From Arthrobacter cavernae (GTDB lineage: Bacteria; Actinomycetota; Actinomycetes; Actinomycetales; Micrococcaceae): 64,000 bases of DNA. The stretch's first letter is position 1; each line of letters starts with the position of its first letter. Below, in pieces: positions 1 to 64,000 of the stretch. Location: contig NZ_JAFNLL010000038.1 in assembly GCF_017368795.1 (NCBI RefSeq), positions 1-64,000 on the forward strand, given 5' to 3'. The translations under genes were made by a program, and so were the position numbers. A model generated the notes under the pieces. That model was not told where the DNA came from. It searched no databases and worked only from the letters and a program-made list of their open reading frames with translations.

Positions 1-86
1 CTCATGCCACCGAACGACTACCGACCCACGCTCCTAGGGCGTTGGCGGCCGCGTGCTGGGTTCGTGGCGGCTGGGATTCTGAGGAA

Positions 87-686
87 TCAGGCCAGGGCGT
101 TGCGGCGGCCTTCGAAGGCCCGGCCCAGCGTGACCTCATCGGCGTACTCCAGGTCTCCGCCCACGGGCAGGCCGGACGCGAGCCGGGTCACCGTGATGCC
201 GATCGACTTGAGCATGCGTGCCAGGTAGGTTGCCGTGGCTTCGCCCTCAAGGTTGGGGTCCGTGGCGATGATGATTTCCTGGATGGCGCCGTCGTTGAGC
301 CGGGTGAGCAGTTCGCGGATGCGCAGCTGCTCGGGCCCGATGCCTGCGATCGGATTGATGGCCCCGCCGAGCACGTGGTACCTGCCCCGGAAGGAACGGG
401 TGCGCTCCACCGCCAGGACATCCTTGGACTCTTCCACGACGCAGATCACCGAGGGATCGCGGCGCGGATCGCGGCAGATGTTGCAGAGTTCCTGCTCGGT
501 CACGTTGCCGCAGACAGTGCAGAACTTCACGCGCTCCTTGACCGTGGTGATGGCCGTGACGAGGCGCTTCATGTCCTCGGGGTCGGCCTCGAGGATGTGG
601 AACGCCAGGCGCTGCGCCGACTTGGGCCCGACGCCGGGAAGCCGGCCGAGCTCGTCAATCAGCTCTTGAACTGCACCTTCGTACAC
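87..686 (-). CDS. recR: Recombination mediator protein RecR
   Basis: RecR acts with RecF/RecO to load RecA on gapped, SSB-coated DNA. The 199-residue product has the family's usual length and order: an N-terminal helix-hairpin-helix ([13 protein letters not shown], about residues 14-26), a four-cysteine zinc site (C56, C59, C68, C71) and a TOPRIM domain from about residue 78 ([12 protein letters not shown], then [12 protein letters not shown]). The start is GTG at 686. It lies 85 nt downstream of dnaX in the same direction, the common actinobacterial arrangement. No ybaB-type gene sits between them. Identification is secure. Confidence 0.97.
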
Positions 687-771
687 AATGTCCTCGTTCG
701 TTCGATATCAATGCTGCGTTGCGGTGCGCGCCTGGTTTTGTTCAGGCCACACCGCTGCGGTGGCCGCGCGA

Positions 772-3768
772 CTAGCCGGCCTGCAGGGGAGTGCCGTCCA
801 ATGCCCGAACTTCGAGCAGCTTTGCGCCCAGAATACGCTCCACGGCTGCCCGGCCAAAGAGCTTGGACTCCTCGATGGTTTCGTCATCCGGGCTGGGGAT
901 TTCCTCGACCGCCGGGGCGGCGGATTCCTGTGCCCGGACCGGTGCCTGCTGGCGTCCGGCCTGGGCTTCCGGGCTGTTCGTGAGCCGCTGGTACAGGCTT
1001 TGCCGGCCCGTGCCGCGGTCTACCAGAGCGGTTTCTTCCATGGTTGCGACGGATCCGTGCGATGTCGCCGGAGCGCTTGCCTCGGAGGTGGCGGAAGCGG
1101 GTGCTGCAGCGGCGGTCGCAACGGGCCAGACCGACGACGGCGGGAGGTCCCAGCCGGACGGCGCGGGAGCAGCTGGGATCTGGGCGCCTGCAGGCTCGTA
1201 GACGGGCGGAGCGGAAGGCTCCTCCGAGGCCGGTTCCGGTGCCGGTTCCTGTGCCGAAGTCGGCTCGGCTGCAGCCTGCGTGCCCACGTTGGACGCGCTG
1301 CCCACAACCCAGGACCCCGGAGACTGCTCCACCGCACGAGACCAGGGGTCGTGCGAGGTGTCGGGAGCCGACGCCGGGTCCACAGCTGAGTCGGCGGCCG
1401 CTGCCTTCGCTGCCGCCTTGGCAGCGGCCGCCTTTGAGGGTACAGCTTTCTTTGGCGCCGCCGAGGGAGGTGCTTCGGTTGCGGAAGGTCCGGCCGGGGC
1501 AGCTGAATAGCTGCCGGTGGGCTCCCAATCGGCAGGCGGTTCCTCGTCCAGCGGCGGAGCGTCCTCGTCGCGCGGCGGTCCCCAGTCGTCATCGGGGTAT
1601 GCGTAATCGCCAGCGGATTCGGGCGTGGCCATAGGGGCTGCCGACGGCGCGGTCGGCTGGGCCGTGACAGGAGCCGGCTCGGACTCTGGCGCAGCCGGAG
1701 TCAAGGCAACAGGCAGCGCAGTGGCAGGCGCCGTTTCAGGAGCAGCCGACGCCGCAGCGGGCGCCGTCGGAGCAGCAGGTGCTGCCGCCGTCGTCGGTTC
1801 AGCCTGGACCGGCGTTGCCTGGACCGGCGTTGCTGCAGGCGAGGCAGCAGCAGGCCCTGCAGGGGCCAGGCCCCATGCCGCGTCAACGGCTGAAGCCGGG
1901 ACCTCGGGGCTGGGCGCCGGGACCTCCGGGCTAGCCGGTGCTTTTGGGTTTGGCTCAGAGCTCGCTGAGCTGTTGGTTCCGCCGGCGACCGCCACGATCT
2001 GGCAGTCGATGCCGATGGTCTTGTGGATCGCCTGGCGGAGGTTTTCGGCGTGGTCGGCCCGGCCGAAAGCGCCGGCGAGGCCGGCCGTGGTGAAGGCAAG
2101 CGTGAGTTGCTGGCCGTCGAACTGTGCCACCTGGGCGTTCGGTTCCACCAGGGCCCAGGTGCTGCGCTTGATCTTGGTCAGCGTCTGCAGGACTTCCGGC
2201 CACGCGCGGCGCAGGGCCTCGACGTCGCTGGCTCCAGCAGGTCGGGGCGCCTGCTGTGCGGGAGCTGCCGGCGCGGGTGCTGCCGGGGCGGGAACCGGCG
2301 TCGGGGATACGGGCGGAGCCACTACTGGCGCTACAGGGGACACGGCCGCGGGAGCCTGCGCTGCAGGAACTTGAGCGGGACGCCCGGCAGGCTGGCGCTC
2401 GTCGACCGGCCAGTCCGCCGTGGACACGCGAGGCGCGGTCAGCGGTTCCCGGGCAGGTGAATCGGCGGGCGCCGGGGCCTGCGGTTCCGCCGCGGGGGCG
2501 GGCGCAGCCACAGATACCGCAACTGGAGCCGGCGCAGCCACGGGAGCGGCCGGAGCGGCAGTAGCCGGCGCGGCCACAGGAGCAGCAGCGCCTTCATCGC
2601 CGTAGTTGAGGCGGCGTTCCACACGGTCGATCCTGGCCGCGATGCCACGCTCTGTCTGCTCGGCACTGGGGAGCAGGACGCGGGCGCACAGCAACTCAAG
2701 GTGCAGCCGCGGCGAGGTGGCGCCGGTCATCTCGGTGAGGGCCGTGTTGGTGACGTCGGCCGCGCGGGAGAGCTCGGCGGCGCCAAGGTTGTTGGCCTGG
2801 CCGCGCATGCGGGCGATCTGGTCGGCCGGCATGCCGCGCAGGATGGCCTGGGCGCTTTCCGGCATGGCCTTGACGATGATGAGGTCGCGGAAGCGCTCCA
2901 GCAGGTCCTCCACGAAGCGGCGCGGATCGTGGCCGGTCTGGATGACGCGGTCCACGGCCCGGAAGACGGTGCCGGCGTCCGCAGCAGCGACAGCGTCCAC
3001 GACGTCGTCGAGCAGTGAGGCGTGGGTATAGCCGAGCAGCGCGACGGCGAGCTCGTAGTCCAGGCCGTCGGGCCCGGCGCCTGCAATGAGCTGGTCCAAC
3101 ACGGACAGGGTGTCGCGGACTGAGCCCTCCCCGGCACGGAGTACCAGTGAGAGCACCCCGGGCGCCACGGGCACGTTTTCCTGCTGGCACAGCAGTTCCA
3201 GGTAGGCCATGAGCGGCTCGGGCGGCACCAGCCGGAAGGGGTAGTGGTGCGTGCGGGACTTGATGGTGCCGATGACCTTGTCCGGCTCCGTGGTGGCGAA
3301 GATGAACTTGATGTGTTCCGGCGGCTCTTCGACGATTTTCAGCAGCGCGTTGAAGCCCTGCGGTGTGACCATGTGGGCTTCGTCGATGATGAAGATCTTG
3401 TAGCGGTCCCGGACCGGGGCGAAGGTGGCGCGCTCGCGCAGATCGCGGGCATCGTCCACGCCACCGTGGCTGGCGGCGTCGATCTCGATGACATCCAGCG
3501 AGCCAGAGCCGCCGCGAGCGAGCTCGACGCAGCTGTTGCACTTGCCGCAGGGAGTGTCAGTGGGGCCCTCGGCACAGTTCAGGCAGCGGGCCAGGATGCG
3601 GGCGGATGTGGTCTTGCCGCAGCCGCGCGGGCCGGAGAACAGGTAGGCGTGGTTGACGCGGTTCTTGCGCAGGGCCGTCATCAGGGGGTCAGTGACGTGT
3701 TCCTGCCCGATAACGTCCGCGAACGAGTCCGGGCGGTACCTGCGGTAGAGGGCAGTAGTAACAGTCAC
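772..3768 (-). CDS. dnaX: DNA polymerase III subunit gamma/tau
   Basis: This is the clamp-loader ATPase of the replicative polymerase. The N-terminal 370 residues are a classic AAA+ module: Walker A GPRGCGKTT at 46-54, zinc cysteines C65, C74, C77 and C80, and Walker B IIDEAH at 127-132. The middle and C-terminal part (about residues 385-998) is extremely rich in Ala, Pro, Ser and Glu, with a folded island near residues 510-590 that resembles a tau-type domain. At 998 residues it is long, mainly through this low-complexity linker, as is common in high-GC actinobacteria. The start is GTG at 3768. I did not find a convincing programmed frameshift site. The extreme composition creates many spurious ORFs on the other strand. 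Confidence 0.97.
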   Translation of the reverse strand: MTVTTALYRRYRPDSFADVIGQEHVTDPLMTALRKNRVNHAYLFSGPRGCGKTTSARILARCLNCAEGPTDTPCGKCNSCVELARGGSGSLDVIEIDAASHGGVDDARDLRERATFAPVRDRYKIFIIDEAHMVTPQGFNALLKIVEEPPEHIKFIFATTEPDKVIGTIKSRTHHYPFRLVPPEPLMAYLELLCQQENVPVAPGVLSLVLRAGEGSVRDTLSVLDQLIAGAGPDGLDYELAVALLGYTHASLLDDVVDAVAAADAGTVFRAVDRVIQTGHDPRRFVEDLLERFRDLIIVKAMPESAQAILRGMPADQIARMRGQANNLGAAELSRAADVTNTALTEMTGATSPRLHLELLCARVLLPSAEQTERGIAARIDRVERRLNYGDEGAAAPVAAPATAAPAAPVAAPAPVAVSVAAPAPAAEPQAPAPADSPAREPLTAPRVSTADWPVDERQPAGRPAQVPAAQAPAAVSPVAPVVAPPVSPTPVPAPAAPAPAAPAQQAPRPAGASDVEALRRAWPEVLQTLTKIKRSTWALVEPNAQVAQFDGQQLTLAFTTAGLAGAFGRADHAENLRQAIHKTIGIDCQIVAVAGGTNSSASSEPNPKAPASPEVPAPSPEVPASAVDAAWGLAPAGPAAASPAATPVQATPVQAEPTTAAAPAAPTAPAAASAAPETAPATALPVALTPAAPESEPAPVTAQPTAPSAAPMATPESAGDYAYPDDDWGPPRDEDAPPLDEEPPADWEPTGSYSAAPAGPSATEAPPSAAPKKAVPSKAAAAKAAAKAAAADSAVDPASAPDTSHDPWSRAVEQSPGSWVVGSASNVGTQAAAEPTSAQEPAPEPASEEPSAPPVYEPAGAQIPAAPAPSGWDLPPSSVWPVATAAAAPASATSEASAPATSHGSVATMEETALVDRGTGRQSLYQRLTNSPEAQAGRQQAPVRAQESAAPAVEEIPSPDDETIEESKLFGRAAVERILGAKLLEVRALDGTPLQAG

Positions 3769-3807
3769 AGGGTCAACCTAGCTATAGGGGATGACATTTA
3801 AATAAGT

Positions 3808-3895
3808 GACCCCTCATGCACCCGCCAGAGCCCATCTACCCTTGCTACCTTCCGGTCCTGGGGGAGTTCAACAGGATGACGCCACATGAGGGGCC
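3808..3895 (-). ncRNA. ffs: Small (4.5S-type) signal recognition particle RNA
   Basis: On the minus strand the segment contains the diagnostic SRP Alu-less hairpin core: CAGGACCGGAAGGTAGCAAGG includes the GGAAG/GNAR loop and the asymmetric loop bound by Ffh. The ends pair perfectly (3810-3818 with 3885-3893, 9 bp), giving a single long hairpin of about 88 nt, the normal size of bacterial small SRP RNA. It lies just upstream of dnaX, a frequent location in Arthrobacter-type genomes. The exact 5' and 3' ends are estimated from the terminal pairing. Confidence 0.93.
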
Positions 3896-3982
3896 GTCGA
3901 CAAGCTTACCCGAAGATCCAGCGCCGTTCGAATCCTCCGGAGGCCGGGCGGTTTGGAATGCCCGACGGCGGGTGGTCGGGTG

Positions 3983-4342
3983 TCAGGACTCGATCGCACT
4001 GGGTGACGGCGAACCAGGCGCCAGCTGGCGGTGGGGGACGTGGTGGAAAGCATCAGGCAGGATCTCGACGACAGGGATATTCAGTGCGAACGCGATCTTG
4101 AACAGACTTTGAATGGTCGGGTTGCTGAGGCTTTTGTTGTTGCGTGCACGTTCGATGTTCTGAACTGTGTTCTTGTCCAGGCCAGCCGCGTAGCTCAGCG
4201 CTTCCTGAGTGAAACCTGCATGCTTTCGTAGCGTGCGAAGCCGCTCTGCCAGCTCAACCGCAACGACATCCCAGTCGCTATCGGGAACTTTATCGGCAGA
4301 GGGCACCCATCCAGCGTCAATTCCGGGCACATGGAAGACCAC
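3983..4342 (-). CDS. XRE-family regulator, candidate restriction-modification controller protein
   Basis: The 119-residue protein carries one Cro/C1-type helix-turn-helix (about residues 30-95: LAERLRTLRKHAGFTQEALSYAAGLDKNTVQNIE, split here as LAERLRTLRKHAGFTQEAL then SYAAGLDKNTVQNIE). A hydrophobic dimerisation stretch (LFKIAFALNIPVVEIL) follows. The size, and the position head-to-head with a restriction-modification gene, are what is known of controller (C) proteins. Boxes for such a protein lie in the 121-nt intergenic space. The GTG at 4342 has no clear ribosome site; GTG at 4330 is an in-frame alternative. The controller role is inferred. It could also be an unrelated XRE repressor. Confidence 0.8.
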   Translation of the reverse strand: MVFHVPGIDAGWVPSADKVPDSDWDVVAVELAERLRTLRKHAGFTQEALSYAAGLDKNTVQNIERARNNKSLSNPTIQSLFKIAFALNIPVVEILPDAFHHVPHRQLAPGSPSPSAIES

Positions 4343-4349
4343 CTAATAT

Positions 4350-4377
4350 ATTGGGTATTCACTCAATTTATTGGGTG
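4350..4377. promoter_or_regulatory. Candidate controller boxes between XRE gene and type ISP gene
   Basis: ATTGGGT occurs twice in direct orientation (4350-4356 and 4370-4376), spaced 20 bp, close to two helical turns. The second copy is also half of an imperfect palindrome, CACTCAATTTATTGGGTG (4360-4377, one mismatch per arm). This AT-rich patch stands out from its surroundings. Spaced repeat boxes between divergent genes are typical for XRE/C-protein autoregulation. Binding is inferred. Confidence 0.5.
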
Positions 4378-4463
4378 CTGGGTTGCTCTAGGCAATCCCA
4401 TCACGAGGGTCCGACAGCCACCGCGTTGCCGGACCCGACTTCGTTCTACGCAATGGGGATACT

Positions 4464-7400
4464 GTGTCCACGACTTTTGACCAACTGCTGGATTCGTACC
4501 GCGATCTTGCCGATTCGGAACGGATGAAGGGCAGCTATTTCGAGCAGCTCATCGAGCAGTACCTCGAGAACGACGGCGTCCAGGCTCCGCAGTACACGGA
4601 CGTCTGGCTGTGGCGGGACTGGCCGGGCCGCGACGGCAAGCCGGATACCGGCATCGATCTGGTGGCCGAGCGGGCCGACGGCGGAATCACGGCGATCCAG
4701 TGCAAGTTTTACGCCGCGACACACACCATGCAAAAGCACGACATCGACTCCTTCATCTCCGCCTCCGGCAGGGAGCCGTTTACTCACCGGTTGATTGTTT
4801 CGACCACATCCAAGTGGACCCAAAACGCCGAGGAGATGCTGGACAGCCAGCGAATTCCAATCCAGCGGATCGGGCTCTCTGACTTCCGTCATTCCAACAT
4901 CGACTGGGCCACGTACACGCTGACGGACCCCCAGAAGGCGCCCAGGCTGCATGAGAAGAAGCAGCTGCGCGCCCACCAGCATGAGGCCGTCTCGGCGGCA
5001 TTGAAGGGCTTCGAAGCCGACGACCGGGGCAAGCTGATCATGGCCTGCGGCACGGGCAAGACGTTCACGGCCCTGAAGATCGCCGAACGCTTCGCCGAGG
5101 CCGAGGGCCACGCGCGCATCCTGTTCCTCGTCCCGTCCCTGGCGCTGATGTCCCAGTCCCTGAAGGAATGGTCGGACGAGACGCGGCAGCCGATGCACGC
5201 TTACGCGGTGTGTTCGGACGTGAAGGTGGGCCGTCAGAAGAACGCCGACCTGACCGACGTCGCGATCCATGACCTGCAGATCCCGGCCACCACCGACGGC
5301 AAGACGCTCGTCGAAGCGATGGGCAGGAAGGAACTGGACGAGGGCATGACGGTGGTGTTCTCCACGTACCAGTCCATCGAGGCCATCGCCGAGGCCCAGC
5401 GGGCCGGCATGCCCGACTTCGATCTCATCATCTGCGACGAAGCCCACCGCACCACCGGCGCCACGCTCGCCGGCACGGAGGAGTCCCACTTCGTCAAGGT
5501 CCACGACAACAGCAAGATCGCGGGTGCCAAGCGCCTGTACATGACCGCCACGCCGCGGCTGTTCAACGACGACACCAAGAACGCGGCCCTGGAGAAGGAC
5601 GCGATCCTGTGCTCGATGGATGATGTGGAGCTGTACGGGCCGGTGTTCTACCGGATCGGCTTCGGTGAGGCCGTGACCAAGAAGCTGCTCAGCGACTACA
5701 AGGTGCTGGTGCTCGGCGTCGATGAGAGCCAGGTGGTCTCCAGCTTCCAGGACCAGCTGTCCGACTCGAACATGGAGCTGCAGATCGATGACGTCGCCAA
5801 GCTGATCGGCTGCTGGAACGGGCTCGCGAAGCGCCGCTCCGGGGAGTTCGAGTCCTCCTTCGGGACCGACTGGCAGCCGATGCGCCGGGCCGTGGCGTTC
5901 AACCGGGACATCAAGTCCTCCAAGCTCGTCGAATCCGAGTTCGAGGAACTCGTCCGCGTGCACCTGACCAACCTGGAGAACGACGACCCGACCGATGACC
6001 TCAAGGTGGAGGTCAGGCACGTCGACGGCGGCTTCAATGCCGTCTCGCGGGCGGAGCGTCTGGATTGGCTCAAGGAAGAGGTAAACCACGACGGCGGCCA
6101 GCCCACCTGCCGGATCCTCAGCAACGCGCGGTGCCTCACCGAGGGCGTGGACGTGCCCTCCCTGGACGCGGTGCTGTTCCTGAACCCGCGCAATTCCATG
6201 GTGGACGTGATCCAGGCCGTCGGCCGGGTCATGCGCATCGCCAAGGGCAAGCAGTTCGGCTACATCGTGCTGCCCATCGCGATCCCGTCCGGCATGTCCA
6301 CCTCCGAGGCCCTGAAGGACAACGCCCGGTACAAGGTGGTGTGGCAGGTCCTGCAGGCCCTGCGCGCGCACGACGAACGCATGGATGCCGCGATCAACCA
6401 GATCGAACTGAACAAGAACGCCCCGGAATCGATCCTGATCGAGACCGTGGACCTGGCGCCGCAGAAGAAACCCGGCCTCATTGACCCCCGGCCGACACCG
6501 GACCCGGACAACCCCGGAAAGCAGGAGTACGTCCAGCCCACGCTCCAGTTCCCGGCCGCCGAATGGAAGGACTCCGTCTACGCCAAGATCGTGGACAAGT
6601 GCGGCAACCGCATGTACTGGGAAGACTGGTCCAAGGACATTGCGGCCATCGCGAATAAGCACATCGTCCTGGTCAACAACCTGCTGGATCACGCCGATTC
6701 CGGATTGCGCACGGCATTTGACCTGTTCGTTGTTGGTCTCCAGGAAATGCTAAACCCGGCCATCGACGAAGCCCAAGCGGTGGAGATGATGGCGCAACAC
6801 CTGATCACTAAGCCCGTCTTTGACGCCATGTTTAAGGGTCACCAATTCACAGAGTTGAATCCGATCTCTAAGGCAATGCAGGACACGATTGATCTGCTCA
6901 ACGCAAACGCAGCGTTTGAAAAGGAACGATCTTCCCTGGACGTGTTCTACGCGTCGGTCAATGCGAGAGTTGAGAAGATCGACAACGCTGCCGCCAAACA
7001 GGCGATAATCAAGGAGCTCTACGACAAGTTCTTTGAGAACGCGTTTCCCCGCGTCGCTGAGCGGCTCGGAATCGTCTTCACGCCGGTCCCAGTAGTCGAC
7101 TACATCCTCCGTTCGGCGGACGCCGTTTTGCGGGCTGAATTTGGAAGCTCCTTGTCCGGCGAAGGCGTATCTATCATTGAGCCTTTTGTCGGGACTGGCA
7201 CATTCGTCACCCGCCTTCTCCAGCTCAATCTGATCAAGCCCGAAGACCTGCACCGGAAGTTCACGAAGGAAATCTTCGCCAACGAGATCGTCCTCCTTAG
7301 CTACTACATCGCCGCCATTAACATTGAAACCGTCTTTGCCGAGGAGGCCGACAGGCACGGGCTGGGTCTCGGCTATGTGCCGTTCGATGGGATCTCACTG

Positions 7401-9284
7401 ACGGACACATTCCAGTTGGATGAGGGCGACGGCCAGTTCGACAACCCTGCCTTCCAAGTGAACTCCGAGCGCGTCAAGCGTCAGCAGGCGCAGGATATTC
7501 GGGTTATTGTCATGAACCCGCCCTACTCCGCGGGCCAAACCAGTGCGAACGACAACAACCAGAATCTGAAGTACCCACGCTTGGACGCGTCTATCGCCGA
7601 GACTTATGCCAAGTTGTCCACGGCAACCAACAAGAACAACCTCTACGACTCCTACATCCGCGGTATCCGATGGGCCTCCAACCGCATCAAGAACGACGGC
7701 GTGATCGCCTTTGTCTCCAACGGCAGCTTCATCGACGGCAACACAGCGGACGGCATCCGCAAGACCTTCGCCACCGAGTTCAGCCGGATCTTCGTATACA
7801 ACCTCCGGGGCAACCAGCGCACTTCAGGCGAAGTGTCCCGCAAAGAAGGCGGCAAGGTCTTCGGCAGTGGTTCCCGCACGCAGGTGGCCATCTGCATCCT
7901 CATCAAGAATTCAGCCAGCACGGGTCCAGCGGACATCCAGTACCGGGACATCGGCGACTACCTCACCCGCGAACAAAAACTCGACATCCTCGAAATCGAG
8001 CAGTCCCTCGAAGGCACTGACTGGGAAACTATCACCCCGAACGAACACGGCGATTGGATCAACCACCGCGACGACCGCTATGACACCTTCCAAGCCATCG
8101 GGGACAAGGCGACCAAGGGCAAGCCAGGCACGCCCGGGATCTTCGAGAACTACTCGTCAGGTCTGAAAACCAACCGTGACGCCTGGTGCTACAACTTCAG
8201 CCAGGTTGCCGTCGAATCGAACATGCGCCGCACGATCGACTTCTACAATGAACAACTGTTGACAGATTCTCCGAGTAACGACGCCACCAAAATTGCCTGG
8301 GGTGGAAGTCTGAAAGATGACCTTAAGCGTGGAACGCATCTGGAATACGAGCAAGGGGCATTGCAGGACTCGATATATCGTCCTTTTTGTCGGCAAACGG
8401 TCTACTACTCCGGAAGCATGAACGAGCGTCGGTATCAGCTCCCAAAACTGTTTCCAACCCCAAATCATCCGAATATCGCGCTGTACATGAGCAGCCCCGG
8501 AGCATCCAAGATCTTCAGCCCATTGGTCGTCGACTGCGTCCCAAATCTGCACCTCGTTCACACCGGTCAGGCGTACAGCCTATACACCTATGAGCCGATC
8601 TCTACCGAAGCGCAAGGTGACCTCTTCGCTGATGCTGAGGGTGTCGTCGTCGACGGCTACCGCCGTAAGGACAACATTACTGACGTAACACTGAATACTT
8701 ACCGCGGTTTCTACGAGGACCCGGCCATCAACAAGGAAGACATCTTCTACTACGTCTACGGGATAATTCATTCCCCGGCGTACCGCGAGAGCTACAAAGC
8801 CGACCTGCAGAAACTGCTGCCGCGGATTCCCAAGGTCAAGGACTTCCGGGGCTTCAGCACGGCCGGCCGGGAACTGGCTGAGCTGCACCTGAATTACGAA
8901 ACGGTGGAGCCGTATCCGTTGGAGGAGATCGCTCAGGGTACGCCTGAAGGCGATGAGTACGACTTCTACCGGGTCAACAAGCTGTCCTTCGGCGCCCGCA
9001 AGGACCGCTCGCGCATCATCTACAACGCGCGCATCACCCTCGCTGGCATCCCGGAGGAAGCTTTCGACTACCAGGTCAACGGCAAGTCGGCGCTGGAGTG
9101 GATCATCGACCGCTACCAGGTCACCACCCACAAGGATTCACAGATCACCAACGACGCCAACGACTACTGCCGCGAGATCGGCGACCCCCGCTACATCCTG
9201 GACTTGATCAAGCGGATCGTCACGGTGTCGGTGGAGACGAATAGGATCGTGGCCAAGCTGCCGGAATTGGAGATTGCGGAATAG
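4464..9284 (+). CDS. Type ISP restriction-modification enzyme (nuclease-helicase-methylase-specificity fusion)
   Basis: One 1606-residue polypeptide carries all restriction and methylation activities, as in LlaGI/LlaBIII, whose length is about the same. Domain order seen: Mrr-like nuclease (D65 with QCK 79-81), SF2 translocase (Walker A CGTGKT ending at T200, DEAH 325-328, TATPR 361-365, motif VI QAVGRVMR 584-591), a helical coupler (about 650-870), an N6-adenine methylase (FVGTGTF with G910-T911-G912; NPPY at 1018-1021), then a target-recognition region (about 1150-1600). All key residues are present and the frame is open, so it should be active. Start GTG 4464. Base composition changes inside the gene: about 6,700-7,500 and 8,230-8,600 are more AT-rich than the helicase part, suggesting mosaic origin. 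A divergent XRE gene probably controls it. Confidence 0.93.
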   Translation: MSTTFDQLLDSYRDLADSERMKGSYFEQLIEQYLENDGVQAPQYTDVWLWRDWPGRDGKPDTGIDLVAERADGGITAIQCKFYAATHTMQKHDIDSFISASGREPFTHRLIVSTTSKWTQNAEEMLDSQRIPIQRIGLSDFRHSNIDWATYTLTDPQKAPRLHEKKQLRAHQHEAVSAALKGFEADDRGKLIMACGTGKTFTALKIAERFAEAEGHARILFLVPSLALMSQSLKEWSDETRQPMHAYAVCSDVKVGRQKNADLTDVAIHDLQIPATTDGKTLVEAMGRKELDEGMTVVFSTYQSIEAIAEAQRAGMPDFDLIICDEAHRTTGATLAGTEESHFVKVHDNSKIAGAKRLYMTATPRLFNDDTKNAALEKDAILCSMDDVELYGPVFYRIGFGEAVTKKLLSDYKVLVLGVDESQVVSSFQDQLSDSNMELQIDDVAKLIGCWNGLAKRRSGEFESSFGTDWQPMRRAVAFNRDIKSSKLVESEFEELVRVHLTNLENDDPTDDLKVEVRHVDGGFNAVSRAERLDWLKEEVNHDGGQPTCRILSNARCLTEGVDVPSLDAVLFLNPRNSMVDVIQAVGRVMRIAKGKQFGYIVLPIAIPSGMSTSEALKDNARYKVVWQVLQALRAHDERMDAAINQIELNKNAPESILIETVDLAPQKKPGLIDPRPTPDPDNPGKQEYVQPTLQFPAAEWKDSVYAKIVDKCGNRMYWEDWSKDIAAIANKHIVLVNNLLDHADSGLRTAFDLFVVGLQEMLNPAIDEAQAVEMMAQHLITKPVFDAMFKGHQFTELNPISKAMQDTIDLLNANAAFEKERSSLDVFYASVNARVEKIDNAAAKQAIIKELYDKFFENAFPRVAERLGIVFTPVPVVDYILRSADAVLRAEFGSSLSGEGVSIIEPFVGTGTFVTRLLQLNLIKPEDLHRKFTKEIFANEIVLLSYYIAAINIETVFAEEADRHGLGLGYVPFDGISLTDTFQLDEGDGQFDNPAFQVNSERVKRQQAQDIRVIVMNPPYSAGQTSANDNNQNLKYPRLDASIAETYAKLSTATNKNNLYDSYIRGIRWASNRIKNDGVIAFVSNGSFIDGNTADGIRKTFATEFSRIFVYNLRGNQRTSGEVSRKEGGKVFGSGSRTQVAICILIKNSASTGPADIQYRDIGDYLTREQKLDILEIEQSLEGTDWETITPNEHGDWINHRDDRYDTFQAIGDKATKGKPGTPGIFENYSSGLKTNRDAWCYNFSQVAVESNMRRTIDFYNEQLLTDSPSNDATKIAWGGSLKDDLKRGTHLEYEQGALQDSIYRPFCRQTVYYSGSMNERRYQLPKLFPTPNHPNIALYMSSPGASKIFSPLVVDCVPNLHLVHTGQAYSLYTYEPISTEAQGDLFADAEGVVVDGYRRKDNITDVTLNTYRGFYEDPAINKEDIFYYVYGIIHSPAYRESYKADLQKLLPRIPKVKDFRGFSTAGRELAELHLNYETVEPYPLEEIAQGTPEGDEYDFYRVNKLSFGARKDRSRIIYNARITLAGIPEEAFDYQVNGKSALEWIIDRYQVTTHKDSQITNDANDYCREIGDPRYILDLIKRIVTVSVETNRIVAKLPELEIAE

Positions 9285-9310
9285 TTGGAGGTCCTCCGTG
9301 GCGGAATAGG

Positions 9311-9462
9311 GCGGCCGGTTCCTCGTAGGGGTGGCCGCTTGCTCGCAGGGGTGAGCGGCCCGCAATGCCCGCACGACGCCGTCGAGCACTTCACCGGACC
9401 CCACGAACTCAATCCGGATCTCCGGGACCTGCTCACCCATGCCAGTTGCTCCGATGAACGGC
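9311..9462 (-). pseudogene. Fragment of a COG3323 (NIF3 insert/CutA-like) gene
   Basis: On the minus strand this encodes a recognisable C-terminal half of the small protein encoded intact at 14628-14951. It contains PFIGATGMGEQVPEIRIEF and VLDGVVRALRAAHP, against PFIGDVGTGEQVPEIRVEC and MLDGVVRALRAAHP in the intact copy. The 5' half is missing, replaced by a strong hairpin. The 3' end is altered, with an internal partial duplication of the AGGGGTG-containing stretch. It is therefore a remnant, not a functional gene. Confidence 0.75.
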
Positions 9463-9497
9463 TGTGGCCCCGGTCCATAAGGACCGGGGCCACAGCC
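9460..9497. terminator. Strong hairpin between convergent genes
   Basis: A perfect 17-bp stem (GGCTGTGGCCCCGGTCC at 9460-9476 with its complement at 9481-9497) closes a 4-nt ATAA loop. It lies between the end of the type ISP gene and the end of the haem peroxidase gene. No clear U-tract follows on either strand, so it is a probable rather than certain bidirectional terminator. Confidence 0.7.
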
Positions 9498-9522
9498 GTG
9501 GATGCTCGGTGACGCCCTGTGC

Positions 9523-12500
9523 CTAGGGAACGGGGGGTCCGAACTCATTGTTGAAGCGGAACAGGAACGCCGCAGTTGCGTCGCGGTGTACGGGCTCAAA
9601 CGGGTGGAACGTGCCATCCGGGAAGCCGGTGGTGATGCCGCTTTGTGCCAGCCATGAGACTTCCAGGAAGAACTGGGAGCTCGGGGTCATGTCGCTGAAG
9701 GGCGATACTGCCGGGGCCGTGAAATCCGGTTTATCCGCCAACCGGAAGAGGAACGCAGCCATGTCCTTGCGGTTCACCGCCAACTCCGGGTGGAACGTGC
9801 CGTCCGGGAAACCGGTGGTAATGCCGGACTGCAGGAGCCAGGTGATCTCCTTGTAGAACATGTGGTTCGTCGGGAGGTCGGCGAAGGGTGATACCGCCGG
9901 CGGCGTGAACTCAGGCGAGCCGGAGAACCGGAACATGAACGCCGCCATCGCTGCGCGGCTCACCGAGTCCAGAGGCCGGAACGTGCCATCCGGGAAACCG
10001 GTGGTGATACCCCGATCCGCAAGCCACGAGATCTCCTCGAAGAACTGGTGGGAAGGCGGAACATCGGAGAACACGGTTACAGGCTCTTCTTCCTCCGCGC
10101 CCTCGATGTCGAGCACGCGTTCCGGGAGGTTCTGCGCGTTGGTGTTGCGCATGAACAGCGCGGCGAACGAGTCGTTCCTCAGCGCCGAGCGGAGGTTGAT
10201 GTCGTGCGTCCGGAGCAGGTAGTAGAAGCGGTCGCCGTTCTGGAGCTCGGTCAGCTGGGTCTCGAAGACGAAGTTGAACGTGGTGCCGAGCAGGCCGCCG
10301 GAGGGGTCGCGCTTCTCAGCGAGCCCACCGACCCAGAGGTCGACGTTGTTCAGGCCGGTCTCCTGGGTTGCCCACGCCCCGGTGCTGTTCATGAAATTCA
10401 GCTGTTCAGCGGTGGGGGAGTTCACGATGGCCTTGGCCGCTGCCCGCTTGCCGGCGAACGTGGTTTCGCTGGTGATGGTCGGGAAGGTGCCGTAGGCCGC
10501 GACGAAGTTGATGAGCGACCCCGGGTGCCTGATGCCCTGTCCGAAGTCTGCCCAGCTCGTGTAGGGAGTCAGCCGATCATCACCCGTGAGGAGGCTGAAC
10601 TGGCGGCGCACCTCATTCAGGCGTGGGATGCCGATGTCGCGACCGCGGGTAATGTTGAGCGACGCCAAGTCCAGGGGCAGACCCACCAGATTATTGCGGA
10701 GAGTATCGGTCACGAACTCGTCCAGGTCGTTTCCAAGCTGCTGGCTCATTCCCATGACGATGCTTCCGGCGGCCTCTCGCGGGGTGAGGGGTCCTGCGCT
10801 GCCACCGTCCGTGAAGGCGGGCGGGTTCAGGAAGCCGTTCAGCAAGGGGATGGAGTTGTCGCTGCCGTCCGCATTGGTGCGGGCGATTGTCTCGTCAAGC
10901 AGTGAGTGCCCGAAGCGGTAGACCGCGTTGGCGAACTCAGCCTTGATGGCCGCATTGATGCTCGGGTCATATTCGTCGAACTGCGGGATGTCCGGCGAAA
11001 TCTTGCGGGCGAATTCCTGGAACGTGATGTGCTGGTACTCCATCTCCGTCACGAAGCGGGCCGCCTGGAACAGCCGCTCGCCGTTCCAACCGTCGGCACC
11101 GTCTGCCAGCTTCCACTCAGCCAGTGCAGCAGCGCCAGATCCCGAGGTGTCGTTGGTGAGGGTGTTCTTGATGTCCTCCAGCAGACGGTTGTGCTCGGAG
11201 TGGAAGGCCTGGTGAACGGTGACAAGACCGATGTTCTCGTTGGCCCGTCCATCACCGGCCATGAAGTGCGCATTCAGCATTTCGTCGTCGTACGTGCCGG
11301 CAGGCTGGCTGGCGAAGTCGGCCGAAGCCCCGTCGTCGGGCGGATCAGCCACGAGGCCGGGATTCGGCGCCGCGTTGTGGGCGATATCCGTCAGGAACGG
11401 AGTGTTGAAGGTCAACACATTGCCGGGCACCGGAACAGGTGCTCCGATGTTGCCCTCGACGAGTCCCGTCGCGGTGACGTACTGGGGGAGGCCGCGTTGC
11501 GGGCCGGGGATGAACTTGCCGTAGGCGTCAGCCGCCATCATGGGGACGCTGAAGACGTCCTGGTCCACAAGCTCGAGGCCGAGCAGCTCTTTGGACTGCT
11601 TCTTGAGGTCGGCCCAGGTAGACATGCCGCCGGCGGTGGGGCCTGCCGGGCCAGTGAGCAGACCGCCCGTGGACACCGGCAAGCCGTGCGTGTTGTTGAC
11701 GTACTTGCGCAGGAACACCTGGTGGGAAGGATGGGAGGAATACGTCTGTGACTGGTCGACAAATGGTGAGTCACTGTTGACCGTGTCCTGGACGTCATCG
11801 GCGTCGCCCATGATGCCGTTGGGGCCGGGCTGGTTCAGCGCCCGGGTCAACACCATGAAAGCCTTGTTCGCCGGCACCTCGTCACCCGTGCCGGGGATGC
11901 CGTCCCGGCCCACCGTGCGGAGCGGGTCATCGCTCTTGAGGGGCACGAACACACTTCCGCCGCCCTTAAGGGTCTGGTCCAGGCCGTGGTCGACGAACTG
12001 GCCGAAGAGGGTGAACATCGAGTTGTATTGCGACGGATCCTCAACGCTTGGGACGTTCGGGATGAACAGGGTCTCACCGGGGCTTCCCGTTTGTCCGGCA
12101 GCCGCGACCGCCGCGGGGTTGGTGGAGGTCTGGTCCACGATCAGGTTGCTGATCTGGCGGGGGTGGCTGTCGAAAACAAAGCCGGACTTTTGCTTGTACG
12201 ACGTTGGCGAGCCCGCAGGCCCAAATACCGGAGGAAAGCCCGGAGGGACCGCTTCCGCGTCCCTGAACGTCGGCACAGTCAACCGCGGGAATAGCTGGTC
12301 TGCGGTGCCGAATTTCTCCTGCCCCGGGACCAGGTTATTGCAGGAGCCATCGACCGTGCGGAGTCCCAACGGCGCCAGCACGTCGGGAACCTGGTTGGGG
12401 CCGCTGCCGACGAGCGCCCCGCACAGGCCGGTGGCCGACGTGGTGTTCTGGACATGGGCCTCCGCAATCTTGATCTGCTTCAGAATGAAGGCCAGGTCCG

Positions 12501-12747
12501 AGGCCCTCACCCTGAAGCTGGGGTCGTTGACCACGCCCTGCGGCAGCGTTGCCTGCGCCGGAGCTGCCACTATCGGCAGCCCCAGGCCTACGAGAAGCAT
12601 GGGCGTCGCGATTACGGCGGTGGCCCGCTTCAGCAGCGGGCCGCGCCGATGGCGGGTGCCGCGCTGCATGGTTTTTTGTGAAACATTTCCGGGGCCCGTG
12701 TACTTTCCAAGGGCTCGGCTGACAAACGGAATCCCCCCGGTGACCAT
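9523..12747 (-). CDS. Secreted animal-type haem peroxidase with three C-terminal S-layer-homology repeats
   Basis: The 1074-residue protein has a long N-region and a hydrophobic signal core (about 43-66, ending APAQA). The catalytic domain is of the animal (peroxidasin/cyclooxygenase) superfamily: the distal motif FGQFVDHG with H254, a WNGERLFQAARFVTEMEYQHI block, and a proximal YRFGHS motif. Residues about 890-1070 hold three SLH-like units, each with GITTGFPDGTF. Such repeats attach proteins to the cell surface. Predicted role: extracellular haem-dependent oxidation of organic or halide substrates. Start ATG 12747 is preceded by TTTGGAGGAG; an internal ATG at 12669 has a poorer site. It is monocistronic and flanked by fragments of a COG3323 gene. 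The physiological substrate cannot be read from the sequence. Confidence 0.9.
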   Translation of the reverse strand: MVTGGIPFVSRALGKYTGPGNVSQKTMQRGTRHRRGPLLKRATAVIATPMLLVGLGLPIVAAPAQATLPQGVVNDPSFRVRASDLAFILKQIKIAEAHVQNTTSATGLCGALVGSGPNQVPDVLAPLGLRTVDGSCNNLVPGQEKFGTADQLFPRLTVPTFRDAEAVPPGFPPVFGPAGSPTSYKQKSGFVFDSHPRQISNLIVDQTSTNPAAVAAAGQTGSPGETLFIPNVPSVEDPSQYNSMFTLFGQFVDHGLDQTLKGGGSVFVPLKSDDPLRTVGRDGIPGTGDEVPANKAFMVLTRALNQPGPNGIMGDADDVQDTVNSDSPFVDQSQTYSSHPSHQVFLRKYVNNTHGLPVSTGGLLTGPAGPTAGGMSTWADLKKQSKELLGLELVDQDVFSVPMMAADAYGKFIPGPQRGLPQYVTATGLVEGNIGAPVPVPGNVLTFNTPFLTDIAHNAAPNPGLVADPPDDGASADFASQPAGTYDDEMLNAHFMAGDGRANENIGLVTVHQAFHSEHNRLLEDIKNTLTNDTSGSGAAALAEWKLADGADGWNGERLFQAARFVTEMEYQHITFQEFARKISPDIPQFDEYDPSINAAIKAEFANAVYRFGHSLLDETIARTNADGSDNSIPLLNGFLNPPAFTDGGSAGPLTPREAAGSIVMGMSQQLGNDLDEFVTDTLRNNLVGLPLDLASLNITRGRDIGIPRLNEVRRQFSLLTGDDRLTPYTSWADFGQGIRHPGSLINFVAAYGTFPTITSETTFAGKRAAAKAIVNSPTAEQLNFMNSTGAWATQETGLNNVDLWVGGLAEKRDPSGGLLGTTFNFVFETQLTELQNGDRFYYLLRTHDINLRSALRNDSFAALFMRNTNAQNLPERVLDIEGAEEEEPVTVFSDVPPSHQFFEEISWLADRGITTGFPDGTFRPLDSVSRAAMAAFMFRFSGSPEFTPPAVSPFADLPTNHMFYKEITWLLQSGITTGFPDGTFHPELAVNRKDMAAFLFRLADKPDFTAPAVSPFSDMTPSSQFFLEVSWLAQSGITTGFPDGTFHPFEPVHRDATAAFLFRFNNEFGPPVP

Positions 12748-12874
12748 GGCTCCTCCAAAGGATGCGCGTTGGCGGTGGTATTCCCAGCTATGTCAAGGAT
12801 GGCCCTCAGAGCCAGGGAAAACAACCTTTCGCGGGGCCTGAACGCGTTGCGGGCCACAGCAGAGAGAATCAGTG

Positions 12875-12955
12875 CCCGTTCATCGGCCAGCTCATGAACG
12901 CCGGCCCCTCATAAGGGTGGGCGGCGCGCGGGGCCCGCATCACGCCGTCGAGCAC
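12875..12955 (-). pseudogene. Second fragment of a COG3323 gene (C-terminal end)
   Basis: The minus strand encodes VLDGVMRAPRAAHPYEGPAF then MSWPM, which matches the last 30 residues of the intact 107-residue protein at 14628-14951 (MLDGVVRALRAAHPYEEPAF, MSWPV). Only this end is present; it stops abruptly at 12955, where unrelated sequence begins. It lies upstream of the haem peroxidase gene. The fragment at 9311-9462 lies downstream of it in the same orientation. Confidence 0.75.
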
Positions 12956-12968
12956 GGGCGTTAGCTAT

Positions 12969-13136
12969 GTGACGCTCCTGCAGGATGCTGTCAGCGGTGT
13001 GGACGCCGCCCACCAGGCACTTGCGGCGCTGCGCGACCTTGACGCCATGGTCGTTGCGCTCGATCCCGGCTACGTCACCCGAAGTGAAATCGCGGAGCGC
13101 CTGGGTGCGATCCGTCAGGCCAGCGGCAAGCCGGCG
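12969..13136 (+). pseudogene. Truncated 5' part of an unrecognised gene
   Basis: A GTG-initiated frame of about 56 residues has ordinary codon composition for a real gene (LLQDAVSGVDAAHQALAALR, then YVTRSEIAERLGAIRQASGK, which looks like a helix-turn-helix). It then runs into the antisense end of the VanY remnant, where the reading becomes non-protein-like. I read it as a gene start cut off by the neighbouring remnant. It could be a DNA-binding protein, but it is too short to name. Confidence 0.4.
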
Positions 13137-13540
13137 CTACGGCAGATAATCCGGCACGTCCTTAAGCCCGAAGTACCGCTCCAGCGTCGTGATTCCCTTG
13201 GCCTTCATATCCGCGGCCAGCTCCACACCCACAAACCGCAGATGCCACGGCTCAAATGCACAGCCCGTGATGCTTTGCGCCCCGGCCGGGTACCTGACAA
13301 TGAACCCGTACTTCCAGCCCTCGTCCGCCGCGAAGCGCCAGGCCGGTGTGTTGTCGAAACACGCCTGCAGCGCACACACGCCGTTGGCGTTGCCGATGTC
13401 CATGGCCATCCCGGTCTGGTGCTCGCTGTAGCCGGGACGGGTGGCCAGGGTGTCCGCCGTCGCCTGCCATATTGTGCCACGTAGTTGGTGTAGAGGCTCT
13501 GCTGCTCCGCGTAGGACCGGTACCCGCTAATCAAGTCCTC
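13137..13540 (-). pseudogene. VanY-type D-Ala-D-Ala carboxypeptidase, frameshifted and 5'-truncated
   Basis: Two minus-strand frames together spell a VanY/peptidase M15B domain. One frame gives ISGYRSYAEQQSLYTNYVAQ (start near 13534). The shifted frame gives LATRPGYSEHQTGMAMDIG and, further on, EPWHLRFVG, ending at TAG 13137-13139. The zinc-binding SxHxxGxAxD motif and the second His motif remain, but they are split from the N-terminal part by a frameshift around 13450-13475. The expected signal peptide and N-terminal lobe are absent. An active enzyme of this family would trim the terminal D-Ala of peptidoglycan stems. This copy should be dead. Confidence 0.8.
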
Positions 13541-13659
13541 CCGTCAGGTACGTCCAACGATGGGGTGACTGTACCCCGGGCGCAGGGCACCGACAATCCT
13601 CATTGTCGGGATGGAACAAAGACCCGTCCCACGACTCAGTATTCAGACGGCTCCGAAGG

Positions 13660-14550
13660 CTAGGACAATGGCCCGTTGCGGCGGCGCAGGTCGAAAATTT
13701 CCCATGCTTGGGGTATCAGGTCGAACGCCACGTCGCACATGCGCCGAAGCTGTTCCATTCCTCCGGCTTGGAACGCATCATCTTCGGCCTGGCCGCGCGC
13801 GTCCTCGAAACCGCTTCCTTCGGCTGTCGTCCACTCCAGCCCGTGGGAGTATCCGCTGCAGAACTGCCAGGCATAGATCAGCCCAGGAGGCAGCCCGCTG
13901 CCGGAACGCAGCTCCTTGAGAATCGCTGTCTCCGTGCGGTTCTTGGTTGCATATCTCCAGCTGCCGTCGTCTTTCTGGCGGAACATCGGGGGCAACCGCA
14001 AGGCTTCCGCTGATGAATTCAGCGCCTGGCGGAGGCCGTCAAAGTAATCCGTCGCCTCAGCATGCCGCTCCGGGTGGAACTCACCAAGGTAGGCGTCCCA
14101 GAACACGGCAGCGCTGAACACCTCCCGGGATACGAGCACCAGGCCCCGCCGCGCGCGTTCGCCTGCGCTCTCCGGCAAAAGTGCCCACAGCACCGTCGCC
14201 GTGCACTCAATGATGGTGCGCACGAGGGCATATGGCGCATGGGTCTGACTTCGGAAGTAAACATTCCCCTCGGGCGCCTCGATGAACAGGAGGCGCCGAA
14301 GTGCCTGCAGGTTGTCCATCGCGGCCACGAGCGACTGCTTCAGCAGATGGCTTACGCTGCGTGACGAACTGAACCGGTCATCCAACAAGTGAAGAGGCGA
14401 ACCGTTCTCGACTCGGCCAACGTTCATTTGCCGGTCGCAGAGCGAGTCCAGAGCCTTCATGCGGTCAAAGATGATTTCCGCGGCGCGGCTTTCTTCGTCT
14501 GCCCCGTCCAGCGATCCCGCAGAGTCAAGAGGTATTTGCCTATCGTCCAC
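13660..14550 (-). CDS. Hypothetical protein, largely helical
   Basis: A 296-residue protein that I do not recognise. It has no signal peptide and no clear transmembrane segment; it is rich in helix-forming stretches (SRSVSHLLKQSLVAAMDNLQ; VRTIIECTATVLWALLP), with scattered aromatic and His residues near the C-terminus (WQFCSGYSHGLEWT). Codon use is normal for the genome. It stands alone between a pseudogene and a COG3323 gene, so context gives no functional hint. Length and frame integrity make it a believable gene. Confidence 0.65.
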   Translation of the reverse strand: MDDRQIPLDSAGSLDGADEESRAAEIIFDRMKALDSLCDRQMNVGRVENGSPLHLLDDRFSSSRSVSHLLKQSLVAAMDNLQALRRLLFIEAPEGNVYFRSQTHAPYALVRTIIECTATVLWALLPESAGERARRGLVLVSREVFSAAVFWDAYLGEFHPERHAEATDYFDGLRQALNSSAEALRLPPMFRQKDDGSWRYATKNRTETAILKELRSGSGLPPGLIYAWQFCSGYSHGLEWTTAEGSGFEDARGQAEDDAFQAGGMEQLRRMCDVAFDLIPQAWEIFDLRRRNGPLS

Positions 14551-14627
14551 GCAGTGATCCTAGCTCTCCGGCGGTCGCGGCGGGAAAGACCGCCGTCGGC
14601 GGTCGCGGCGAGGGGGTCAGGCGAACG

Positions 14628-14951
14628 TTACCGCCACCCGTCCACCGGCCAGCTCATGAAGGCCGGTTCTTCGTAAGGGTGGGCTGCCCTCAGAGCCCGC
14701 ACCACGCCGTCGAGCATGTCCTCCTCCACCACGCACTCGACCCTGATTTCGGGCACCTGCTCGCCTGTCCCCACGTCGCCGATGAATGGCCGTGCGCCGG
14801 GCAGGGGAGTGAAACGCCCGGTGCCCGGAGAGGTGAAGGCGCAGTGCGAATAGTCGCCGATCCGGCCCGCTCCGGCATCGCCGATGGCACCCAGAACCGC
14901 CTCGGCATGGGTCTGCGGAACGTACACGACGAGGGCATGCAGCTGGGTCAT
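14628..14951 (-). CDS. COG3323 family small protein (NIF3 insert / CutA-like fold)
   Basis: The 107-residue protein matches the PII/CutA-like domain found inserted in NIF3/YqfO proteins: ALVVYVPQTHAEAVLGAIGD near the start, GAGRIGDYSHCAF, RPFIGDVGTGEQVPEIRVE and AAHPYEEPAF near the end. Stand-alone versions are widespread and of unknown function; metal or small-ligand binding is suspected from the fold. This is the intact member of three related copies in 5.6 kb. The two others, at 9311-9462 and 12875-12955, are partial. Start ATG 14951. Confidence 0.85.
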   Translation of the reverse strand: MTQLHALVVYVPQTHAEAVLGAIGDAGAGRIGDYSHCAFTSPGTGRFTPLPGARPFIGDVGTGEQVPEIRVECVVEEDMLDGVVRALRAAHPYEEPAFMSWPVDGWR

Positions 14952-14991
14952 GGCAACATCCTGCCATTTCCGGCTGGAGCGGGGACCGGTC

Positions 14992-15031
14992 TTCGCTGGA
15001 ATACATGCCTATTCGCTGGAATACATGCCTA
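14992..15031. repeat. 20-bp tandem duplication
   Basis: TTCGCTGGAATACATGCCTA is present twice head to tail without mismatch (14992-15011 and 15012-15031). It lies between the divergent COG3323 gene and the PA/LVIVD-type gene, about 100 nt upstream of the latter. A replication-slippage duplication is the simplest explanation. A paired binding site is possible. Confidence 0.85.
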
Positions 15032-15128
15032 AAGGAGAATAACAAGTCATCCAAATATGCAAGACGGGGTTATAGAGTCTTTCATGTTCGCCCAGACGTA
15101 ACTAATTGGATCCACACCAAGGAGTGTC

Positions 15129-16997
15129 ATGGCTAAGCTATCTGTTAGACGCGGTGCGTTGGTGCTGCTCTCAGTCGCCGGACTGATCCTCGCAGCAACG
15201 CCACTAGCCTCAGCGCAACCCGGCGACGACGGTGCGGTGTCGGTTGACGACGGCGCCCGCGACGCCCACCAGCACGGCACCACGGCCGGTCATTTGCCGG
15301 CAACCCAATCCAACGTGGACCTCATCTCCAAACTGAAACTGAAGAACGCGGTCCCGGAGAAGATCGCCGATGTCGGCGTCTTCAAGGACTACGCTTACCT
15401 CGCCGCGTGGGGTGCCGTCGACTGCAAGTACAACGGTATCCACGTGGTCAACATCAAGGACCCCGCAAGCCCGAAGGAGGTTGCCTTCATCCAATCCAAG
15501 GAGGGCAGCTACCCGGGCGAGGGAATTCAGACCCTGCATGTGGGCACGCCTTCCTTTACCGGCGATCTGCTGGTGAGCAACAACGAGAAGTGCAAGGACA
15601 ACGCAGGCTTCGGCGGCATGAACCTCTATGACGTGACGAACCCTGAGCACCCCACGCCACTGGCCGAGGGCGTCGGCGACTCCACGGTCAACGGTCAGGG
15701 CAAGAAGGCGGCCAACGAGATCCACAGTGTCTTCGCCTGGGATGCCGGCGACAAGGCGTACGCGGTCATCGTGGACAACGAAGAGGGCGCCGACGTCGAC
15801 ATCATGGACATCACCGACCCGAAGAAGGCCTTCCTCACGGCCGAATATGACCTCGACCAGACGTTCCCGCAGATCCTGCAGAGCGCGCCGTCGAACCTGA
15901 CCGAGGTGTTCCTGCACGACATTATCGTCAAGGAGATCGGCGGCAAGCAGGTCATGCTCCTGTCCTACTGGGATGCCGGCTACGTGGCCGTTGACATGAC
16001 CGACGTGCATAACCCCGTCTACCTCGGCGACACGGACTTAACCAACCCGGACCCGGAGCTCCTCGAGTCGACCGGACTGTCGGAGAAGCCTGAAGGCAAC
16101 GGTCACGAAGCCGAGTTCACGCTGGACAACAAATATGTAATCGGCGCCGACGAGGACTTCTCGCCCAGCTCGGCAGAGGGGGTCACGGACGACACCGCGA
16201 CTCCGTATCAGGCCTCGCAAGGCAGTGATACCCCGCAATTGCAGGGCGGGCAGTCGCTGGCTGGCGACGCAGTCTACGTGGGTCGTGCATGTATAGGTGA
16301 TGCTGCTGTTCCACCCGCTCCGACTACGGCGAGCGGCAAGCAGATCGCAATCGTCACCCGTGGCCTCTGCACGTTCACGGAGAAGGCCGCAAGAGTGGAC
16401 ACGCTTGGCTATGAGGGCATGGTAGTGGTCAACCGTGAAGGCTCCGACGCCTGCGGCCTGTTCGGAATGACCATAGCCGGCAACACTCCCGCGTTCTCGG
16501 TGGACCGCAAGACAGGATTCGGGTTCTTCGACAAGGAAGGCTTGTACGACAACGCGGCCTGCCTGGCCGGCGCGGCCAGCGAGATTCCCGGCGTGAGCCT
16601 GGGCGACGTCGGCGACGTCGTCACGCTCCGTGCGATCTTTGACGGATGGGGCTACGTGCACCTCTTCGATAACTCGGCGGGCAAGATGGCCGAACTGGAC
16701 ACCTATGCCATCCCCGAGGCGCACGACCCGGCCTTTGCGGAGGGCTTTGGCGATCTCTCTGTGCACGAGGTGGCCACGTCGCACCAACGGAATGACCTGG
16801 CGTACTTCTCCTACTATTCCGGAGGATTCCGCGTAACCAAGATCGTTGACGGCAAGCTGGTTGAGGCCGGCCGCTTCATCGATGAGGGCGGAAACAACTT
16901 CTGGGGTGTCCAGGTGTTCGAGAAGGACGGCATCGAATACGTTGCCGCGAGCGACCGTGACCACGGGCTCTACATCTTCCGGTACACCGGAGGCTGA
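15129..16997 (+). CDS. Secreted beta-propeller (LVIVD-type) protein with a PA domain
   Basis: The 622-residue protein begins with a clear Sec signal peptide (KLSVRRG, hydrophobic core, cleavage after ASA at about residue 29). LVIVD-like propeller repeats are visible as GIHVVNIKDPASPKEVAFI, MNLYDVTNPEHPTPLAEG and YVAVDMTDVHNPVYLGD. Residues about 340-490 resemble a protease-associated (PA) domain (IAIVTRGLCTFTEKAARVD; GMVVVNREG). The propeller closes with FRVTKIVDGKLVEAGRFI and YVAASDRDHGLYIFRY. It should be extracellular; the role is unknown, with protein interaction or substrate capture suspected. Start ATG 15129 has AAGGAG at the right distance. It is monocistronic. Confidence 0.85.
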   Translation: MAKLSVRRGALVLLSVAGLILAATPLASAQPGDDGAVSVDDGARDAHQHGTTAGHLPATQSNVDLISKLKLKNAVPEKIADVGVFKDYAYLAAWGAVDCKYNGIHVVNIKDPASPKEVAFIQSKEGSYPGEGIQTLHVGTPSFTGDLLVSNNEKCKDNAGFGGMNLYDVTNPEHPTPLAEGVGDSTVNGQGKKAANEIHSVFAWDAGDKAYAVIVDNEEGADVDIMDITDPKKAFLTAEYDLDQTFPQILQSAPSNLTEVFLHDIIVKEIGGKQVMLLSYWDAGYVAVDMTDVHNPVYLGDTDLTNPDPELLESTGLSEKPEGNGHEAEFTLDNKYVIGADEDFSPSSAEGVTDDTATPYQASQGSDTPQLQGGQSLAGDAVYVGRACIGDAAVPPAPTTASGKQIAIVTRGLCTFTEKAARVDTLGYEGMVVVNREGSDACGLFGMTIAGNTPAFSVDRKTGFGFFDKEGLYDNAACLAGAASEIPGVSLGDVGDVVTLRAIFDGWGYVHLFDNSAGKMAELDTYAIPEAHDPAFAEGFGDLSVHEVATSHQRNDLAYFSYYSGGFRVTKIVDGKLVEAGRFIDEGGNNFWGVQVFEKDGIEYVAASDRDHGLYIFRYTGG

Positions 16998-17370
16998 GCA
17001 GGCACTCTCGAGTGGGCGGGGCCGCCGTGCCTTGGGCGCGGCCGCCCCGTCTCCGCGCGATCGGGACCGTCCCCGGATCGTCGTCGGATACTTTTGTCTG
17101 GTTGTTCCATTGCATATCCGCAGAGCAGGGCGGAACATGGGGTATGTACACCGATTGGGGCAATCTCCTGATTGTGAGCTGTGGGGCCTGGGTGCGAGAC
17201 CCGGACCCGGCAGCTCAACGGTGGACCGCAGGAATGGGCGCATTGGGGGCGTCCATTTTTTCGTTAACGAATCAGGCCGGCGCCGGGCCCGCTGCGGATC
17301 GCCTGAACCCCCGATTGGGTGATGCGGAAAATGTCAGGTACAGTGGAACCTGCTTTTGATTCAGAAGCAA
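16998..17370. other. Intergenic stretch without a supported gene
   Basis: The 373 nt between the PA/LVIVD-type gene and the tRNA gene contain several overlapping open frames, but none has a ribosome site with convincing protein composition. I see no strong hairpin and cannot name a promoter with confidence. The last part must contain the tRNA promoter. Confidence 0.6.
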
Positions 17371-17455
17371 GGAGAATTCGCCTAGCGGCCTATGGCGCAC
17401 GCCTGGAACGCGTGTTGGGTTAACGCCCTCGGGGGTTCAAATCCCCCATTCTCCG
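17371..17455 (+). tRNA. tRNA-Ser (anticodon GGA)
   Basis: The acceptor stem GGAGAAT (17371-17377) pairs perfectly with ATTCTCC (17448-17454), and the discriminator is G17455. The anticodon arm CACGC-CTGGAAC-GCGTG shows anticodon GGA, a long variable arm follows (class II, as serine tRNAs require), and the T arm GGGGGTTCAAATCCCCC is canonical. CCA is not encoded. A terminator hairpin follows within 6 nt. Confidence 0.96.
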
Positions 17456-17460
17456 CGGTT

Positions 17461-17488
17461 GGCCCCGGTCCTCGGACCGGGGCCTTTT
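17461..17488 (+). terminator. Rho-independent terminator of tRNA-Ser
   Basis: GGCCCCGGTCC (17461-17471) pairs with GGACCGGGGCC (17474-17484), followed directly by TTTT. The two-base gap means that the innermost pairs open to form the loop. Confidence 0.88.
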
Positions 17489-17585
17489 GCGTACCCGGAT
17501 GTTAGCCCCCGACGGCGGAGCGGGCCTTAGGTGCCCGACCCGGCGTCGCGGACGGGGTTCTGAGCGGCAGGCGCGCATCGAGAGA

Positions 17586-17628
17586 TGAGATCTCGACCCT
17601 TTGCGGCTGCGAAAGAGTCGAGATCTCA
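17586..17628. terminator. Hairpin downstream of the LysR gene
   Basis: TGAGATCTCGAC (17586-17597) and GTCGAGATCTCA (17617-17628) are perfect 12-bp complements around a 19-nt loop, which can itself partly pair through CTTT and AAAG. It lies between the tRNA unit and the convergent end of the LysR gene. No T-run is visible, so the terminator role is inferred from position and stem strength. Confidence 0.6.
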
Positions 17629-17660
17629 CGTGTCGATGACGGCCCGGCCCCACCAAACCA

Positions 17661-18560
17661 CTACCCCTGCGCCGCAGCAACCCTTTCCAACACTTCCCGG
17701 CACGCCAGGATGGCCGGGTGGATGCGGCCGGCCGTGCGCGTCGAGGTGAACACGGTTCGCTGGGGGAGCCCGGGAAGCTCGAGCAGCTGTACGGGGCGGG
17801 TCCGGCCCGTCCACACGAGGTCCGGCATGAGCGCCACGGCGTTCCCGGATTCGATGAGGCGGATCTGGGCTTGGAGGTCGGCGGTTTCGTAGCGGACGTC
17901 GGGCTCGAATCCCGCGGAGCGGCAGGCCTGCTCGGCCCAGTGCCGCGAGGCGGCCCCGCGCGGCTCCATGACCCACGCCATGGAAGCGGTGTCGGCCAGG
18001 GAAGAAATCAACTCCCCACCGAGCCCCGCCGGGGGAGTGGCCAGCCGGATGGCGTCGCTGGTCAGCACGGCCCGGTCCAGGCCCGGGTGGTGCGGCGCGG
18101 CGTGGCCGGGGTACTGCTCGGCCACCACCAGGTCGAAGTCCCGCGCCCATGTCTCGTACAGGGCGGTTTCGGGTTCCCGCTGGATCATCTCGACGCGGAC
18201 CTCGGGGTATTCGCGGCCCATGATCGTGAGGAAGTCCGGCAGCAGGGCGAGCGCCGCCGACTGGAACACCGCCAGCCGAACGGTGCCGTTCACCGTGGAC
18301 AGCGAGGCGGCAAGGTCCGTTTCCGCTCGTTCCAGGGTCTCCAGCAGCGATGCGGTGTGGGACACCAGGATCTCCGCCTGCGGGGTCAACTGCACGCGCC
18401 GGCCGGTCTTCCGCAGCAGCTCAACGCCGGCTTCCTTCTCCAAGAGGGTCAGCTGCTGGGAGACCGACGACGGGCTGTACTGCATCGCGGCGGCTACCTC
18501 GGCGAGGGTGCCGCGGATCTTCAATTCATGCAGCAAACGCAGTCTGCGGACGTCCAGCAC
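17661..18560 (-). CDS. LysR-family regulator, likely controlling putA
   Basis: The 299-residue protein has an N-terminal winged helix (about 5-65: LRLLHELKIRGTLAEVAAAM, SPSSVSQQLTLLEKEAG) and a substrate-binding domain of the periplasmic-protein fold. The GTG start at 18560 is chosen because TTTTGGAGG precedes it. The open frame continues far upstream, but that part is antisense to putA. It is divergent from putA with 123 nt between them and a perfect palindrome in the gap. Control of proline catabolism is therefore the natural inference. ArgP/LysG-type regulators of lysine or arginine export look alike but normally neighbour an exporter gene, which is absent here. Confidence 0.88.
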   Translation of the reverse strand: MLDVRRLRLLHELKIRGTLAEVAAAMQYSPSSVSQQLTLLEKEAGVELLRKTGRRVQLTPQAEILVSHTASLLETLERAETDLAASLSTVNGTVRLAVFQSAALALLPDFLTIMGREYPEVRVEMIQREPETALYETWARDFDLVVAEQYPGHAAPHHPGLDRAVLTSDAIRLATPPAGLGGELISSLADTASMAWVMEPRGAASRHWAEQACRSAGFEPDVRYETADLQAQIRLIESGNAVALMPDLVWTGRTRPVQLLELPGLPQRTVFTSTRTAGRIHPAILACREVLERVAAAQG

Positions 18561-18601
18561 GGCAGCCTCCAAAACATCTGAAAAAGTAAGCAATATTCTT
18601 C

Positions 18602-18619
18602 GGAAAAGATCGCTTTTCC
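18602..18619. promoter_or_regulatory. Palindromic operator candidate between lysR-type gene and putA
   Basis: GGAAAAG-ATCG-CTTTTCC is a perfect palindrome in an AT-rich patch 65 nt before the putA start and 42 nt before the LysR start. It is positioned to serve both divergent promoters. Binding by the adjacent LysR protein is inferred. Confidence 0.55.
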
Positions 18620-18683
18620 TAATGTGATTGTAGATCCATACTGGTGGAAACGAACCCCTCACCGCACCAGAAGGACCACGCCC

Positions 18684-21600
18684 ATGAACAGCTCCACCCG
18701 GAATGCCACCATCAGCAGCACCCAGGACTCCGGGCACTTCCAGGAGTTGGCCCACGAGGCCATTGCCCTGGTCCGCCACTGGCTCACCGAAGCCAGCAAG
18801 ATCCCCGTGGACGTCTCCGCCCAGCGACTGGCCGGCGTCCTGAAGGACCCCAACGGCCTGGACTTCACGGTGGGATTCGTCGACGGCGTCATCCGCCCCG
18901 AGGACCTGTCCGTCGCCGGCCGCAACCTTGCCCGCCTGGCGCCGAAGGTTCCGGCGTTCCTTCCCTGGTACATGCGCGGAGCCGTCCGCCTGGGCGGCGT
19001 CGTGGCTCCGATCATGCCGCAGATCGTCATTCCGATCGCCCGCCGCGTGTTGCGCGAGATGGTGGGCCACCTGATCGTGGATGCCACCGACGCCAAGCTG
19101 GGCCCGGCCATTGCCAAGATCCGCCAGGACGGCGTGCACCTGAACGTGAACCTGCTCGGCGAGGCTGTCCTGGGCGAGCACGAGGCCCAGCGCCGCCTTG
19201 AGGGTACCCTCAAGCTCCTGGCCCGGGACGACGTGGACTACGTGTCCATCAAGGAATCCTCCACCGTGGCCCCGCACTCCCCGTGGGCCTTCGACGAGGC
19301 CGTGGACCACATCGTGGAGAAGCTCACCCCGCTCTACCGCCTGGCCGCGTCCTTCCCCAAGCCCAAGTTCATCAACCTGGACATGGAGGAGTACAAGGAC
19401 CTCGGCATGACCATTGCCGTGTTCAAGCGGATCCTGGACATGCCGGAGTTCAAGAACCTCGAGGCCGGCATCGTGCTCCAGGCCTACCTGCCGGACGCGC
19501 TCTCCGCGATGCAAGAGCTGCAGGAATGGGCCTCGGCCCGCCGCGCCGAGGGCGGTGCGCCCATCAAGGTCCGCGTGGTCAAGGGTGCCAACCTGCCCAT
19601 GGAGCAGGTGGAAGCCTCCCTGCACGACTGGCCGCTCGCCACCTGGGGCACCAAGCAGGACTCGGACACCAGCTACAAGAGCGTCATCAACTACGCCCTC
19701 ACCCCGGAGCGGATCAACAACGTCCGGATCGGCGTGGCCGGGCACAACCTGTTCGACGTCGCCTTCGCCTGGCTCCTCGCCAAGGCGCGCGGCATCGCGC
19801 CCGAGCAGAACGGCATCGAGTTCGAGATGCTCCTGGGCATGGCCACCGGCCAGGCCACCGCCGTCCGCAAGGACGTCGGCAGTCTCCTCCTCTACACGCC
19901 GGTGGTCCACCCGGGCGAGTTCGACGTCGCCATCGCCTACCTGATCCGGCGCCTCGAAGAAGGCGCCAGCCAGGACAACTTCATGTCCGCCGTCTTCGAG
20001 CTGAGCGACAACGAGGCGCTGTTCGAGCGCGAAAAGCAGCGCTTCCTGGACTCCCTGGCACAGCTGGACGACTCCGTCCCGGCGCCCAACCGCAAGCAGG
20101 ACCGCAACCAGGCCGCCGCCTCAACCGCGGCAGAGGGCTTCCGTAACACCCCGGACACGGACCCCGCACTCCCGGCCAACCGCGCCTGGGGCCGTGCCAT
20201 CCTGGACCGCATCCCGGGCTCCACCGCCGGAGACGCGATCGTTGAATCCACAAAGGTCAGCGACCCTGCTGAGCTGGATCGCATCATTGCCGGCGCAGTG
20301 GAGCACGGCAAGGCATGGGGCGCCCTCCCCGCCGCCGAGCGTGCCGCCATCCTGCACCGCGCCGGCGACGTCCTGGAGGCACGCCGTGCCGAGCTCCTGG
20401 AGGTCATGGCCTCGGAAACGGGCAAGACCATCGACCAGGGCGACCCCGAGGTCAGCGAGGCCATCGACTTTGCGCACTACTACGCAGAGCGCGCCAAGGA
20501 CCTTGAAAACGTCGACGGCGCCACGTTCGTCCCCGCGAACGTCACCGTGGTGACCCCGCCGTGGAACTTCCCGGTGGCGATCCCCGCGGGCTCGACGCTG
20601 GCAGCGCTCGCCGCCGGCTCCGCCGTCGTGATCAAGCCTGCCAAGCAGGCCCGCCGCTCCGGTTCCGTGATGGTGGACGCCCTCTGGGAGGCCGGCGTGC
20701 CGCGCGAGGTGCTGGCGCTCGTCCAGCTCGAAGAACGCGAGCTGGGCACGCAACTCGTCTCGCACCCGAGCGTTGACCGCGTCATCCTCACCGGCGGCTA
20801 CGAGACGGCCGAGCTGTTCCGCTCCTTCCGGCAGGACCTGCCGCTGCTGGCCGAGACCTCCGGCAAGAACGCCATCATCGTCACCCCGAGTGCCGACCTT
20901 GACCTCGCGGCCAAGGACGTGGTCCACTCGGCATTCGGCCACGCCGGCCAGAAGTGCTCCGCGGCGTCGCTGGTGATCCTGGTGGGTTCCGTGGCCACCT
21001 CGGCCCGCTTCCACAACCAGCTGGTGGATGCCGCCCGCTCGCTCACCGTGGGCTACCCGGCGCAGGCCACCACTCAGATGGGCCCCATCATCGAGCCGGC
21101 CAAGGGCAAGCTCCTGAACGCCCTGACCACGCTCGGCGACGGCGAATCCTGGGCCGTCAAGCCTGAGCGCCTCGACGGGACCGGCCGGCTCTGGTCCCCG
21201 GGCATCCGCTCCGGCGTGAAGCGCGGCTCCTACTTCCACAAGACCGAGTTCTTCGGACCGGTCCTGGGCGTCATGACGGCGGCCACCCTGGAGGAAGCCA
21301 TCGCCATCCAGAACGAGATCGAATACGGCCTCACCGCAGGCCTGCACTCGCTCGATTCCGGTGAAATGGGCACCTGGCTGGACACCATCCAGGCTGGCAA
21401 CCTGTACGTCAACCGCGGCATCACCGGTGCGATCGTGCAGCGCCAGCCGTTCGGCGGCTGGAAGAAGTCGGCCGTCGGCGCGGGCACCAAGGCCGGCGGA
21501 CCCAACTACCTGATCGGCCTGGGCAGCTGGCTCCCTGCCGAGCCGAAGGCCCAGCGCGGCACCGTGCTCCAAGGCGCCGCGGCGCAACTGCTGGCCGCCG

Positions 21601-22187
21601 CGAAGACTGCGGCGGATTCAGCCGCAGGCGCTGTTTCCGCGGCCGAAGCAACAGCCCTGCAGCAGGCACTCTTCAGCGACGCCATCGCCTGGGACGCCGA
21701 GTTCGGCACCCGCAAGGACGTTTCGGCGCTGACCGCCGAACGCAACGTCTTCCGCTACCGCCCCGTGCCCGTCACGGTCCGTCTGTCCGAAGGCGAGCGC
21801 CTCGCGGAGCTGCTGCGCGTGGTGGCCGCCGGCGCCGTGGCGGGATCGGCACTGAAGGTGTCCTCCGCCGTCGAGCTTCCGGACGCCGTCGTCTCCGCCT
21901 TCGCCGGGCTGGGGGTCACCGCCCGGATCGAGAGCGACGCCGCGTGGCTGGCCCGCGTGTCAGGCACCGGTGCGGGACAGTTCGACGCCGGCCGGATCCG
22001 CCTGATCGGAGGGGACAGCAGCGCGCTGAGCGCCGCCCTGGGCGGCCGCCCCGACGTCGCGATCTACCACGGCACGGTCACCCCGGCCGGACGCATCGAG
22101 ATCCTGCCGTTCCTGCGCGAGCAGGCCGTCAGCATCACGGCGCACCGCTTCGGCACCCCGAACAACCTCTCGGACGCGCTGATCTAG
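18684..22187 (+). CDS. putA: Bifunctional proline dehydrogenase / glutamate-semialdehyde dehydrogenase
   Basis: This protein oxidises proline to glutamate in two steps: FAD-dependent proline dehydrogenase, then NAD-dependent P5C dehydrogenase, with channelling between sites. The N-terminal half shows the PRODH barrel (KESSTVAPHSPWAFDEAV, LDMEEYKDLGMTIAVFK, IKVRVVKGANLPMEQVE). The C-terminal half is an aldehyde dehydrogenase with PPWNFPVAIP, ETSGKNAIIV and the catalytic Cys at residue 758 in GQKCSAAS. ATG 18684 is preferred (AAGGA 10 nt upstream), giving 1167 residues. An ATG-less extension to 18624 is open but unlikely. There is no N-terminal ribbon-helix-helix, so regulation must come from elsewhere, presumably the divergent LysR protein. 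Confidence 0.96.
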   Translation: MNSSTRNATISSTQDSGHFQELAHEAIALVRHWLTEASKIPVDVSAQRLAGVLKDPNGLDFTVGFVDGVIRPEDLSVAGRNLARLAPKVPAFLPWYMRGAVRLGGVVAPIMPQIVIPIARRVLREMVGHLIVDATDAKLGPAIAKIRQDGVHLNVNLLGEAVLGEHEAQRRLEGTLKLLARDDVDYVSIKESSTVAPHSPWAFDEAVDHIVEKLTPLYRLAASFPKPKFINLDMEEYKDLGMTIAVFKRILDMPEFKNLEAGIVLQAYLPDALSAMQELQEWASARRAEGGAPIKVRVVKGANLPMEQVEASLHDWPLATWGTKQDSDTSYKSVINYALTPERINNVRIGVAGHNLFDVAFAWLLAKARGIAPEQNGIEFEMLLGMATGQATAVRKDVGSLLLYTPVVHPGEFDVAIAYLIRRLEEGASQDNFMSAVFELSDNEALFEREKQRFLDSLAQLDDSVPAPNRKQDRNQAAASTAAEGFRNTPDTDPALPANRAWGRAILDRIPGSTAGDAIVESTKVSDPAELDRIIAGAVEHGKAWGALPAAERAAILHRAGDVLEARRAELLEVMASETGKTIDQGDPEVSEAIDFAHYYAERAKDLENVDGATFVPANVTVVTPPWNFPVAIPAGSTLAALAAGSAVVIKPAKQARRSGSVMVDALWEAGVPREVLALVQLEERELGTQLVSHPSVDRVILTGGYETAELFRSFRQDLPLLAETSGKNAIIVTPSADLDLAAKDVVHSAFGHAGQKCSAASLVILVGSVATSARFHNQLVDAARSLTVGYPAQATTQMGPIIEPAKGKLLNALTTLGDGESWAVKPERLDGTGRLWSPGIRSGVKRGSYFHKTEFFGPVLGVMTAATLEEAIAIQNEIEYGLTAGLHSLDSGEMGTWLDTIQAGNLYVNRGITGAIVQRQPFGGWKKSAVGAGTKAGGPNYLIGLGSWLPAEPKAQRGTVLQGAAAQLLAAAKTAADSAAGAVSAAEATALQQALFSDAIAWDAEFGTRKDVSALTAERNVFRYRPVPVTVRLSEGERLAELLRVVAAGAVAGSALKVSSAVELPDAVVSAFAGLGVTARIESDAAWLARVSGTGAGQFDAGRIRLIGGDSSALSAALGGRPDVAIYHGTVTPAGRIEILPFLREQAVSITAHRFGTPNNLSDALI

Positions 22188-22200
22188 GTTTGCAGCCCCG

Positions 22201-22248
22201 CAGCAGCCGGGCAGGACGGCCACACCGCACTGCCCGGCTGCTGTATTT
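22201..22248. terminator. Bidirectional terminator between putA and the convergent MpaB-type gene
   Basis: CAGCAGCCGGGCAG (22201-22214) pairs perfectly with CTGCCCGGCTGCTG (22230-22243) around a 15-nt loop, followed by TATTT on the plus strand. It fills the short gap between convergent genes. Confidence 0.85.
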
Positions 22249-22253
22249 AACGG

Positions 22254-23165
22254 CTACGCGTCGTACCCCAGCCGCCGGAGCCGCTCCCGGGCGGCCAGCT
22301 CGCTGGCGCTGACCCGGCCCAGGGCAAGACGCGCGACGCCGAGGACCACCCGTGCCGCGAACCTCGCCGGAAACGGGAACGGGCCGATCCGCGCGGTCTT
22401 CAGGCCCAGCAGCTCGCGGTATTTGGGCTCGAGGCTGGCCACGGCCGCCGCGAAGAGGATGCGGTACCCGGGTTTGAGCGTGGGATGCAGGGGCGGGTGA
22501 TGGATGAAGGCCACGGTCTCGGCGAGGCGTTCGTCTGCGCGCAGCTCGCCGGCCTCGTACCAGCGGTCGAGTTCGGCGCGCACCGCGGATTCGGTGAGCG
22601 GGGGAGACTCGATGCCCATGAGCCGGCCAGCCTGCGCCCACTCGCGCACGTAGGCGTCGGGTCCGCCGGGAACGGGACGGCCCCAGATCCGGTTGGCCGC
22701 GAGGAAGGAATCAGCGTAGGCCACGTGGACCCAGGACAGGAGCTCCGGATCGTTGGCCGCGTAGCGCTGGGTGGTTCCGTGCGCGTCAACGTAGCTGCCC
22801 TGGACGTAGTCGTGGATTTTCTTCACCCGCTGGGTGGCGGCCTGTGCGGCCTCGGTGGAGCCGTACGTGACCGTGAAGATCCAGCGGATGGTGCTCGCCA
22901 GCCGGCCCAGCGGATCCTCCTTGAATCCCGAATGGTCGTACACGCCGGCCAGGGCCCCGGGGTGCAGGGACTGCATGAGCAGCACGCGGATGCCGGCCAC
23001 GATGGTCGGCATGGAGCCGTGTACCGCCCACACGGCGGATCCCGGCAGGTGGTATCCGGCGTCGTTCCCGTCCGCGAGGCGCGGCACCCAGGCCGGCGTC
23101 GAATCCGGCTGTCCGGTAAAGGCGCGCCGGAGCTCTTCCTGAAGTTCCTTGAGGTAGTTCCTCAT
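22254..23165 (-). CDS. Oxygenase MpaB family (DUF2236) protein
   Basis: The 303-residue protein matches DUF2236/MpaB-like proteins, relatives of latex-clearing protein: GSAVWAVHGSMPTIVAGIRV, MQSLHPGALAGVYDHSGF, RLASTIRWIFTVTYGS, LLSWVHVAYADSFLAANR. The conserved His/Arg positions that would hold a haem b are visible (HPG, HSGF, HVAYADSF). Biochemical roles of most members are unknown; oxidation of hydrophobic substrates is the working idea. ATG 23165 is chosen because upstream sequence in this frame is antisense to the MFS gene. It reads in the same direction as the MFS gene, but a palindrome separates them. Confidence 0.85.
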   Translation of the reverse strand: MRNYLKELQEELRRAFTGQPDSTPAWVPRLADGNDAGYHLPGSAVWAVHGSMPTIVAGIRVLLMQSLHPGALAGVYDHSGFKEDPLGRLASTIRWIFTVTYGSTEAAQAATQRVKKIHDYVQGSYVDAHGTTQRYAANDPELLSWVHVAYADSFLAANRIWGRPVPGGPDAYVREWAQAGRLMGIESPPLTESAVRAELDRWYEAGELRADERLAETVAFIHHPPLHPTLKPGYRILFAAAVASLEPKYRELLGLKTARIGPFPFPARFAARVVLGVARLALGRVSASELAARERLRRLGYDA

Positions 23166-23225
23166 GGCTCCTATTCTTGCGCAGCACCTGCCGTTGGCGC
23201 ACGGGCCCGGCTCGCGGAAAAGGTG

Positions 23226-23255
23226 CGGGCTCGCTGTTTGCAAACAGCGAGCCCG
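23226..23255. promoter_or_regulatory. Perfect 30-bp palindrome between MFS and MpaB-type genes
   Basis: CGGGCTCGCTGTTTG (23226-23240) is followed at once by its exact reverse complement (23241-23255). It sits 61 nt upstream of the MpaB-type start and 21 nt past the MFS stop. It may end MFS transcription or be an operator of the downstream gene. No T-run follows on the minus strand. Confidence 0.6.
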
Positions 23256-23275
23256 GACGATTCCCGCGAGTCCAG

Positions 23276-24739
23276 CTAAGCGGCGGGCAGGGTCCCCGTC
23301 CCGACGGTCCGGCGTCGGGCCGGTGACGCTGCCACGAGCAGCGCGGCGATCGCGACGGCGGCACTGAGGATGAGCCCCGGACGGTACATGTCGAGCATCG
23401 CGGCCGGGCTGGCGGTTCCGGCTTCCTGTCGTCCGGAACCGCTGACGATGGCCGTGGTGACGGCCAGGACCAGAGCTGCGCCCACCTGGGTGCTGGTCTG
23501 GATGAGGCCGGCGGCAAGGCCCTGCTCGGAATCGCGGATGCCTGCGGTGGCCTGGACGTTGATGGACGGGAAGGCCAGGGCGAAGCCAATGCCCAGCAGG
23601 ATCATGGACGGCAGGATGTCGAGGACGTAGTTGGGTGAGGTGCCCACCCGCAGGAACCATACATAACCCAGGCCCAGCGAGACCAGCCCGGTGAGGATGA
23701 GCCGGGTGGCGCCGAACTTCTCGATCAGCCGGTCCGCGAACGGGGCGCTCGAGGCCACGATCAGCCCCGCCGGCAGCAGGGCCAGGGCCATCCCCAGTGG
23801 CGACCAGCCCAGCACCGACTGCAAGTACATGGTCACGATGAACTGGAAGCCCAGGTAGGAACCGAACAGGCCGATGGCGCTCAGATTGGCCCGGGCCACC
23901 CAACCCTCCCGCAGGATGCCGAAGCGGATCAGGGGGTGCTTGACCCGGTTCTCGATGACGGCGAACGCGGCCAGCACGGCGGCGGAGACGATGAATCCGG
24001 CGATGGTTGCCACAGATCCCCAGCCCTTTTCCGGTGCGGATACCAGCGTGTAGACGAGGCCGAGCATGCCCAGTGCGAGCGTCACCGCGCCCCAGAAGTC
24101 GTGGCCGCTGTCCTGTGCGGACGGCTTGTCGCGGGGAATGAACCTGCTGCCCAGGATCACAGTGATCACGGCAATCGGCACGGACACCAGGAAGGTCCAG
24201 CGCCAGCTGAAACTGGTCATGAGCCCCCCCACCACGAGGCCCAGGGAGAATCCACTGGCGCCAAAGGTAGTAAAGATGGAGAGGGCCTTGTTGCGCTCGC
24301 GGCCCTCGGCGAAGTTGGTGGTGATGATGGAGAAACCAGTGGGCGCCGTGAAGGCCGCTGCCAGGCCCTTCACGAAGCGGGTGGCGATCAGGACCGCAGG
24401 ATCATCCACGAGCCCGCCCAGCAGGGAGGCTGCCGCGAAGACCGTCAGGGCAATGAGGAAGATCCGACGGCGGCCCAGCAGGTCTGCGAGGCGGCCGCCC
24501 AGGAGCAGGAGGCTTCCGTAGCCCAGGACATAGGCGGAGACGATCCACTGCAGCGAATCGGTGCCGAGATGGAGTTCGTGTCCGATGGAGGGCAGAGCCA
24601 CCCCGACCATGGACACGTCCAGCCCGTCGAGGGCCAGGACGGTGCAGACAACCATCAGCAGCATCCACTGGGCACGGGTCCAGCGGACGGCTGTCTGGAG
24701 CTGTTCGGCAGATCTTGCGAGGGTGCTTGGAGAGGTCAT
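23276..24739 (-). CDS. MFS transporter, DHA2 (EmrB/QacA) drug-efflux family
   Basis: The 487-residue membrane protein has about 14 hydrophobic segments, the 14-TM layout of proton-driven drug exporters. Motif A appears as GGRLADLLGRRR after segment 2, and LDGLDVSMVGVALPSIG in segment 1 carries the D of the DHA2 signature. Likely substrates are cationic or amphipathic toxic compounds; none can be assigned. It is divergent from a MarR regulator with palindromes in between, so ligand-induced derepression is the likely control. Confidence 0.9.
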   Translation of the reverse strand: MTSPSTLARSAEQLQTAVRWTRAQWMLLMVVCTVLALDGLDVSMVGVALPSIGHELHLGTDSLQWIVSAYVLGYGSLLLLGGRLADLLGRRRIFLIALTVFAAASLLGGLVDDPAVLIATRFVKGLAAAFTAPTGFSIITTNFAEGRERNKALSIFTTFGASGFSLGLVVGGLMTSFSWRWTFLVSVPIAVITVILGSRFIPRDKPSAQDSGHDFWGAVTLALGMLGLVYTLVSAPEKGWGSVATIAGFIVSAAVLAAFAVIENRVKHPLIRFGILREGWVARANLSAIGLFGSYLGFQFIVTMYLQSVLGWSPLGMALALLPAGLIVASSAPFADRLIEKFGATRLILTGLVSLGLGYVWFLRVGTSPNYVLDILPSMILLGIGFALAFPSINVQATAGIRDSEQGLAAGLIQTSTQVGAALVLAVTTAIVSGSGRQEAGTASPAAMLDMYRPGLILSAAVAIAALLVAASPARRRTVGTGTLPAA

Positions 24740-24752
24740 GGCATCAATGTAT

Positions 24753-24807
24753 ATGACACGTCATTGAATGACAAGGAATATTATGACGTGGATTTTAAAT
24801 GCGTCAT
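24753..24807. promoter_or_regulatory. MarR operator candidates in the MFS/marR divergent region
   Basis: Two inverted repeats share the half-site ATGAC: ATGACACGTCAT (24753-24764, perfect) and ATGACG...CGTCAT (24783-24788 with 24802-24807). A further single ATGAC lies between them at 24768-24772. The first lies 14 nt from the MFS start and the second 17 nt from the marR-type start, as expected if one protein represses both genes. Confidence 0.6.
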
Positions 24808-24823
24808 GGACTAGAATCGGGGC

Positions 24824-25201
24824 ATGGCAACAACGCGGGACCGCCAGCTGGTGGAGCAATGGCGTGGCATCCAGAACTCGTACTTCCGCACCGCGGCAGC
24901 AATTGACCGCGCCCTCGAAGCCAAGTTCGGCGTCGGCCTGAACGAATTCGAAATCCTGGACCTCGTTGCCGAGAGCGTGGACGCTGCCTGCCGCATGAAG
25001 GCCCTGGCAGAGCGGACCCCCATGACGCAGAGTGCGGTGTCCAAGGTGGTGGACCGCCTCGAAAAGGCCGGACTGGTGTCCCGGCATGCCTGCGAGGACG
25101 ACCGCCGCTCGCTGTTCCTCGAACTCACCGACGCCGGCCGCACTCTGCACGCGGATGCCGCCGTCGAGCACCGGGCCCTGCTGAAGGAAAACCTCGGCTG
25201 A
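24824..25201 (+). CDS. MarR-family transcriptional regulator
   Basis: The 125-residue winged-helix protein has the MarR core: FEILDLVAES, then MTQSAVSKVVDRLEKAGLVS as recognition region and HACEDDRRSLFLELTDAGR as the wing with its conserved DxR. It is slightly short at the C-terminus for the family (about 140). It is divergent from a DHA2 pump and so probably represses pump and itself. Confidence 0.92.
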   Translation: MATTRDRQLVEQWRGIQNSYFRTAAAIDRALEAKFGVGLNEFEILDLVAESVDAACRMKALAERTPMTQSAVSKVVDRLEKAGLVSRHACEDDRRSLFLELTDAGRTLHADAAVEHRALLKENLG

Positions 25202-25317
25202 AGTTGCCGATCTTCTCTCTTCGCCGCCCCACAAGGCCTTCCCTTTCCCCCTGATCTCCGCAACAATGGAGCTTGCTCGCCAAGCTGGGGTTTGGCGCCG
25301 CCGACTTGGGAGTTGCT

Positions 25318-26727
25318 GTGGGAAAGCACCATGACACGGGACAGATATTTGCTCTATGGCGGTCTGAACGTGTTCGCCGAATCTGCGCAGCAGGCACCCT
25401 GGCAGTGCTTGGCCTTTTCGCCTTCGGATTCCAAGCTCCCGCGTTTGACCCAAATACTTCACAGGCTGTACCGGTCCGGGGCGTCGTGGAGCCCCGGCAG
25501 TTGGAGGACGCCTTCATCCAGGCGGCCACACCGGGCCAGTTGCGGGCCGCCGGCACCGAAACCGTTGCAGGAGCTCCCGTTCCCGTGCCCGAGAACGCCA
25601 TGGTCCAGTTCGACCGGGCAGCCGTACAGACAATCGCTCAGGACGGCACAACACGACTCACCGTCGCGGCCGCGGGCCTGCAGCGCCCACCCCTGGGAAG
25701 CCTCTACTCGCCCCTGGAGACACTGAATTCGAGTTCGCCCTTCGGCTACCGCATCGATCCGTTCACCGGCCATGCCGGCGAATTCCACTGGGGGCGGGAC
25801 TTTGCAGCCCGCTGCGGCACGAAGGTCTATGCCGCCGACGCCGGCGTGGTGCGGGCCGTGGGCTGGCACCTGTGGGGCGGCGGCAACCGTGTTGAGATTG
25901 AACATGGCAACGGCCTGGTCACCACCTACAACCACCTCCAGGCAATCGGCGTCGCGAAGGGCCAGTCGGTCCGTGTGGGGGAGGTCATCGCCCAGGTAGG
26001 GACCACGGGCTGGTCCACCGGCTGCCACCTGCACTTCGAGACGATCGTCCACGGCGTCTACAAGAACCCGGCCGACTGGAGGTTGCTGCCCACCCGCCAG
26101 ATTGACCCCCTGGCCTCGATTGCCATGGTCAACTACCAGCCAGGCGTCGGGACGGGTGTATCGTCGGCACCCTCTTGGGCCGTACCGGTTGGCGAGACCC
26201 AGACGCACGAGGTAGTGGCCGGCGAGCACGAAGCACCTGTGGCCCCGGCCGTGACGCCCACGCCGACGCCTACCCCGACGGTTCCCGTGACGCCCACGCC
26301 GACACCGACGCCTACCCCGACGGTTCCCGGGACGGTGACACCGACGCCTACCCCGACGCCGACGGTTCCCGGGACGGTGACGCCGACGCCGACGCCTACC
26401 CCGACGCCGACGGTTCCCGGGACGGTGACGCCGACGCCTACCCCGACGCCGACGGTTCCGGCCCCGGTGCTGAGCACTGCCGTGACGCCCACGCTGTCCG
26501 CCCTCATCCCCACGCTGTCCGCCCTCGTCCCCACGCTGTCCGCCCTCGTCCCCACGCTGGCTCCGGCCCCCGCCCCGGCGACAACTGCACCGACTGCTCC
26601 CGCGGGGCCGGTGCTTGTTCCGCCAAGGCTCCCGGCGGGCTATGTGCTGGTCTCTCCGGACATGGTCCAAACGCCTTCCGGCACCATCGTTCCTTTGGCG
26701 ACGCTGACGGCCACGCCCGCGCCGTAG
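25318..26727 (+). CDS. Secreted M23 (LytM-type) peptidoglycan endopeptidase with Pro-Thr repeat tail
   Basis: The protein of 469 residues (from GTG 25318, which has GGGAG five bases before it; the frame is open from 25273) has an N-terminal signal anchor (AGTLAVLGLFAFGF). The M23 domain contains SPFGYRIDPFTGHAGEFHWG with the HxxxD pair (FHWGRDF), NGLVTTYNHLQ, and the HLHFE zinc motif. All metal ligands are present, so it should cleave peptidoglycan cross-bridges. After residue about 300 the chain is almost only repeats: TPTPTPTVPGTV units, then PTLSALV units, then a short proline-rich end. The tail probably spans the wall. No classical wall-binding domain is visible. Confidence 0.87.
   Translation: MGKHHDTGQIFALWRSERVRRICAAGTLAVLGLFAFGFQAPAFDPNTSQAVPVRGVVEPRQLEDAFIQAATPGQLRAAGTETVAGAPVPVPENAMVQFDRAAVQTIAQDGTTRLTVAAAGLQRPPLGSLYSPLETLNSSSPFGYRIDPFTGHAGEFHWGRDFAARCGTKVYAADAGVVRAVGWHLWGGGNRVEIEHGNGLVTTYNHLQAIGVAKGQSVRVGEVIAQVGTTGWSTGCHLHFETIVHGVYKNPADWRLLPTRQIDPLASIAMVNYQPGVGTGVSSAPSWAVPVGETQTHEVVAGEHEAPVAPAVTPTPTPTPTVPVTPTPTPTPTPTVPGTVTPTPTPTPTVPGTVTPTPTPTPTPTVPGTVTPTPTPTPTVPAPVLSTAVTPTLSALIPTLSALVPTLSALVPTLAPAPAPATTAPTAPAGPVLVPPRLPAGYVLVSPDMVQTPSGTIVPLATLTATPAP
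26251..26460 (+). repeat. Coding tandem repeat (Thr-Pro-rich)
   Basis: The DNA consists of units built from ACGCCGACGCCTACCCCGAC and GGTTCCCGGGACGGTGAC, repeated about five times with varying numbers of Thr-Pro dipeptide codons. Length variation by slippage is likely between strains, always in steps that keep the frame when six bases are gained or lost. Confidence 0.85.
26491..26553 (+). repeat. Coding 21-bp tandem repeat (PTLSALV)
   Basis: Three consecutive 21-bp units beginning ACGCTGTCCGCCCTC encode TLSALIP, TLSALVP and TLSALVP in the tail of the M23 peptidase. They differ at one position only. Confidence 0.85.
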
Positions 26728-26812
26728 CCAAGAGTCTGGAAATTCCCCCTGCTTTCGCCCCGTAGACTCGATAACGGCAATTGCCGCCGTCGACGTCGTA
26801 AGGAAGCGCTCC

Positions 26813-27295
26813 ATGACCAGCCTGTACAGCATCCCGCTCACGCTCAATGACGGCTCGGACGTGGATTTCGGCCGCTTCAAGGGCAAGGCTGTGATGGTGG
26901 TCAACGTGGCCTCGGAATGCGGATATACCCGCCAGTACGCAGGCTTGGAGGAGCTCTATGGCAAGTACCGCGGACAGGGCCTGGAGATCCTGGGCGTGCC
27001 CTGCAACCAGTTCGGCGGCCAGGAGCAGGGAACCGACGCCGAGATCGCCGAATTCTGCCAGCGCAACTTCGGCGTGACCTTCCCGCTGACCACCAAGGCC
27101 AACGTCCTGGGCAAGGAACAGCACCCGCTGTTTGCCGAACTGACCCAGACGGACGACGCCGAGCCGGTCAAGGTGAAGTGGAACTTCGAGAAGTTCCTTG
27201 TCAGCCGCGACGGCGAGCTGATCGCCCGCTTCCCCTCCGCCGTCGAGCCTGACTCCGAAGAGCTCATCGAAGCCCTTGAAAAGGCCCTCCGCTAA
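26813..27295 (+). CDS. Glutathione/thioredoxin peroxidase (GPx family)
   Basis: The 160-residue cytosolic enzyme reduces peroxides. The catalytic tetrad is visible: C36 in NVASECGYT, Q70 in PCNQFGGQE, W123 and N124 in KWNFEKF. C82 (EFCQRNFGV) matches the resolving Cys of thioredoxin-dependent GPx. Thioredoxin or mycothiol-linked reduction is therefore more likely than glutathione, which actinobacteria mostly lack. Start ATG 26813 follows AAGGAAG. The stop lies inside a 13-bp tandem duplication shared with the convergent gene's stop. Confidence 0.93.
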   Translation: MTSLYSIPLTLNDGSDVDFGRFKGKAVMVVNVASECGYTRQYAGLEELYGKYRGQGLEILGVPCNQFGGQEQGTDAEIAEFCQRNFGVTFPLTTKANVLGKEQHPLFAELTQTDDAEPVKVKWNFEKFLVSRDGELIARFPSAVEPDSEELIEALEKALR

Positions 27296-27306
27296 GGCCC
27301 TCCGCT
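27281..27306. repeat. 13-bp tandem duplication at convergent stops
   Basis: AAGGCCCTCCGCT occurs twice in tandem (27281-27293, 27294-27306). The TAA of the peroxidase gene (27293-27295) spans the junction and the TAG of the opposite GntR gene (27305-27307) overlaps the second copy. Confidence 0.85.
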
Positions 27307-27991
27307 AAGGCTGCGGTGCCGGCCTGAGCTTCTTGAGCCAGGATTCCGTCTGCGCAATATGCGCAGCTGCTGCGGTGGCGGCCATGGTCGGATCACGGTT
27401 GGCTATCGCCTCCACGATGGCGCGGTGGCCAGCAGTGCTGTCTGTCCGTACAGCCGGTCCCTCCTCGCCGTCGAAGATGCGGAAGTGGCCACCACGGGAC
27501 CGGAAGACATCGACCAGTGCCGCAAGTGTCGAGTTGCCGCTCGCGTGGCAGATTTCCTCATGGAACCTTGAGTCAAGAGCGGAATACTCGGATGGGCTAT
27601 CCGCGGCCTCCATGCTGGCCACCAGCGCCGCCAGCTTAGCCAAAACCTCGGGCGTGGCATTCGCGGCCGCAGCGGCGGCGGCGTGGGATTCCATCAGCCT
27701 GCGGATTTCAAAGAGTTCCAGCAGGCCGTCCAGCGGAAGCAGATCCACCAGCAGGGCGAAGTTTTGCAGGATGACCGTCGGTTCCAGCGAGGAAACATAG
27801 GTTCCTGATCCGTGCCGGGATTCCATCACGCCAAGGGCCGACATGGCCCGTACTGCCTCCCGCAGTGAACTGCGCGACACGCCAAGCTGGGCGGAAAGCT
27901 CCGCCTCGGGCGGGCACTTCTGCCCCGGCGCGAGCTCGCCCGAGGCAATCTTGGTCCTTAGGCCCTGCATCGCCGTCTCGACTGCACCCAA
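27305..27991 (-). CDS. GntR/FadR-family regulator with FCD domain
   Basis: The 228-residue protein has an N-terminal winged helix (about 1-72: ETAMQGLRTKIASGELAPGQ, then LGVSRSSLREAVRAMSALGV). A C-terminal FCD ligand domain shows FHEEICHASGN and HRAIVEAIANRD, whose His and Asp positions normally hold a metal with the carboxylate effector. Start TTG 27991 has GGAG upstream. It is divergent from the aminotransferase/ABC operon (249 nt apart), with three similar short palindromes in the gap. It probably represses that operon until its substrate or a product binds. Confidence 0.9.
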   Translation of the reverse strand: MGAVETAMQGLRTKIASGELAPGQKCPPEAELSAQLGVSRSSLREAVRAMSALGVMESRHGSGTYVSSLEPTVILQNFALLVDLLPLDGLLELFEIRRLMESHAAAAAAANATPEVLAKLAALVASMEAADSPSEYSALDSRFHEEICHASGNSTLAALVDVFRSRGGHFRIFDGEEGPAVRTDSTAGHRAIVEAIANRDPTMAATAAAAHIAQTESWLKKLRPAPQP

Positions 27992-28059
27992 TTCGCTGCT
28001 CCTTCAGATTCCAGTGACACGCTACAGCACTCTCAGTGCCTCGATGCCAGCGGATCATG

Positions 28060-28155
28060 TTGTCATACGTTGCCCTGAAGTCATCATATGTCTTTGACTG
28101 AATTATCGATCAAATGCCGAAGGTTGGCCTGAATTTTCTAAAGTCATCTTATGAC
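28060..28155. promoter_or_regulatory. FadR/GntR-type boxes upstream of the aminotransferase operon
   Basis: Three related sequences occur: TTGTCATACGTTG (28060-28072), GTCATCATATGTC (28080-28092) and GTCATCTTATGAC (28143-28155, arms GTCAT/ATGAC perfect). They lie in an AT-rich 249-nt divergent region. GntR/FadR operators are short GT-AC type palindromes of this kind. The assignment to the adjacent regulator is inferred. Confidence 0.5.
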
Positions 28156-28239
28156 AAATCTGGATTGTCTGTTGTCTTGTGGTTGGGTGTGATGTAACTT
28201 ACAGATAATTCAGTCCGCTCCCCGACGAGAAGGCCGCCA

Positions 28240-29454
28240 GTGCTCTCAACATCCCTCACGGCACCGCAGCCGATGATGACTCCCGAGGGCTTGCCCTCGA
28301 TGTCCGACTGGACCCTCACGCCGTCGAAGGTCCACCTCAACCACGGTTCCTACGGTTCAGTTCCACGCGCCGGCCAGGACATGCAGCATCGACTCAAAGC
28401 GCGCATGGACGACAACCCCTGCACCTGGTTCATGGGCCAGTTCGCCTTGGTGGCCACGGCCAGGACGGAGATCGCAGATTTCCTCGGCGTCCGGGCCCAT
28501 GACCTGGCTCTCGTGCACAACGCCAGCGCGGGCGTCAGCACCGTCTACAACTCCCTCGTCTTCGCCCCCGGCGCGGAGATCGTCACCACCAACCATGCCT
28601 ATGGAGCCGTGCTCGAGGGCGCGCGCCGCATCGCACGCCGCTCTGGTGGCAGCGTCCGCATCGCCGAGGTTCCCCTGGATGCCGACGCCGAGGCCGCCTG
28701 CGCGTTGGTCATGGCCGAGGTCACCAGCCGCACGGCACTGATCGTGCTGGACCAGATCACCTCGGCCACAGCACGCAGCTTCCCCGTGGAGGCCATTGCC
28801 CGGGCGGCTTCCGCCCTGGGTGTGCCGCTGCTGGTGGACGGCGCCCACGCACCGGGTGTCCTCAAGGCCCCGGTGCCGGACTTCGACGGGTACTGGGTGG
28901 GCAACCTCCACAAGGCCGCCTGCGCGCCCCGGGGCACGGCGGCGCTGGTGGCCCGCGGTGCCTTCAAGGATGTGCTCCATCCGCTGATTGATTCGTGGGG
29001 ATTCCCGCATTCGTTCCCCGAGAGCTTTGACCATGTCGGCACCCAGGACGTCACCTCGTGGCTGGCCGCACGGACCGCCTTCGACACCATCGAGCGGCGC
29101 TACGGCTGGGATGCCTTTCGCAGCTACTCCAAGGAACTGGCCGACTACGGATCGACGCTGATCGGGGAAGCCTTCACGGCAGCCACCGGAGAGGACGCCA
29201 GCGCCGACGTCGGCATGCCGGTGGGTCCGCTGCGCCTCATCCGCCTGCCCCGCGGCCTGGCCACCACCCATGAGGACTCGCACGCGGTCCGGGCGTACAT
29301 TTCAGACCGGCTGGACATTGAAACGGCCATTACGACCTTCGGCGGACAGGGCTTCCTGCGGATTTCCGCCCACCTGTACAACTCGCCGTCGGACTACGAG
29401 ATCTTCGCCGAGAAGGCTGTCCCCGAGCTGGCCAAGCTGGCCCGCAACAGCTAG
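28240..29454 (+). CDS. Class V aminotransferase-fold PLP enzyme (isopenicillin-N-epimerase-like)
   Basis: The 404-residue enzyme has the fold-type I signature of the cysteine desulfurase/isopenicillin-N epimerase group: LNHGSYGSVP near the N-terminus, VHNASAGVSTVYNSL, then D200 and H203 in LLVDGAHAPG and the PLP lysine K225 in VGNLHKAACAPRG. Reaction may be epimerisation, beta-elimination or transamination of an amino-acid or amino-sugar substrate; the sequence does not decide. Start GTG 28240 is weakly supported; ATG 28273 is possible. It is first in an operon with an ABC importer (69 nt spacing), which suggests that it acts on the imported compound. Confidence 0.85.
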   Translation: MLSTSLTAPQPMMTPEGLPSMSDWTLTPSKVHLNHGSYGSVPRAGQDMQHRLKARMDDNPCTWFMGQFALVATARTEIADFLGVRAHDLALVHNASAGVSTVYNSLVFAPGAEIVTTNHAYGAVLEGARRIARRSGGSVRIAEVPLDADAEAACALVMAEVTSRTALIVLDQITSATARSFPVEAIARAASALGVPLLVDGAHAPGVLKAPVPDFDGYWVGNLHKAACAPRGTAALVARGAFKDVLHPLIDSWGFPHSFPESFDHVGTQDVTSWLAARTAFDTIERRYGWDAFRSYSKELADYGSTLIGEAFTAATGEDASADVGMPVGPLRLIRLPRGLATTHEDSHAVRAYISDRLDIETAITTFGGQGFLRISAHLYNSPSDYEIFAEKAVPELAKLARNS

Positions 29455-29523
29455 AGCACCACCAGCGCACGCATCCACCGGTGCGATGGACACCCACCCC
29501 ACCCAATCAACGGAGGATCCCCC

Positions 29524-30819
29524 GTGAAATCCAGATTCATCACGTCCGCCGCAGTAGGCCTCGCGGCCGCCCTGGCCCTGGCGGGATGCGGCAGTGCCGC
29601 TCCCTCAGCCAATGGGCAAGTCACCCTGAAGATGGTGGAAAGCCTCACCAACCCCACGCGGACCGACACCATTGAGAAGCTCATCGACGGCTTCGAAAAG
29701 GAGAATCCGAACATCAAGGTGGAGCTGATTTCCCCACCCACGGACCAGGCCGACCAGAAGATCCAGCAGATGCTCCAGTCGGGCAAGGGGATCGACGTCG
29801 TCGAGGCCCGCGACATCACGGTGGGCTCATTCGGTGCCAACAAGTGGCTCTACGATATGAGCGCAGATCTGACGGGCTGGGATGGTTGGAGCAATCTGAC
29901 AGACAACGCCGTGAAGTATTCCAAGCAGGACGGCAAGACCTACTACATCCCGTATGGCTTCTACGGGCTGTCCCTGTTCTACCGCACCGATGTGGTCAAG
30001 GACGCCGGCTTCTCCGCACCGCCCGCCAGCTGGTCCGACATGCTGGAACAGGCCACGGCCATGAACAAGCCCACGGAAAACAAGTTCGGCTACGCCTTCC
30101 GCGGCGGCGCCAATGCCAACTCCAACGCCGTCGCCATCATCGAGGCCTACGTCGCCGATGAGATCGACAAGGAAAACGCCTTCAAGCTGACCAGCGGCAA
30201 GACGATATTCTCCTCGCCCAAGGCGCAGGAGGCCATGGACCTGTACATCGAGCTCTTCAAGAAGGGTTCCCCGCCCTCCTCGGTAGCCTGGGGCTACCCC
30301 GAAATGGTGCAGGGCTTCACCAACGGCTCGACGTCGTTCCTGCTGCAGGACCCCGAGGTCATCGCCACCGTCAAGGAATCCAAGTCGATCAATGCCGAGC
30401 AGTGGAACGTGGCTCCGCTGCTGGTGGGACCCACAGGCAAGGCCATCCAGCCCGTCGCCTCTGCCGGTTGGGGCATCGCCGAGAGCAGCAAGGCCAAGCC
30501 CGAGGCCGTCAAGCTCATCAAGTACCTGGCCCAGGGCGATGCAGCCACCACCTTCACCAAGGAGAACAGCCTGGTTCCGATCCTGAAGTCCGCGGCAGAC
30601 GACAGCTTCTACAGCTCCGGCCCCTGGGCCGCGTACGTGACGATGACAGAGAACCCTGACACGTACGTCTCCGCCGTCCAGCCGCGCGGCGTCTCCTGGT
30701 GGACCGAATGGATCAAGAAGTCCGACGGCGAACTCCAGCGGGTGCTGACCGGCCAGATGTCCACCACCGAGTTGCTGGCCGGCTGGGACAGCTACTGGTC
30801 CCAGAAAATGGCAGGCTAG
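29524..30819 (+). CDS. ABC importer extracellular solute-binding lipoprotein (family 1)
   Basis: The 431-residue lipoprotein has a signal peptide ending in the lipobox LAGC (Cys near residue 21) and the family 1 sugar-binding architecture (LIDGFEKENPNIKVEL; YYIPYGFYGLSLFYRTDVV; AAYVTMTENPDT). It captures the substrate outside the membrane for the two permeases encoded next. Start codon follows GGAGGATCCCCC. It is co-transcribed with the aminotransferase gene. Confidence 0.93.
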   Translation: MKSRFITSAAVGLAAALALAGCGSAAPSANGQVTLKMVESLTNPTRTDTIEKLIDGFEKENPNIKVELISPPTDQADQKIQQMLQSGKGIDVVEARDITVGSFGANKWLYDMSADLTGWDGWSNLTDNAVKYSKQDGKTYYIPYGFYGLSLFYRTDVVKDAGFSAPPASWSDMLEQATAMNKPTENKFGYAFRGGANANSNAVAIIEAYVADEIDKENAFKLTSGKTIFSSPKAQEAMDLYIELFKKGSPPSSVAWGYPEMVQGFTNGSTSFLLQDPEVIATVKESKSINAEQWNVAPLLVGPTGKAIQPVASAGWGIAESSKAKPEAVKLIKYLAQGDAATTFTKENSLVPILKSAADDSFYSSGPWAAYVTMTENPDTYVSAVQPRGVSWWTEWIKKSDGELQRVLTGQMSTTELLAGWDSYWSQKMAG

Positions 30820-30825
30820 CCCAGC

Positions 30826-31797
30826 GTGACTGTCGACACCAAGGACGCGGCGGCGCGTCCCTCCACCCGGAGGGACGCGCCGGGCGGCGCGCGCACGAGC
30901 ACTGGCATCAAGAGGCGGTTCAACGCCAAGACGGCCCTCACGCTGCTGGCCTTCTTGGCTCCGGCAGCCATCTTCGTCGGAATCTTCACTTACTATCCGA
31001 TGATTTCCGGCAGCCAGATGGCGTTCCGTAATTGGAACCTGAATGACCTCTCCGACACCTCGTGGGTAGGGTTCGGCAACTTTCAAAGCCTGTTCGATGC
31101 CCCAGAGTTCTGGGGCATCGTGCGCAACACCGTCATCTGGGTGGTCGGTTCCCTTATCCCCCAGGTAGTGATCGGCTTCGCCGTCGCGTTGTTCCTGAAG
31201 CGGCGCTTCAGAATGCGCGGGGCTTACCAAGCCATGATTTTCTTCCCCTGGGCCGTCTCCGGGTTCCTGATCGGCATGCTTTTCCGCTGGATGTTCAACG
31301 CCGAGTTTGGCGTGGTCAACGACCTGCTGATGAAGGCCGGTCTGATCGACTCTCCCATCCCGTGGCTGGCGGAACCCGGCTTTGCGATGACAGCCATCAT
31401 CATCGCCAACATTTGGTACGGCGTGACCTTCTTCGCCATCATGATCCTCGCGGCCCTGCAATCCGTCTCGGATGAGATGTATGAAGCCGCCGCGCTGGAC
31501 GGCGCCGGAAAGGTACGGACGTTCTTCAACATCACCCTGCCGAGCATTGCCACCACCTTGGCCCTGACCATCCTTTTACGGGTGATTTGGATCTTCAATT
31601 TCCCCGACATCATCTTCGCCATGACAGGTGGTGGACCTGCGGACCAGACTCACATCATCACCACCTACATGATCAAAATTACGCAGGAGGGCGACTACGG
31701 CAAGGCATCGGCGCTGGGCCTGATCGTCGTCGTCACCCTCATGCTCTTCGCCGCCTTCTACCTCATGGCGGTCCGACCCGGAAAGGCGCAGAGATGA
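30826..31797 (+). CDS. ABC importer permease, MalF/UgpA type
   Basis: The 323-residue protein has six predicted membrane segments after a basic N-terminus. Its EAA loop reads EMYEAAALDGAGKVRTFFNI, the contact site for the ATPase. Start GTG 30826 lies 6 nt after the binding-protein gene. The following permease overlaps by ATGA. Confidence 0.93.
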   Translation: MTVDTKDAAARPSTRRDAPGGARTSTGIKRRFNAKTALTLLAFLAPAAIFVGIFTYYPMISGSQMAFRNWNLNDLSDTSWVGFGNFQSLFDAPEFWGIVRNTVIWVVGSLIPQVVIGFAVALFLKRRFRMRGAYQAMIFFPWAVSGFLIGMLFRWMFNAEFGVVNDLLMKAGLIDSPIPWLAEPGFAMTAIIIANIWYGVTFFAIMILAALQSVSDEMYEAAALDGAGKVRTFFNITLPSIATTLALTILLRVIWIFNFPDIIFAMTGGGPADQTHIITTYMIKITQEGDYGKASALGLIVVVTLMLFAAFYLMAVRPGKAQR

Positions 31798-32630
31798 TCA
31801 ACCGAATGAGCATCGCGGGGCGCATCAGCAAGGTGGTTTTCCTCGGACTCTGCCTTCTGGCCACAGTGTTTCCGTTGTACTGGATCATCATCACCTCTCT
31901 GAAGGAACCCGGGGCCATCTACTCGCTCCCGCTGGACTACTGGCCCCGCCAGTTGTCCCTGGAGAACTACATTGGGCTCTTCACCAAATCGGACTTCGGC
32001 CAGTACATGGTCAACAGCCTGATCGTAGCCACCGTTGCCTCCACCGTGGCCACCCTGATCTCGCTGCTGTCCGCCTACGTGCTGGCCCGCTTCGAATTCT
32101 CCGGCCGCGGCTGGGTCATGGGCGCCTTCCTGGTGACCCAGATGATTCCAGGGTTCATTGCCCTGGGGCCGCTGTACCTGATGATGAGCAACTTTGGCCT
32201 GGTGGATTCCAAGACCGGGCTGATCCTGATCTACATCGCCATCTGCATCCCTTTCTGCACCATCATGCTGCGCGGGTTCTTCGAAAACGTCCCCGACGCA
32301 CTGGAGGAGGCGGCCATGATCGATGGCTGCTCCCGCCTCGGTGCACTGTTCCGCGTGTTGGTTCCCGTCATGCTGCCGGGCGTGGCCGCGAGCTTCATCT
32401 TCAACTTTGTGAACTGCTGGAACGAGCTCTTCCTGTCGGTGACGCTGATGAACAGCGATGCCAACAAGACGATTCCAACGGCGCTGGCCGGGTTCATCTC
32501 CAGCTTCAACATCGACTGGGGATCCATGTCCGCGGCCGCGGTCCTGACGGTGGTGCCAACCCTGGCCATCTTCGCCTTTGCCAGCAAGTTCATCGTTCAG
32601 GGTCTGACGGCTGGAGCTGTCAAGGGCTAA
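31794..32630 (+). CDS. ABC importer permease, MalG/UgpE type
   Basis: The 278-residue product starts at ATG 31794, overlapping the previous stop as ATGA; the longer open frame from 31587 is only a shadow of the neighbour. Six membrane segments and the EAA loop (DALEEAAMIDGCSRLGALF) are present. No ATP-binding gene follows, so a shared MsiK-type ATPase encoded elsewhere must energise the importer, as is common for CUT1 systems of actinobacteria. The gene ends before a 32-bp-period repeat array. Confidence 0.93.
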   Translation: MINRMSIAGRISKVVFLGLCLLATVFPLYWIIITSLKEPGAIYSLPLDYWPRQLSLENYIGLFTKSDFGQYMVNSLIVATVASTVATLISLLSAYVLARFEFSGRGWVMGAFLVTQMIPGFIALGPLYLMMSNFGLVDSKTGLILIYIAICIPFCTIMLRGFFENVPDALEEAAMIDGCSRLGALFRVLVPVMLPGVAASFIFNFVNCWNELFLSVTLMNSDANKTIPTALAGFISSFNIDWGSMSAAAVLTVVPTLAIFAFASKFIVQGLTAGAVKG

Positions 32631-32721
32631 GCCCGGTGGTCAGGGAAGTGCCTCCGATTGTGGCGCGCCTAGACCCCTCCCGCAGATTCCAGGGCGGGGC
32701 CTGCGGCCGTCCCGGAATCCT

Positions 32722-32829
32722 GGCCAACCCTCTCTCACCTTTGCTGCCGAATCGGCCAACGCTCTATCACTTTTCTTAAGCAAGTGAGAGAGCGTCGCGC
32801 CAAACCGACCCAAAGGTGAGAGAGCGTCA
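32722..32829. repeat. Left array of 32-bp-period repeats
   Basis: Two units in one orientation start at 32722 and 32754 (core CTCTCTCAC; CTCTATCAC in the second), ending in CACTTTTCTTAAGCAAG. Two units in the opposite orientation start at 32784 and 32816 (core GTGAGAGAGCGTC). Start-to-start distance is exactly 32 bp in both halves. The array is a composite inverted repeat located between convergent genes, 5 nt from the P450 stop. The same family recurs at 40733-40930. Confidence 0.85.
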
Positions 32830-32833
32830 GGGC

Positions 32834-34042
32834 CTACGCCGCCGTGATCCGCAGCGGGAGCGAACGCCAGCCGCGCAGGGTGTTGTGCAGGTACGGGACG
32901 GGTTCGCCGACGGGTTCGATGCTCTTGACCCGCGTGGCCAGGGCCGTGAACAGCACGTCCATTTCGAGGCGGGAGATCGGCTGGCCCACGCACTGGTGGA
33001 TGCCCATGCCGAAGGCCAGATGCCCGCCGGCGTTGCGGCTGATCACGTATTCGTCCGCGGTCTCACCCCAGTGCCGGGCGTCCCGGTTGGCCGAGCCCAT
33101 GAAGAGCAGCACCTTGGTGCCGGCCGGCAACGGGATGCCGCGGAACACGGTGTCCGAACCCGTGGTCCGGAAGAAGGACTGGAACGGGGATTCGAAGCGC
33201 AGGGCCTCGTCGATGGCGAACTTCGCCAGGCGGGGGTTGGCGTGCAGCTCGGCCCACTGCCCGGGATGGGCCGCCAGGGCCTGCAGCGTGTTGCCGATGG
33301 AAAACACGGTGGTGTCCAGGCCGGCGGACAGCATGGCCCGCACCAGCAGCGCCGCCTGCTCGGCCGTGATCTCGCCGCGGTCCGCGAACTCCCAGATCTG
33401 GGCCCCCATGCCGTCGGGCGAGAGGTTTTCGCGCGCGCAGTTGTTCATGACCCACTCGTGCGTGCCCGCGCCCTTCTCGAAGAACTCCTTGGAACGTTCG
33501 TCGTCCGGGCCGAAAGCACTGAAGTTCATCGCGCCGTGCGGGAGCAGGTTCGCCTCGCGTCCCTCCCGGGGGATCCCGACGGCGTCCCCGAAGACCCGGA
33601 TGGGGAACAGCTCGGCGAGGTCCGTGACGCCGTCGAACGTTCCCCGCGCGATCAGCGCGTCCACCAGCTCATCGGCGAAGGCCTCGAAGGCGGTCCGCAG
33701 GGAGCGGACGCCGCGGGGCGAAATGACGGAGGCCATGGCGTTGCGCATGGGGCCGTGCACCGGGGGGTCGGATTCCAGGATGCCCTGCGGGCGCCACGCG
33801 GGTTCGCTGTGCAGGTTCTTGGGGCCTACGCCGGCGCTGGAAATGAACGTCCGGTAGTCGTCCAGGATCTCCTTGCATTCCTCGAAACCGGCAAAGGCCA
33901 GCACCTGGTATTTCTCGAGCCACACGGCGGGCCCGGCGTCGCGCATGCGCTGGAACAGGGCGTACGGGTTCCGCAGGTTCTCGTCGGAGTAGGGATCGTC
34001 CGTCATCACCGGGATGGTCTGCGGGGGCATGGTCACTGACAT
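32834..34042 (-). CDS. Cytochrome P450
   Basis: The 402-residue soluble bacterial P450 shows the I-helix AGLDTT oxygen-activation motif, an ExxR motif (DEALRFESP) and the haem loop HLAFGMGIHQC with the ligand C351. Arg and His in HxxxH/R-type haem propionate contacts (PPVHGPMRN) are present. It needs electrons from a ferredoxin-type partner; the phthalate-family reductase encoded at 36678 is the obvious one nearby. It is divergent from the IclR gene with a palindrome between them. I infer that it hydroxylates or demethylates the substrate, or the deaminated product, of the adjacent MIO lyase. The substrate is unknown. Confidence 0.93.
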   Translation of the reverse strand: MSVTMPPQTIPVMTDDPYSDENLRNPYALFQRMRDAGPAVWLEKYQVLAFAGFEECKEILDDYRTFISSAGVGPKNLHSEPAWRPQGILESDPPVHGPMRNAMASVISPRGVRSLRTAFEAFADELVDALIARGTFDGVTDLAELFPIRVFGDAVGIPREGREANLLPHGAMNFSAFGPDDERSKEFFEKGAGTHEWVMNNCARENLSPDGMGAQIWEFADRGEITAEQAALLVRAMLSAGLDTTVFSIGNTLQALAAHPGQWAELHANPRLAKFAIDEALRFESPFQSFFRTTGSDTVFRGIPLPAGTKVLLFMGSANRDARHWGETADEYVISRNAGGHLAFGMGIHQCVGQPISRLEMDVLFTALATRVKSIEPVGEPVPYLHNTLRGWRSLPLRITAA

Positions 34043-34133
34043 CTGGGACCTCGTTTGCGTCGATGGTAGGGCTGCCGCTCAGCGGATTCGTGGCCTCAAC
34101 GTACCGGTCACAATGTGCAGCCGATAAACGCGG

Positions 34134-34150
34134 TTCTCACCCTGTGAGAA
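34134..34150. promoter_or_regulatory. IclR operator candidate
   Basis: TTCTCAC-CCT-GTGAGAA is a perfect 17-bp palindrome in the P450/iclR-type divergent region, 92 nt upstream of the P450 start and 78 nt upstream of the regulator start. Position and size suit IclR binding. The pairing with this regulator is inferred. Confidence 0.55.
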
Positions 34151-34227
34151 TAGGGTTTGTCGCAATGGCCCGGTGCCCGGCACGATCGTTCAACAGCCCG
34201 GAAAAGCTCAGAAAGGGGGGCAGGCCC

Positions 34228-35019
34228 ATGGCGGGAACAACGTCCTTCGAGCGGGGTCTCATGATCCTGTCCGAAATCGCCGACGGCGGTGACACCACCG
34301 TGGAGAGCGTGGCCCTGAAGCTGGGCATCCCCGTCAGCACCACCTACCGCTACTTCCGGCAGCTCCGCGAACACGGCTTCGTGCAGGAGGATGCCGGGAG
34401 CTACCGGCCCGGACATGCGCTGCTGGCGTTGTCCGGCAGGCACCTCACGCAGAGCCACCTCGCGGAAGTTGGCACAGCTGTGCTGAAAAGCATCGTGGAC
34501 GCTGTGGGGGAGACCGCGGTGATGGTCATCCGGGTGGGGACGCAGGCCATGTGCCTGCGCCGTGCCGAGCCGGACAAGGGCTTCAAATACACCTTCGCCG
34601 TCAACGAACTCCTGCCCCTGACCGCGGGAGCAGGCCCGCGGACGCTGCTCGCCTGGGCGCCCGCCGACGTCGTGCGTCAAGTGCTCGACGGCGAGCTTCC
34701 GCGCTTTACGGACAACTCGCCGTCGGCCGAGCAGATCCTCGCCACGCTGTCCCAGATCCGGACGAATGGCTGGGTGGTCTCGCGCGGCGAGCTTGATCCC
34801 GGGGCGGTCTCGGTGGCCGTTCCGGTGATCTTCGACGGCGAGGCCGTCTGCGCCATCAACGTGGCCGGACCGGAGAGCCGCTGCGGCTCGCGGTCCTGGC
34901 TCAACTCGACCTTGAAAACAATGAACGAGGCAGCGGAGAACCTGGCGGCGTCGCTGGGTTCCCTCGCCAGCCAAAGAACAACACGGGAGGCAAGCGATGA
35001 CGCTCGATACTCTGCTTGA
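34228..35019 (+). CDS. IclR-family regulator
   Basis: The 263-residue protein has the winged-helix start (SFERGLMILSEIADGGDTTV, ALKLGIPVSTTYRYFRQLRE) and the GAF-like effector domain of IclR proteins (GETAVMVIRVG; GWVVSRGELDPGAVSVAVPV). ATG 34228 is chosen for the AAAGGGGGG site; the frame is open further upstream without support. Its end overlaps the lyase gene by 23 nt, so both are translated from one message. It presumably senses the pathway substrate and also controls the divergent P450. Confidence 0.92.
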   Translation: MAGTTSFERGLMILSEIADGGDTTVESVALKLGIPVSTTYRYFRQLREHGFVQEDAGSYRPGHALLALSGRHLTQSHLAEVGTAVLKSIVDAVGETAVMVIRVGTQAMCLRRAEPDKGFKYTFAVNELLPLTAGAGPRTLLAWAPADVVRQVLDGELPRFTDNSPSAEQILATLSQIRTNGWVVSRGELDPGAVSVAVPVIFDGEAVCAINVAGPESRCGSRSWLNSTLKTMNEAAENLAASLGSLASQRTTREASDDARYSA

Positions 35020-36697
35020 GTCAGAAGCGGTGGTCCTGGGGATCCACCGGGCAACGTTGGAGGACCTGGTGCAGGTGGCCAGGCACCGCAGGCCGGTGGT
35101 GGTGGACGAGGCCGCCCTGGCGCGGATGAAGCCCAGCGAGGACTGGCTCAACGGCGTCATGGACGGCATGTTGGCCGGCAAGGACACCGCACCGATCTAC
35201 AGCATCAACACCGGCTTCGGATCGCTCGCCGGCCGCAAGGCCTTCGACGAACCGTCCGATGCCGCCGAGCTCTCCCGCCGCCTGGTGCTGTCCAATGCCG
35301 CCGGCGTGGGCCGCTACGTGGACGAGGAAGTCGTCCGTGCCACCATGTTCATCCGCATCGTCAGCCTCACCCAGGGCCACTCCGGGGTGCGGGCGGACAT
35401 CGTGAAGACCCTGGCCGAGATGCTCAACTGCGGCGTCTACCCGGCCATCCCGGAATACGGTTCGCTCGGCGCCTCCGGGGACCTCATCCCGCTGGCGCAC
35501 GTGGCCATTGTCATGTCCCGTTCGCACACCGGCGAGGACGTGGAACTGGATTCCGGCGAGGCCTTCGTTGACGGGGCCGTGGTCTCCGGGATCGCGGCCA
35601 TGGCCCACGCCGGCATCGAGCGGCTCCCGCTCGGCGCCAAGGACGGGCTGGCCCTACTCAACGGCACCTCGTTCTCCTGCGCCCAGGCCGCCCTGGCCCT
35701 GTACGACGCGCAGAACCTGCTGGAAACGGCGCAGATCACGGCGGCCATGAGCATCGAGGCGCTGATGGGCTTCGGCGATGCGTTCATCGACGAACTCCAC
35801 CAGGCCCGCGGCCAGCGCGGCCAGATCGAAGTGGCCGCACGGCTCCGTGAACTGCTCGCCGGCAGCGGCTTCGTGGACGGCGACGCGGACCGGGACCCCG
35901 TCCGGCAGCCCCCGCAGGACGCCTACTCGCTGCGCTGCATCCCGCAGGTCTTCGGCCCGGTCAAGGACACATTGGAGTTCGCCGCCGGCATCATCGACAA
36001 CGAGATCAACGCGGCCACCGACAACCCGCTGATCTTCCCGTCGCTGCCCGCCAGCCGCACCCTGAAGGCCGTGTCCGGCGGCAACTTCCACGCCGAATAC
36101 GTGGCGTTCGCCGCCGACTTCATCTCGATCGTGGTCACCGAAATCGGCAACATCACCGAACGCCGGCTCTTCAGGCTCGACGACGGCACCCTGAACCGCG
36201 GACTGCCGGACATGCTGGTGGCCAGCGAGCAGATCGGCATGGACTGCGGCTACATGCTGCCCCAGTACCTTGCCGCAGCCCTGGTCTCCGACTGCAAGAC
36301 CTTGGCGCACCCGGACAGTGTGGACTCCATCCCCACCTGCGCCAACCAGGAAGACCACGTCTCCATGGCCAACAACGCCGGGCGGCACACGCGCCAGATC
36401 GTGGCCAACATCGAATCGGTGGTGGCCATCGAGCTGCTCATGGCCGCCCAGGCACTCGAGCTGCGGATGCGCATGCCGGCCACGAGAGACGCCAAGCCGG
36501 CCACCGCGAGCCTGGCCGCGCTGGCCTTCCTGCGCTCCACCGCGTCCGCCGACGGCCGTCCCATCGACCACCTCAAGGAGGACGTGGTGATGTACCCGCG
36601 GCTGCGCAGGGCCGGCGAACTCGTCCACGACGGCTCCGTGGTGGCCGCGGTGAACGCCGCGCTCGGCGGAGGTAGCCATGACGCTGCAGGCCGCTGA
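34997..36697 (+). CDS. MIO-dependent aromatic amino-acid lyase (HAL/PAL/TAL family), substrate uncertain
   Basis: The 566-residue enzyme belongs to the histidine/phenylalanine/tyrosine ammonia-lyase family. The cofactor tripeptide is A159-S160-G161 in GSLGASGDLIPLAHV, the catalytic Tyr is Y68 in YSINTGFG, and QDAYSLRCIPQVFGPV is intact, so activity is expected. The selectivity loop reads RRLVLSNAAGVG (S99-N100) where histidine ammonia-lyases have Ser-His, tyrosine lyases His-Leu and phenylalanine lyases Phe-Leu. It is longer than HutH (about 510), mainly by a segment near residues 285-305. No other hut genes are nearby. ATG 34997 follows GGGAGG. The reductase gene overlaps its end by 20 nt. 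Confidence 0.9.
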   Translation: MTLDTLLESEAVVLGIHRATLEDLVQVARHRRPVVVDEAALARMKPSEDWLNGVMDGMLAGKDTAPIYSINTGFGSLAGRKAFDEPSDAAELSRRLVLSNAAGVGRYVDEEVVRATMFIRIVSLTQGHSGVRADIVKTLAEMLNCGVYPAIPEYGSLGASGDLIPLAHVAIVMSRSHTGEDVELDSGEAFVDGAVVSGIAAMAHAGIERLPLGAKDGLALLNGTSFSCAQAALALYDAQNLLETAQITAAMSIEALMGFGDAFIDELHQARGQRGQIEVAARLRELLAGSGFVDGDADRDPVRQPPQDAYSLRCIPQVFGPVKDTLEFAAGIIDNEINAATDNPLIFPSLPASRTLKAVSGGNFHAEYVAFAADFISIVVTEIGNITERRLFRLDDGTLNRGLPDMLVASEQIGMDCGYMLPQYLAAALVSDCKTLAHPDSVDSIPTCANQEDHVSMANNAGRHTRQIVANIESVVAIELLMAAQALELRMRMPATRDAKPATASLAALAFLRSTASADGRPIDHLKEDVVMYPRLRRAGELVHDGSVVAAVNAALGGGSHDAAGR

Positions 36698-37730
36698 CCC
36701 TGCCGCCCGGACGGCCCCACTAAAGGGGTTCACGCGGCTCATGGTGAGCGGGATCCGCCGCGAGGCTGACGCCGTCGTCTCACTGCTGCTGAGCGAGCCC
36801 GACGGCGGCGCACTGCCGGCCTGGGTGCCCGGCGCGCACGTGGACGTCCTCTTCGCCAACGGCATCCTGCGGCAGTACTCGCTCTGCTCTGATCCGGCCG
36901 ATCGGACTGCCCTGCGCGTGGCCGTGCTGCGCGAGCAGGCCAGCCGCGGCGGTTCCAGCTATGTCCACGAAGTCCTGCGGGCCGGCGACACGGTGGAGGT
37001 CCGCGGCCCGAAGGACAACTTCCGCGGCACGGCCGGGGCAGGGGAAAAGGTGTTCATCGCCGGCGGCATCGGCATCACCCCGCTCCTGCCGATGATCCGC
37101 GAAGCCCACGCGGCCGGGGAGCCCTGGCGGCTGCTGTACCTGGGCGCCGGCGTGCGGTCCATGGCCTTCCTCGAGGAGATCGCGGACATGGATCCGGCCG
37201 AGGACAGGGTGCGGATCCATGCCAAAGACCAGCACGGCAGCCTGGACCTGGCGGACTACCTCGACGGCGGCGTTGCGGCGGACGCCACGGTGTATGCGTG
37301 CGGTCCGTCCCGGCTCCTGGCCGAGCTCCGCGCGGCCCATGCCGCGGGCACGCTGCCGCATCTGAGGTTTGAGGACTTCGCTGCCGACGATTCCGATGCC
37401 GGGCCTCCCGCTGCGGATCCCGACGGCGGCATTCCCGACGGCGGTCCTGCTGCGGGCCCGGACGACTCGCCTTTTGTGGTGGAAACGGCCGACGGGCAGG
37501 AAATAGCCGTCGCGGCCGGAGAAACAATTCTTGACGCCCTGCAGAGATCGGGCGTTCCGGCATTGAATTCCTGCAGGAAAGGAACGTGCGGCACCTGCGA
37601 AACCGTGGTCCTGGAAGGAATTCCTGAACACCGCGATGACATTCTCAGCGACGAGGAGCGTGCATTGAACGAAACAATGATGATTTGTGTTTCCCGCTGC
37701 CGCGGGGAAAAGCTCGTGCTCGACATCTAG
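36678..37730 (+). CDS. Phthalate-dioxygenase-reductase-type flavin/NAD(P)/[2Fe-2S] oxidoreductase
   Basis: The 350-residue protein moves electrons from NAD(P)H to an oxygenase. The order is a flavin barrel (LRQYSLCSDP; RGGSSYVHE), an NAD domain (FIAGGIGITPLLPMIRE; YACGP), a Pro/Asp/Gly-rich linker (about 236-276), then a plant-type ferredoxin with C299, C304, C307 and C337. It has the same module order as the reductase half of CYP116B fusion P450s, but is encoded separately. Overlap with the lyase gene shows tight coupling. The natural partner is the P450 at 32834, as no Rieske oxygenase is present. The 3' end is more AT-rich than the rest. Confidence 0.93.
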   Translation: MTLQAADPAARTAPLKGFTRLMVSGIRREADAVVSLLLSEPDGGALPAWVPGAHVDVLFANGILRQYSLCSDPADRTALRVAVLREQASRGGSSYVHEVLRAGDTVEVRGPKDNFRGTAGAGEKVFIAGGIGITPLLPMIREAHAAGEPWRLLYLGAGVRSMAFLEEIADMDPAEDRVRIHAKDQHGSLDLADYLDGGVAADATVYACGPSRLLAELRAAHAAGTLPHLRFEDFAADDSDAGPPAADPDGGIPDGGPAAGPDDSPFVVETADGQEIAVAAGETILDALQRSGVPALNSCRKGTCGTCETVVLEGIPEHRDDILSDEERALNETMMICVSRCRGEKLVLDI

Positions 37731-38079
37731 GCGGCGTCAAGCCTGCCCTATCGCAGCCAGGGGGCGCGGCAGAGCCCCAAAGTGGACGCCCCAGGGTAGC
37801 CCCGGCCCCGGAATTTCCGAATAATCAATTCACGAATTGCGATGCCGCATGCCCTTTTTCAAATGCCGGATCCGGCCATTTCGGATCCGGCAATTGACTT
37901 TTGGTCATACTTTGAATTTTGCACTAATTAACTATTGTGGGTTGAGATATTCATCTCTAGGCTGGTCAAAAGCCACGCTGATTCTTGAAAAGACTGATTC
38001 TTGAAAAGAATTGCCGCACCCCAAGCGGCAGCTCTCCGGCGGTTCGCATGAAGCGTTAGAACAACAAGGAGCAAACAAC
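37731..38079. promoter_or_regulatory. AT-rich intergenic region with inverted and tandem repeats before the ABC importer
   Basis: This 349-nt gap holds a perfect 11-bp inverted repeat, TGCCGGATCCG (37864-37874) with CGGATCCGGCA (37882-37892), around a 7-nt spacer. A 16-bp tandem duplication, CTGATTCTTGAAAAGA, follows (37978-37993, 37994-38009), ending 70 nt before the binding-protein start. The first may end the lyase/reductase message and the second may be a regulator site. The area is far more AT-rich than average, as expected for a promoter. Confidence 0.6.
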
Positions 38080-38982
38080 ATGAGCATTTCTGCAATCTCC
38101 CTCCGTAAGCCGGCCATCGCCGCACTGGCGCTTGCCGCCGTCGTCGGCCTCACCGCCTGCGGTGGCTCCGCAACGGCCGGCAGCTCTGCGACGGCGGACG
38201 CGGCAAAGGCGCCGCTGTTCAGCCAGTTGCCCCAGGACATCCAGAGCGCCGGGACCATCAAGGTGGCCAGCAATGTTGAGTACCCGCCGTTCGAGTCCAT
38301 CGACAAGGACGGCAAGACCATCGTGGGCATCGACCGGGAGCTGGCGGACGCCGTCGAGAAGCAACTCGGCGTCACCCTGGCCTTCGACAACATCGCCTTC
38401 GACGCCATCATCCCGGGCCTGGCCTCCGGCCGGTACAGCATGGGCATGTCCGCGATGTCGGACACCAAGGAACGGCAGAAGCAGGTCAGTTTCCTGGACT
38501 ACTTCAAGGCCGGCGCCGGCATCATGACCACCAAAGCGAACGCGGACAAGCTGAAATCACTGGACGATCTGTGCGGGACCAAGGTGGGCATCGTCAAGGG
38601 CACCACCGAGGACGCCGACGCCACGGCCCAGTCAGGCAAGTGCGAGGCGGCCGGCAAGGCCCCGTTGGCCGTGACCATCTACGCCGGGCAGAACCAGGCC
38701 GTGCTGGCCCTGCAGAGCGAGCGGGTGGACGCCTTCCTGGTGGACTCGACGTCGGGTTCCGTGGTTGCCGCCGAGAGCAACGGCGAGCTGGCCATGGGCA
38801 AGGCGTACGAGGAAGGGTACTTCGGCATCGTGTTCCCCAAGGAAAGCACCCAGCTGATGACCGCCGTCCAGAAGGCCATGGAGCAGATCAAGGCCGACGG
38901 CAGCTACGAAGCGATCCTGGCCAAGTACAAGATGGATGACCACGCCGTGGACACGTTCACCGTCAACGGGGCCACCAAGTGA
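38080..38982 (+). CDS. Polar amino-acid ABC importer solute-binding lipoprotein (family 3)
   Basis: The 300-residue lipoprotein has lipobox LTAC and the family 3 signature ([48 protein letters not shown]). It binds amino acids or related cationic or zwitterionic compounds. ATG 38080 has AAGGAG 8 nt upstream. It is the first gene of a complete importer downstream of the lyase and reductase genes, so it may take up the lyase's substrate. Confidence 0.93.
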
Positions 38983-39935
38983 CGCTGTACCAGGCCACGG
39001 AGGACGAGAAGGGCCTTTCGATCGTCCCCGCCCGCTACGCCGGGCGGTGGGTCATGGCCGGTGTGGTGGTGTTGGGCGTGGTCCTGCTGGGCTACGGCAT
39101 GGTCACCAACCAGCGCTTCCAGTGGGACGTGGTGGGGGAGTACCTCTTCGCCGCACCGGTGATGTCCGGGCTCGCCAACACGCTGCTGCTCACCGCGGTG
39201 TCGATGGCCATCGGGATCGTCCTGGGAATCGGGGTGGCCGTGTGCCGCCTGTCCCCGAACCCCATCCTGTCCTCGGCCGCCTGGGCCTACTCCTGGTTCT
39301 TCCGCGGCACCCCGCTCATGGTGCAGCTGCTCTTCTGGTTCTTCATGGCGGCGCTGGTCCCCAAGCTGGTGCTCGGCGTGCCGTTCGGGCCCAGCTTCTT
39401 CGAGATCTCCACCAACACCTTGATCTCGCCGTTCACGGCGGCCCTCCTGGGCCTGGCCCTCAACGAAGGCGCCTACATGGGCGAGATTGTCCGCTCCGGC
39501 ATCCGGGCCATCCCCGTGGGCCAGACGGAGGCCGCCAAGGCCATGGGCATGTCCCGGCTGCAGACTATGCGGCGCGTCATCCTGCCCCAGGCCATGCGCG
39601 TCATCATCCCGCCCACGGGCAACGAGACCATCGGCATGCTGAAGTACACCTCGCTGGTGATCGTGATCGGCTACAGCGAACTGCTCACCTCGGTCTCGAT
39701 CATCTACTCGCGCACGTTCCAGACCATCCCGCTGCTGATCGTGGCGGCCCTCTGGTACCTGGCGGTCACGGCGGTGCTGTCCGTGGGCCAGTACTACGTG
39801 GAACGCCACTTCGAACGCGGCTTCACCCCCCACAAGGCCGCGAAGCCGGCCGCCGCGGCGAAGGCCGCGCCCGTGCATGCGGCCGCCGTCGCCCTGGCCA
39901 GCGGCCCCGAGGCAGAACTGGAGAAGGTCAAGTGA
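38979..39935 (+). CDS. Polar amino-acid ABC importer permease (HisM/GlnP type)
   Basis: The 318-residue permease carries the HisMQ membrane domain with EAA loop [20 protein letters not shown]. It has an N-terminal extension of about 25 residues and an Ala/Lys-rich tail ([20 protein letters not shown]). GTG 38979 overlaps the previous stop. A single permease implies a homodimer in the membrane. Confidence 0.92.
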
Positions 39936-40699
39936 AAGAACCCATCGTGCGGGCCCGGGACATCCGGAAGTCCTTCGGCAACGTGGAAGTACTCAAGGGC
40001 ATCAGCCTGGACATCAACGCCGGCGAGGTCGCCTGCCTGCTGGGCCCCTCCGGCTCGGGCAAGAGCACGTTCCTGCGCTGCATCAACCACCTCGAGAAGA
40101 TCGACGGCGGCCAGCTCTGGGTGCAAGGCGAACGGATCGGCTACCGGCGCTCCGGCAACAAACTGCACGAGCTCAAGGAGCACGAAACCGCCAAGCAGCG
40201 CGCCCACGTGGGCATGGTCTTCCAGCAGTTCAACCTGTTCCCGCACCGCACCGCCCTGGAAAACGTCATCGAGGGCCCCACCGTGGTCCAGCGCATCCCC
40301 AAGGAGCAGGCCATCGAGGAAGGCCGGCAGCTGCTGGCCCGGGTGGGGCTGGCGGACAAGGCCAACCACTACCCGGGGCAGCTCTCCGGCGGCCAGCAGC
40401 AGCGCGTGGCGATCGCGCGTTCCCTGGCGCTCAAGCCGTCCGTGATGCTGTTCGACGAGCCCACCTCCGCCCTGGACCCGGAGCTCGTGGGCGAGGTGCT
40501 GGACGTGATGCGCTCCTTGGCGGACTCGGGCATGACCATGATCGTGGTGACCCATGAGATGGGCTTCGCCAAGGAAGTGGGCAACGTGGTCCACTTCATG
40601 GCGGACGGCCAGCTCGTGGAGAGCGGCGACCCGCACCAGGTTCTGGAGGACCCGCGCGAGCCGCGCACCCAGGCCTTCCTGTCCAAGGTGCTTGCATGA
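39932..40699 (+). CDS. Polar amino-acid ABC importer ATP-binding protein (GlnQ/HisP type)
   Basis: The 255-residue ATPase shows Walker [10 protein letters not shown] (38-46), Q-loop [10 protein letters not shown], signature LSGGQQQR and Walker [13 protein letters not shown] 39932 overlaps the permease stop. The larger open frame starting at 38936 is a shadow. A short insert ([20 protein letters not shown]) after strand 3 is typical of this subfamily. It is the last gene before the right-hand repeat array. Confidence 0.95.
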
Positions 40700-40732
40700 G
40701 CAGTTCGGGCGACCGCTCGCACCTGGAGCGTT

Positions 40733-40930
40733 GGTCCAAAACGGCCCAAAGGTGAGAGAGCGTTGGTCCAAAACGGCCCAAAGGTGAGAGAGCGTTTGGG
40801 GTCTCGCGACGCTCTCTCACTTTTGCCGCCCCATCGCGCGACGCTCTCTCACTTTTGCCGCCCCATCGCGCGACGCTCTCTCACTTTTGCCGCCCCATCG
40901 CGCGACGCTCTCTCACTTTTCTTAAGCAAG
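40733..40930. repeat. Right array of 32-bp-period repeats
   Basis: Two perfect tandem units of 32 bp (40733-40764, 40765-40796; core GGTGAGAGAGCGTT) are followed by three perfect units in the opposite orientation (40805-40836, 40837-40868, 40869-40900; core CGACGCTCTCTCACTTTT). A partial fourth begins at 40901 and ends in CTTAAGCAAG (to 40930). The forward array ends with the same CACTTTTCTTAAGCAAG as the left array. The whole can fold into several alternative hairpins. It lies between convergent genes. Confidence 0.92.
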
Positions 40931-40956
40931 CGATAAGGGTGAGGAGCGGGCGGTGC

Positions 40957-41877
40957 CTAGATTTCGAGTGCCTCGCGCCAGCTGCGCAGGAAGGCGCCGC
41001 CGGCGTCGTCGTGGATGACGTCGTCGCCCAGATTGAGGTCGGCCGCCGTCAGGACGGGGTAAGGCTTGACCGGAACGCCGTCCGCCGGCCGGACGTCCAC
41101 GTGCTTGACCTCGTGGTCGTTGTGGTGGAGCCAGTCTGCCATGGCGTAATCCGTGCGCGAATCGCCCACGGTGCGCCAGGCCTGCGGGATGATGCCCCGC
41201 GCGGCCAAAAGCTCGACGGCGCGGCTCGCCCCGAGGTCCTTGCCGAGCCTCACCGACTCGATGTCGGTGGAGATGATGGTAGGGTCCAGGCGGTAATCCG
41301 CGGTGTCGTCCGAGCCGGGGGCGTGGTGGTCCAAGATGGCGGCCGAGAGGCCGTGGCGCCCCATGATGTCCAGCGCATCGGCGTCGAACAGTTTCTGCTC
41401 GGCAAGGTAATCCTCGCTGGGGACGTCCACATGCTGCTCCACCGAGACCATGGCGCGCTTGGTTTCATCGAAGAACATGTGCGCGGAGTAGTCCTCGGCC
41501 ACCAGCCGGCGCACGTCGTCGCCGTAGGCCTTGGGCACCGCGAGCTCGTGGTCCACATGGACCGGGCCCGGGCCGGTGGCGGTGTAGCTGAACCACACGG
41601 CGCCCTTCTCGCAGATCGCATGGATGGTGGTGCCCTGCGGCATGCCAGCGGCGATCATCGGTGCCATGACCTGCTCGCGAATGAAGGCATCCGAGCGGCC
41701 GGTGTTGAAGATGACCGGAATGTCCGCCGCAGCCAGTGCCACAAGGTCCGCAATGATTTCCGGCTTGACGTCCCGGGTGACCGGGCTCGCGATGGGACCG
41801 TCGACGTCGAGGAGCAGGGCCAAGGCGGGGGCCGTGGGAAGCTGTGCGCGGGCTGTATCGGAAAGCGGAGCAGTCAT
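40957..41877 (-). CDS. HAD-superfamily hydrolase (Cof/mannosyl-phosphoglycerate-phosphatase-like)
   Basis: The 306-residue protein has HAD motif I LLLDVDGPI, motif II NTGRSD and motif IV TVGDSRTDYAMADWL, with a large C2-type cap between. That fits a sugar-phosphate phosphatase. The substrate cannot be named. Start ATG 41877; upstream open sequence in this frame is antisense to other genes. It is unlinked in function to its neighbours as far as can be seen. Confidence 0.82.
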   Translation of the reverse strand: MTAPLSDTARAQLPTAPALALLLDVDGPIASPVTRDVKPEIIADLVALAAADIPVIFNTGRSDAFIREQVMAPMIAAGMPQGTTIHAICEKGAVWFSYTATGPGPVHVDHELAVPKAYGDDVRRLVAEDYSAHMFFDETKRAMVSVEQHVDVPSEDYLAEQKLFDADALDIMGRHGLSAAILDHHAPGSDDTADYRLDPTIISTDIESVRLGKDLGASRAVELLAARGIIPQAWRTVGDSRTDYAMADWLHHNDHEVKHVDVRPADGVPVKPYPVLTAADLNLGDDVIHDDAGGAFLRSWREALEI

Positions 41878-42012
41878 GGATCCATTCTCCCAGTCTCCAG
41901 GGGCCGCGCCACTGCTGTGACGCCCGACGTCGATAGTCACCTTTTGGCCACAAGCTGCGTTTGCGGCGGCCAACAAGTTCCCTTGCGGGGGCAACTTCCA
42001 TAGTCTTGCAGA

Positions 42013-42312
42013 GTGATCTTCAAAGCTGTGGGCGAGGGACGCCCGTACCCCGACCATGGATACACCGAGCCCCGGGACTGGGCGGCGCTGCCGCCCCGTC
42101 CCGTCCGTCTCGATGAGTTGGTAACCACAAAGCGCACCCTGGATTTGGAGGCATTGTTGGCTGAGGATTCGACCTTCTTCGGTGACCTGTTCCCGCACGT
42201 CGTCCAGTACAAAGGCGTGCTGTATCTCGAGGACGGGCTGCACAGGGCCGTCCGCACGGCGCTGCATCAGCGCACCGCCATCCACGCACGCGTGCTGGTG
42301 ATAGATGGCTAG
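42013..42312 (+). CDS. Small conserved protein with a ParB/sulfiredoxin-like ending
   Basis: The 99-residue protein is not assigned to a named family here. Its C-terminal third, VVQYKGVLYLEDGLHRAVRT followed by ALHQRTAIHARVLVI, resembles the DGxHR core of ParB-N/sulfiredoxin folds (strand, DG-HR, helix, strand). It starts at GTG 42013 and its end overlaps the LytR_C gene by 8 nt, so the two are translationally coupled. Function unknown; the fold suggestion is inference. Confidence 0.7.
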   Translation: MIFKAVGEGRPYPDHGYTEPRDWAALPPRPVRLDELVTTKRTLDLEALLAEDSTFFGDLFPHVVQYKGVLYLEDGLHRAVRTALHQRTAIHARVLVIDG

Positions 42313-43075
42313 GCAGCCTGCCGCAGGGCAGGAACTTGACGCCACCGGGCCGGACGAAGCGGAGGAGACGGCCATGCAGCGGACACCACCGGGGAGCCCG
42401 AAAAAGCTGCGCAGGCGGCCTACGGACGTGACCCGGTTGCATGGCCACCATGTGGTGACGGGGCCCGAGCTGCGGGCGACCTTTGCCGAGGACCCCCAGA
42501 GCCACCGCGGCAGGTTCGGCCGCCGGCTGTTCCACGGGATTGTCCTGGTGCTGCTGCTGGGCCTCATCGCCGCCGGGGCCATCGGTGCCTGGGCGATTAT
42601 GAACGGTGTGATCCGGGTGCCGTCCTCCGTCACCAGCAGGGCGCCGATTTCACTGTGCCCCACCACCACGTTCGACTACCTGCCCAACGACCAAGTGACC
42701 GTGAACGTTTTCAATGCGGCGTCGCGCAGCGGGCTGGCCCGGGAGGTCTCGGAACAGTTCGCGGCCCGCGGGTACAAGATCGGGGCGGTGGACAACAGCG
42801 GAACCAGCTATACCGGCGTCGCAATGGTGGTTTCCGGAGTCAACGGCCAGGCCGGTGCCTTCAACCTCCAGCGGAACGTGGCCGGCACGGACTACTTCCA
42901 GGACAACCGTGAAGATGCCTCGGTGGATGTGATTCTCACCCCAGACTTCGGCGCCCTGGTCAATCCGGAGCTCGTGGACCAGACGCCCGGCTTGCTCCTC
43001 TGTCCCCGCGAGAATCTGCGGATTGCAGACGATTCCAAGTGGCCCGTCCTGCCCAAGGGGGAGCCCACACCATAG
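42305..43075 (+). CDS. Membrane-anchored LytR_C domain protein
   Basis: The 256-residue protein has a cytoplasmic basic N-terminus, one transmembrane helix (about 81-103: IVLVLLLGLIAAGAIGAWAI) and an extracellular LytR C-terminal-type domain (VTVNVFNAASRSGLAREVSE, GYKIGAVDNSG, VDVILTPDFGALV). The catalytic LytR-CpsA-Psr domain is absent. Stand-alone LytR_C proteins are frequent in actinobacteria and presumed to act at the cell wall. Start ATG 42305 overlaps the previous gene; ATG 42374 is an alternative. Confidence 0.85.
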   Translation: MARQPAAGQELDATGPDEAEETAMQRTPPGSPKKLRRRPTDVTRLHGHHVVTGPELRATFAEDPQSHRGRFGRRLFHGIVLVLLLGLIAAGAIGAWAIMNGVIRVPSSVTSRAPISLCPTTTFDYLPNDQVTVNVFNAASRSGLAREVSEQFAARGYKIGAVDNSGTSYTGVAMVVSGVNGQAGAFNLQRNVAGTDYFQDNREDASVDVILTPDFGALVNPELVDQTPGLLLCPRENLRIADDSKWPVLPKGEPTP

Positions 43076-43209
43076 CGGTGGCAGGAGTGTCCCGGCCGCC
43101 TGGAGCGGTTTGTGTCTCGGATTTCCGGGGACTCTCAGCCGATTCGGGACTTGATGGGGTACTCTGCTACGTCGAGAGTTTCAGGCAATCTACCTAGGGA
43201 ATGAACCAC

Positions 43210-43512
43210 GTGGCAACCGATTACGACGAACTCCGCTCCGACGTCGCGGAATCGCAGAACACTTCGCTCCAGGCGCTGCAGTCGGCCAACGCCCCGGACG
43301 CTCGAAGCGTTGTGCGCGATTTGGACGAGGCTGACGGCCTCGATGGCAGCGATTCGCCCGGCGGCGAATTCGTCGCCGAAGAACTGATCATTGCGGTCAT
43401 CCCGCAGAAGGAAGACGAGTTCACCTGCTACTCGTGCTTCCTGGTCCGCCACCGTTCGCAGATCGCCAAGGAGAAGGACGGCCACGCCTACTGCACGGAG
43501 TGCGAGGGCTAA
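43210..43512 (+). CDS. DUF4193 small zinc-ribbon-like protein
   Basis: The 100-residue acidic protein is of the actinobacteria-specific DUF4193 family. The C-terminal CYSC...CTEC pairs form a likely zinc site, with the N-terminal ATDYDELRSDV typical of the family. GTG 43210 is preferred over ATG 43201 because family members begin with the ATDYDE block; both share the AGGGA site. Function unknown, probably a transcription- or replication-associated accessory given the acidic, zinc-ribbon character (inference). Confidence 0.88.
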   Translation: MATDYDELRSDVAESQNTSLQALQSANAPDARSVVRDLDEADGLDGSDSPGGEFVAEELIIAVIPQKEDEFTCYSCFLVRHRSQIAKEKDGHAYCTECEG

Positions 43513-43567
43513 ACAGCCTGCCCAAGCGCAGCCTGCGGCAGCGTTGCGGTACTCAGACCAGCGGCAC

Positions 43568-44221
43568 TCAGTCCAACGGCACTGGGCGGCCATCGTCGTC
43601 GAACCGTGCTCCGGCGCCCAGCTGGATGAACAGGACCGTCCGCGCGATCAGTGCCTCGACGTCGTCGGCGGGGGCAGCGTCCGGCGAGTCGCCGGGGCGG
43701 TTGCGGCGCGAGGCGCTGGCCGACAGCGTGCCGTGGATCAGCTGCGCAAGCTGCACGACGTCGATAGCCGGCAGATAGCCCTGCGCGACGCCGTCGCGCA
43801 GGATGTCCTGCAACAGATGGTTCAGATCCCCCACATGGTCCGCGAGCTTCGCGAAGGAGCCGGGGGAGAGCACCGCCGCCATGGCCGGCCCCGGCGGGAG
43901 ATGCCGGCGGCTCAGGTCCTCCACCTGGGCCCGGACGTAGAGCGCGAGGCGGTCCACCGGGTTTTCCAGGGCCTCCAGCGCATCGCGCAGATCCACGATG
44001 AAACGCTCGGTCTCATCCAGGGCGTAGGCGATGAGAAGCTGCTCCATGTCCGCGTAGTAGTTGTAGACGGCGGTGCGCCCCACGCCGGCATGCCTGGCGA
44101 CGTCGGTCATGGTCAGGCCCGGCAGTCCGTGCGTGAACAGGAGTTCCCCGAATCCCGTCAGGATGCGTCGTTGAGTCTCGGCGCGCTGCGCCGCGTTGTT
44201 CGCGGCCGTAATCCTAGGCAT
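43568..44221 (-). CDS. TetR-family regulator
   Basis: The 217-residue protein has a TetR helix-turn-helix (about 17-62: ILTGFGELLFTHGLPGLTMT, VARHAGVGRTAVYNYYADME) and a helical ligand domain without assigned ligand. It is 59 nt downstream of, and codirectional with, the potassium transporter gene, so they could share a message. A functional link is not evident. Confidence 0.88.
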   Translation of the reverse strand: MPRITAANNAAQRAETQRRILTGFGELLFTHGLPGLTMTDVARHAGVGRTAVYNYYADMEQLLIAYALDETERFIVDLRDALEALENPVDRLALYVRAQVEDLSRRHLPPGPAMAAVLSPGSFAKLADHVGDLNHLLQDILRDGVAQGYLPAIDVVQLAQLIHGTLSASASRRNRPGDSPDAAPADDVEALIARTVLFIQLGAGARFDDDGRPVPLD

Positions 44222-44280
44222 ACAGACACATTACAGTGATGTGTCAGCAAACCGGGGCATGTATGCCGTGAACGGCTGCA

Positions 44281-45663
44281 CTATCCGATGATGGGTCTCT
44301 CCTCGGGCAGATTGAAGAGTCTGGGCCGTGATGCCAAGGCAATGGCCGACGCTACGGCGATGGTGCCGATGCGGCCGGTGAACATGAGCGCCATCAGCAC
44401 CCATTCGGCGCTGGGTGGCAAGTTGTACGTGATGCCTGTGCTTACGCCTACGGTGGCAAACGCGGAGATGGATTCGAACAGCACTTTCTCCAGCGAATAA
44501 TCGGTGAAAATAAGGAGCAGCAGCGTGCCGCTGACCACAGCGGCGACGCCGAGGAGGGCAACGGAGAGGGCTTGGCGCTGCACGGAGGCACTGATGGAGC
44601 GGTGCGCAACCGTGACCTGGTCGCGGCCGCGGACCTCGTTCCAGATCGCAAAGCCCAGCACCAGGAACGTGGTGATCTTGATTCCGCCGGCCGTACCGGC
44701 ACTGCCTCCGCCGATGAACATGAGAATGTTCGTGACCATCAGGGTCTCCGGTGCCGCTGCGCCGTAGTCGATGCTGTTGAACCCTGCGGTGCGCGGGAAG
44801 ACGGTGCCGGCCACGGTCGCCAGAACCTTTCCGCCGAGGCTCAGTGGCCCCAGCGTTCCGGGCCGGTCCCATTCGAAGGCGGCGAAAAACGCGAAGCCCG
44901 CTACCAAGAGCAGCAGGGTGCCGTAGACGGTCAGGCGGAGGTGGATGCTCCAGTCCCCGATTTTGGTGCCCCTGAAGAGCTGGATGATCACGGGGAAGCC
45001 TAGCCCTCCGGCGATCACTGCTGCGCAGATCGGGATGATGATCCAGGGATCTGCGGCGAAGCCAACCAGGTTGTCGCTGTAGAGGGCGAACCCGGCGTTG
45101 TTGAAAGCCGAGACCGCGTGAAATACCCCGTGCCAGAGCGCCGTCGCCAGGTTGTCGTCATAGGCGAGCCAGAAGCGGACCGTGAGCACCGCCGCCGTGA
45201 CGGCCTCGACGGCAATCATGATTCTGGCGACCCGGAACAGTACCGCCCTGACGTCACCGAAGTTCAGTGTGTGGGTTTCTGACTGGGCCACCAGCTGGCC
45301 CCGGAGGCCGAGGCTCTTGCGGACGAGCAGCGCGAGCAGCGTCGCCAGCGTCATGATGCCGAACCCCCCGAGTTGGATGAGTCCGAGAATCACTGTATGG
45401 CCGAAGGGCGTCCAGAAGGTCGGCGTGTCCACGGTGATCAGGCCGGTGACGCAGACCGCGGAAACGGCTGTGAACAGGGCGGGCATGACGATGTCGCCGT
45501 CAGTTCCGGTCCGCGATACCGGAAGCATCAGCAGCCCGGCGCCCAGGATGATCACGGCCAGGAACGCGAGGGGCACCGAACGGACGGGATGAAGGAGCGC
45601 GCGCGCCAGATCGCTCTCTTTCTTCGCCCGGGGCACGGTACGGTCCCGTGGACTGCCCTTCAC
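44281..45663 (-). CDS. Potassium uptake protein, TrkH/KtrB family
   Basis: The 460-residue membrane protein has the fourfold M-P-M layout of SKT transporters. The four selectivity-filter segments are visible: SAVCVTGLI, SAFNNAGFAL, FPRTAGFNS and ATVGVSTGI, each with the central Gly. It imports K+ (possibly with Na+) and needs a KtrA/TrkA RCK partner, which is not in this window. GTG 45663 (GGAAAG upstream) is chosen; the frame is open to TTG 45729. A 19-codon ORF with a strong ribosome site ends 46 nt before this start. Confidence 0.9.
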   Translation of the reverse strand: MKGSPRDRTVPRAKKESDLARALLHPVRSVPLAFLAVIILGAGLLMLPVSRTGTDGDIVMPALFTAVSAVCVTGLITVDTPTFWTPFGHTVILGLIQLGGFGIMTLATLLALLVRKSLGLRGQLVAQSETHTLNFGDVRAVLFRVARIMIAVEAVTAAVLTVRFWLAYDDNLATALWHGVFHAVSAFNNAGFALYSDNLVGFAADPWIIIPICAAVIAGGLGFPVIIQLFRGTKIGDWSIHLRLTVYGTLLLLVAGFAFFAAFEWDRPGTLGPLSLGGKVLATVAGTVFPRTAGFNSIDYGAAAPETLMVTNILMFIGGGSAGTAGGIKITTFLVLGFAIWNEVRGRDQVTVAHRSISASVQRQALSVALLGVAAVVSGTLLLLIFTDYSLEKVLFESISAFATVGVSTGITYNLPPSAEWVLMALMFTGRIGTIAVASAIALASRPRLFNLPEERPIIG

Positions 45664-45709
45664 GGGACCGTCTTTCCGGAGACTGCCGCGGCGGCGGAGG
45701 GGGTTGCGG

Positions 45710-45769
45710 TCACCGGTTCCGGCCGTCAACGTGGTCCCCCTCTGCCCGGACGATCAGCGGTGCCGGCAT
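45710..45769 (-). CDS. Possible 19-residue leader ORF before the K+ transporter
   Basis: AAAGGAGGG, a near-perfect ribosome site, precedes ATG 45769, which opens a frame of 19 residues (MPAPLIVRAEGDHVDGRNR) ending at TGA 45710. The ribosome site is much better than that of the transporter itself. It may be a translated leader affecting downstream translation or transcription. A chance ORF cannot be excluded. Confidence 0.4.
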   Translation of the reverse strand: MPAPLIVRAEGDHVDGRNR

Positions 45770-46115
45770 CAGGCCCTCCTTTCGAAAGCAGCTCAGTGAT
45801 CCTTGACCGGCAGATGTCCGCCCACCGGTCCGTCACGGAGCGCACAGGGAGCCTAACACCAGGCGGGTGGTGCCGGAACCGGTCTTGACGAAATCTTTAC
45901 GCCCCGGAGTCCTGTTGTGAAGACTTGCATGGGCAGGAAGCAAATCATCGCCGGCCGGGCCGTTCGACGGCACCGCCCGGCACCGGCGGCAAACAGCCTC
46001 TCGCCCAGCCGCTCTTCTTGCACCTAAAATCGGGGTGGATGCACTGGCGAAGGCACTCCGGGCACGCCCGGGGGGTGGCATCACGTTCCAGCAGTCCCGG
46101 CAAAGGAAGCGGACA
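45770..46115. other. Divergent intergenic region without a supported gene
   Basis: These 346 nt separate the K+ transporter from the small gene at 46116 and must hold both promoters. I looked for a c-di-AMP (ydaO-type) riboswitch, often found near K+ transporters, and did not see its conserved core. No strong hairpin is evident. Confidence 0.5.
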
Positions 46116-46382
46116 ATGACGAATATCCAGGGTCTTATTAGCGCACTCCGGCCGGACGAACTGGCCATGCTCCAACAGGGAGGTCCGGACCAAATCCTGG
46201 ACCGCTCCATGGTAGATGCCCTCGACCGCGCCGCCGGCGGACCAGGCGAAGGCCGCGGCTACTACGTCGTCCACGGCAGCTTGGAACCCGTGGAACTTCG
46301 AAACTACTACCTCCGCGAGGACGTCGCCGCCGCAGTGCTTGCCACGGCGGCCCTCGAAGACGCGATCGGAGACGGCGGCTAA
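46116..46382 (+). CDS. Small hypothetical protein
   Basis: The 88-residue protein starts at ATG 46116 with AAGGAAG upstream; the open frame continues upstream to 46035 without a ribosome site. It has no signal or membrane segment. It resembles an alpha/beta small acidic protein (LRPDELAMLQQGGPDQILDR; GYYVVHGSLEPVELRNYYLR). It ends 5 nt before the CYTH/CHAD gene and is probably co-transcribed. I do not recognise it. Confidence 0.65.
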   Translation: MTNIQGLISALRPDELAMLQQGGPDQILDRSMVDALDRAAGGPGEGRGYYVVHGSLEPVELRNYYLREDVAAAVLATAALEDAIGDGG

Positions 46383-46387
46383 CCCTC

Positions 46388-47899
46388 ATGACGACGCCCG
46401 GAAGCCTCGAAACCGAACAAAAATACGACGTCGACACCGCAACCCCGCTGCCGGCGCTGCTGGAGATTCCCGGCGTCGATCGCGTAGCGGAGCCGGTCGA
46501 AGCCCAGCTTGAGGCCGTCTATTTCGACACCGAAACCCTGGCCCTGGCCGCGCGGGGAATCACCCTGCGGCGCCGCACCGGCGGGACGGACCATGGCTGG
46601 CACCTCAAGATCCCGGTCGGACCGGACCAGCGGCAGGAGCTCCAGGCACCGCTGGGGCAACCCGCCACCGTGCCCGAGGAACTGCTGCACCACGTGCTCG
46701 CGTATACGCGTGGAGAAGCAATCCGGCCCATCGCCCGGCTGACCACGCAACGCACCACGCACCGGCTGTACGGTTCCGGCGGTGAACACCTGGCTGACTT
46801 TGTCGATGACCACGTCCACGCCGAAGCGTTGGAGCCACCAAGGCCCGGCATGGACTGGCGGGAATGGGAGATCGAGCTCGTCCACGGAACCGGGACTCTC
46901 TTTGCCGTCGCCGCGGAAACCCTTACCGGAGCGGGAGCGAGCCGCTCACAGCATGGCTCCAAGCTGGCCCGGGCGCTCGGCGACTCCTTCCCGTCCGGAC
47001 AAGCCGCCCCCGCTGGAAAAGCGCAGAAGGACGGGCCGGCGGCCGACGTCGTGACCTCTTACGTGGGCGGGCAGATCAACGAACTTCTAAGCCTTTACCC
47101 CGGTGTGCGGCTGGAGGAGCCGGACGCCGTTCATCAGATGAGGTCCGCGACACGCCGGATCCGCTCTGCCCTGGCGACTTACCGCGGACTTTTCAACAAA
47201 GCAGCGGTCACAAGGATCGAGGACGAACTGAGATGGCTCGCCCGGCTCCTCGGCGTGCCGCGCGATGCCGAGGTCATGCGCGAACGGCTCCGCCAGCACA
47301 TCCACGAATTGCCGGCGGAGGACATGCCCGGGTCCGTTCTCGAGTCGATAGAACACGAACTCGGCACCGTCTACGATTCGGGCTACAAGGCGGCGTTGCA
47401 GGCCCTCGCAACCGACCGCTACTACCGGCTGCTGGATGACCTCGAAGACTTCCGCGACCATCCGCCCGCCACGTCCCTGGCCTCCAGGTCGGCCCGCAAA
47501 GTGACGGCCAAACTTGTGGACAATGCCGTCAAGCGCCTCCGCCGGGCACAAAAGGCCGCCGCGAATTCAGGAAAGGGCGACGCCCGCGACGCCGCACTGC
47601 ATCAGGTCCGCAAGGACGCCAAACGACTGCGGCATGCCGCCGAGTCCGTCACCGGGATCCACGGGAAACGCGCCGTCAAGCTGGCCGCTGCAGCCCAACA
47701 GCTTCAGAAAATCCTTGGCGACCACCAGGACAGTGTGGTGGCCCGCGCTCTCCTGCTCAGGCTGGGCGCCGATCCGAGCCTGCCGTCGGCCGCGGCCTTG
47801 GCCTTCAACGCGCTGCGCACGGTGGAGGAACGGATCGCGGCCGACGCCGAAGCCAACTACCGCAAGGCCCGCAAGAAGGCACGCGGCATCCGGCTGTAA
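46388..47899 (+). CDS. CYTH and CHAD domain protein
   Basis: The 503-residue protein has an N-terminal CYTH triphosphate tunnel domain with the EXEXK motif (E8-T-E10-Q-K12) and YFDTETLAL. A CHAD helical domain follows from about residue 220, with two conserved His/Arg helices (VHQMRSATRRIRSALATYRG; LHQVRKDAKRLRHAAESV). Family members hydrolyse inorganic triphosphate and CHAD domains bind polyphosphate granules, so a role in polyphosphate metabolism is likely. It follows a small gene by 5 nt. Confidence 0.93.
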   Translation: MTTPGSLETEQKYDVDTATPLPALLEIPGVDRVAEPVEAQLEAVYFDTETLALAARGITLRRRTGGTDHGWHLKIPVGPDQRQELQAPLGQPATVPEELLHHVLAYTRGEAIRPIARLTTQRTTHRLYGSGGEHLADFVDDHVHAEALEPPRPGMDWREWEIELVHGTGTLFAVAAETLTGAGASRSQHGSKLARALGDSFPSGQAAPAGKAQKDGPAADVVTSYVGGQINELLSLYPGVRLEEPDAVHQMRSATRRIRSALATYRGLFNKAAVTRIEDELRWLARLLGVPRDAEVMRERLRQHIHELPAEDMPGSVLESIEHELGTVYDSGYKAALQALATDRYYRLLDDLEDFRDHPPATSLASRSARKVTAKLVDNAVKRLRRAQKAAANSGKGDARDAALHQVRKDAKRLRHAAESVTGIHGKRAVKLAAAAQQLQKILGDHQDSVVARALLLRLGADPSLPSAAALAFNALRTVEERIAADAEANYRKARKKARGIRL

Positions 47900-47913
47900 A
47901 GGGGCAAAAGGCC

Positions 47914-48612
47914 TTAGATGGCGCAGCCGTCCGGGCCGCAGGCCTCTGCGTCGGAGCTGCCCACGGTCACCAGCGGGTTGGTTTCCTGCCAGGCCTGGTC
48001 CAGTGCCTGGGCGAACAGCTCGGCCGGCTGGGCGCCGGAGATTCCGTACTTGCGGTCGATCACGAAGAACGGCACACCCGTGACGCCGATGGCACGGGCC
48101 TCGGCGATGTCCTTGCGGACGGCGTCCGCGTACTTGTCGGTGGTGAAGAGTTCCCCGAGCTCGACGGCGTCCAGCCCGAGTTCGGTGCCGAGGGACGTCA
48201 GGTACTCCTGGCTGCCGATGTCCTTGCCGTGCTCGAAGTGGTCGCTGAGCAGGCGTTCCTTGGCCTCGTCCTGCAAGCCGAAAGCCGCGGCGAGGTGGAT
48301 GAGGCGGTGGGCCGTGAAGCTGTTGGCCACCACCACGTTGTCGAAGCGGTAGTTGAGGCCTTCACCCTTGCCCTGTTGGGCCACGTGATCGAACATCTGG
48401 CTGACCTGGGCCGGGGCCATGCCCTTGCGGGTGCTGAGGTAGTCGAGCTCGGTGCCGTCGTAGTGCTCGGGGAGCGAGGGGTCCAGCTGGTAGCTGCGCC
48501 ACTGCACCTCCACGGAATCCTTATGCGGGAAGTCGGCTAGGGCCGTTTCGAAACGGCGCTTTCCGATGTAGCACCACGGGCACGCGACGTCTGACCAGAT
48601 CTCAATCTTCAT
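47914..48612 (-). CDS. DsbA-family (FrnE-like) oxidoreductase
   Basis: The 232-residue cytosolic protein has the thioredoxin-fold active site C11-P-W-C14 and the cis-Pro loop GVTGVPFFV, with the helical insert of 2-hydroxychromene-isomerase/FrnE relatives (LDYLSTRKGMAPAQVSQMFD). FrnE-like proteins are linked to thiol redox and stress resistance. No signal peptide is present. Start ATG 48612; upstream open sequence belongs to the antisense of the next gene. A C-terminal CGPDGC could bind metal or form a second redox pair. Confidence 0.92.
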   Translation of the reverse strand: MKIEIWSDVACPWCYIGKRRFETALADFPHKDSVEVQWRSYQLDPSLPEHYDGTELDYLSTRKGMAPAQVSQMFDHVAQQGKGEGLNYRFDNVVVANSFTAHRLIHLAAAFGLQDEAKERLLSDHFEHGKDIGSQEYLTSLGTELGLDAVELGELFTTDKYADAVRKDIAEARAIGVTGVPFFVIDRKYGISGAQPAELFAQALDQAWQETNPLVTVGSSDAEACGPDGCAI

Positions 48613-48698
48613 GATGGCGACAACCCCGGCCAGTCCGCGGTCATTCCCGAAATGGGCTGTTGGATTCGTCACTGCGGCTCGGGGTTCGCGCCAAGAAA

Positions 48699-49229
48699 CT
48701 AGAGCGCCCGCTCCATGACGAAGTCGTGCTCCACAGCGCTGCCCAGCTTGAACGTCTTGGTGCCGACCTTCCGGAAGCCGCTCTTCTCGTAGAAGCGGAT
48801 GGCCTTGGCGTTCTGGCTGTTGACGCCCAGCCACACGCCGGCGGCTCCGGAAGCGGCAGCACGGCCCAGGGTGGCCTTCATGAGTTCCGCCGCCGCGCCC
48901 AGGCCGTGGTGCTCCGGGTGCACGTAGCATTTGCTCAGTTCCGCGGAGGGAAGCAAGGTCAGTGCGCCCGCCACGTCCGGGTCCTGGGCGGGGCGGTCCA
49001 CCAGCAGGCTGTAGCCGCGCAGCTCGCCGCCGGCGTCGATGGCCAGGATGGTGATGTCCGGGTCGGCGAGGTACTCCGCAAAGTTGGCCTCGCTCAGCGT
49101 CCGCGCGAGGTGTGCGGCGATGTCCTCAGGCGACGACGACGGCGGGCAGGCCAGCGGAAAGGTGACGGCGGCCAGCGCGGCCAGCTTCCCGGCGTCGTCC
49201 GCTGTTGCTTCTCGGATGGTCTGGCTCAT
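48699..49229 (-). CDS. GNAT-family N-acetyltransferase
   Basis: The 176-residue protein has the acetyl-CoA-binding motif A KCYVHPEHHGLGAAAELMKA and a motif B ending NSQNAKAIRFYEKSGFRKVG, the full GNAT core. The N-terminal part (IREATADDAGKLAALAAVTF) is typical of RimI-like enzymes. Substrate unknown. A hairpin separates it from the FMN reductase gene upstream. Confidence 0.92.
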   Translation of the reverse strand: MSQTIREATADDAGKLAALAAVTFPLACPPSSSPEDIAAHLARTLSEANFAEYLADPDITILAIDAGGELRGYSLLVDRPAQDPDVAGALTLLPSAELSKCYVHPEHHGLGAAAELMKATLGRAAASGAAGVWLGVNSQNAKAIRFYEKSGFRKVGTKTFKLGSAVEHDFVMERAL

Positions 49230-49253
49230 GCGGTCCTCTCAGGCAGGCAGGCG

Positions 49254-49293
49254 CGGAAATGCCCCTCAAGAGTGATCTTAAGGGGCATTTCCG
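49254..49293. terminator. Hairpin between the FMN reductase and GNAT genes
   Basis: CGGAAATGCCCCT (49254-49266) pairs perfectly with AGGGGCATTTCCG (49281-49293) around a 14-nt loop. It lies 41 nt after the FMN reductase stop, so it probably ends that transcript. No clear T-run follows. Confidence 0.7.
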
Positions 49294-49334
49294 GAAGGGC
49301 CCGACGGCGGCCTGCCGCCTTGCGGGGGTGCTGC

Positions 49335-49913
49335 TTAGTTCGCGGCGACGAGGGCTTCGTTGCGGGCGAATTCCATGGCACGGGTCCACAGGACCAGCTG
49401 GTCCAGCATGGGGGTCAGGCCGGAGGCGGCGGTCTCGCTGGGGGTGAAGGTGGAGAAGTTCTCGAAGTCGGTGAAGACCGAGAACATCACCTGGTTGCGG
49501 ACGTGGGCCAGCTGCAGCTCCGAAGCGATGCCGCGCAGGTGCTCCACGGCGCGGGCGCCGCCCATGGAGCCGTAGGACACGAAGCCCGCGGCCTTGTTGT
49601 TGAACTCGACGGACAGGTAGTCCAGGGCGTTCTTCAGGGCGCCGGTGATGGAGTGGTTGTATTCGGCAACCACGAACACGTAGCCGTCGAATTCGTTGAT
49701 CTTCGCGGAGAACGCCTTGGTGTGGCTGTTCTGGTAGTTCTGGTACGCGGCCGGGTACGGCTCGTCCAGGACGGGGAGCTGGAAGTCGGCGATGTCCACG
49801 ATCTCGAACTCGGCGTCGGTGCGTGCTGCGCTCTGGGCGAGGACCCAGTTGGCGACCTGGTGGTTGACGCGGCCGGGACGGGTGCTGCCGGTGATGATGG
49901 CGATCTTGGTCAT
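49335..49913 (-). CDS. NADPH-dependent FMN reductase (flavodoxin-like)
   Basis: The 192-residue protein has the flavodoxin-like fold of the NADPH:FMN reductase family: phosphate loop ITGSTRPGRVN, EYNHSITGALKNALDYL for flavin contact and VSYGSMGGARAVEHLR. It likely reduces flavins, quinones or related compounds. ATG 49913 has AAGGAG upstream; the open frame continues through a large inverted repeat that overlaps this ribosome site. It stands alone, so the repeat probably governs its expression. Confidence 0.92.
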   Translation of the reverse strand: MTKIAIITGSTRPGRVNHQVANWVLAQSAARTDAEFEIVDIADFQLPVLDEPYPAAYQNYQNSHTKAFSAKINEFDGYVFVVAEYNHSITGALKNALDYLSVEFNNKAAGFVSYGSMGGARAVEHLRGIASELQLAHVRNQVMFSVFTDFENFSTFTPSETAASGLTPMLDQLVLWTRAMEFARNEALVAAN

Positions 49914-49922
49914 TGCGGTCTC

Positions 49923-49970
49923 CTTCAAGATAGATGCAAATGCATGTATGTGTTTGCATCTATCTTGAAG
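49923..49970. promoter_or_regulatory. Large perfect inverted repeat before the FMN reductase gene
   Basis: CTTCAAGATAGATGCAAA (49923-49940) and its exact complement TTTGCATCTATCTTGAAG (49953-49970) flank 12 nt. The sequence is AT-rich and contains smaller nested palindromes such as ATGCAAATGCAT's relative GCATTTGC. On the minus strand the end next to the gene contributes the AAGG of the ribosome site. It could be an operator for a MarR-type repressor, or an RNA hairpin masking translation. Confidence 0.75.
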
Positions 49971-50022
49971 GGAGAATGGTTGTTGCGTCAAGCAATGTGG
50001 CGAGGATCACCCGGGAGAGAAG

Positions 50023-51024
50023 CTAATCCTGGGTGCTGAACGCCGCGTCGAAGCTGGTCTGCGACGGCGGGAAGTCGAACTTCTTCAGCGCGGCGAGGGC
50101 CTCGGGGGCGCCGTGAAGGCGGTCCATGCCGGCGTCTTCCCATTCGATGCTGATGGGACCGTCGTAGCCGATCGCCGTGAGGGCCCGGAAGGACGCTTCC
50201 CAAGGGACGTCGCCGCGTCCGGCGGAGACAAAGTCCCAGCCGCGGCGCGGATCGCCCCAGGGCAGATGGGAACCCAGAACGGTGTTGCGGCCGGTGGGGC
50301 GCAGCTTGGTGTCCTTGCAGTCCACGTGGTAGATCCGGTCCTTGAAGTCCCAGATGAAGGAGACCGGGTCCATGCCCTGCCACATCATGTGGGAGGGGTC
50401 CCAGTTCAGGCCGAACGCTTCGCGGTGCCCGATCGCCTCCAGGGTGCGGACGGTGGTCCAGTAGTCGTAGGCGATTTCGGAGGGGTGGACCTCGTGGGCG
50501 AAGCGGACGCCGGATTCGTCGAACACGTCTAGGATGGGGTTCCAGCGGTCCGCGAAGTCCTGGTAGCCGGCCTCGATGACTTTCTCCGGGACGGGCGGGA
50601 ACATGGCGACATACTGCCAGATCGAGGAACCGGTGAACCCGACCACGGTGTCCACGCCCAGGGCTTTGGCGAGGCGGGCGGTGTGTTTCATTTCTTCGGC
50701 GGCACGGCGGCGGACGCCTTCGGGCTCGCCGTCGCCCCAGACCTTGGACCCGATGATTCCCTGGTGGCGGAAGTCGATGGGGTCATCGCAGACCGCCTGG
50801 CCCTTGAGGTGGTTGGAAATGGCCCAGACCTTGAGGTTGTACTTCTCCAGGATGGCGAGCTTGGATTCGACGTAGCCGGGTTCGTCCCAGCGCCAGGCGT
50901 CCAGGTGGTCCCCGGAGACGGCGATTTCCAGGCCGTCGTAGCCCCAGCCGGAGGCGAGTCTGGCGACTTCCTCGAAGGGAAGGTCGGCCCACTGGCCGGT
51001 GAACAGGGTGTACGGGCGGGGCAT
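50023..51024 (-). CDS. Xylose-isomerase-fold sugar epimerase/lyase, larger paralogue
   Basis: The 333-residue TIM barrel belongs to the sugar phosphate isomerase/epimerase (AP endonuclease 2) family. Metal-binding positions appear as HEVHPSEIAYDYW, NWDPSHMMW, HVDCKDT and SIEWED. ATG 51024 is chosen for the AAGGAG before it. It is the last gene of the operon, 1 nt after the Gfo/Idh gene stop. In levoglucosan-type and other 3-keto-sugar pathways proteins of this fold perform beta-elimination or hydration; that is my best guess. Isomerisation is the alternative. Confidence 0.88.
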   Translation of the reverse strand: MPRPYTLFTGQWADLPFEEVARLASGWGYDGLEIAVSGDHLDAWRWDEPGYVESKLAILEKYNLKVWAISNHLKGQAVCDDPIDFRHQGIIGSKVWGDGEPEGVRRRAAEEMKHTARLAKALGVDTVVGFTGSSIWQYVAMFPPVPEKVIEAGYQDFADRWNPILDVFDESGVRFAHEVHPSEIAYDYWTTVRTLEAIGHREAFGLNWDPSHMMWQGMDPVSFIWDFKDRIYHVDCKDTKLRPTGRNTVLGSHLPWGDPRRGWDFVSAGRGDVPWEASFRALTAIGYDGPISIEWEDAGMDRLHGAPEALAALKKFDFPPSQTSFDAAFSTQD

Positions 51025-51025
51025 G

Positions 51026-52216
51026 TCAGGCTCCTTCAATAGAGGTCTGGGTGGTTGCGTTGAGTTGGATCAGTGAGCTCTTGGCGGCCGCCGACTCTTC
51101 GACGGCGGCGAGGATGTGCTGGACGTTGAGGCCTTCTTCGAACGACGGCGACGGTGCCTCGCCCGCGCTGATGGAGGTGAGGAAGTCGCGGATCTGGTGT
51201 GTGAACGTGTGCTCCCAGCCGATGATGTGACCCTGCGGCCACCAGGCTTCAAGGTACGGATGCTCCGGCTCGTTGACCAGGATCCGGCGGAAGCCCTGTT
51301 CCCGCACGGGCAAGGTGGCGTCCAGGAAACCGAGTTCGTTCAAGGCCTCAAGGTCGAACAGCAGCGAGCCTTTGTCGCCGTAGATCTCGAGCTTGAGGGA
51401 GTTCTTCTGGCCAGTGGCCATGCGGGAGACTTCCACCGAGGCGATGGCCCCGGAGGCGAGGGTCAGCGTGGCCCAGGCGGCGTCGTCGACCGTGACATCT
51501 TCCGGACCGTCCGGCCCGGGGCGGCTGGACACGAAGGTGTGCAGGCGGCCGGTGACCTCGGTGACGGCGTCCCCGAGCAGGTAGAGGACCTGGTCGATGG
51601 CGTGGGAGGCGATGTCACCCAAGGCTCCGGATCCGGCGGTTTCCTTGCGGAGCCGCCAGGTCATGGGGGACTCTGCGTCGGCGAGCCAGTCCTGCAGGTA
51701 GGCGGCGCGGATGTGCCGGATGGTGCCGAGGCGGCCCTCGGCGATCAGTTCCTTGGCGAGAGCCAGGGCGGGGACGCGACGGTAATTGAAGCCGATCATG
51801 GACTGGACGCCCTTGCCGCGGGCCGCTGCTGCGGCAACGGTCATGGCTTCGGCCTCGGCGATCGTGTTGGCCAGGGGCTTTTCGACCAGGACGTGCTTGC
51901 CGGCCTCGAGCGCGGCTATGGCGATCTCGGCGTGCATCCAGCCCGGGGCGCAGATGTCCACGATGTCGATGTCATCGCGCTCCAGAATCGAGCGCCAGTC
52001 GGTGGCGGACTCGGCCCAGCCGTACTTGGCTGCGGCGTCGGCCACCTGGGTGGCGTCCCGGCCAACGAGCACTTTCTGCTCGAAGGCCGGGACGTCGAAG
52101 AAGCTGGCCACGTTCCGCCACGCATTCGAGTGGGCCTTCCCCATGAAGGCGTAGCCGATGGCGGCCACGCCGAGTGGGCGGTCGGAAGGCCGGGACGAGT
52201 GTGTGGGGGTGGTCAT
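51026..52216 (-). CDS. Gfo/Idh/MocA oxidoreductase (levoglucosan-dehydrogenase-like)
   Basis: The 396-residue NAD(P)-dependent enzyme has the Rossmann start GYAFMGKAHSNAW and E112-K113-P114 with the catalytic Lys. The GALGDIASHAID block supplies the Asp and His of the family's active site. The FMGKAHS start and YLQDW segment resemble levoglucosan dehydrogenase, which oxidises C3 of a pyranose ring. It probably makes a 3-keto sugar or reduces one. It lies between other enzymes of the same kind in one operon. Confidence 0.88.
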   Translation of the reverse strand: MTTPTHSSRPSDRPLGVAAIGYAFMGKAHSNAWRNVASFFDVPAFEQKVLVGRDATQVADAAAKYGWAESATDWRSILERDDIDIVDICAPGWMHAEIAIAALEAGKHVLVEKPLANTIAEAEAMTVAAAAARGKGVQSMIGFNYRRVPALALAKELIAEGRLGTIRHIRAAYLQDWLADAESPMTWRLRKETAGSGALGDIASHAIDQVLYLLGDAVTEVTGRLHTFVSSRPGPDGPEDVTVDDAAWATLTLASGAIASVEVSRMATGQKNSLKLEIYGDKGSLLFDLEALNELGFLDATLPVREQGFRRILVNEPEHPYLEAWWPQGHIIGWEHTFTHQIRDFLTSISAGEAPSPSFEEGLNVQHILAAVEESAAAKSSLIQLNATTQTSIEGA

Positions 52217-52236
52217 GGTTCGATTCCTCGCTGGTT

Positions 52237-53358
52237 CTAGAGAGTTGCTGTTTCGGGGGCCCAGTCCTCAGGGATGGCCGCCGAGGCAGGTGCATTGCTG
52301 GTGACGTCCACGAACGAGCCCGATTCCACGGACTCAGCGATCGAGACCATGGTGTCCAGCACGTGGTACGCGAGGTCGCCCGTGGCGCGGTGCGGTTCGC
52401 CGGCGCGCAGGGCGCGGGCCATGTCCAGCACGCCCATGCCGCGGCCGTTGGAGGGGCCCGTTGCCGGGATGATCTCCGGTTCTTCCGCGCCCGGACGCCA
52501 GAGCTTGAGGTCGCCGTCGAAGTAGTTCGGGTCCGGCAGCGAGAGCGTGGCCTCGGAGCCGGTGATCTCCACGAAGCCCATCCGCAGGCGCGGGGACTCG
52601 AAGCTGAAGACGCTGTGCGAGGACTGCCCGCCCTCGAACTGCGCCATCGCGGAGACATGCGTGGGGATCTCGACGGCGAACTCCTCGCCGGCCTTGGGGC
52701 CGGAACCGATGATGCGGGTCGCCTTCGCGGAGGACCCGACGGCGGCCACCTTGCGGACCGAACCGAACGTCTGGATCAGCGCGGTGAGGTAGTACGGGCC
52801 CATGTCGAACAGGGGACCGGCGCCGTGCTGGAAGAGGAATGCGGGGTTCGGGTGCCAGGACTCCGGACCCGGAGTCTGGAATGTGGTCATCCCGGTGAGC
52901 GGCGTGCCGATGTCGCCGCGTTCAATGAGCCGTCGCGCCGTCTGCAGGCCTGCGCCGAGGAAAGTGTCCGGGGCGGTGCCGAGGCGGATGCCGGCGGCGT
53001 CGGCGGCCTTGAGCAGGCCGAGCCCGGATTCGCGGTCTAGGGAGAACGGCTTCTCGGTCCAGACATGCTTGCCGGCCTTGACGGCCGCCGTGGCCACCTC
53101 GACGTGCGCCGCCGGGATGGTCAGGTTCACGATGATCTCGACGTCGGGATGGTTCAGTGCCAGCTCCGGCGTTCCCCACTCGGCAATCCCGTATTCCTTG
53201 GCCCGTGCCTCGGCTGCCTCCACGAAGAGGTCGGCGATCACGAGGACCTTGAGGTCAGGGAAGACGGTGAGGTTGTCCAGGTACTGCTTGCTGATGTTGC
53301 CCGCGCCGATCACGGCAACGCCGACGGGCCCTTTGCGGGTGGACGGAGAGAAGCTCAT
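52237..53358 (-). CDS. Gfo/Idh/MocA oxidoreductase
   Basis: The 373-residue enzyme has GAGNIS as nucleotide loop and E102-K103-P104. A GPYYLTALIQTFG region stands where the second catalytic block is expected. It differs clearly from the paralogues at 51026 and 58286, so the three should have distinct substrates or directions. It overlaps the preceding isomerase-fold gene by ATGA and is therefore translationally coupled to it. Confidence 0.9.
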   Translation of the reverse strand: MSFSPSTRKGPVGVAVIGAGNISKQYLDNLTVFPDLKVLVIADLFVEAAEARAKEYGIAEWGTPELALNHPDVEIIVNLTIPAAHVEVATAAVKAGKHVWTEKPFSLDRESGLGLLKAADAAGIRLGTAPDTFLGAGLQTARRLIERGDIGTPLTGMTTFQTPGPESWHPNPAFLFQHGAGPLFDMGPYYLTALIQTFGSVRKVAAVGSSAKATRIIGSGPKAGEEFAVEIPTHVSAMAQFEGGQSSHSVFSFESPRLRMGFVEITGSEATLSLPDPNYFDGDLKLWRPGAEEPEIIPATGPSNGRGMGVLDMARALRAGEPHRATGDLAYHVLDTMVSIAESVESGSFVDVTSNAPASAAIPEDWAPETATL

Positions 53359-54101
53359 GCCTTGGCTCCTGCCGACTGTGCGTTGAGGAAGGCGAGGCTT
53401 TCGGTGATGCCCTGGAAGATGTCGCCGGAGTAGTCATCGAATTCCACCACGCCAACTTCCAAGGACTTGGCCGCGGCGATGACGTCCAGCACGGGGATGG
53501 TGCCCTGGCCTGCGGGCTGCTGGGCCTTGGTGTCAGTGTTGCCCGGGCCGTCCTTGATGTGGATGAGCTTTACGCGGTCACCCAAACGGGCCAGGAGCTC
53601 CACGGGGTCCTGGCCACCCACGGCTGCCCAGTAGGTGTCCACCTCAAGGACGAGCTCGGGATCCAGCAGTCCCTCGAAGTACTCCAGTGCGGTCTTGCCT
53701 TCGATGGTGGACTCCAGCTCCCACGCGTGGTTGTGGTAACCCACGCGGATGCCGTACTCGGCACCCTTCTTCGCTGCAGCGTTGAGCGTGGCTGCCGTTG
53801 CCTGGATGGTTTCGGCGTCCTGCCAGTGCTCGGCCGGGAGGTAGGGATCGATCACGGTGGTGATGCCCAGTTCCTTGGCGGCAGCGAAGATCTCATCCTG
53901 GTCCTGGGAGAGCAGGGGTGCGTGGCCGGAAGGTGCGGTGAGTCCGTTTTCCTTCAGCGCCGCTCCGAGTTCCTTGGCGGTGGCCACGAAGTTGTACGGC
54001 TCAACCTCGGTAAAGCCGATCTCGGCAACCTTCTTGATGGTTCCAGGCAGGTCCTCCTGGATGGCATTGCGGAGGGTGTACAGCTGGAGTGAGTACGACA
54101 T
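53355..54101 (-). CDS. Xylose-isomerase-fold sugar epimerase/lyase, smaller paralogue
   Basis: The 248-residue TIM barrel begins YSLQLYTLRNAIQEDLPGTI, typical of the family, and shows the metal site in YHNHAWELE, LEVDTYWAAVGG, HIKDG and VEFDDYSGD. It overlaps the next Gfo/Idh gene. A second protein of the same fold in one operon parallels the LgdB1/LgdB2 pair known from levoglucosan catabolism. Confidence 0.9.
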   Translation of the reverse strand: MSYSLQLYTLRNAIQEDLPGTIKKVAEIGFTEVEPYNFVATAKELGAALKENGLTAPSGHAPLLSQDQDEIFAAAKELGITTVIDPYLPAEHWQDAETIQATAATLNAAAKKGAEYGIRVGYHNHAWELESTIEGKTALEYFEGLLDPELVLEVDTYWAAVGGQDPVELLARLGDRVKLIHIKDGPGNTDTKAQQPAGQGTIPVLDVIAAAKSLEVGVVEFDDYSGDIFQGITESLAFLNAQSAGAKA

Positions 54102-54159
54102 TGTTTTCCTTTGCGGGAGTGGGTTGTGCAGGGAATTCAGGGAGTTGGCGCCAGTCTAG

Positions 54160-55053
54160 TTAGCGGCCGGCAAGGGAACCACCAATTCCGCCGACGCTGA
54201 AGTACTTGTTGAGGGCGGCGAACACGATGATCGGCGGGAGCATCATGATCACGGCGAGGGCCATGACGCCGGACCAGTCGGTGAGGTTTTGCTGGAAGAA
54301 GGACTGGACACCCATGGGGAGGGTGAAGATCTCGTTGGAGCGCAGGAACACGATGGCTACCAGGTAGTCGTTCCAGGCCAGGAGGAAGGCGAAGATCGCT
54401 GTGGAGAGCACACCCGGGAGGCTGTTCCTGAGGACCACCTTGGAGAAGGAACCGAACACGGAGCAGCCATCGATCCAGGAGGCTTCTTCGAGGCTGATCG
54501 GGATGGAGTCGAAGTAGGCGGCCATCATCCAGGTGGCCACGGTCATGGTGGAGCCGACGTAGATGATGGTCAGGCCCATGAGGTTGTCAACGAGTCCCAT
54601 GGCGGCGAAGAGGATGAACAGCGGCACCACGGAGGTGATGATGGGCAGGGACTGCATGACGAACAGCAGCAGGGAGTAGCCGGAGACTGCCTTGGAACGG
54701 CCACGGGAGAGGACGTACCCGGCGGGGGCTGCGACTGCGACGGAGACCACCACCGTTGCGAGCGTGGTGATGAGGCTGTTCTGCAACCAGGTGGCGGCGA
54801 GGGTGCGTTCGAAGACTCCGGTGATGTTCTCGAGGGTGAGTCCGGTGGTGGTGCTGTTCGGCGCCGGTGTGAGGGCCAGGATGACGGTGACCATGATGGG
54901 TACAAGGACGATCGCGGTGATGGCCAGGATCAGGGCGAATCTCCACCAGCGTCCGCGCATGCCGGCTTCGGAAAGGACGCGGCGGGTTTTGCCGGTAGTG
55001 GCGACGCCGAGGGCGGGTCCGGACTCGGGGTGGGCGTGAAGTACTGCGCTCAT
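54160..55053 (-). CDS. ABC importer permease, MalG type
   Basis: The 297-residue protein has six membrane segments and the EAA loop ISLEEASWIDGCSVFGSFSK. Its start overlaps the stop of the MalF-type gene by one base. It forms the channel with that partner for sugar uptake. Confidence 0.93.
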   Translation of the reverse strand: MSAVLHAHPESGPALGVATTGKTRRVLSEAGMRGRWWRFALILAITAIVLVPIMVTVILALTPAPNSTTTGLTLENITGVFERTLAATWLQNSLITTLATVVVSVAVAAPAGYVLSRGRSKAVSGYSLLLFVMQSLPIITSVVPLFILFAAMGLVDNLMGLTIIYVGSTMTVATWMMAAYFDSIPISLEEASWIDGCSVFGSFSKVVLRNSLPGVLSTAIFAFLLAWNDYLVAIVFLRSNEIFTLPMGVQSFFQQNLTDWSGVMALAVIMMLPPIIVFAALNKYFSVGGIGGSLAGR

Positions 55054-56045
55054 TATTCGACGCTCGACTTTCGGATCTGACGGTACAGGATGACCGAGAC
55101 GACTACCAGGGTCATAGTCATGAGGAAGGCGATGGCGACGCCGGGACCGGTGGCGAAGTCCTGGAAGACGGTGCGGTAGGCCAGGACCACCAGGGAGGTG
55201 GTGGCGTCAACGGGGCCGCCACCTGTGAGCAGGTAGATGGTGGGGAAGTCGTTCACGCAGAAGATCGTCATGAGGATCCACGAAATATAGGTGGAGCGGG
55301 CGATCAGCGGCAGGGTGATTTGGGTGAATTGCTGCCAACGGGATGCTCCATCCATGCTGGCTGCTTCGTAGACGGTGGTGTCCACGGAGGCCAGGGCGGC
55401 GGAGATCATCATCATCATGAAGGGGAATGAAACCCACACCTTGAAGATCATGACCGTGACTGCGGCCAGGGTGGGGTCCGCCAGGAACAGCGGGGTGCCC
55501 AGTCCGAGGTTGCGGAAGATGGAAGGAATGAGGCTGTCCGGGGTGGCAACCAGCCAGTTCCAGGCCGTGGAGGAGACCACGATCGGCACTACCCACGGCA
55601 GGAGCAGGAGGACCTTGAAGGTGCCGCCGGCGGGGATTTTGGTCCGCAGCAGCAACGCCAAGCCGAGCCCGACCAGCCAAGAGCCGAAAACTCCGACGAT
55701 GGTGAACCAGAGGGTGAACTGGGCTGCTTTCCAGAAGGCCGGGGAGGACAGCACGTTGGCGAAGTTTTCGACGCCCACGAAGTTGCCGGTTTCGATCAGG
55801 TTGCCGTCGTGCGTGGCTTGGATGCCGGCGTGGAAGAGCGGGTAGCCGTGGATCAGGACCAGCAGGATGACCGAGGGAAGCAGGAGCCAGAAGAACGTCC
55901 GTGATGTTTGGGCGGACAGTTTGCTCTTGCGGTTGAGGTCCTTGCGGTTGAGGTCCTTGCGGTTGCGGGACCCGCCGCCGGGCCCGCCGGGGGCCAGCCC
56001 CTTGCGGGCCCGGGCGAGGCCGGACGGCGCTGTAGTGGACGACAT
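55053..56045 (-). CDS. ABC importer permease, MalF type
   Basis: The 330-residue permease has a basic N-terminal stretch containing three near-identical RKDLNRK repeats, then six membrane segments and the EAA loop VYEAASMDGASRWQQFTQI. The repeats are encoded by a short tandem DNA duplication near 55930-55970 and are probably neutral. No ATPase gene is in the operon, so a shared MsiK-type protein is implied. Confidence 0.93.
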   Translation of the reverse strand: MSSTTAPSGLARARKGLAPGGPGGGSRNRKDLNRKDLNRKSKLSAQTSRTFFWLLLPSVILLVLIHGYPLFHAGIQATHDGNLIETGNFVGVENFANVLSSPAFWKAAQFTLWFTIVGVFGSWLVGLGLALLLRTKIPAGGTFKVLLLLPWVVPIVVSSTAWNWLVATPDSLIPSIFRNLGLGTPLFLADPTLAAVTVMIFKVWVSFPFMMMMISAALASVDTTVYEAASMDGASRWQQFTQITLPLIARSTYISWILMTIFCVNDFPTIYLLTGGGPVDATTSLVVLAYRTVFQDFATGPGVAIAFLMTMTLVVVSVILYRQIRKSSVE

Positions 56046-56054
56046 GCTGGCCGC

Positions 56055-57374
56055 CTACTTCTTCAGGACGGACTTGAGGCCGGACTCGAAGGCCTGCAGC
56101 GCGGACTTGGCGTCGGTCCTGCCCGTGAGGATGGTCTGCGTGAACTGGTTCAGCGCCTGACCACCATCGAGCGCTGCGAGATCGGCGCTGAGGGCCGTGC
56201 CCTGGGAAGCGAAGGTCTTGGCGATCGGCACGTATTCCTTGACGATCTTCACGTTGTTGGGGTCGGACGTGAATTCGGGCAGTTCGGTGATGGACTTGAA
56301 GACCGGCAGTGCGTTCATGAGCTTCTGGCGCCACAGTTCCTTGATCTGGCCCATGTAGTGCACCAGGAAGGCCTCGGAGGCTTCCTGCGAAGGAGTGTTG
56401 GTGTACATCATGATGTTGTTCGGGAACACCAGCGCAGTCTTGTCGCCGTGCGGTCCGGCGATGGGGCTGGCCACCACGATGTCGCCGGAGGTGTCGCCCA
56501 CGCGCTCCGGAACGCCCAGCACGTACGGGCCGAAGGCGGCCTTGCCGTCCTTCCACTGCGCGTTGAGGTTGTCGGTGGTGTAGCTGACGGCGGCAGGATC
56601 GATGATGCCGTTGGAGACCAGCTCAAGCATGAACTCGATGGCTTCCACGTTGCGGTCGTTCATGACGTCCAGTTGGCCGTCCTTGGTGAAGACGCCGCCG
56701 CCGTTGTTGATCATCATGAGGATCATGGTGTGGTTGCCGATGTTGTTGCCGGCGCCGGAGCCGGTGGCGAAGCCGAACGCGCCGATGCTCTTGAGCTTCT
56801 TGCCGGCCTCGAGCAGGGTGGCCCAGTCCGTGGGAACCTCGACGCCGGCCTTCTCGAACAGGGACTTGCGGTACCAGAGCGGGCGCATGTCCAGCTGCCA
56901 CGGAACGGCAACGTATCCCTTGTCCGTCTTGAACGGGTCCAACACGCCGGGCAGGAAGTCGTCGAACTGGCCGTTCTTCTTGAGTTCTTCGATGACCTTG
57001 TCCGCGTAGGCGATCTGGCCCTGCTGCTCAAACTGGAAGGCCTGGAAGCCGCCGCCGGTGGACACAGCCGGGCCGGACTTGGACGCGATTGCCGAGGAGA
57101 ACGTCTGGTAGAAGTTGTTCCACTGGATGATCTGGTAGCTGGCCTTGCTGTTGGCCCCGGAGAACCCTTCCGCGAGCTTCTTGGCGGCGTCGTTGTAAGC
57201 CGGGGCTGCCCACGGCATGTCCCAGAACTTGATCGTTCCGCCCGCACCGCCTCCGCCCTGCGTGGCTGATCCGCCGCCACAAGCGGCCAAGAGCGGCACT
57301 GAAGCAGCGGCTGCTGTCAGGCCAAGGAAACCGCGGCGGGAAAACGAACGGTTGGCTGCGGGCTGAACATTCAT
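56055..57374 (-). CDS. ABC importer solute-binding lipoprotein with a Tat-type signal
   Basis: The 439-residue protein starts at ATG 57374 (AAAGGAA upstream; the frame is open to 57398). The signal has twin arginines R13-R14 in SRRGFLG and a lipobox LAAC with C32, so it is likely exported folded and lipidated. The rest is family 1 sugar-binding (YQIIQWNNFYQTFSSAIASK; WYRKSLFEKAGVEVPTDW). It delivers the operon's sugar to the two permeases. Confidence 0.93.
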   Translation of the reverse strand: MNVQPAANRSFSRRGFLGLTAAAASVPLLAACGGGSATQGGGGAGGTIKFWDMPWAAPAYNDAAKKLAEGFSGANSKASYQIIQWNNFYQTFSSAIASKSGPAVSTGGGFQAFQFEQQGQIAYADKVIEELKKNGQFDDFLPGVLDPFKTDKGYVAVPWQLDMRPLWYRKSLFEKAGVEVPTDWATLLEAGKKLKSIGAFGFATGSGAGNNIGNHTMILMMINNGGGVFTKDGQLDVMNDRNVEAIEFMLELVSNGIIDPAAVSYTTDNLNAQWKDGKAAFGPYVLGVPERVGDTSGDIVVASPIAGPHGDKTALVFPNNIMMYTNTPSQEASEAFLVHYMGQIKELWRQKLMNALPVFKSITELPEFTSDPNNVKIVKEYVPIAKTFASQGTALSADLAALDGGQALNQFTQTILTGRTDAKSALQAFESGLKSVLKK

Positions 57375-57488
57375 GATGATTCCTTTCGGGACCGGCACGC
57401 TGAGTCTGCGTTGTGTGAGCCGGTCCAGCTCAACGTTGAGTAGGGCAAATGCTGTGAATGACTGGTGGTGCTCGTTGTTGGGACGGGG

Positions 57489-58289
57489 TCAGGAGAGCGT
57501 GGAGATGGATTCCGTCAGCGCCGCGAAACGGTGCAGATCGGTGGGGCTGGTGCCGGCGTCGAGGTGTTCCTTGAGCCGGCGCCAGGTGGCGCGGTGAGCG
57601 GATTCGTAAAGCGTGGGGAGCAGGACTTCGCCCTGGGGCCCGGTGACCTTGACGGTGGCCGGCCACGCCGCAACCGGTTTGGGCAGCGCGACGCTGACGC
57701 CGCCGTCGTCGGTCAACATGGAGACGTTGACGCCTGCAGGCCTCGCGCTAGACAGCACGCCGTGCAAGGCGACCGGCGCGCCATTGGCGAGCCGCGCTGA
57801 CACCGCGTAACCGTGGGTGCCGCGGTGCAGGATCCGGAGGTTTTCCAGCGGCCCCGTGATGCGGACGACGGCGGCAAGATGGTCCGCGAGCAGCTCACCG
57901 GGGTCGGTTCCCGCCGGAGCGGTGGCGACGGTGTCGAGGACGGCTGCCCGGCCGGCCATGGAGCGGACTGCGTGCTCAGCTGCCGGAAGCGCGGGGTTGG
58001 AGGCCCAGCGCTGGTCCAGGACCACTGCCGCGCCGGATTCTTCAGCCGCTGTCCGCAGTGACCCGGTGCTTTCGGGCGCGGGGTTGACCACCACTACGCC
58101 GCGGGCTCCTGCGGCGATGGCTTCCACGGCCTGCGCAGTCCAGCCAGTTCGGCCTGAGATGACCACGATGTCGGCTTGGTTTTCGCCGGCGGCTGGGCCG
58201 AAAGATTCGGGAAGGGAGGCGACCGCCAGTGCCACGGCGCCGGCTTCCTGGGCCTCGGGCGTTGCCCGGACGGTGTGCTGCTGGCTCAT
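57489..58289 (-). CDS. Hypothetical protein of the sugar operon
   Basis: The 266-residue protein has no signal peptide or membrane segment. The N-terminal half looks like a Rossmann-like alpha/beta unit (DIVVISGRTGWTAQAVEAIA; GARGVVVVNPAP). The C-terminal half is beta-rich (HGVLSSARPAGVNVSMLTDD; VKVTGPQGEVLLPTLYES), giving the impression of a dehydrogenase-like protein with a degenerate nucleotide site. It overlaps the first Gfo/Idh gene by ATGA and precedes the binding-protein gene. I do not recognise a named family. Confidence 0.75.
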   Translation of the reverse strand: MSQQHTVRATPEAQEAGAVALAVASLPESFGPAAGENQADIVVISGRTGWTAQAVEAIAAGARGVVVVNPAPESTGSLRTAAEESGAAVVLDQRWASNPALPAAEHAVRSMAGRAAVLDTVATAPAGTDPGELLADHLAAVVRITGPLENLRILHRGTHGYAVSARLANGAPVALHGVLSSARPAGVNVSMLTDDGGVSVALPKPVAAWPATVKVTGPQGEVLLPTLYESAHRATWRRLKEHLDAGTSPTDLHRFAALTESISTLS

Positions 58290-59365
58290 GCGTGGGCTCC
58301 TTCGGCAACGGCATGCTGGGCTTCGACGTTGGCCACTGTGGCGTCGGCGATGTCCAGTGCGAAGGTCAGATCGTCAATCAGGGTTTGCGCAGACGGGGGC
58401 TGCTTTGCGCCGGTCGCGAGGGCAGCGAGTTCACGCCACTCTCCTTCATAACCGTTGTGCTCAAAGGGGCCGTGGATGGTTGTTTGCGTGCCGCGTGTGA
58501 ACGTTGCCACCGCGGAGCCGGCCTGGACGTAGGACGGTGTGAAGTCGATGCGGAGGGAGACGTCGTCGGAGAACGCCTCAAAGCTCCATTCCGGCTTCCA
58601 CGTGTTGTTCATGGCTGCGCGGAGCTCGATGGTCCGCGTGGGCGTACGCAGCGAGACGACGTAGCCGAACGGCCGGACATGGCGTGCCTCAAGCACTTCG
58701 ATGTCCTTGAAGTCTGGAGTGAACCTGCGGATCAGGGGGAGGTCGTGAATGGCCAGGCCCATGATGCCGCCGCGGAGCGCGCCTTTGATGACCTCTGGAT
58801 CCGAGTAATCCGGGGCGCCGCCTGCAGGGCGGGTGATGATCTCGGTGGCGAAGTCCTCAAACCGCGCGTTGGGCGGAAGGACGATCGAGGAGCGGATGGT
58901 GTGCGCCGTCTCGGGGAGGTGGTCCCAGTTCTCCTGGGCAGCGAGCCAGCCCGGATCAAAGGTGTGCATGGCGCCCACGATGATCGGTACTCCGGTTTCC
59001 TCGCTGACCGCGGAGATCTGCGCAGCTTCTTCCGCGTTCATGGCGAAGGGCTTCTCGCAGAGGACTGCTTTCTTGCCGGCGCGGCAGGCGGCGATGACCT
59101 GTTCGGCGTGGAACTGGTGCGGGCTGCAGATGGCCACGATCTCCACGTTGGGGTCACCGAGGAGGGCCTCGATGCTGGTGCTGTGTGCGGCGCCCACTCG
59201 GGCTGCGACCGATTCAGCGACGGCGGGGTCGACGTCCATGATGTGGCGGACGGTGAGGATATCACCCAATCGGGCGAGGGACGGCAAGTGGATGGCCTGG
59301 GTGACCGGGCCGGCGCCGAGGATGCCAACACCCAAGGTGCGGGTGGCGTCAGTGTGGCTGGACAA
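58286..59365 (-). CDS. Gfo/Idh/MocA oxidoreductase, first gene of the sugar operon
   Basis: The 359-residue enzyme shows GILGAGPVTQAIHLPSLARL as nucleotide-binding start, E104-K105-P106, and GGIMGLAIHDLPLIRRF, carrying the HD of the active site. The start is TTG 59365, with AGAGG 10 nt before it; no ATG or GTG is available before the Rossmann strand. The leader from the predicted promoter is about 95 nt. It is coupled by overlap to the unknown gene that follows. Confidence 0.88.
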   Translation of the reverse strand: MSSHTDATRTLGVGILGAGPVTQAIHLPSLARLGDILTVRHIMDVDPAVAESVAARVGAAHSTSIEALLGDPNVEIVAICSPHQFHAEQVIAACRAGKKAVLCEKPFAMNAEEAAQISAVSEETGVPIIVGAMHTFDPGWLAAQENWDHLPETAHTIRSSIVLPPNARFEDFATEIITRPAGGAPDYSDPEVIKGALRGGIMGLAIHDLPLIRRFTPDFKDIEVLEARHVRPFGYVVSLRTPTRTIELRAAMNNTWKPEWSFEAFSDDVSLRIDFTPSYVQAGSAVATFTRGTQTTIHGPFEHNGYEGEWRELAALATGAKQPPSAQTLIDDLTFALDIADATVANVEAQHAVAEGAHA

Positions 59366-59464
59366 GTTCAGTTACCTCTTCGTAAGCGGACTGGCTCATG
59401 AGCGGAAGGGGAACTCGATGCTGCGGGGACTCATCATCGAGGGGCTTGATGTGCTGCTCATCAC

Positions 59465-59501
59465 AACCTAGGGGGACTTTTGCCGAGCGTCAAGCAAAAG
59501 T
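59465..59501 (-). promoter_or_regulatory. Promoter of the sugar operon with overlapping palindrome
   Basis: On the minus strand TTGACG (59493-59488) and TAGGTT (59470-59465) are spaced exactly 17 nt, a good -35/-10 pair facing the operon. A perfect inverted repeat, ACTTTTGC (59476-59483) with GCAAAAGT (59494-59501), frames the -35 box. A protein bound there would block the polymerase. The divergent ROK protein is the natural candidate. Confidence 0.65.
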
Positions 59502-59526
59502 TGAAATATTGCCGACAAACTTCTGT

Positions 59527-59539
59527 TGCATGACATGCA
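59527..59539. promoter_or_regulatory. Palindrome near the ROK gene start
   Basis: TGCATG-A-CATGCA is a perfect 13-bp palindrome 26 nt before the preferred start of the ROK gene. It could be an autoregulatory site. It differs from the palindrome over the operon promoter. Confidence 0.4.
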
Positions 59540-59564
59540 TAAGCAATCGTGCTTCACTAAAGGC

Positions 59565-60782
59565 ATGACAACAGCCACCGCAAACGACGCCGGAAATGCC
59601 TCCGTCCTGGAGGCCGGCAATCTCTCGCGTGCTGGCGATCTCTTCCAACTTCTTCGCGACGGCCAAGCCCGTACCCGCGCCGAGCTCGCAGTCACCACTG
59701 GGCTGGCCCGTTCCACCGTCGCTTCCCGCATTGACGCGCTGATCAGTTCCGGACTGGTGGGACCCGCCGGTGAGGCGAGCTCCAGCGGCGGCAGGCCGCC
59801 GTCGCGCTTTGCCTTCAACCCCGCCGCGCGCGTCGTCCTGGCGGTCGACGTCGGAGCCACCCACGTGATTGTTGCCGTCACCGACCTCGGCGGCAGCATC
59901 CTCGCCGAGCGGCGACTGGGGCAGGAAGTCGCCGACGGACCCGAAGTAGTCCTGGGCCGCGTTGTCTCCGCCGGCCGTGAGCTCCTTGCAGAGGCGGGCC
60001 GCGAACTTGGCGACGTCGCCGGCATGGGCATCGGATTGCCAGGGCCCGTGGAGCACGATACCGGGCGGCCCGTGAAGCCGCCGATCATGCCCGGTTGGGA
60101 CGGATTCGACGTCGTCACGTACGTTCAGCGCTCGCTGCCCGTTCCCGTGCTGGTAGACAACGACGTCAACATCATGGCCTTGGGCGAACGGACCGCGTAC
60201 TGGCCGGACCACGACAATTTCCTTTTCATCAAGGTGGCCACCGGCATCGGCGCGGGCATCATCAGCAGCGGAGAGCTGCAGCGCGGCGCCAACGGCACCG
60301 CCGGCGACCTCGGCCACGTCCGGGTTCCCCGCGGCGACGACGTCCTCTGCCGCTGTGGCAACCATGGCTGCCTCGAAGCGCTCGCCTCAGGTCCCGCCGT
60401 CGCGCGTCAACTGCAGTCGCAAGGACTGGACGCGACGACCGGCGCGGACGTCCTGCGGCTGGTCGGCGAGGGCAACCTGCAGGCCATCCAAGCACTGCGG
60501 CAAGCCGGGCGCGACGTCGGAGACGTGCTGGCCACCGTGGTCAACCTGCTCAATCCGTCCATGATCATCATCGGCGGCAGCGTGGGGGAGGCCGGCGAGC
60601 ACCTGGTGGCCGGCATCCGCGAAGTGGTCTACCGACGCTCCCTGCCGCTGGCCACCACGCACCTGCGCATCGGCATCTCCATGGCGGGCGACCGCGCCGC
60701 CATACTCGGCGCCAGCCAGATGGTCACTCAGCATGTCCTGTCCCCGGCAGTGATTGAGGCCACGCTCCAAGCCGCTGGATGA
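59565..60782 (+). CDS. ROK-family transcriptional regulator (NagC/XylR type)
   Basis: The 405-residue protein has an N-terminal winged helix (LFQLLRDGQARTRAELAVTT; STVASRIDALISSGLV) and a ROK sugar-binding/kinase-like domain (VVLAVDVGATHVIVAVTDLG; VLVDNDVNIMALGERT). The zinc motif CRCGNHGCLEAL is intact. ATG 59565 is preferred; TTG 59526 and ATG 59535 lie in the same frame. It is divergent from the sugar operon with a palindrome over that operon's promoter, so repression relieved by the sugar is the expected mode. Confidence 0.92.
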   Translation: MTTATANDAGNASVLEAGNLSRAGDLFQLLRDGQARTRAELAVTTGLARSTVASRIDALISSGLVGPAGEASSSGGRPPSRFAFNPAARVVLAVDVGATHVIVAVTDLGGSILAERRLGQEVADGPEVVLGRVVSAGRELLAEAGRELGDVAGMGIGLPGPVEHDTGRPVKPPIMPGWDGFDVVTYVQRSLPVPVLVDNDVNIMALGERTAYWPDHDNFLFIKVATGIGAGIISSGELQRGANGTAGDLGHVRVPRGDDVLCRCGNHGCLEALASGPAVARQLQSQGLDATTGADVLRLVGEGNLQAIQALRQAGRDVGDVLATVVNLLNPSMIIIGGSVGEAGEHLVAGIREVVYRRSLPLATTHLRIGISMAGDRAAILGASQMVTQHVLSPAVIEATLQAAG

Positions 60783-60800
60783 CGCTGCGCCGGGGGCTCC

Positions 60801-60836
60801 GGCGTGATAGTCATAAAAAGATGACTACTTTACGCC
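60801..60836. promoter_or_regulatory. Nested inverted repeats upstream of the MFS gene
   Basis: TAGTCAT (60808-60814) and ATGACTA (60821-60827) are perfect complements around AAAAAG. Outside them GGCGT (60801-60805) pairs with ACGCC (60832-60836). The element lies 19-55 nt after the ROK stop and 23 nt before the MFS start. It could end the ROK message, serve as an operator for the MFS gene, or both. Confidence 0.6.
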
Positions 60837-60858
60837 AGCCCCACCCCCAGCCAGGCCC

Positions 60859-62055
60859 ATGAGCGGACCATTCCTCGCCAGAGTTCCCCGCGGCTTGCTG
60901 CTGCTGGCCTGCATCGTTCTGATCGCCCTGAACATGCGCGGGCCCTTCGTCGGCGTCGCCCCGGTGGCCGGAGCCATGCAGGGCGATCTGGGGCTGTCCC
61001 CGATCGAACTGGGCCTGCTCACCAGCATCCCGGTGCTCTGTTTCGCGCTGTTCTCGCCGGTGGCTTCCCTGGCGGCGCGCAGCTTCGGGGCGGAATTCGC
61101 CATCACACTGACCCTGCTCGGCGTGCTGGCCGGGGTCTGCATCCGTTCAGCGGGCGGCACGGCGCTGGCCATGGCGGGCACCGTGGTGATCGGCCTGGCC
61201 ATCACCGTGGGCAACATCGCCGTGCCCCTGATCATCCGGCGCGACTTCCCGCCCCGCCGCCAGGGCACGGCCATGGGCGTCTACACGGCCGCCCTGAATG
61301 TCGGCGCCTTCCTGACCTCCGTGGCCACCGCGCCGCTGGCCGAGCTGGCAGGCTGGCGCGTGTCCCTGCTGGCCACCGGCATCCTGGCCTTGGCGGGCGC
61401 GGTTTTCTGGGCCCTCGCTGCCGGGCCGCGGGAAGCCTTCCTGCCCACAGCCCCGGTGCTTGCGGACACCCCGCGCCACGCCGGAGTCCGCACTTCCGGC
61501 TGGCTCACGGCGGGCCTGGCGGCCGGCTTCGCGGGGCAGGCGTTCTCGTACTATGCAGTCACCGCCTGGCTGCCCAGTTACCTCGGCGAGGAACTGGGAA
61601 TGTCCGCCTCCGCGGCCGGTGCCGGTTCCTCGATCTTCCAGATCCTCGCGATCGTGGGTGGCCTCGGCGTGCCGCTGGTGGCCAAGCGCATGAGTACGAC
61701 GGCGGTGGCCGTCACCCTGGGCGTGCTGTGGCTGACCGTGCCCCTGGGCCTGCTGCTGATGCCCCAGCTGTGGTGGCTGTGGTCCGTCTGCGGCGGAATC
61801 GCCCAGGGCGGCGGCATCACCGTCATCTTCATCGCGATCATCCAGCTGGCCAAGGACCTTGCCGCCGCGGGGCGGATGTCTGCCGTGGTGCAGGGCGTGG
61901 GCTACAGCGTGGCCTCGGTGGCCCCCGCCGCCATCGGCTTCGTCTACGACACCTCCGGCACGTGGACGCTGCCGCTCCTGGTGATCACGGGCTCGGTGCT
62001 GGCCTTCTTCGCGGGCACGGTCCTGTCGGTGCGCAAGGTGCCCCGCCCCTCATGA
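60859..62055 (+). CDS. MFS transporter, CynX/NimT-like
   Basis: The 398-residue protein has 12 predicted membrane segments and resembles the cyanate/2-nitroimidazole transporter group (LIALNMRGPFVGVAPVAGAM; TVGNIAVPLIIRRDFPPRRQ). The substrate is not determinable. The ATG at 60859 lacks a recognisable ribosome site (upstream is C-rich), so translation may depend on the upstream structured element or the true start may differ. It converges with aspA. Confidence 0.87.
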   Translation: MSGPFLARVPRGLLLLACIVLIALNMRGPFVGVAPVAGAMQGDLGLSPIELGLLTSIPVLCFALFSPVASLAARSFGAEFAITLTLLGVLAGVCIRSAGGTALAMAGTVVIGLAITVGNIAVPLIIRRDFPPRRQGTAMGVYTAALNVGAFLTSVATAPLAELAGWRVSLLATGILALAGAVFWALAAGPREAFLPTAPVLADTPRHAGVRTSGWLTAGLAAGFAGQAFSYYAVTAWLPSYLGEELGMSASAAGAGSSIFQILAIVGGLGVPLVAKRMSTTAVAVTLGVLWLTVPLGLLLMPQLWWLWSVCGGIAQGGGITVIFIAIIQLAKDLAAAGRMSAVVQGVGYSVASVAPAAIGFVYDTSGTWTLPLLVITGSVLAFFAGTVLSVRKVPRPS

Positions 62056-62070
62056 AGTGCGCTTGGTGAG

Positions 62071-63473
<1,403 letters not shown>

Positions 63474-63477
<4 letters not shown>

Positions 63478-64000
63478 GACACTTGCCTTTCACTTGGCCC
63501 CACAGAGTTTGGCCCCACATAGTCCAGCGCCGTCAGCGCGAGGGCCGCGGCGCCGTCGTGGATGGCCTGGTTGGCGGCGCTGCCCACGCAGTGGGCGGCG
63601 AATTCGGGCTGGTGGTTGGCCGCCGGGAAGCAGCCAAGCCCGATGTAGGGGTGGATGGCCGGAACCACTTGGGAGACATTGCCCATGTCGGTGGATGCCC
63701 GGTTCATGGTGGCCTGCTCCGGTGGCGCATCGAAGCGCCGGCCCAGGGACTCCGCGTGCCGGATGTACAGGTCAAGGGCCCGGTGGTCGGTGCGGAACTC
63801 CGAGTACGGCTCGGACTCCGGGACGATCTCCAGTTCGCAGCCGCTCGCCAGGGCCCCGGCCTCGAAGCAGCGCCGCACCCGCTGGTCGAGCACCTCAAGC
63901 TCGGCCAGCGACTCCGCCCGCACGTACCAGCGCCCCTCGGTGCGCTCCGGGATCGCGTTGGGCGCTTCGCCGCCGTGGGTCTGGATCCCGTGCACACGGG
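63474..64000 (-). CDS. M20-family peptidase/amidohydrolase, C-terminal part only
   Basis: The gene continues beyond the window, so only the last 175 or so residues are visible. HGIQTHGGEAPNAIPERTEG belongs to the dimerisation domain of M20 amidohydrolases of the AbgB/PM20D2 kind, and STDMGNVSQVVPAIHPYIGL with the late His (FAAHCVGS) belongs to the catalytic domain. Likely substrates are N-acyl amino acids or dipeptides. It is directly coupled to aspA. Confidence 0.85.

Follow-up and report, generated by a model that had tools for sequence, protein, structure and literature searches.

A shortened animal-type haem peroxidase with a putative C-terminal SLH wall anchor, inserted at a gene-insertion hotspot of Arthrobacter cavernae

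Two bacterial proteins, PepA of Pseudomonas putida and MopA of Erythrobacter, offer the closest described comparison for the gene analysed here. PepA displays low peroxidase activity with a KM for peroxide of 13 mM, and B8HDW8 and A0JUB7 of Arthrobacter appear among the long peroxicins of the same paper, in which the PERCAL motif reads G-x-D-G-x-x-[GN]-[TN]-x-D-D (PMC3396595). MopA, a heme peroxidase in which PERCAL inserts occur, oxidises Mn(II), retains the ester residues of lactoperoxidase (LPO), and requires calcium for activity (PMC6247904). The gene studied here lies in a 64-kb stretch of Arthrobacter cavernae DNA (the window). Judged by its sequence, the protein is kin of the long bacterial peroxicins of the MopA/PepA type, of which it represents a much shortened form, a relationship that was not visible to the initial annotation.

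The coding sequence corresponded exactly to the open reading frame of the initial annotation, which had given no strand; the gene is encoded on the minus strand (Table 1). Its open frame comprises 1089 codons. The start codon is ATG, with GGAGGA closely upstream, and a start at Met27 instead is possible. Cleavage of the signal peptide after AQA was guessed by eye. The hairpin directly behind the gene was not flagged by the terminator scan, the promoter scan found no promoter, and PADLOC gave no match for a 296-aa ORF.

Table 1. Features of the peroxidase gene and its surroundings, in coordinates of the window
Feature	Position	Strand	Remark
NIF3-related gene fragment, residues 56-97; downstream border of block	9333..9473	-	72% nt identity to intact copy
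Strong 18-bp hairpin, possible terminator	9459..9498	-	directly 3' of gene; z -6.9; without T run
CDS, presumably secreted haem peroxidase of the animal type ending in an SLH trimer	9523..12747	-	1074 aa; PF03098 and PF00395 profile matches
SLH repeat 3	9583..9702	-	E 3.3e-9
SLH repeat 2	9757..9888	-	E 8.1e-11
SLH repeat 1	9943..10071	-	E 1.3e-13
Peroxidase core, residues 225-878	10114..12075	-	PF03098 best stretch 492-737
Asn698, proximal His partner (LDLASLN)	10654..10656	-	alignment
Proximal His614 (YRFGH)	10906..10908	-	alignment
Catalytic Arg501 (RxxE; then ester Glu504)	11245..11247	-	alignment
PERCAL calcium insert, degenerate (GPNGIMGDADD; residues 308-318)	11794..11826	-	motif exact in C139 paralogue and L131-L135
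PERCAL calcium insert, degenerate (GRDGIPGTGDE; residues 280-290)	11878..11910	-	motif of PMC3396595
Distal His254 (QFVDH; Q250, D253 adjoining)	11986..11988	-	invariant in 20/20 rows; aligned to 8s6c within a weak piece of the match
N-terminal signal peptide region	12550..12747	-	residues 1-66, predicted by eye
Second NIF3-related fragment, residues 79-105; upstream border of block	12875..12954	-	84% to own intact copy
Small-gene remnant, cut at peroxidase block border	12955..13121	+	open from its ATG in G184
VanY-type carboxypeptidase gene remnant	13140..13409	-	PF02557 8.6e-13
Intact 107-aa NIF3-related gene, resident copy	14628..14951	-	PDB 2gx8 NIF3-related protein, E 5.2e-30

The assignment to the animal-type haem peroxidases agreed with the family profile search, in which PF03098 (An_peroxidase) matched with 224 bits and an E value of 3.7e-66, against a cut-off of 25. 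Both histidine motifs that the initial annotation had reported are present, the distal one as QFVDH (Q250, D253, H254) and the proximal one as RFGH (H614), together with R501, E504 and N698. All seven residues are invariant in the 20 aligned rows. H614 and N698 align with H351 and N437 of LPO, and the bond between these two would be as in the family. The closest solved sequences are entries of lactoperoxidase and peroxinectin A, and the profile match to 8s6c reached an E value of 7.7e-49. Neither of the two inserts carries an exact PERCAL motif, and a loop with two Cys found in most relatives has been lost from the window copy in the 20-row alignment. Two AlphaFold models, both of low confidence and from shallow 20-row alignments, had a mean pLDDT of 43 for the whole protein and 49 for the core, and Foldseek returned no match at E <= 0.001.

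The initial annotation had proposed a surface-bound oxidant generator. An enzyme acting in this way, like lactoperoxidase, would release hypohalous acid or hypothiocyanite at the wall to harm competitors. The kinship to the solved entries and the complete set of distal Gln, Asp and His with Arg and Glu are in line with this idea, but the studied bacterial relative PepA has low peroxidase activity, with the KM for peroxide given above, and the oxidant would arise on the cell's own wall; we regard it as quite improbable. The reading that we favour, and hold to be probable, is that of a secreted haem peroxidase belonging to the peroxidase-cyclooxygenase superfamily, shortened from the long peroxicins, held at the wall by its C-terminal SLH trimer and oxidising small reductants. 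The protein would be exported by its signal peptide, and haem would be bound by two ester links, to Asp253 and Glu504. By the chemistry of the family, His254 and Arg501 would take peroxide to form compound I, which would then oxidise small reductants at the wall in one-electron steps, most likely phenolics or Mn(II). Removal of peroxide may be a benefit to the cell.

The initial annotation had called these enzymes patchy in bacteria, which is fair, yet within the genus the family was found in 60 of 206 genomes. A frame of at least 1,515 aa was found in 68 of the 69 other loci, and an RTX-like tract in 40 of the 42 frames read, the remaining two being one broken gene. The window copy has no RTX-like tract and no PF00353 match; its SLH trimer follows directly after the catalytic domain. 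In the tree, from which L069, L115 and L053 were left out, the window row grouped with long peroxicins in a set of 12 rows that had support; its branch length was 0.59, and its exact position is unsure owing to this long branch. The SLH trimer required three changes on the tree when rows unread to the C-terminus were scored as without SLH. Plasmid relatives all showed less than 60% identity, and none of 64 records covered 80% of the query. The ancestor would thus be a long RTX-bearing peroxicin of the genus; the RTX tract and a fibronectin-like middle would have been lost from the window copy, in which the catalytic domain would have gained a local-type SLH trimer immediately behind it.

The long branch, together with the loss of the RTX tract, the loop and the exact PERCAL motifs and the broken genes around, would also suit a decaying or non-catalytic duplicate, retained as a surface protein or just not lost yet. 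By NG86, the values of which are rough at high dS, dN/dS was about 0.23 for the peroxidase gene against G079, compared with 0.05-0.06 within three near relatives; the own-genome paralogue C139 against those three also gave 0.22-0.25. YN00 yielded no value in 7 of 10 pairs, all of which involved the window copy or C139. However, the frame is open over its full length, seven of seven catalytic residues are retained, dN is far under dS by NG86, and the three SLH repeats are over the family cut-off. A decaying duplicate is considered unlikely. The function of the window copy may nevertheless have drifted, given the long branch, the degenerate PERCAL inserts, the lost loop, the missing RTX tract and the lack of a multicopper oxidase in the window.

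The three C-terminal repeats that the initial annotation had recognised were matched by PF00395 in three stretches (123 bits, E 4.4e-36, cut-off 20.8), each repeat exceeding the cut-off singly, and GITTGFPDGTF occurs exactly three times in the protein. Like that of PF03098, this match lies far outside what chance would give. The binding residues were judged by the criteria of PMC6081394. On alignment to Sap of Bacillus anthracis, a protein of the same SLH family, Gly29 and Arg43 were conserved in all three repeats, whereas Trp13 was found in none (Gln, Met and Gln stand there, with Phe adjoining) and the Glu of TRAE is absent. For CsaB, the pyruvyl transferase that goes with SLH binding to a pyruvylated wall polymer, the genome has two candidates in PF04230, which is matched in 8 of 14 control genomes as well; with TIGR03609 these two CsaB-like proteins score 58 and 33 bits, far under the cut-off of 213. 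The proposed attachment to the wall has sequence support in the three repeats with Gly29 and Arg43, with the missing Trp13 and the low CsaB-like scores on the other side; the SLH grooves may attach through Gly29 and Arg43 to an acidic wall polymer. The trimer shares 70-75% identity with the SLH trimers of C62, C139 and C68 from this genome, and 48-56% with those of the genus Arthrobacter and other genomes in long matches among the top matches listed. C60 represents a second SLH family of this genome and is just 43% identical to the window trimer, so that the local type covers most, not all, of its SLH proteins.

Comparison with other genomes showed that the peroxidase gene is an insertion in a hotspot flanked by the small SRP RNA and a NIF3-related gene. 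The distance from dnaX to tRNA-Ser was less than 1 kb in 32 of 35 relatives and 13.6 kb in this genome, and the sister genome G184 is without the inserted block. That the gene was probably acquired, as the initial annotation had suggested, is thus supported in the sense of an insertion relative to the relatives and the sister. The scar zone could likewise be recognised: NIF3-related fragments lie near both gene ends, and there are a VanY remnant and a small gene, truncated here yet open in G184, where its version had a weak YdaS-like match under the cut-off. The downstream fragment had its best full-length nucleotide match in G070 (77%), with up to 80% over parts, and the upstream fragment was closest to G123 (91%) and G184 (90%). 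A fresh target duplication is the less likely origin of the border fragments, since they differ from the resident gene, sharing 84% and 72% with it; by these values they seem to derive from different versions of this gene. An attachment site of the tRNA or integrase type was also considered; the proteins scanned within the block and in its surroundings included no integrase. Neither G123 nor G184 has a PF03098 gene, so neither genome is identified as the peroxidase donor, and the upstream fragment may equally be a remnant of the native lineage, as G184 is the sister at this site.

Like the window copy, the paralogue C139 (1699 aa; L122:8694-13793) combines a peroxidase domain with a local-type SLH trimer; the two trimers are 73% identical and the catalytic parts 62%. 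C139 differs in that RTX and fn3 are kept between head and anchor, its PERCAL motifs are exact, and it adjoins a multicopper oxidase with an SLH trimer of its own, whereas the window copy has no such neighbour. Among the other loci a multicopper oxidase adjoins the peroxidase in 9 of 28, on the same strand in seven of the nine. Multicopper oxidases are the other known class of bacterial Mn oxidases, and this pairing raises the possibility that the window protein, bound to the wall, oxidises Mn(II) in the manner of MopA and contributes, alone or together with an SLH-anchored multicopper oxidase, to Mn oxide deposition on the cell surface. A Bosea plasmid relative with an Nramp metal transporter gene in the same stretch points the same way, as does the Mn(II) oxidation by MopA, a peroxidase with PERCAL inserts and the LPO ester residues. 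However, MopA needs calcium and the window copy lacks exact PERCAL motifs and RTX, no multicopper oxidase occurs within the 64 kb, and the nearest PDB entries to the oxidase adjoining C139 are bilirubin oxidase and CotA, enzymes that use phenolic donors. Mn(II)-oxidising Arthrobacter strains have been isolated from soils of Antarctica, and peroxidase activity was determined in the strains of that study, but there the Mn oxidation of A. oxydans, a different strain, is tied to released ROS, and the passages concerned name no gene of the peroxidase family (PMC8533519). A role as a MopA-like Mn(II) oxidase is possible but doubtful.

The favoured wall-held peroxidase consists of parts already known; what is new in detail is their short combination and the insertion of the gene at such a hotspot. 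Among the matches listed from the open-licence literature, no title or abstract opening named an SLH-anchored animal-type peroxidase. Tentatively, Arthrobacter relatives may possess an interchangeable surface-oxidase system, in which a peroxidase head and its multicopper-oxidase partner are swapped among wall anchors (SLH, LGFP repeats, Ig-like tails and a hydrophobic tail). In this lineage both enzyme classes could be fixed to the wall by related SLH trimers as a Mn(II)- or phenol-oxidising layer, with the window gene as a stripped-down, separately spreading part; this wider picture is speculative. The window gene shows that a large RTX-bearing bacterial peroxidase is reducible to a catalytic head and a wall anchor, and it provides a compact gene for testing the role of a widespread, little studied enzyme group. 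With the ancestral gene paired with a multicopper oxidase, a single soil bacterium would allow a test of why surface oxidases of both classes are retained by bacteria.

Compared with known systems, the anchor belongs to the same SLH family as the trimer of P. alvei SpaA, to which it is likened by family. Lactoperoxidase and peroxinectin A (8s6c, 6erc) share the catalytic residues and domain order with the window copy but have neither SLH nor the bacterial inserts, and the distal His is followed by Gly255 in the window copy and by Asp in lactoperoxidase (Asp110, PMC6247904). Arthrobacter oryzae CC159, Arthrobacter sp. Y81 and kin (L059, L061, L151, L152, L154) have peroxidases that likewise end in an SLH-like trimer; these differ in being about 50% identical, in keeping RTX and in their diverged SLH repeats, and those members included in the tree lie on another branch. 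With MopA and PepA, likened by description, the common elements are the peroxidase domain and the inserts at PERCAL-like sites. The long peroxicins reach 1,600-3,300 aa with RTX, whereas the window copy, at 1074 aa, has dispensed with RTX, has degenerate PERCAL inserts, and carries its SLH trimer directly after the peroxidase domain.

The window peroxidase consisted of an animal-type haem peroxidase domain joined to three SLH repeats, as the initial annotation had proposed. A search against peroxidase family models gave An_peroxidase at 224 bits (E 3.7e-66, Pfam), and the SLH repeats, the first at residues 893–935, matched at 123 bits (E 4.4e-36, Pfam). A signal-like hydrophobic stretch at the N-terminus, judged by eye, ended near residue 66. 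Both catalytic His motifs claimed previously were confirmed: all seven key lactoperoxidase-type residues were present (Q250, D253, H254, R501, E504, H614 and N698), and none of them varied across all 20 aligned rows. R501, E504, H614 and N698 corresponded to R255, E258, H351 and N437 of lactoperoxidase, respectively (3erh chain numbering), and a weak segment of the 8s6c alignment (16 bits) covered the distal motif. Covalent binding of haem is suggested by the pair of Asp/Glu ester residues. Asn505 takes the place of the myeloperoxidase Met. Of the five calcium ligands that PMC6247904 names for lactoperoxidase, four had a plausible counterpart (S327, F329, D331 and S333) in an alignment whose score, −1.2, is too weak by itself, and the fifth fell on Gly255. 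The PERCAL calcium insert motif was exact in neither of the two window inserts and the RTX tract was lost, so the calcium dependence of the protein may have been weakened.

Features of the insert region and of related loci
Feature	Position	Strand	Length	Remarks
Insertion hotspot	window 3899-17370		13.6 kb	Between small SRP RNA/dnaX and tRNA-Ser(GGA)
Type ISP restriction-modification enzyme	window 4464-9284	plus	1606 aa	Single-chain
NIF3-related fragment, second	window 9333-9473			Same orientation as fragment at 12955 border
Window peroxidase ORF	window 9523-12747	minus	1074 aa	
ORF	window 13660-14550	minus	296 aa	89% identical in G184, same site
Secreted-looking protein	window 15129-16997	plus	622 aa	PA domain; 93% identical in G184
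SLH-anchored peroxidase and multicopper oxidase	L122:8694-16753 (own-genome contig C139)	convergent	1699 and 722 aa	Adjoining
LGFP-ended peroxidase	L155:972-6146			PF08310, five stretches; pattern match in L158, L159

Homologues of residues 1–882 were found in 60 of 206 genus genomes (E ≤ 1e-50), and by our own count there were 70 genus loci including the window. The frame was at least 1,515 aa in 68 of the 69 other loci; the sole shorter one, in genome G192, measured 937 aa, carried no SLH and had a tail unlike anything in its relatives. The peroxidase genes of G192 (L148) and G205 (L149) were interrupted in frame terms, the N-terminal part of the latter lying in a separate frame. An RTX-like pattern (four or more) occurred in 40 of the 42 frames read, a list in which G192 was entered twice (L056 and L148), as were six other genomes; both RTX-less frames are therefore one broken gene. 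RTX was confirmed by Pfam in the C139 paralogue and in loci L131, L059, L155 and L160. The long forms ended in SLH repeats, LGFP repeats (L155 by Pfam; L054/L158, L060 and L062/L159 by pattern), Ig-like Big_5 domains (L131, Pfam) or a hydrophobic tail (L160 and L161, by eye), and the LGFP repeats of L155, L158 and L159 are a predicted wall anchor alternative to SLH. SLH ends were present in at least eight genus loci (the window, C139, G135, G116, G111, G095, G082 and G115), more being possible among loci read only in part, and that of G115 stopped after one repeat at a contig end. SLH proteins were encoded in 37 of 204 genus genomes.

In the window protein, a short linker, roughly twelve residues long, joined residue 880 directly to the first SLH repeat. 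Within its own genome, the SLH trimer was 75%, 73%, 70% and 63% identical to those of a small surface protein (contig C62), the C139 paralogue, a protein on contig C68 and the C139 multicopper oxidase, respectively, and only 43% identical to that of a fifth SLH protein (C60). Long matches in other genomes among the 59 searched reached at most 56%, and one short 53-residue piece reached 60% in G018. The anchor is thus, on these comparisons, of local type, but the nearest kin of the catalytic part are proteins of other species (73–74% identity). The short form would have arisen by fusion of the catalytic domain with a local-type SLH trimer, in a direction and at a time that we infer. A tree was built from 57 rows, 55 of them different, after three others had been excluded. 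In it the window row stood on a long branch (0.59) and grouped with 11 long forms in a set with support 96; all six of these long forms that were read to the end were without SLH. The C139 paralogue fell outside the other 39 genus-clade rows (support 85, not starred), A. oryzae-type SLH forms lay elsewhere, and the SLH label needed at least three changes on the tree.

The window gene could possibly be a decayed duplicate, but its dN was well below dS (0.18 and 0.78, respectively, against G079; NG86). Its dN/dS was about 0.23 against three near relatives, compared with 0.05–0.06 among those three; the C139 paralogue gave 0.22–0.25 against the same relatives, so the raised ratio is not confined to the window gene.

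The dnaX–tRNA-Ser distance was 230–978 bases in 32 of 35 same-genus relatives, 1.7 kb in G023 and G008, and 8.0 kb in G005, against 13.6 kb in the window; a 36th relative, G019, gave no match to either query. Five further genomes, chosen for best scar-matching or doubled NIF3-related genes, all contained inserts: 1.5, 3.3, 5.0, 8.2 and at least 9.6 kb in G123, G180, G184, G070 and G066, respectively. The site is thus a hotspot not peculiar to this genome, and the window peroxidase was not found in the site stretch of any of the five. The sister genome G184 was 87–92% identical to the window in the longest alignments of the flanks. At the site it carried the small SRP RNA, a small gene whose frame is open from the ATG onwards, the remnant of a VanY gene, the 296-aa ORF (89%), the NIF3-related gene (residues 91% identical) and an LVIVD-type protein (93%). 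No peroxidase was present there, nor any PF03098 match in the G184 genome. All that G184 retained of the Type ISP gene was a stretch of 64 bases with 82% identity to the 3' end of that gene. The 296-aa ORF had no match in Pfam, NCBIfam or PADLOC, and the 622-aa protein weakly matched the choice-of-anchor B family.

The small gene that is open in G184 was cut at 12955 in the window, where a NIF3-related fragment sits. With the second fragment, this one brackets a block of about 3.7 kb (~9285–12954). The fragment at the cut matched G123 at 91%, G184 at 90% and the resident gene at 84% identity; for the second, identity reached 77% along the full length and 80% in a part of it. That the gene was acquired, as first suggested, holds in that insertion of the block is well supported by comparison with the relatives and G184, although the block may have moved from elsewhere in the same lineage. 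In G180, a second, partly broken NIF3-related copy adjoined an intact one (L145:8582-9295); such scars recur in another species.

A multicopper oxidase adjoined the peroxidase in nine of 28 other loci examined (C139, L131–L136, L050 and L052), on the same strand in seven (L131–L136 and L050). None was found, within the DNA examined, in the other 19 (the A. oryzae branch, Chloroflexi, Micromonospora, Devosia, Methylocystaceae and two short contigs, L051 and L053), or in the 64-kb window. Among PDB entries, bilirubin oxidase (E 5.5e-94) and then CotA were nearest to the C139 oxidase, which retained the copper-binding His motifs. Both C139 proteins carried SLH trimers; the SLH pattern was absent from the oxidases of the other eight paired loci. 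At L131, a molybdopterin oxidoreductase flanked the peroxidase opposite to the oxidase, in a stretch aligning with L132–L136. On a Bosea plasmid (NZ_CP017947.1, L147), a peroxidase relative lay in one stretch with Nramp metal transporter and response regulator genes.

We propose that the window protein would be exported, loaded with haem and bound to the wall, and would use peroxide to oxidise small reductants in one-electron steps. Oxidation of halides is a less likely reading. Wall anchoring, also part of the initial annotation, is likely from the three repeats, each of which keeps Gly29 and Arg43, but Trp13 was absent from all three (Sap alignment; criteria from PMC6081394) and evidence for CsaB in the genome was weak. 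What is new here is an unusual short combination of a known peroxidase kind and a known anchor, in an insertion hotspot. According to PMC4420034, long peroxicins are large fusion proteins that bear PERCAL and haemolysin-type repeats and whose role is unknown. For PepA, a studied relative, PMC3396595 gives peroxidase activity (KM 13 mM for peroxide) and refers to unpublished detection on the cell surface. PMC8533519 reports Arthrobacter isolates that oxidise Mn(II) and, in A. oxydans, ties this to released ROS. MopA, according to PMC6247904, oxidises Mn(II) and requires calcium, its authors doubting that it works as a peroxidase; unlike this calcium-dependent enzyme, the window protein has no RTX tract and no exact PERCAL motif in either insert.
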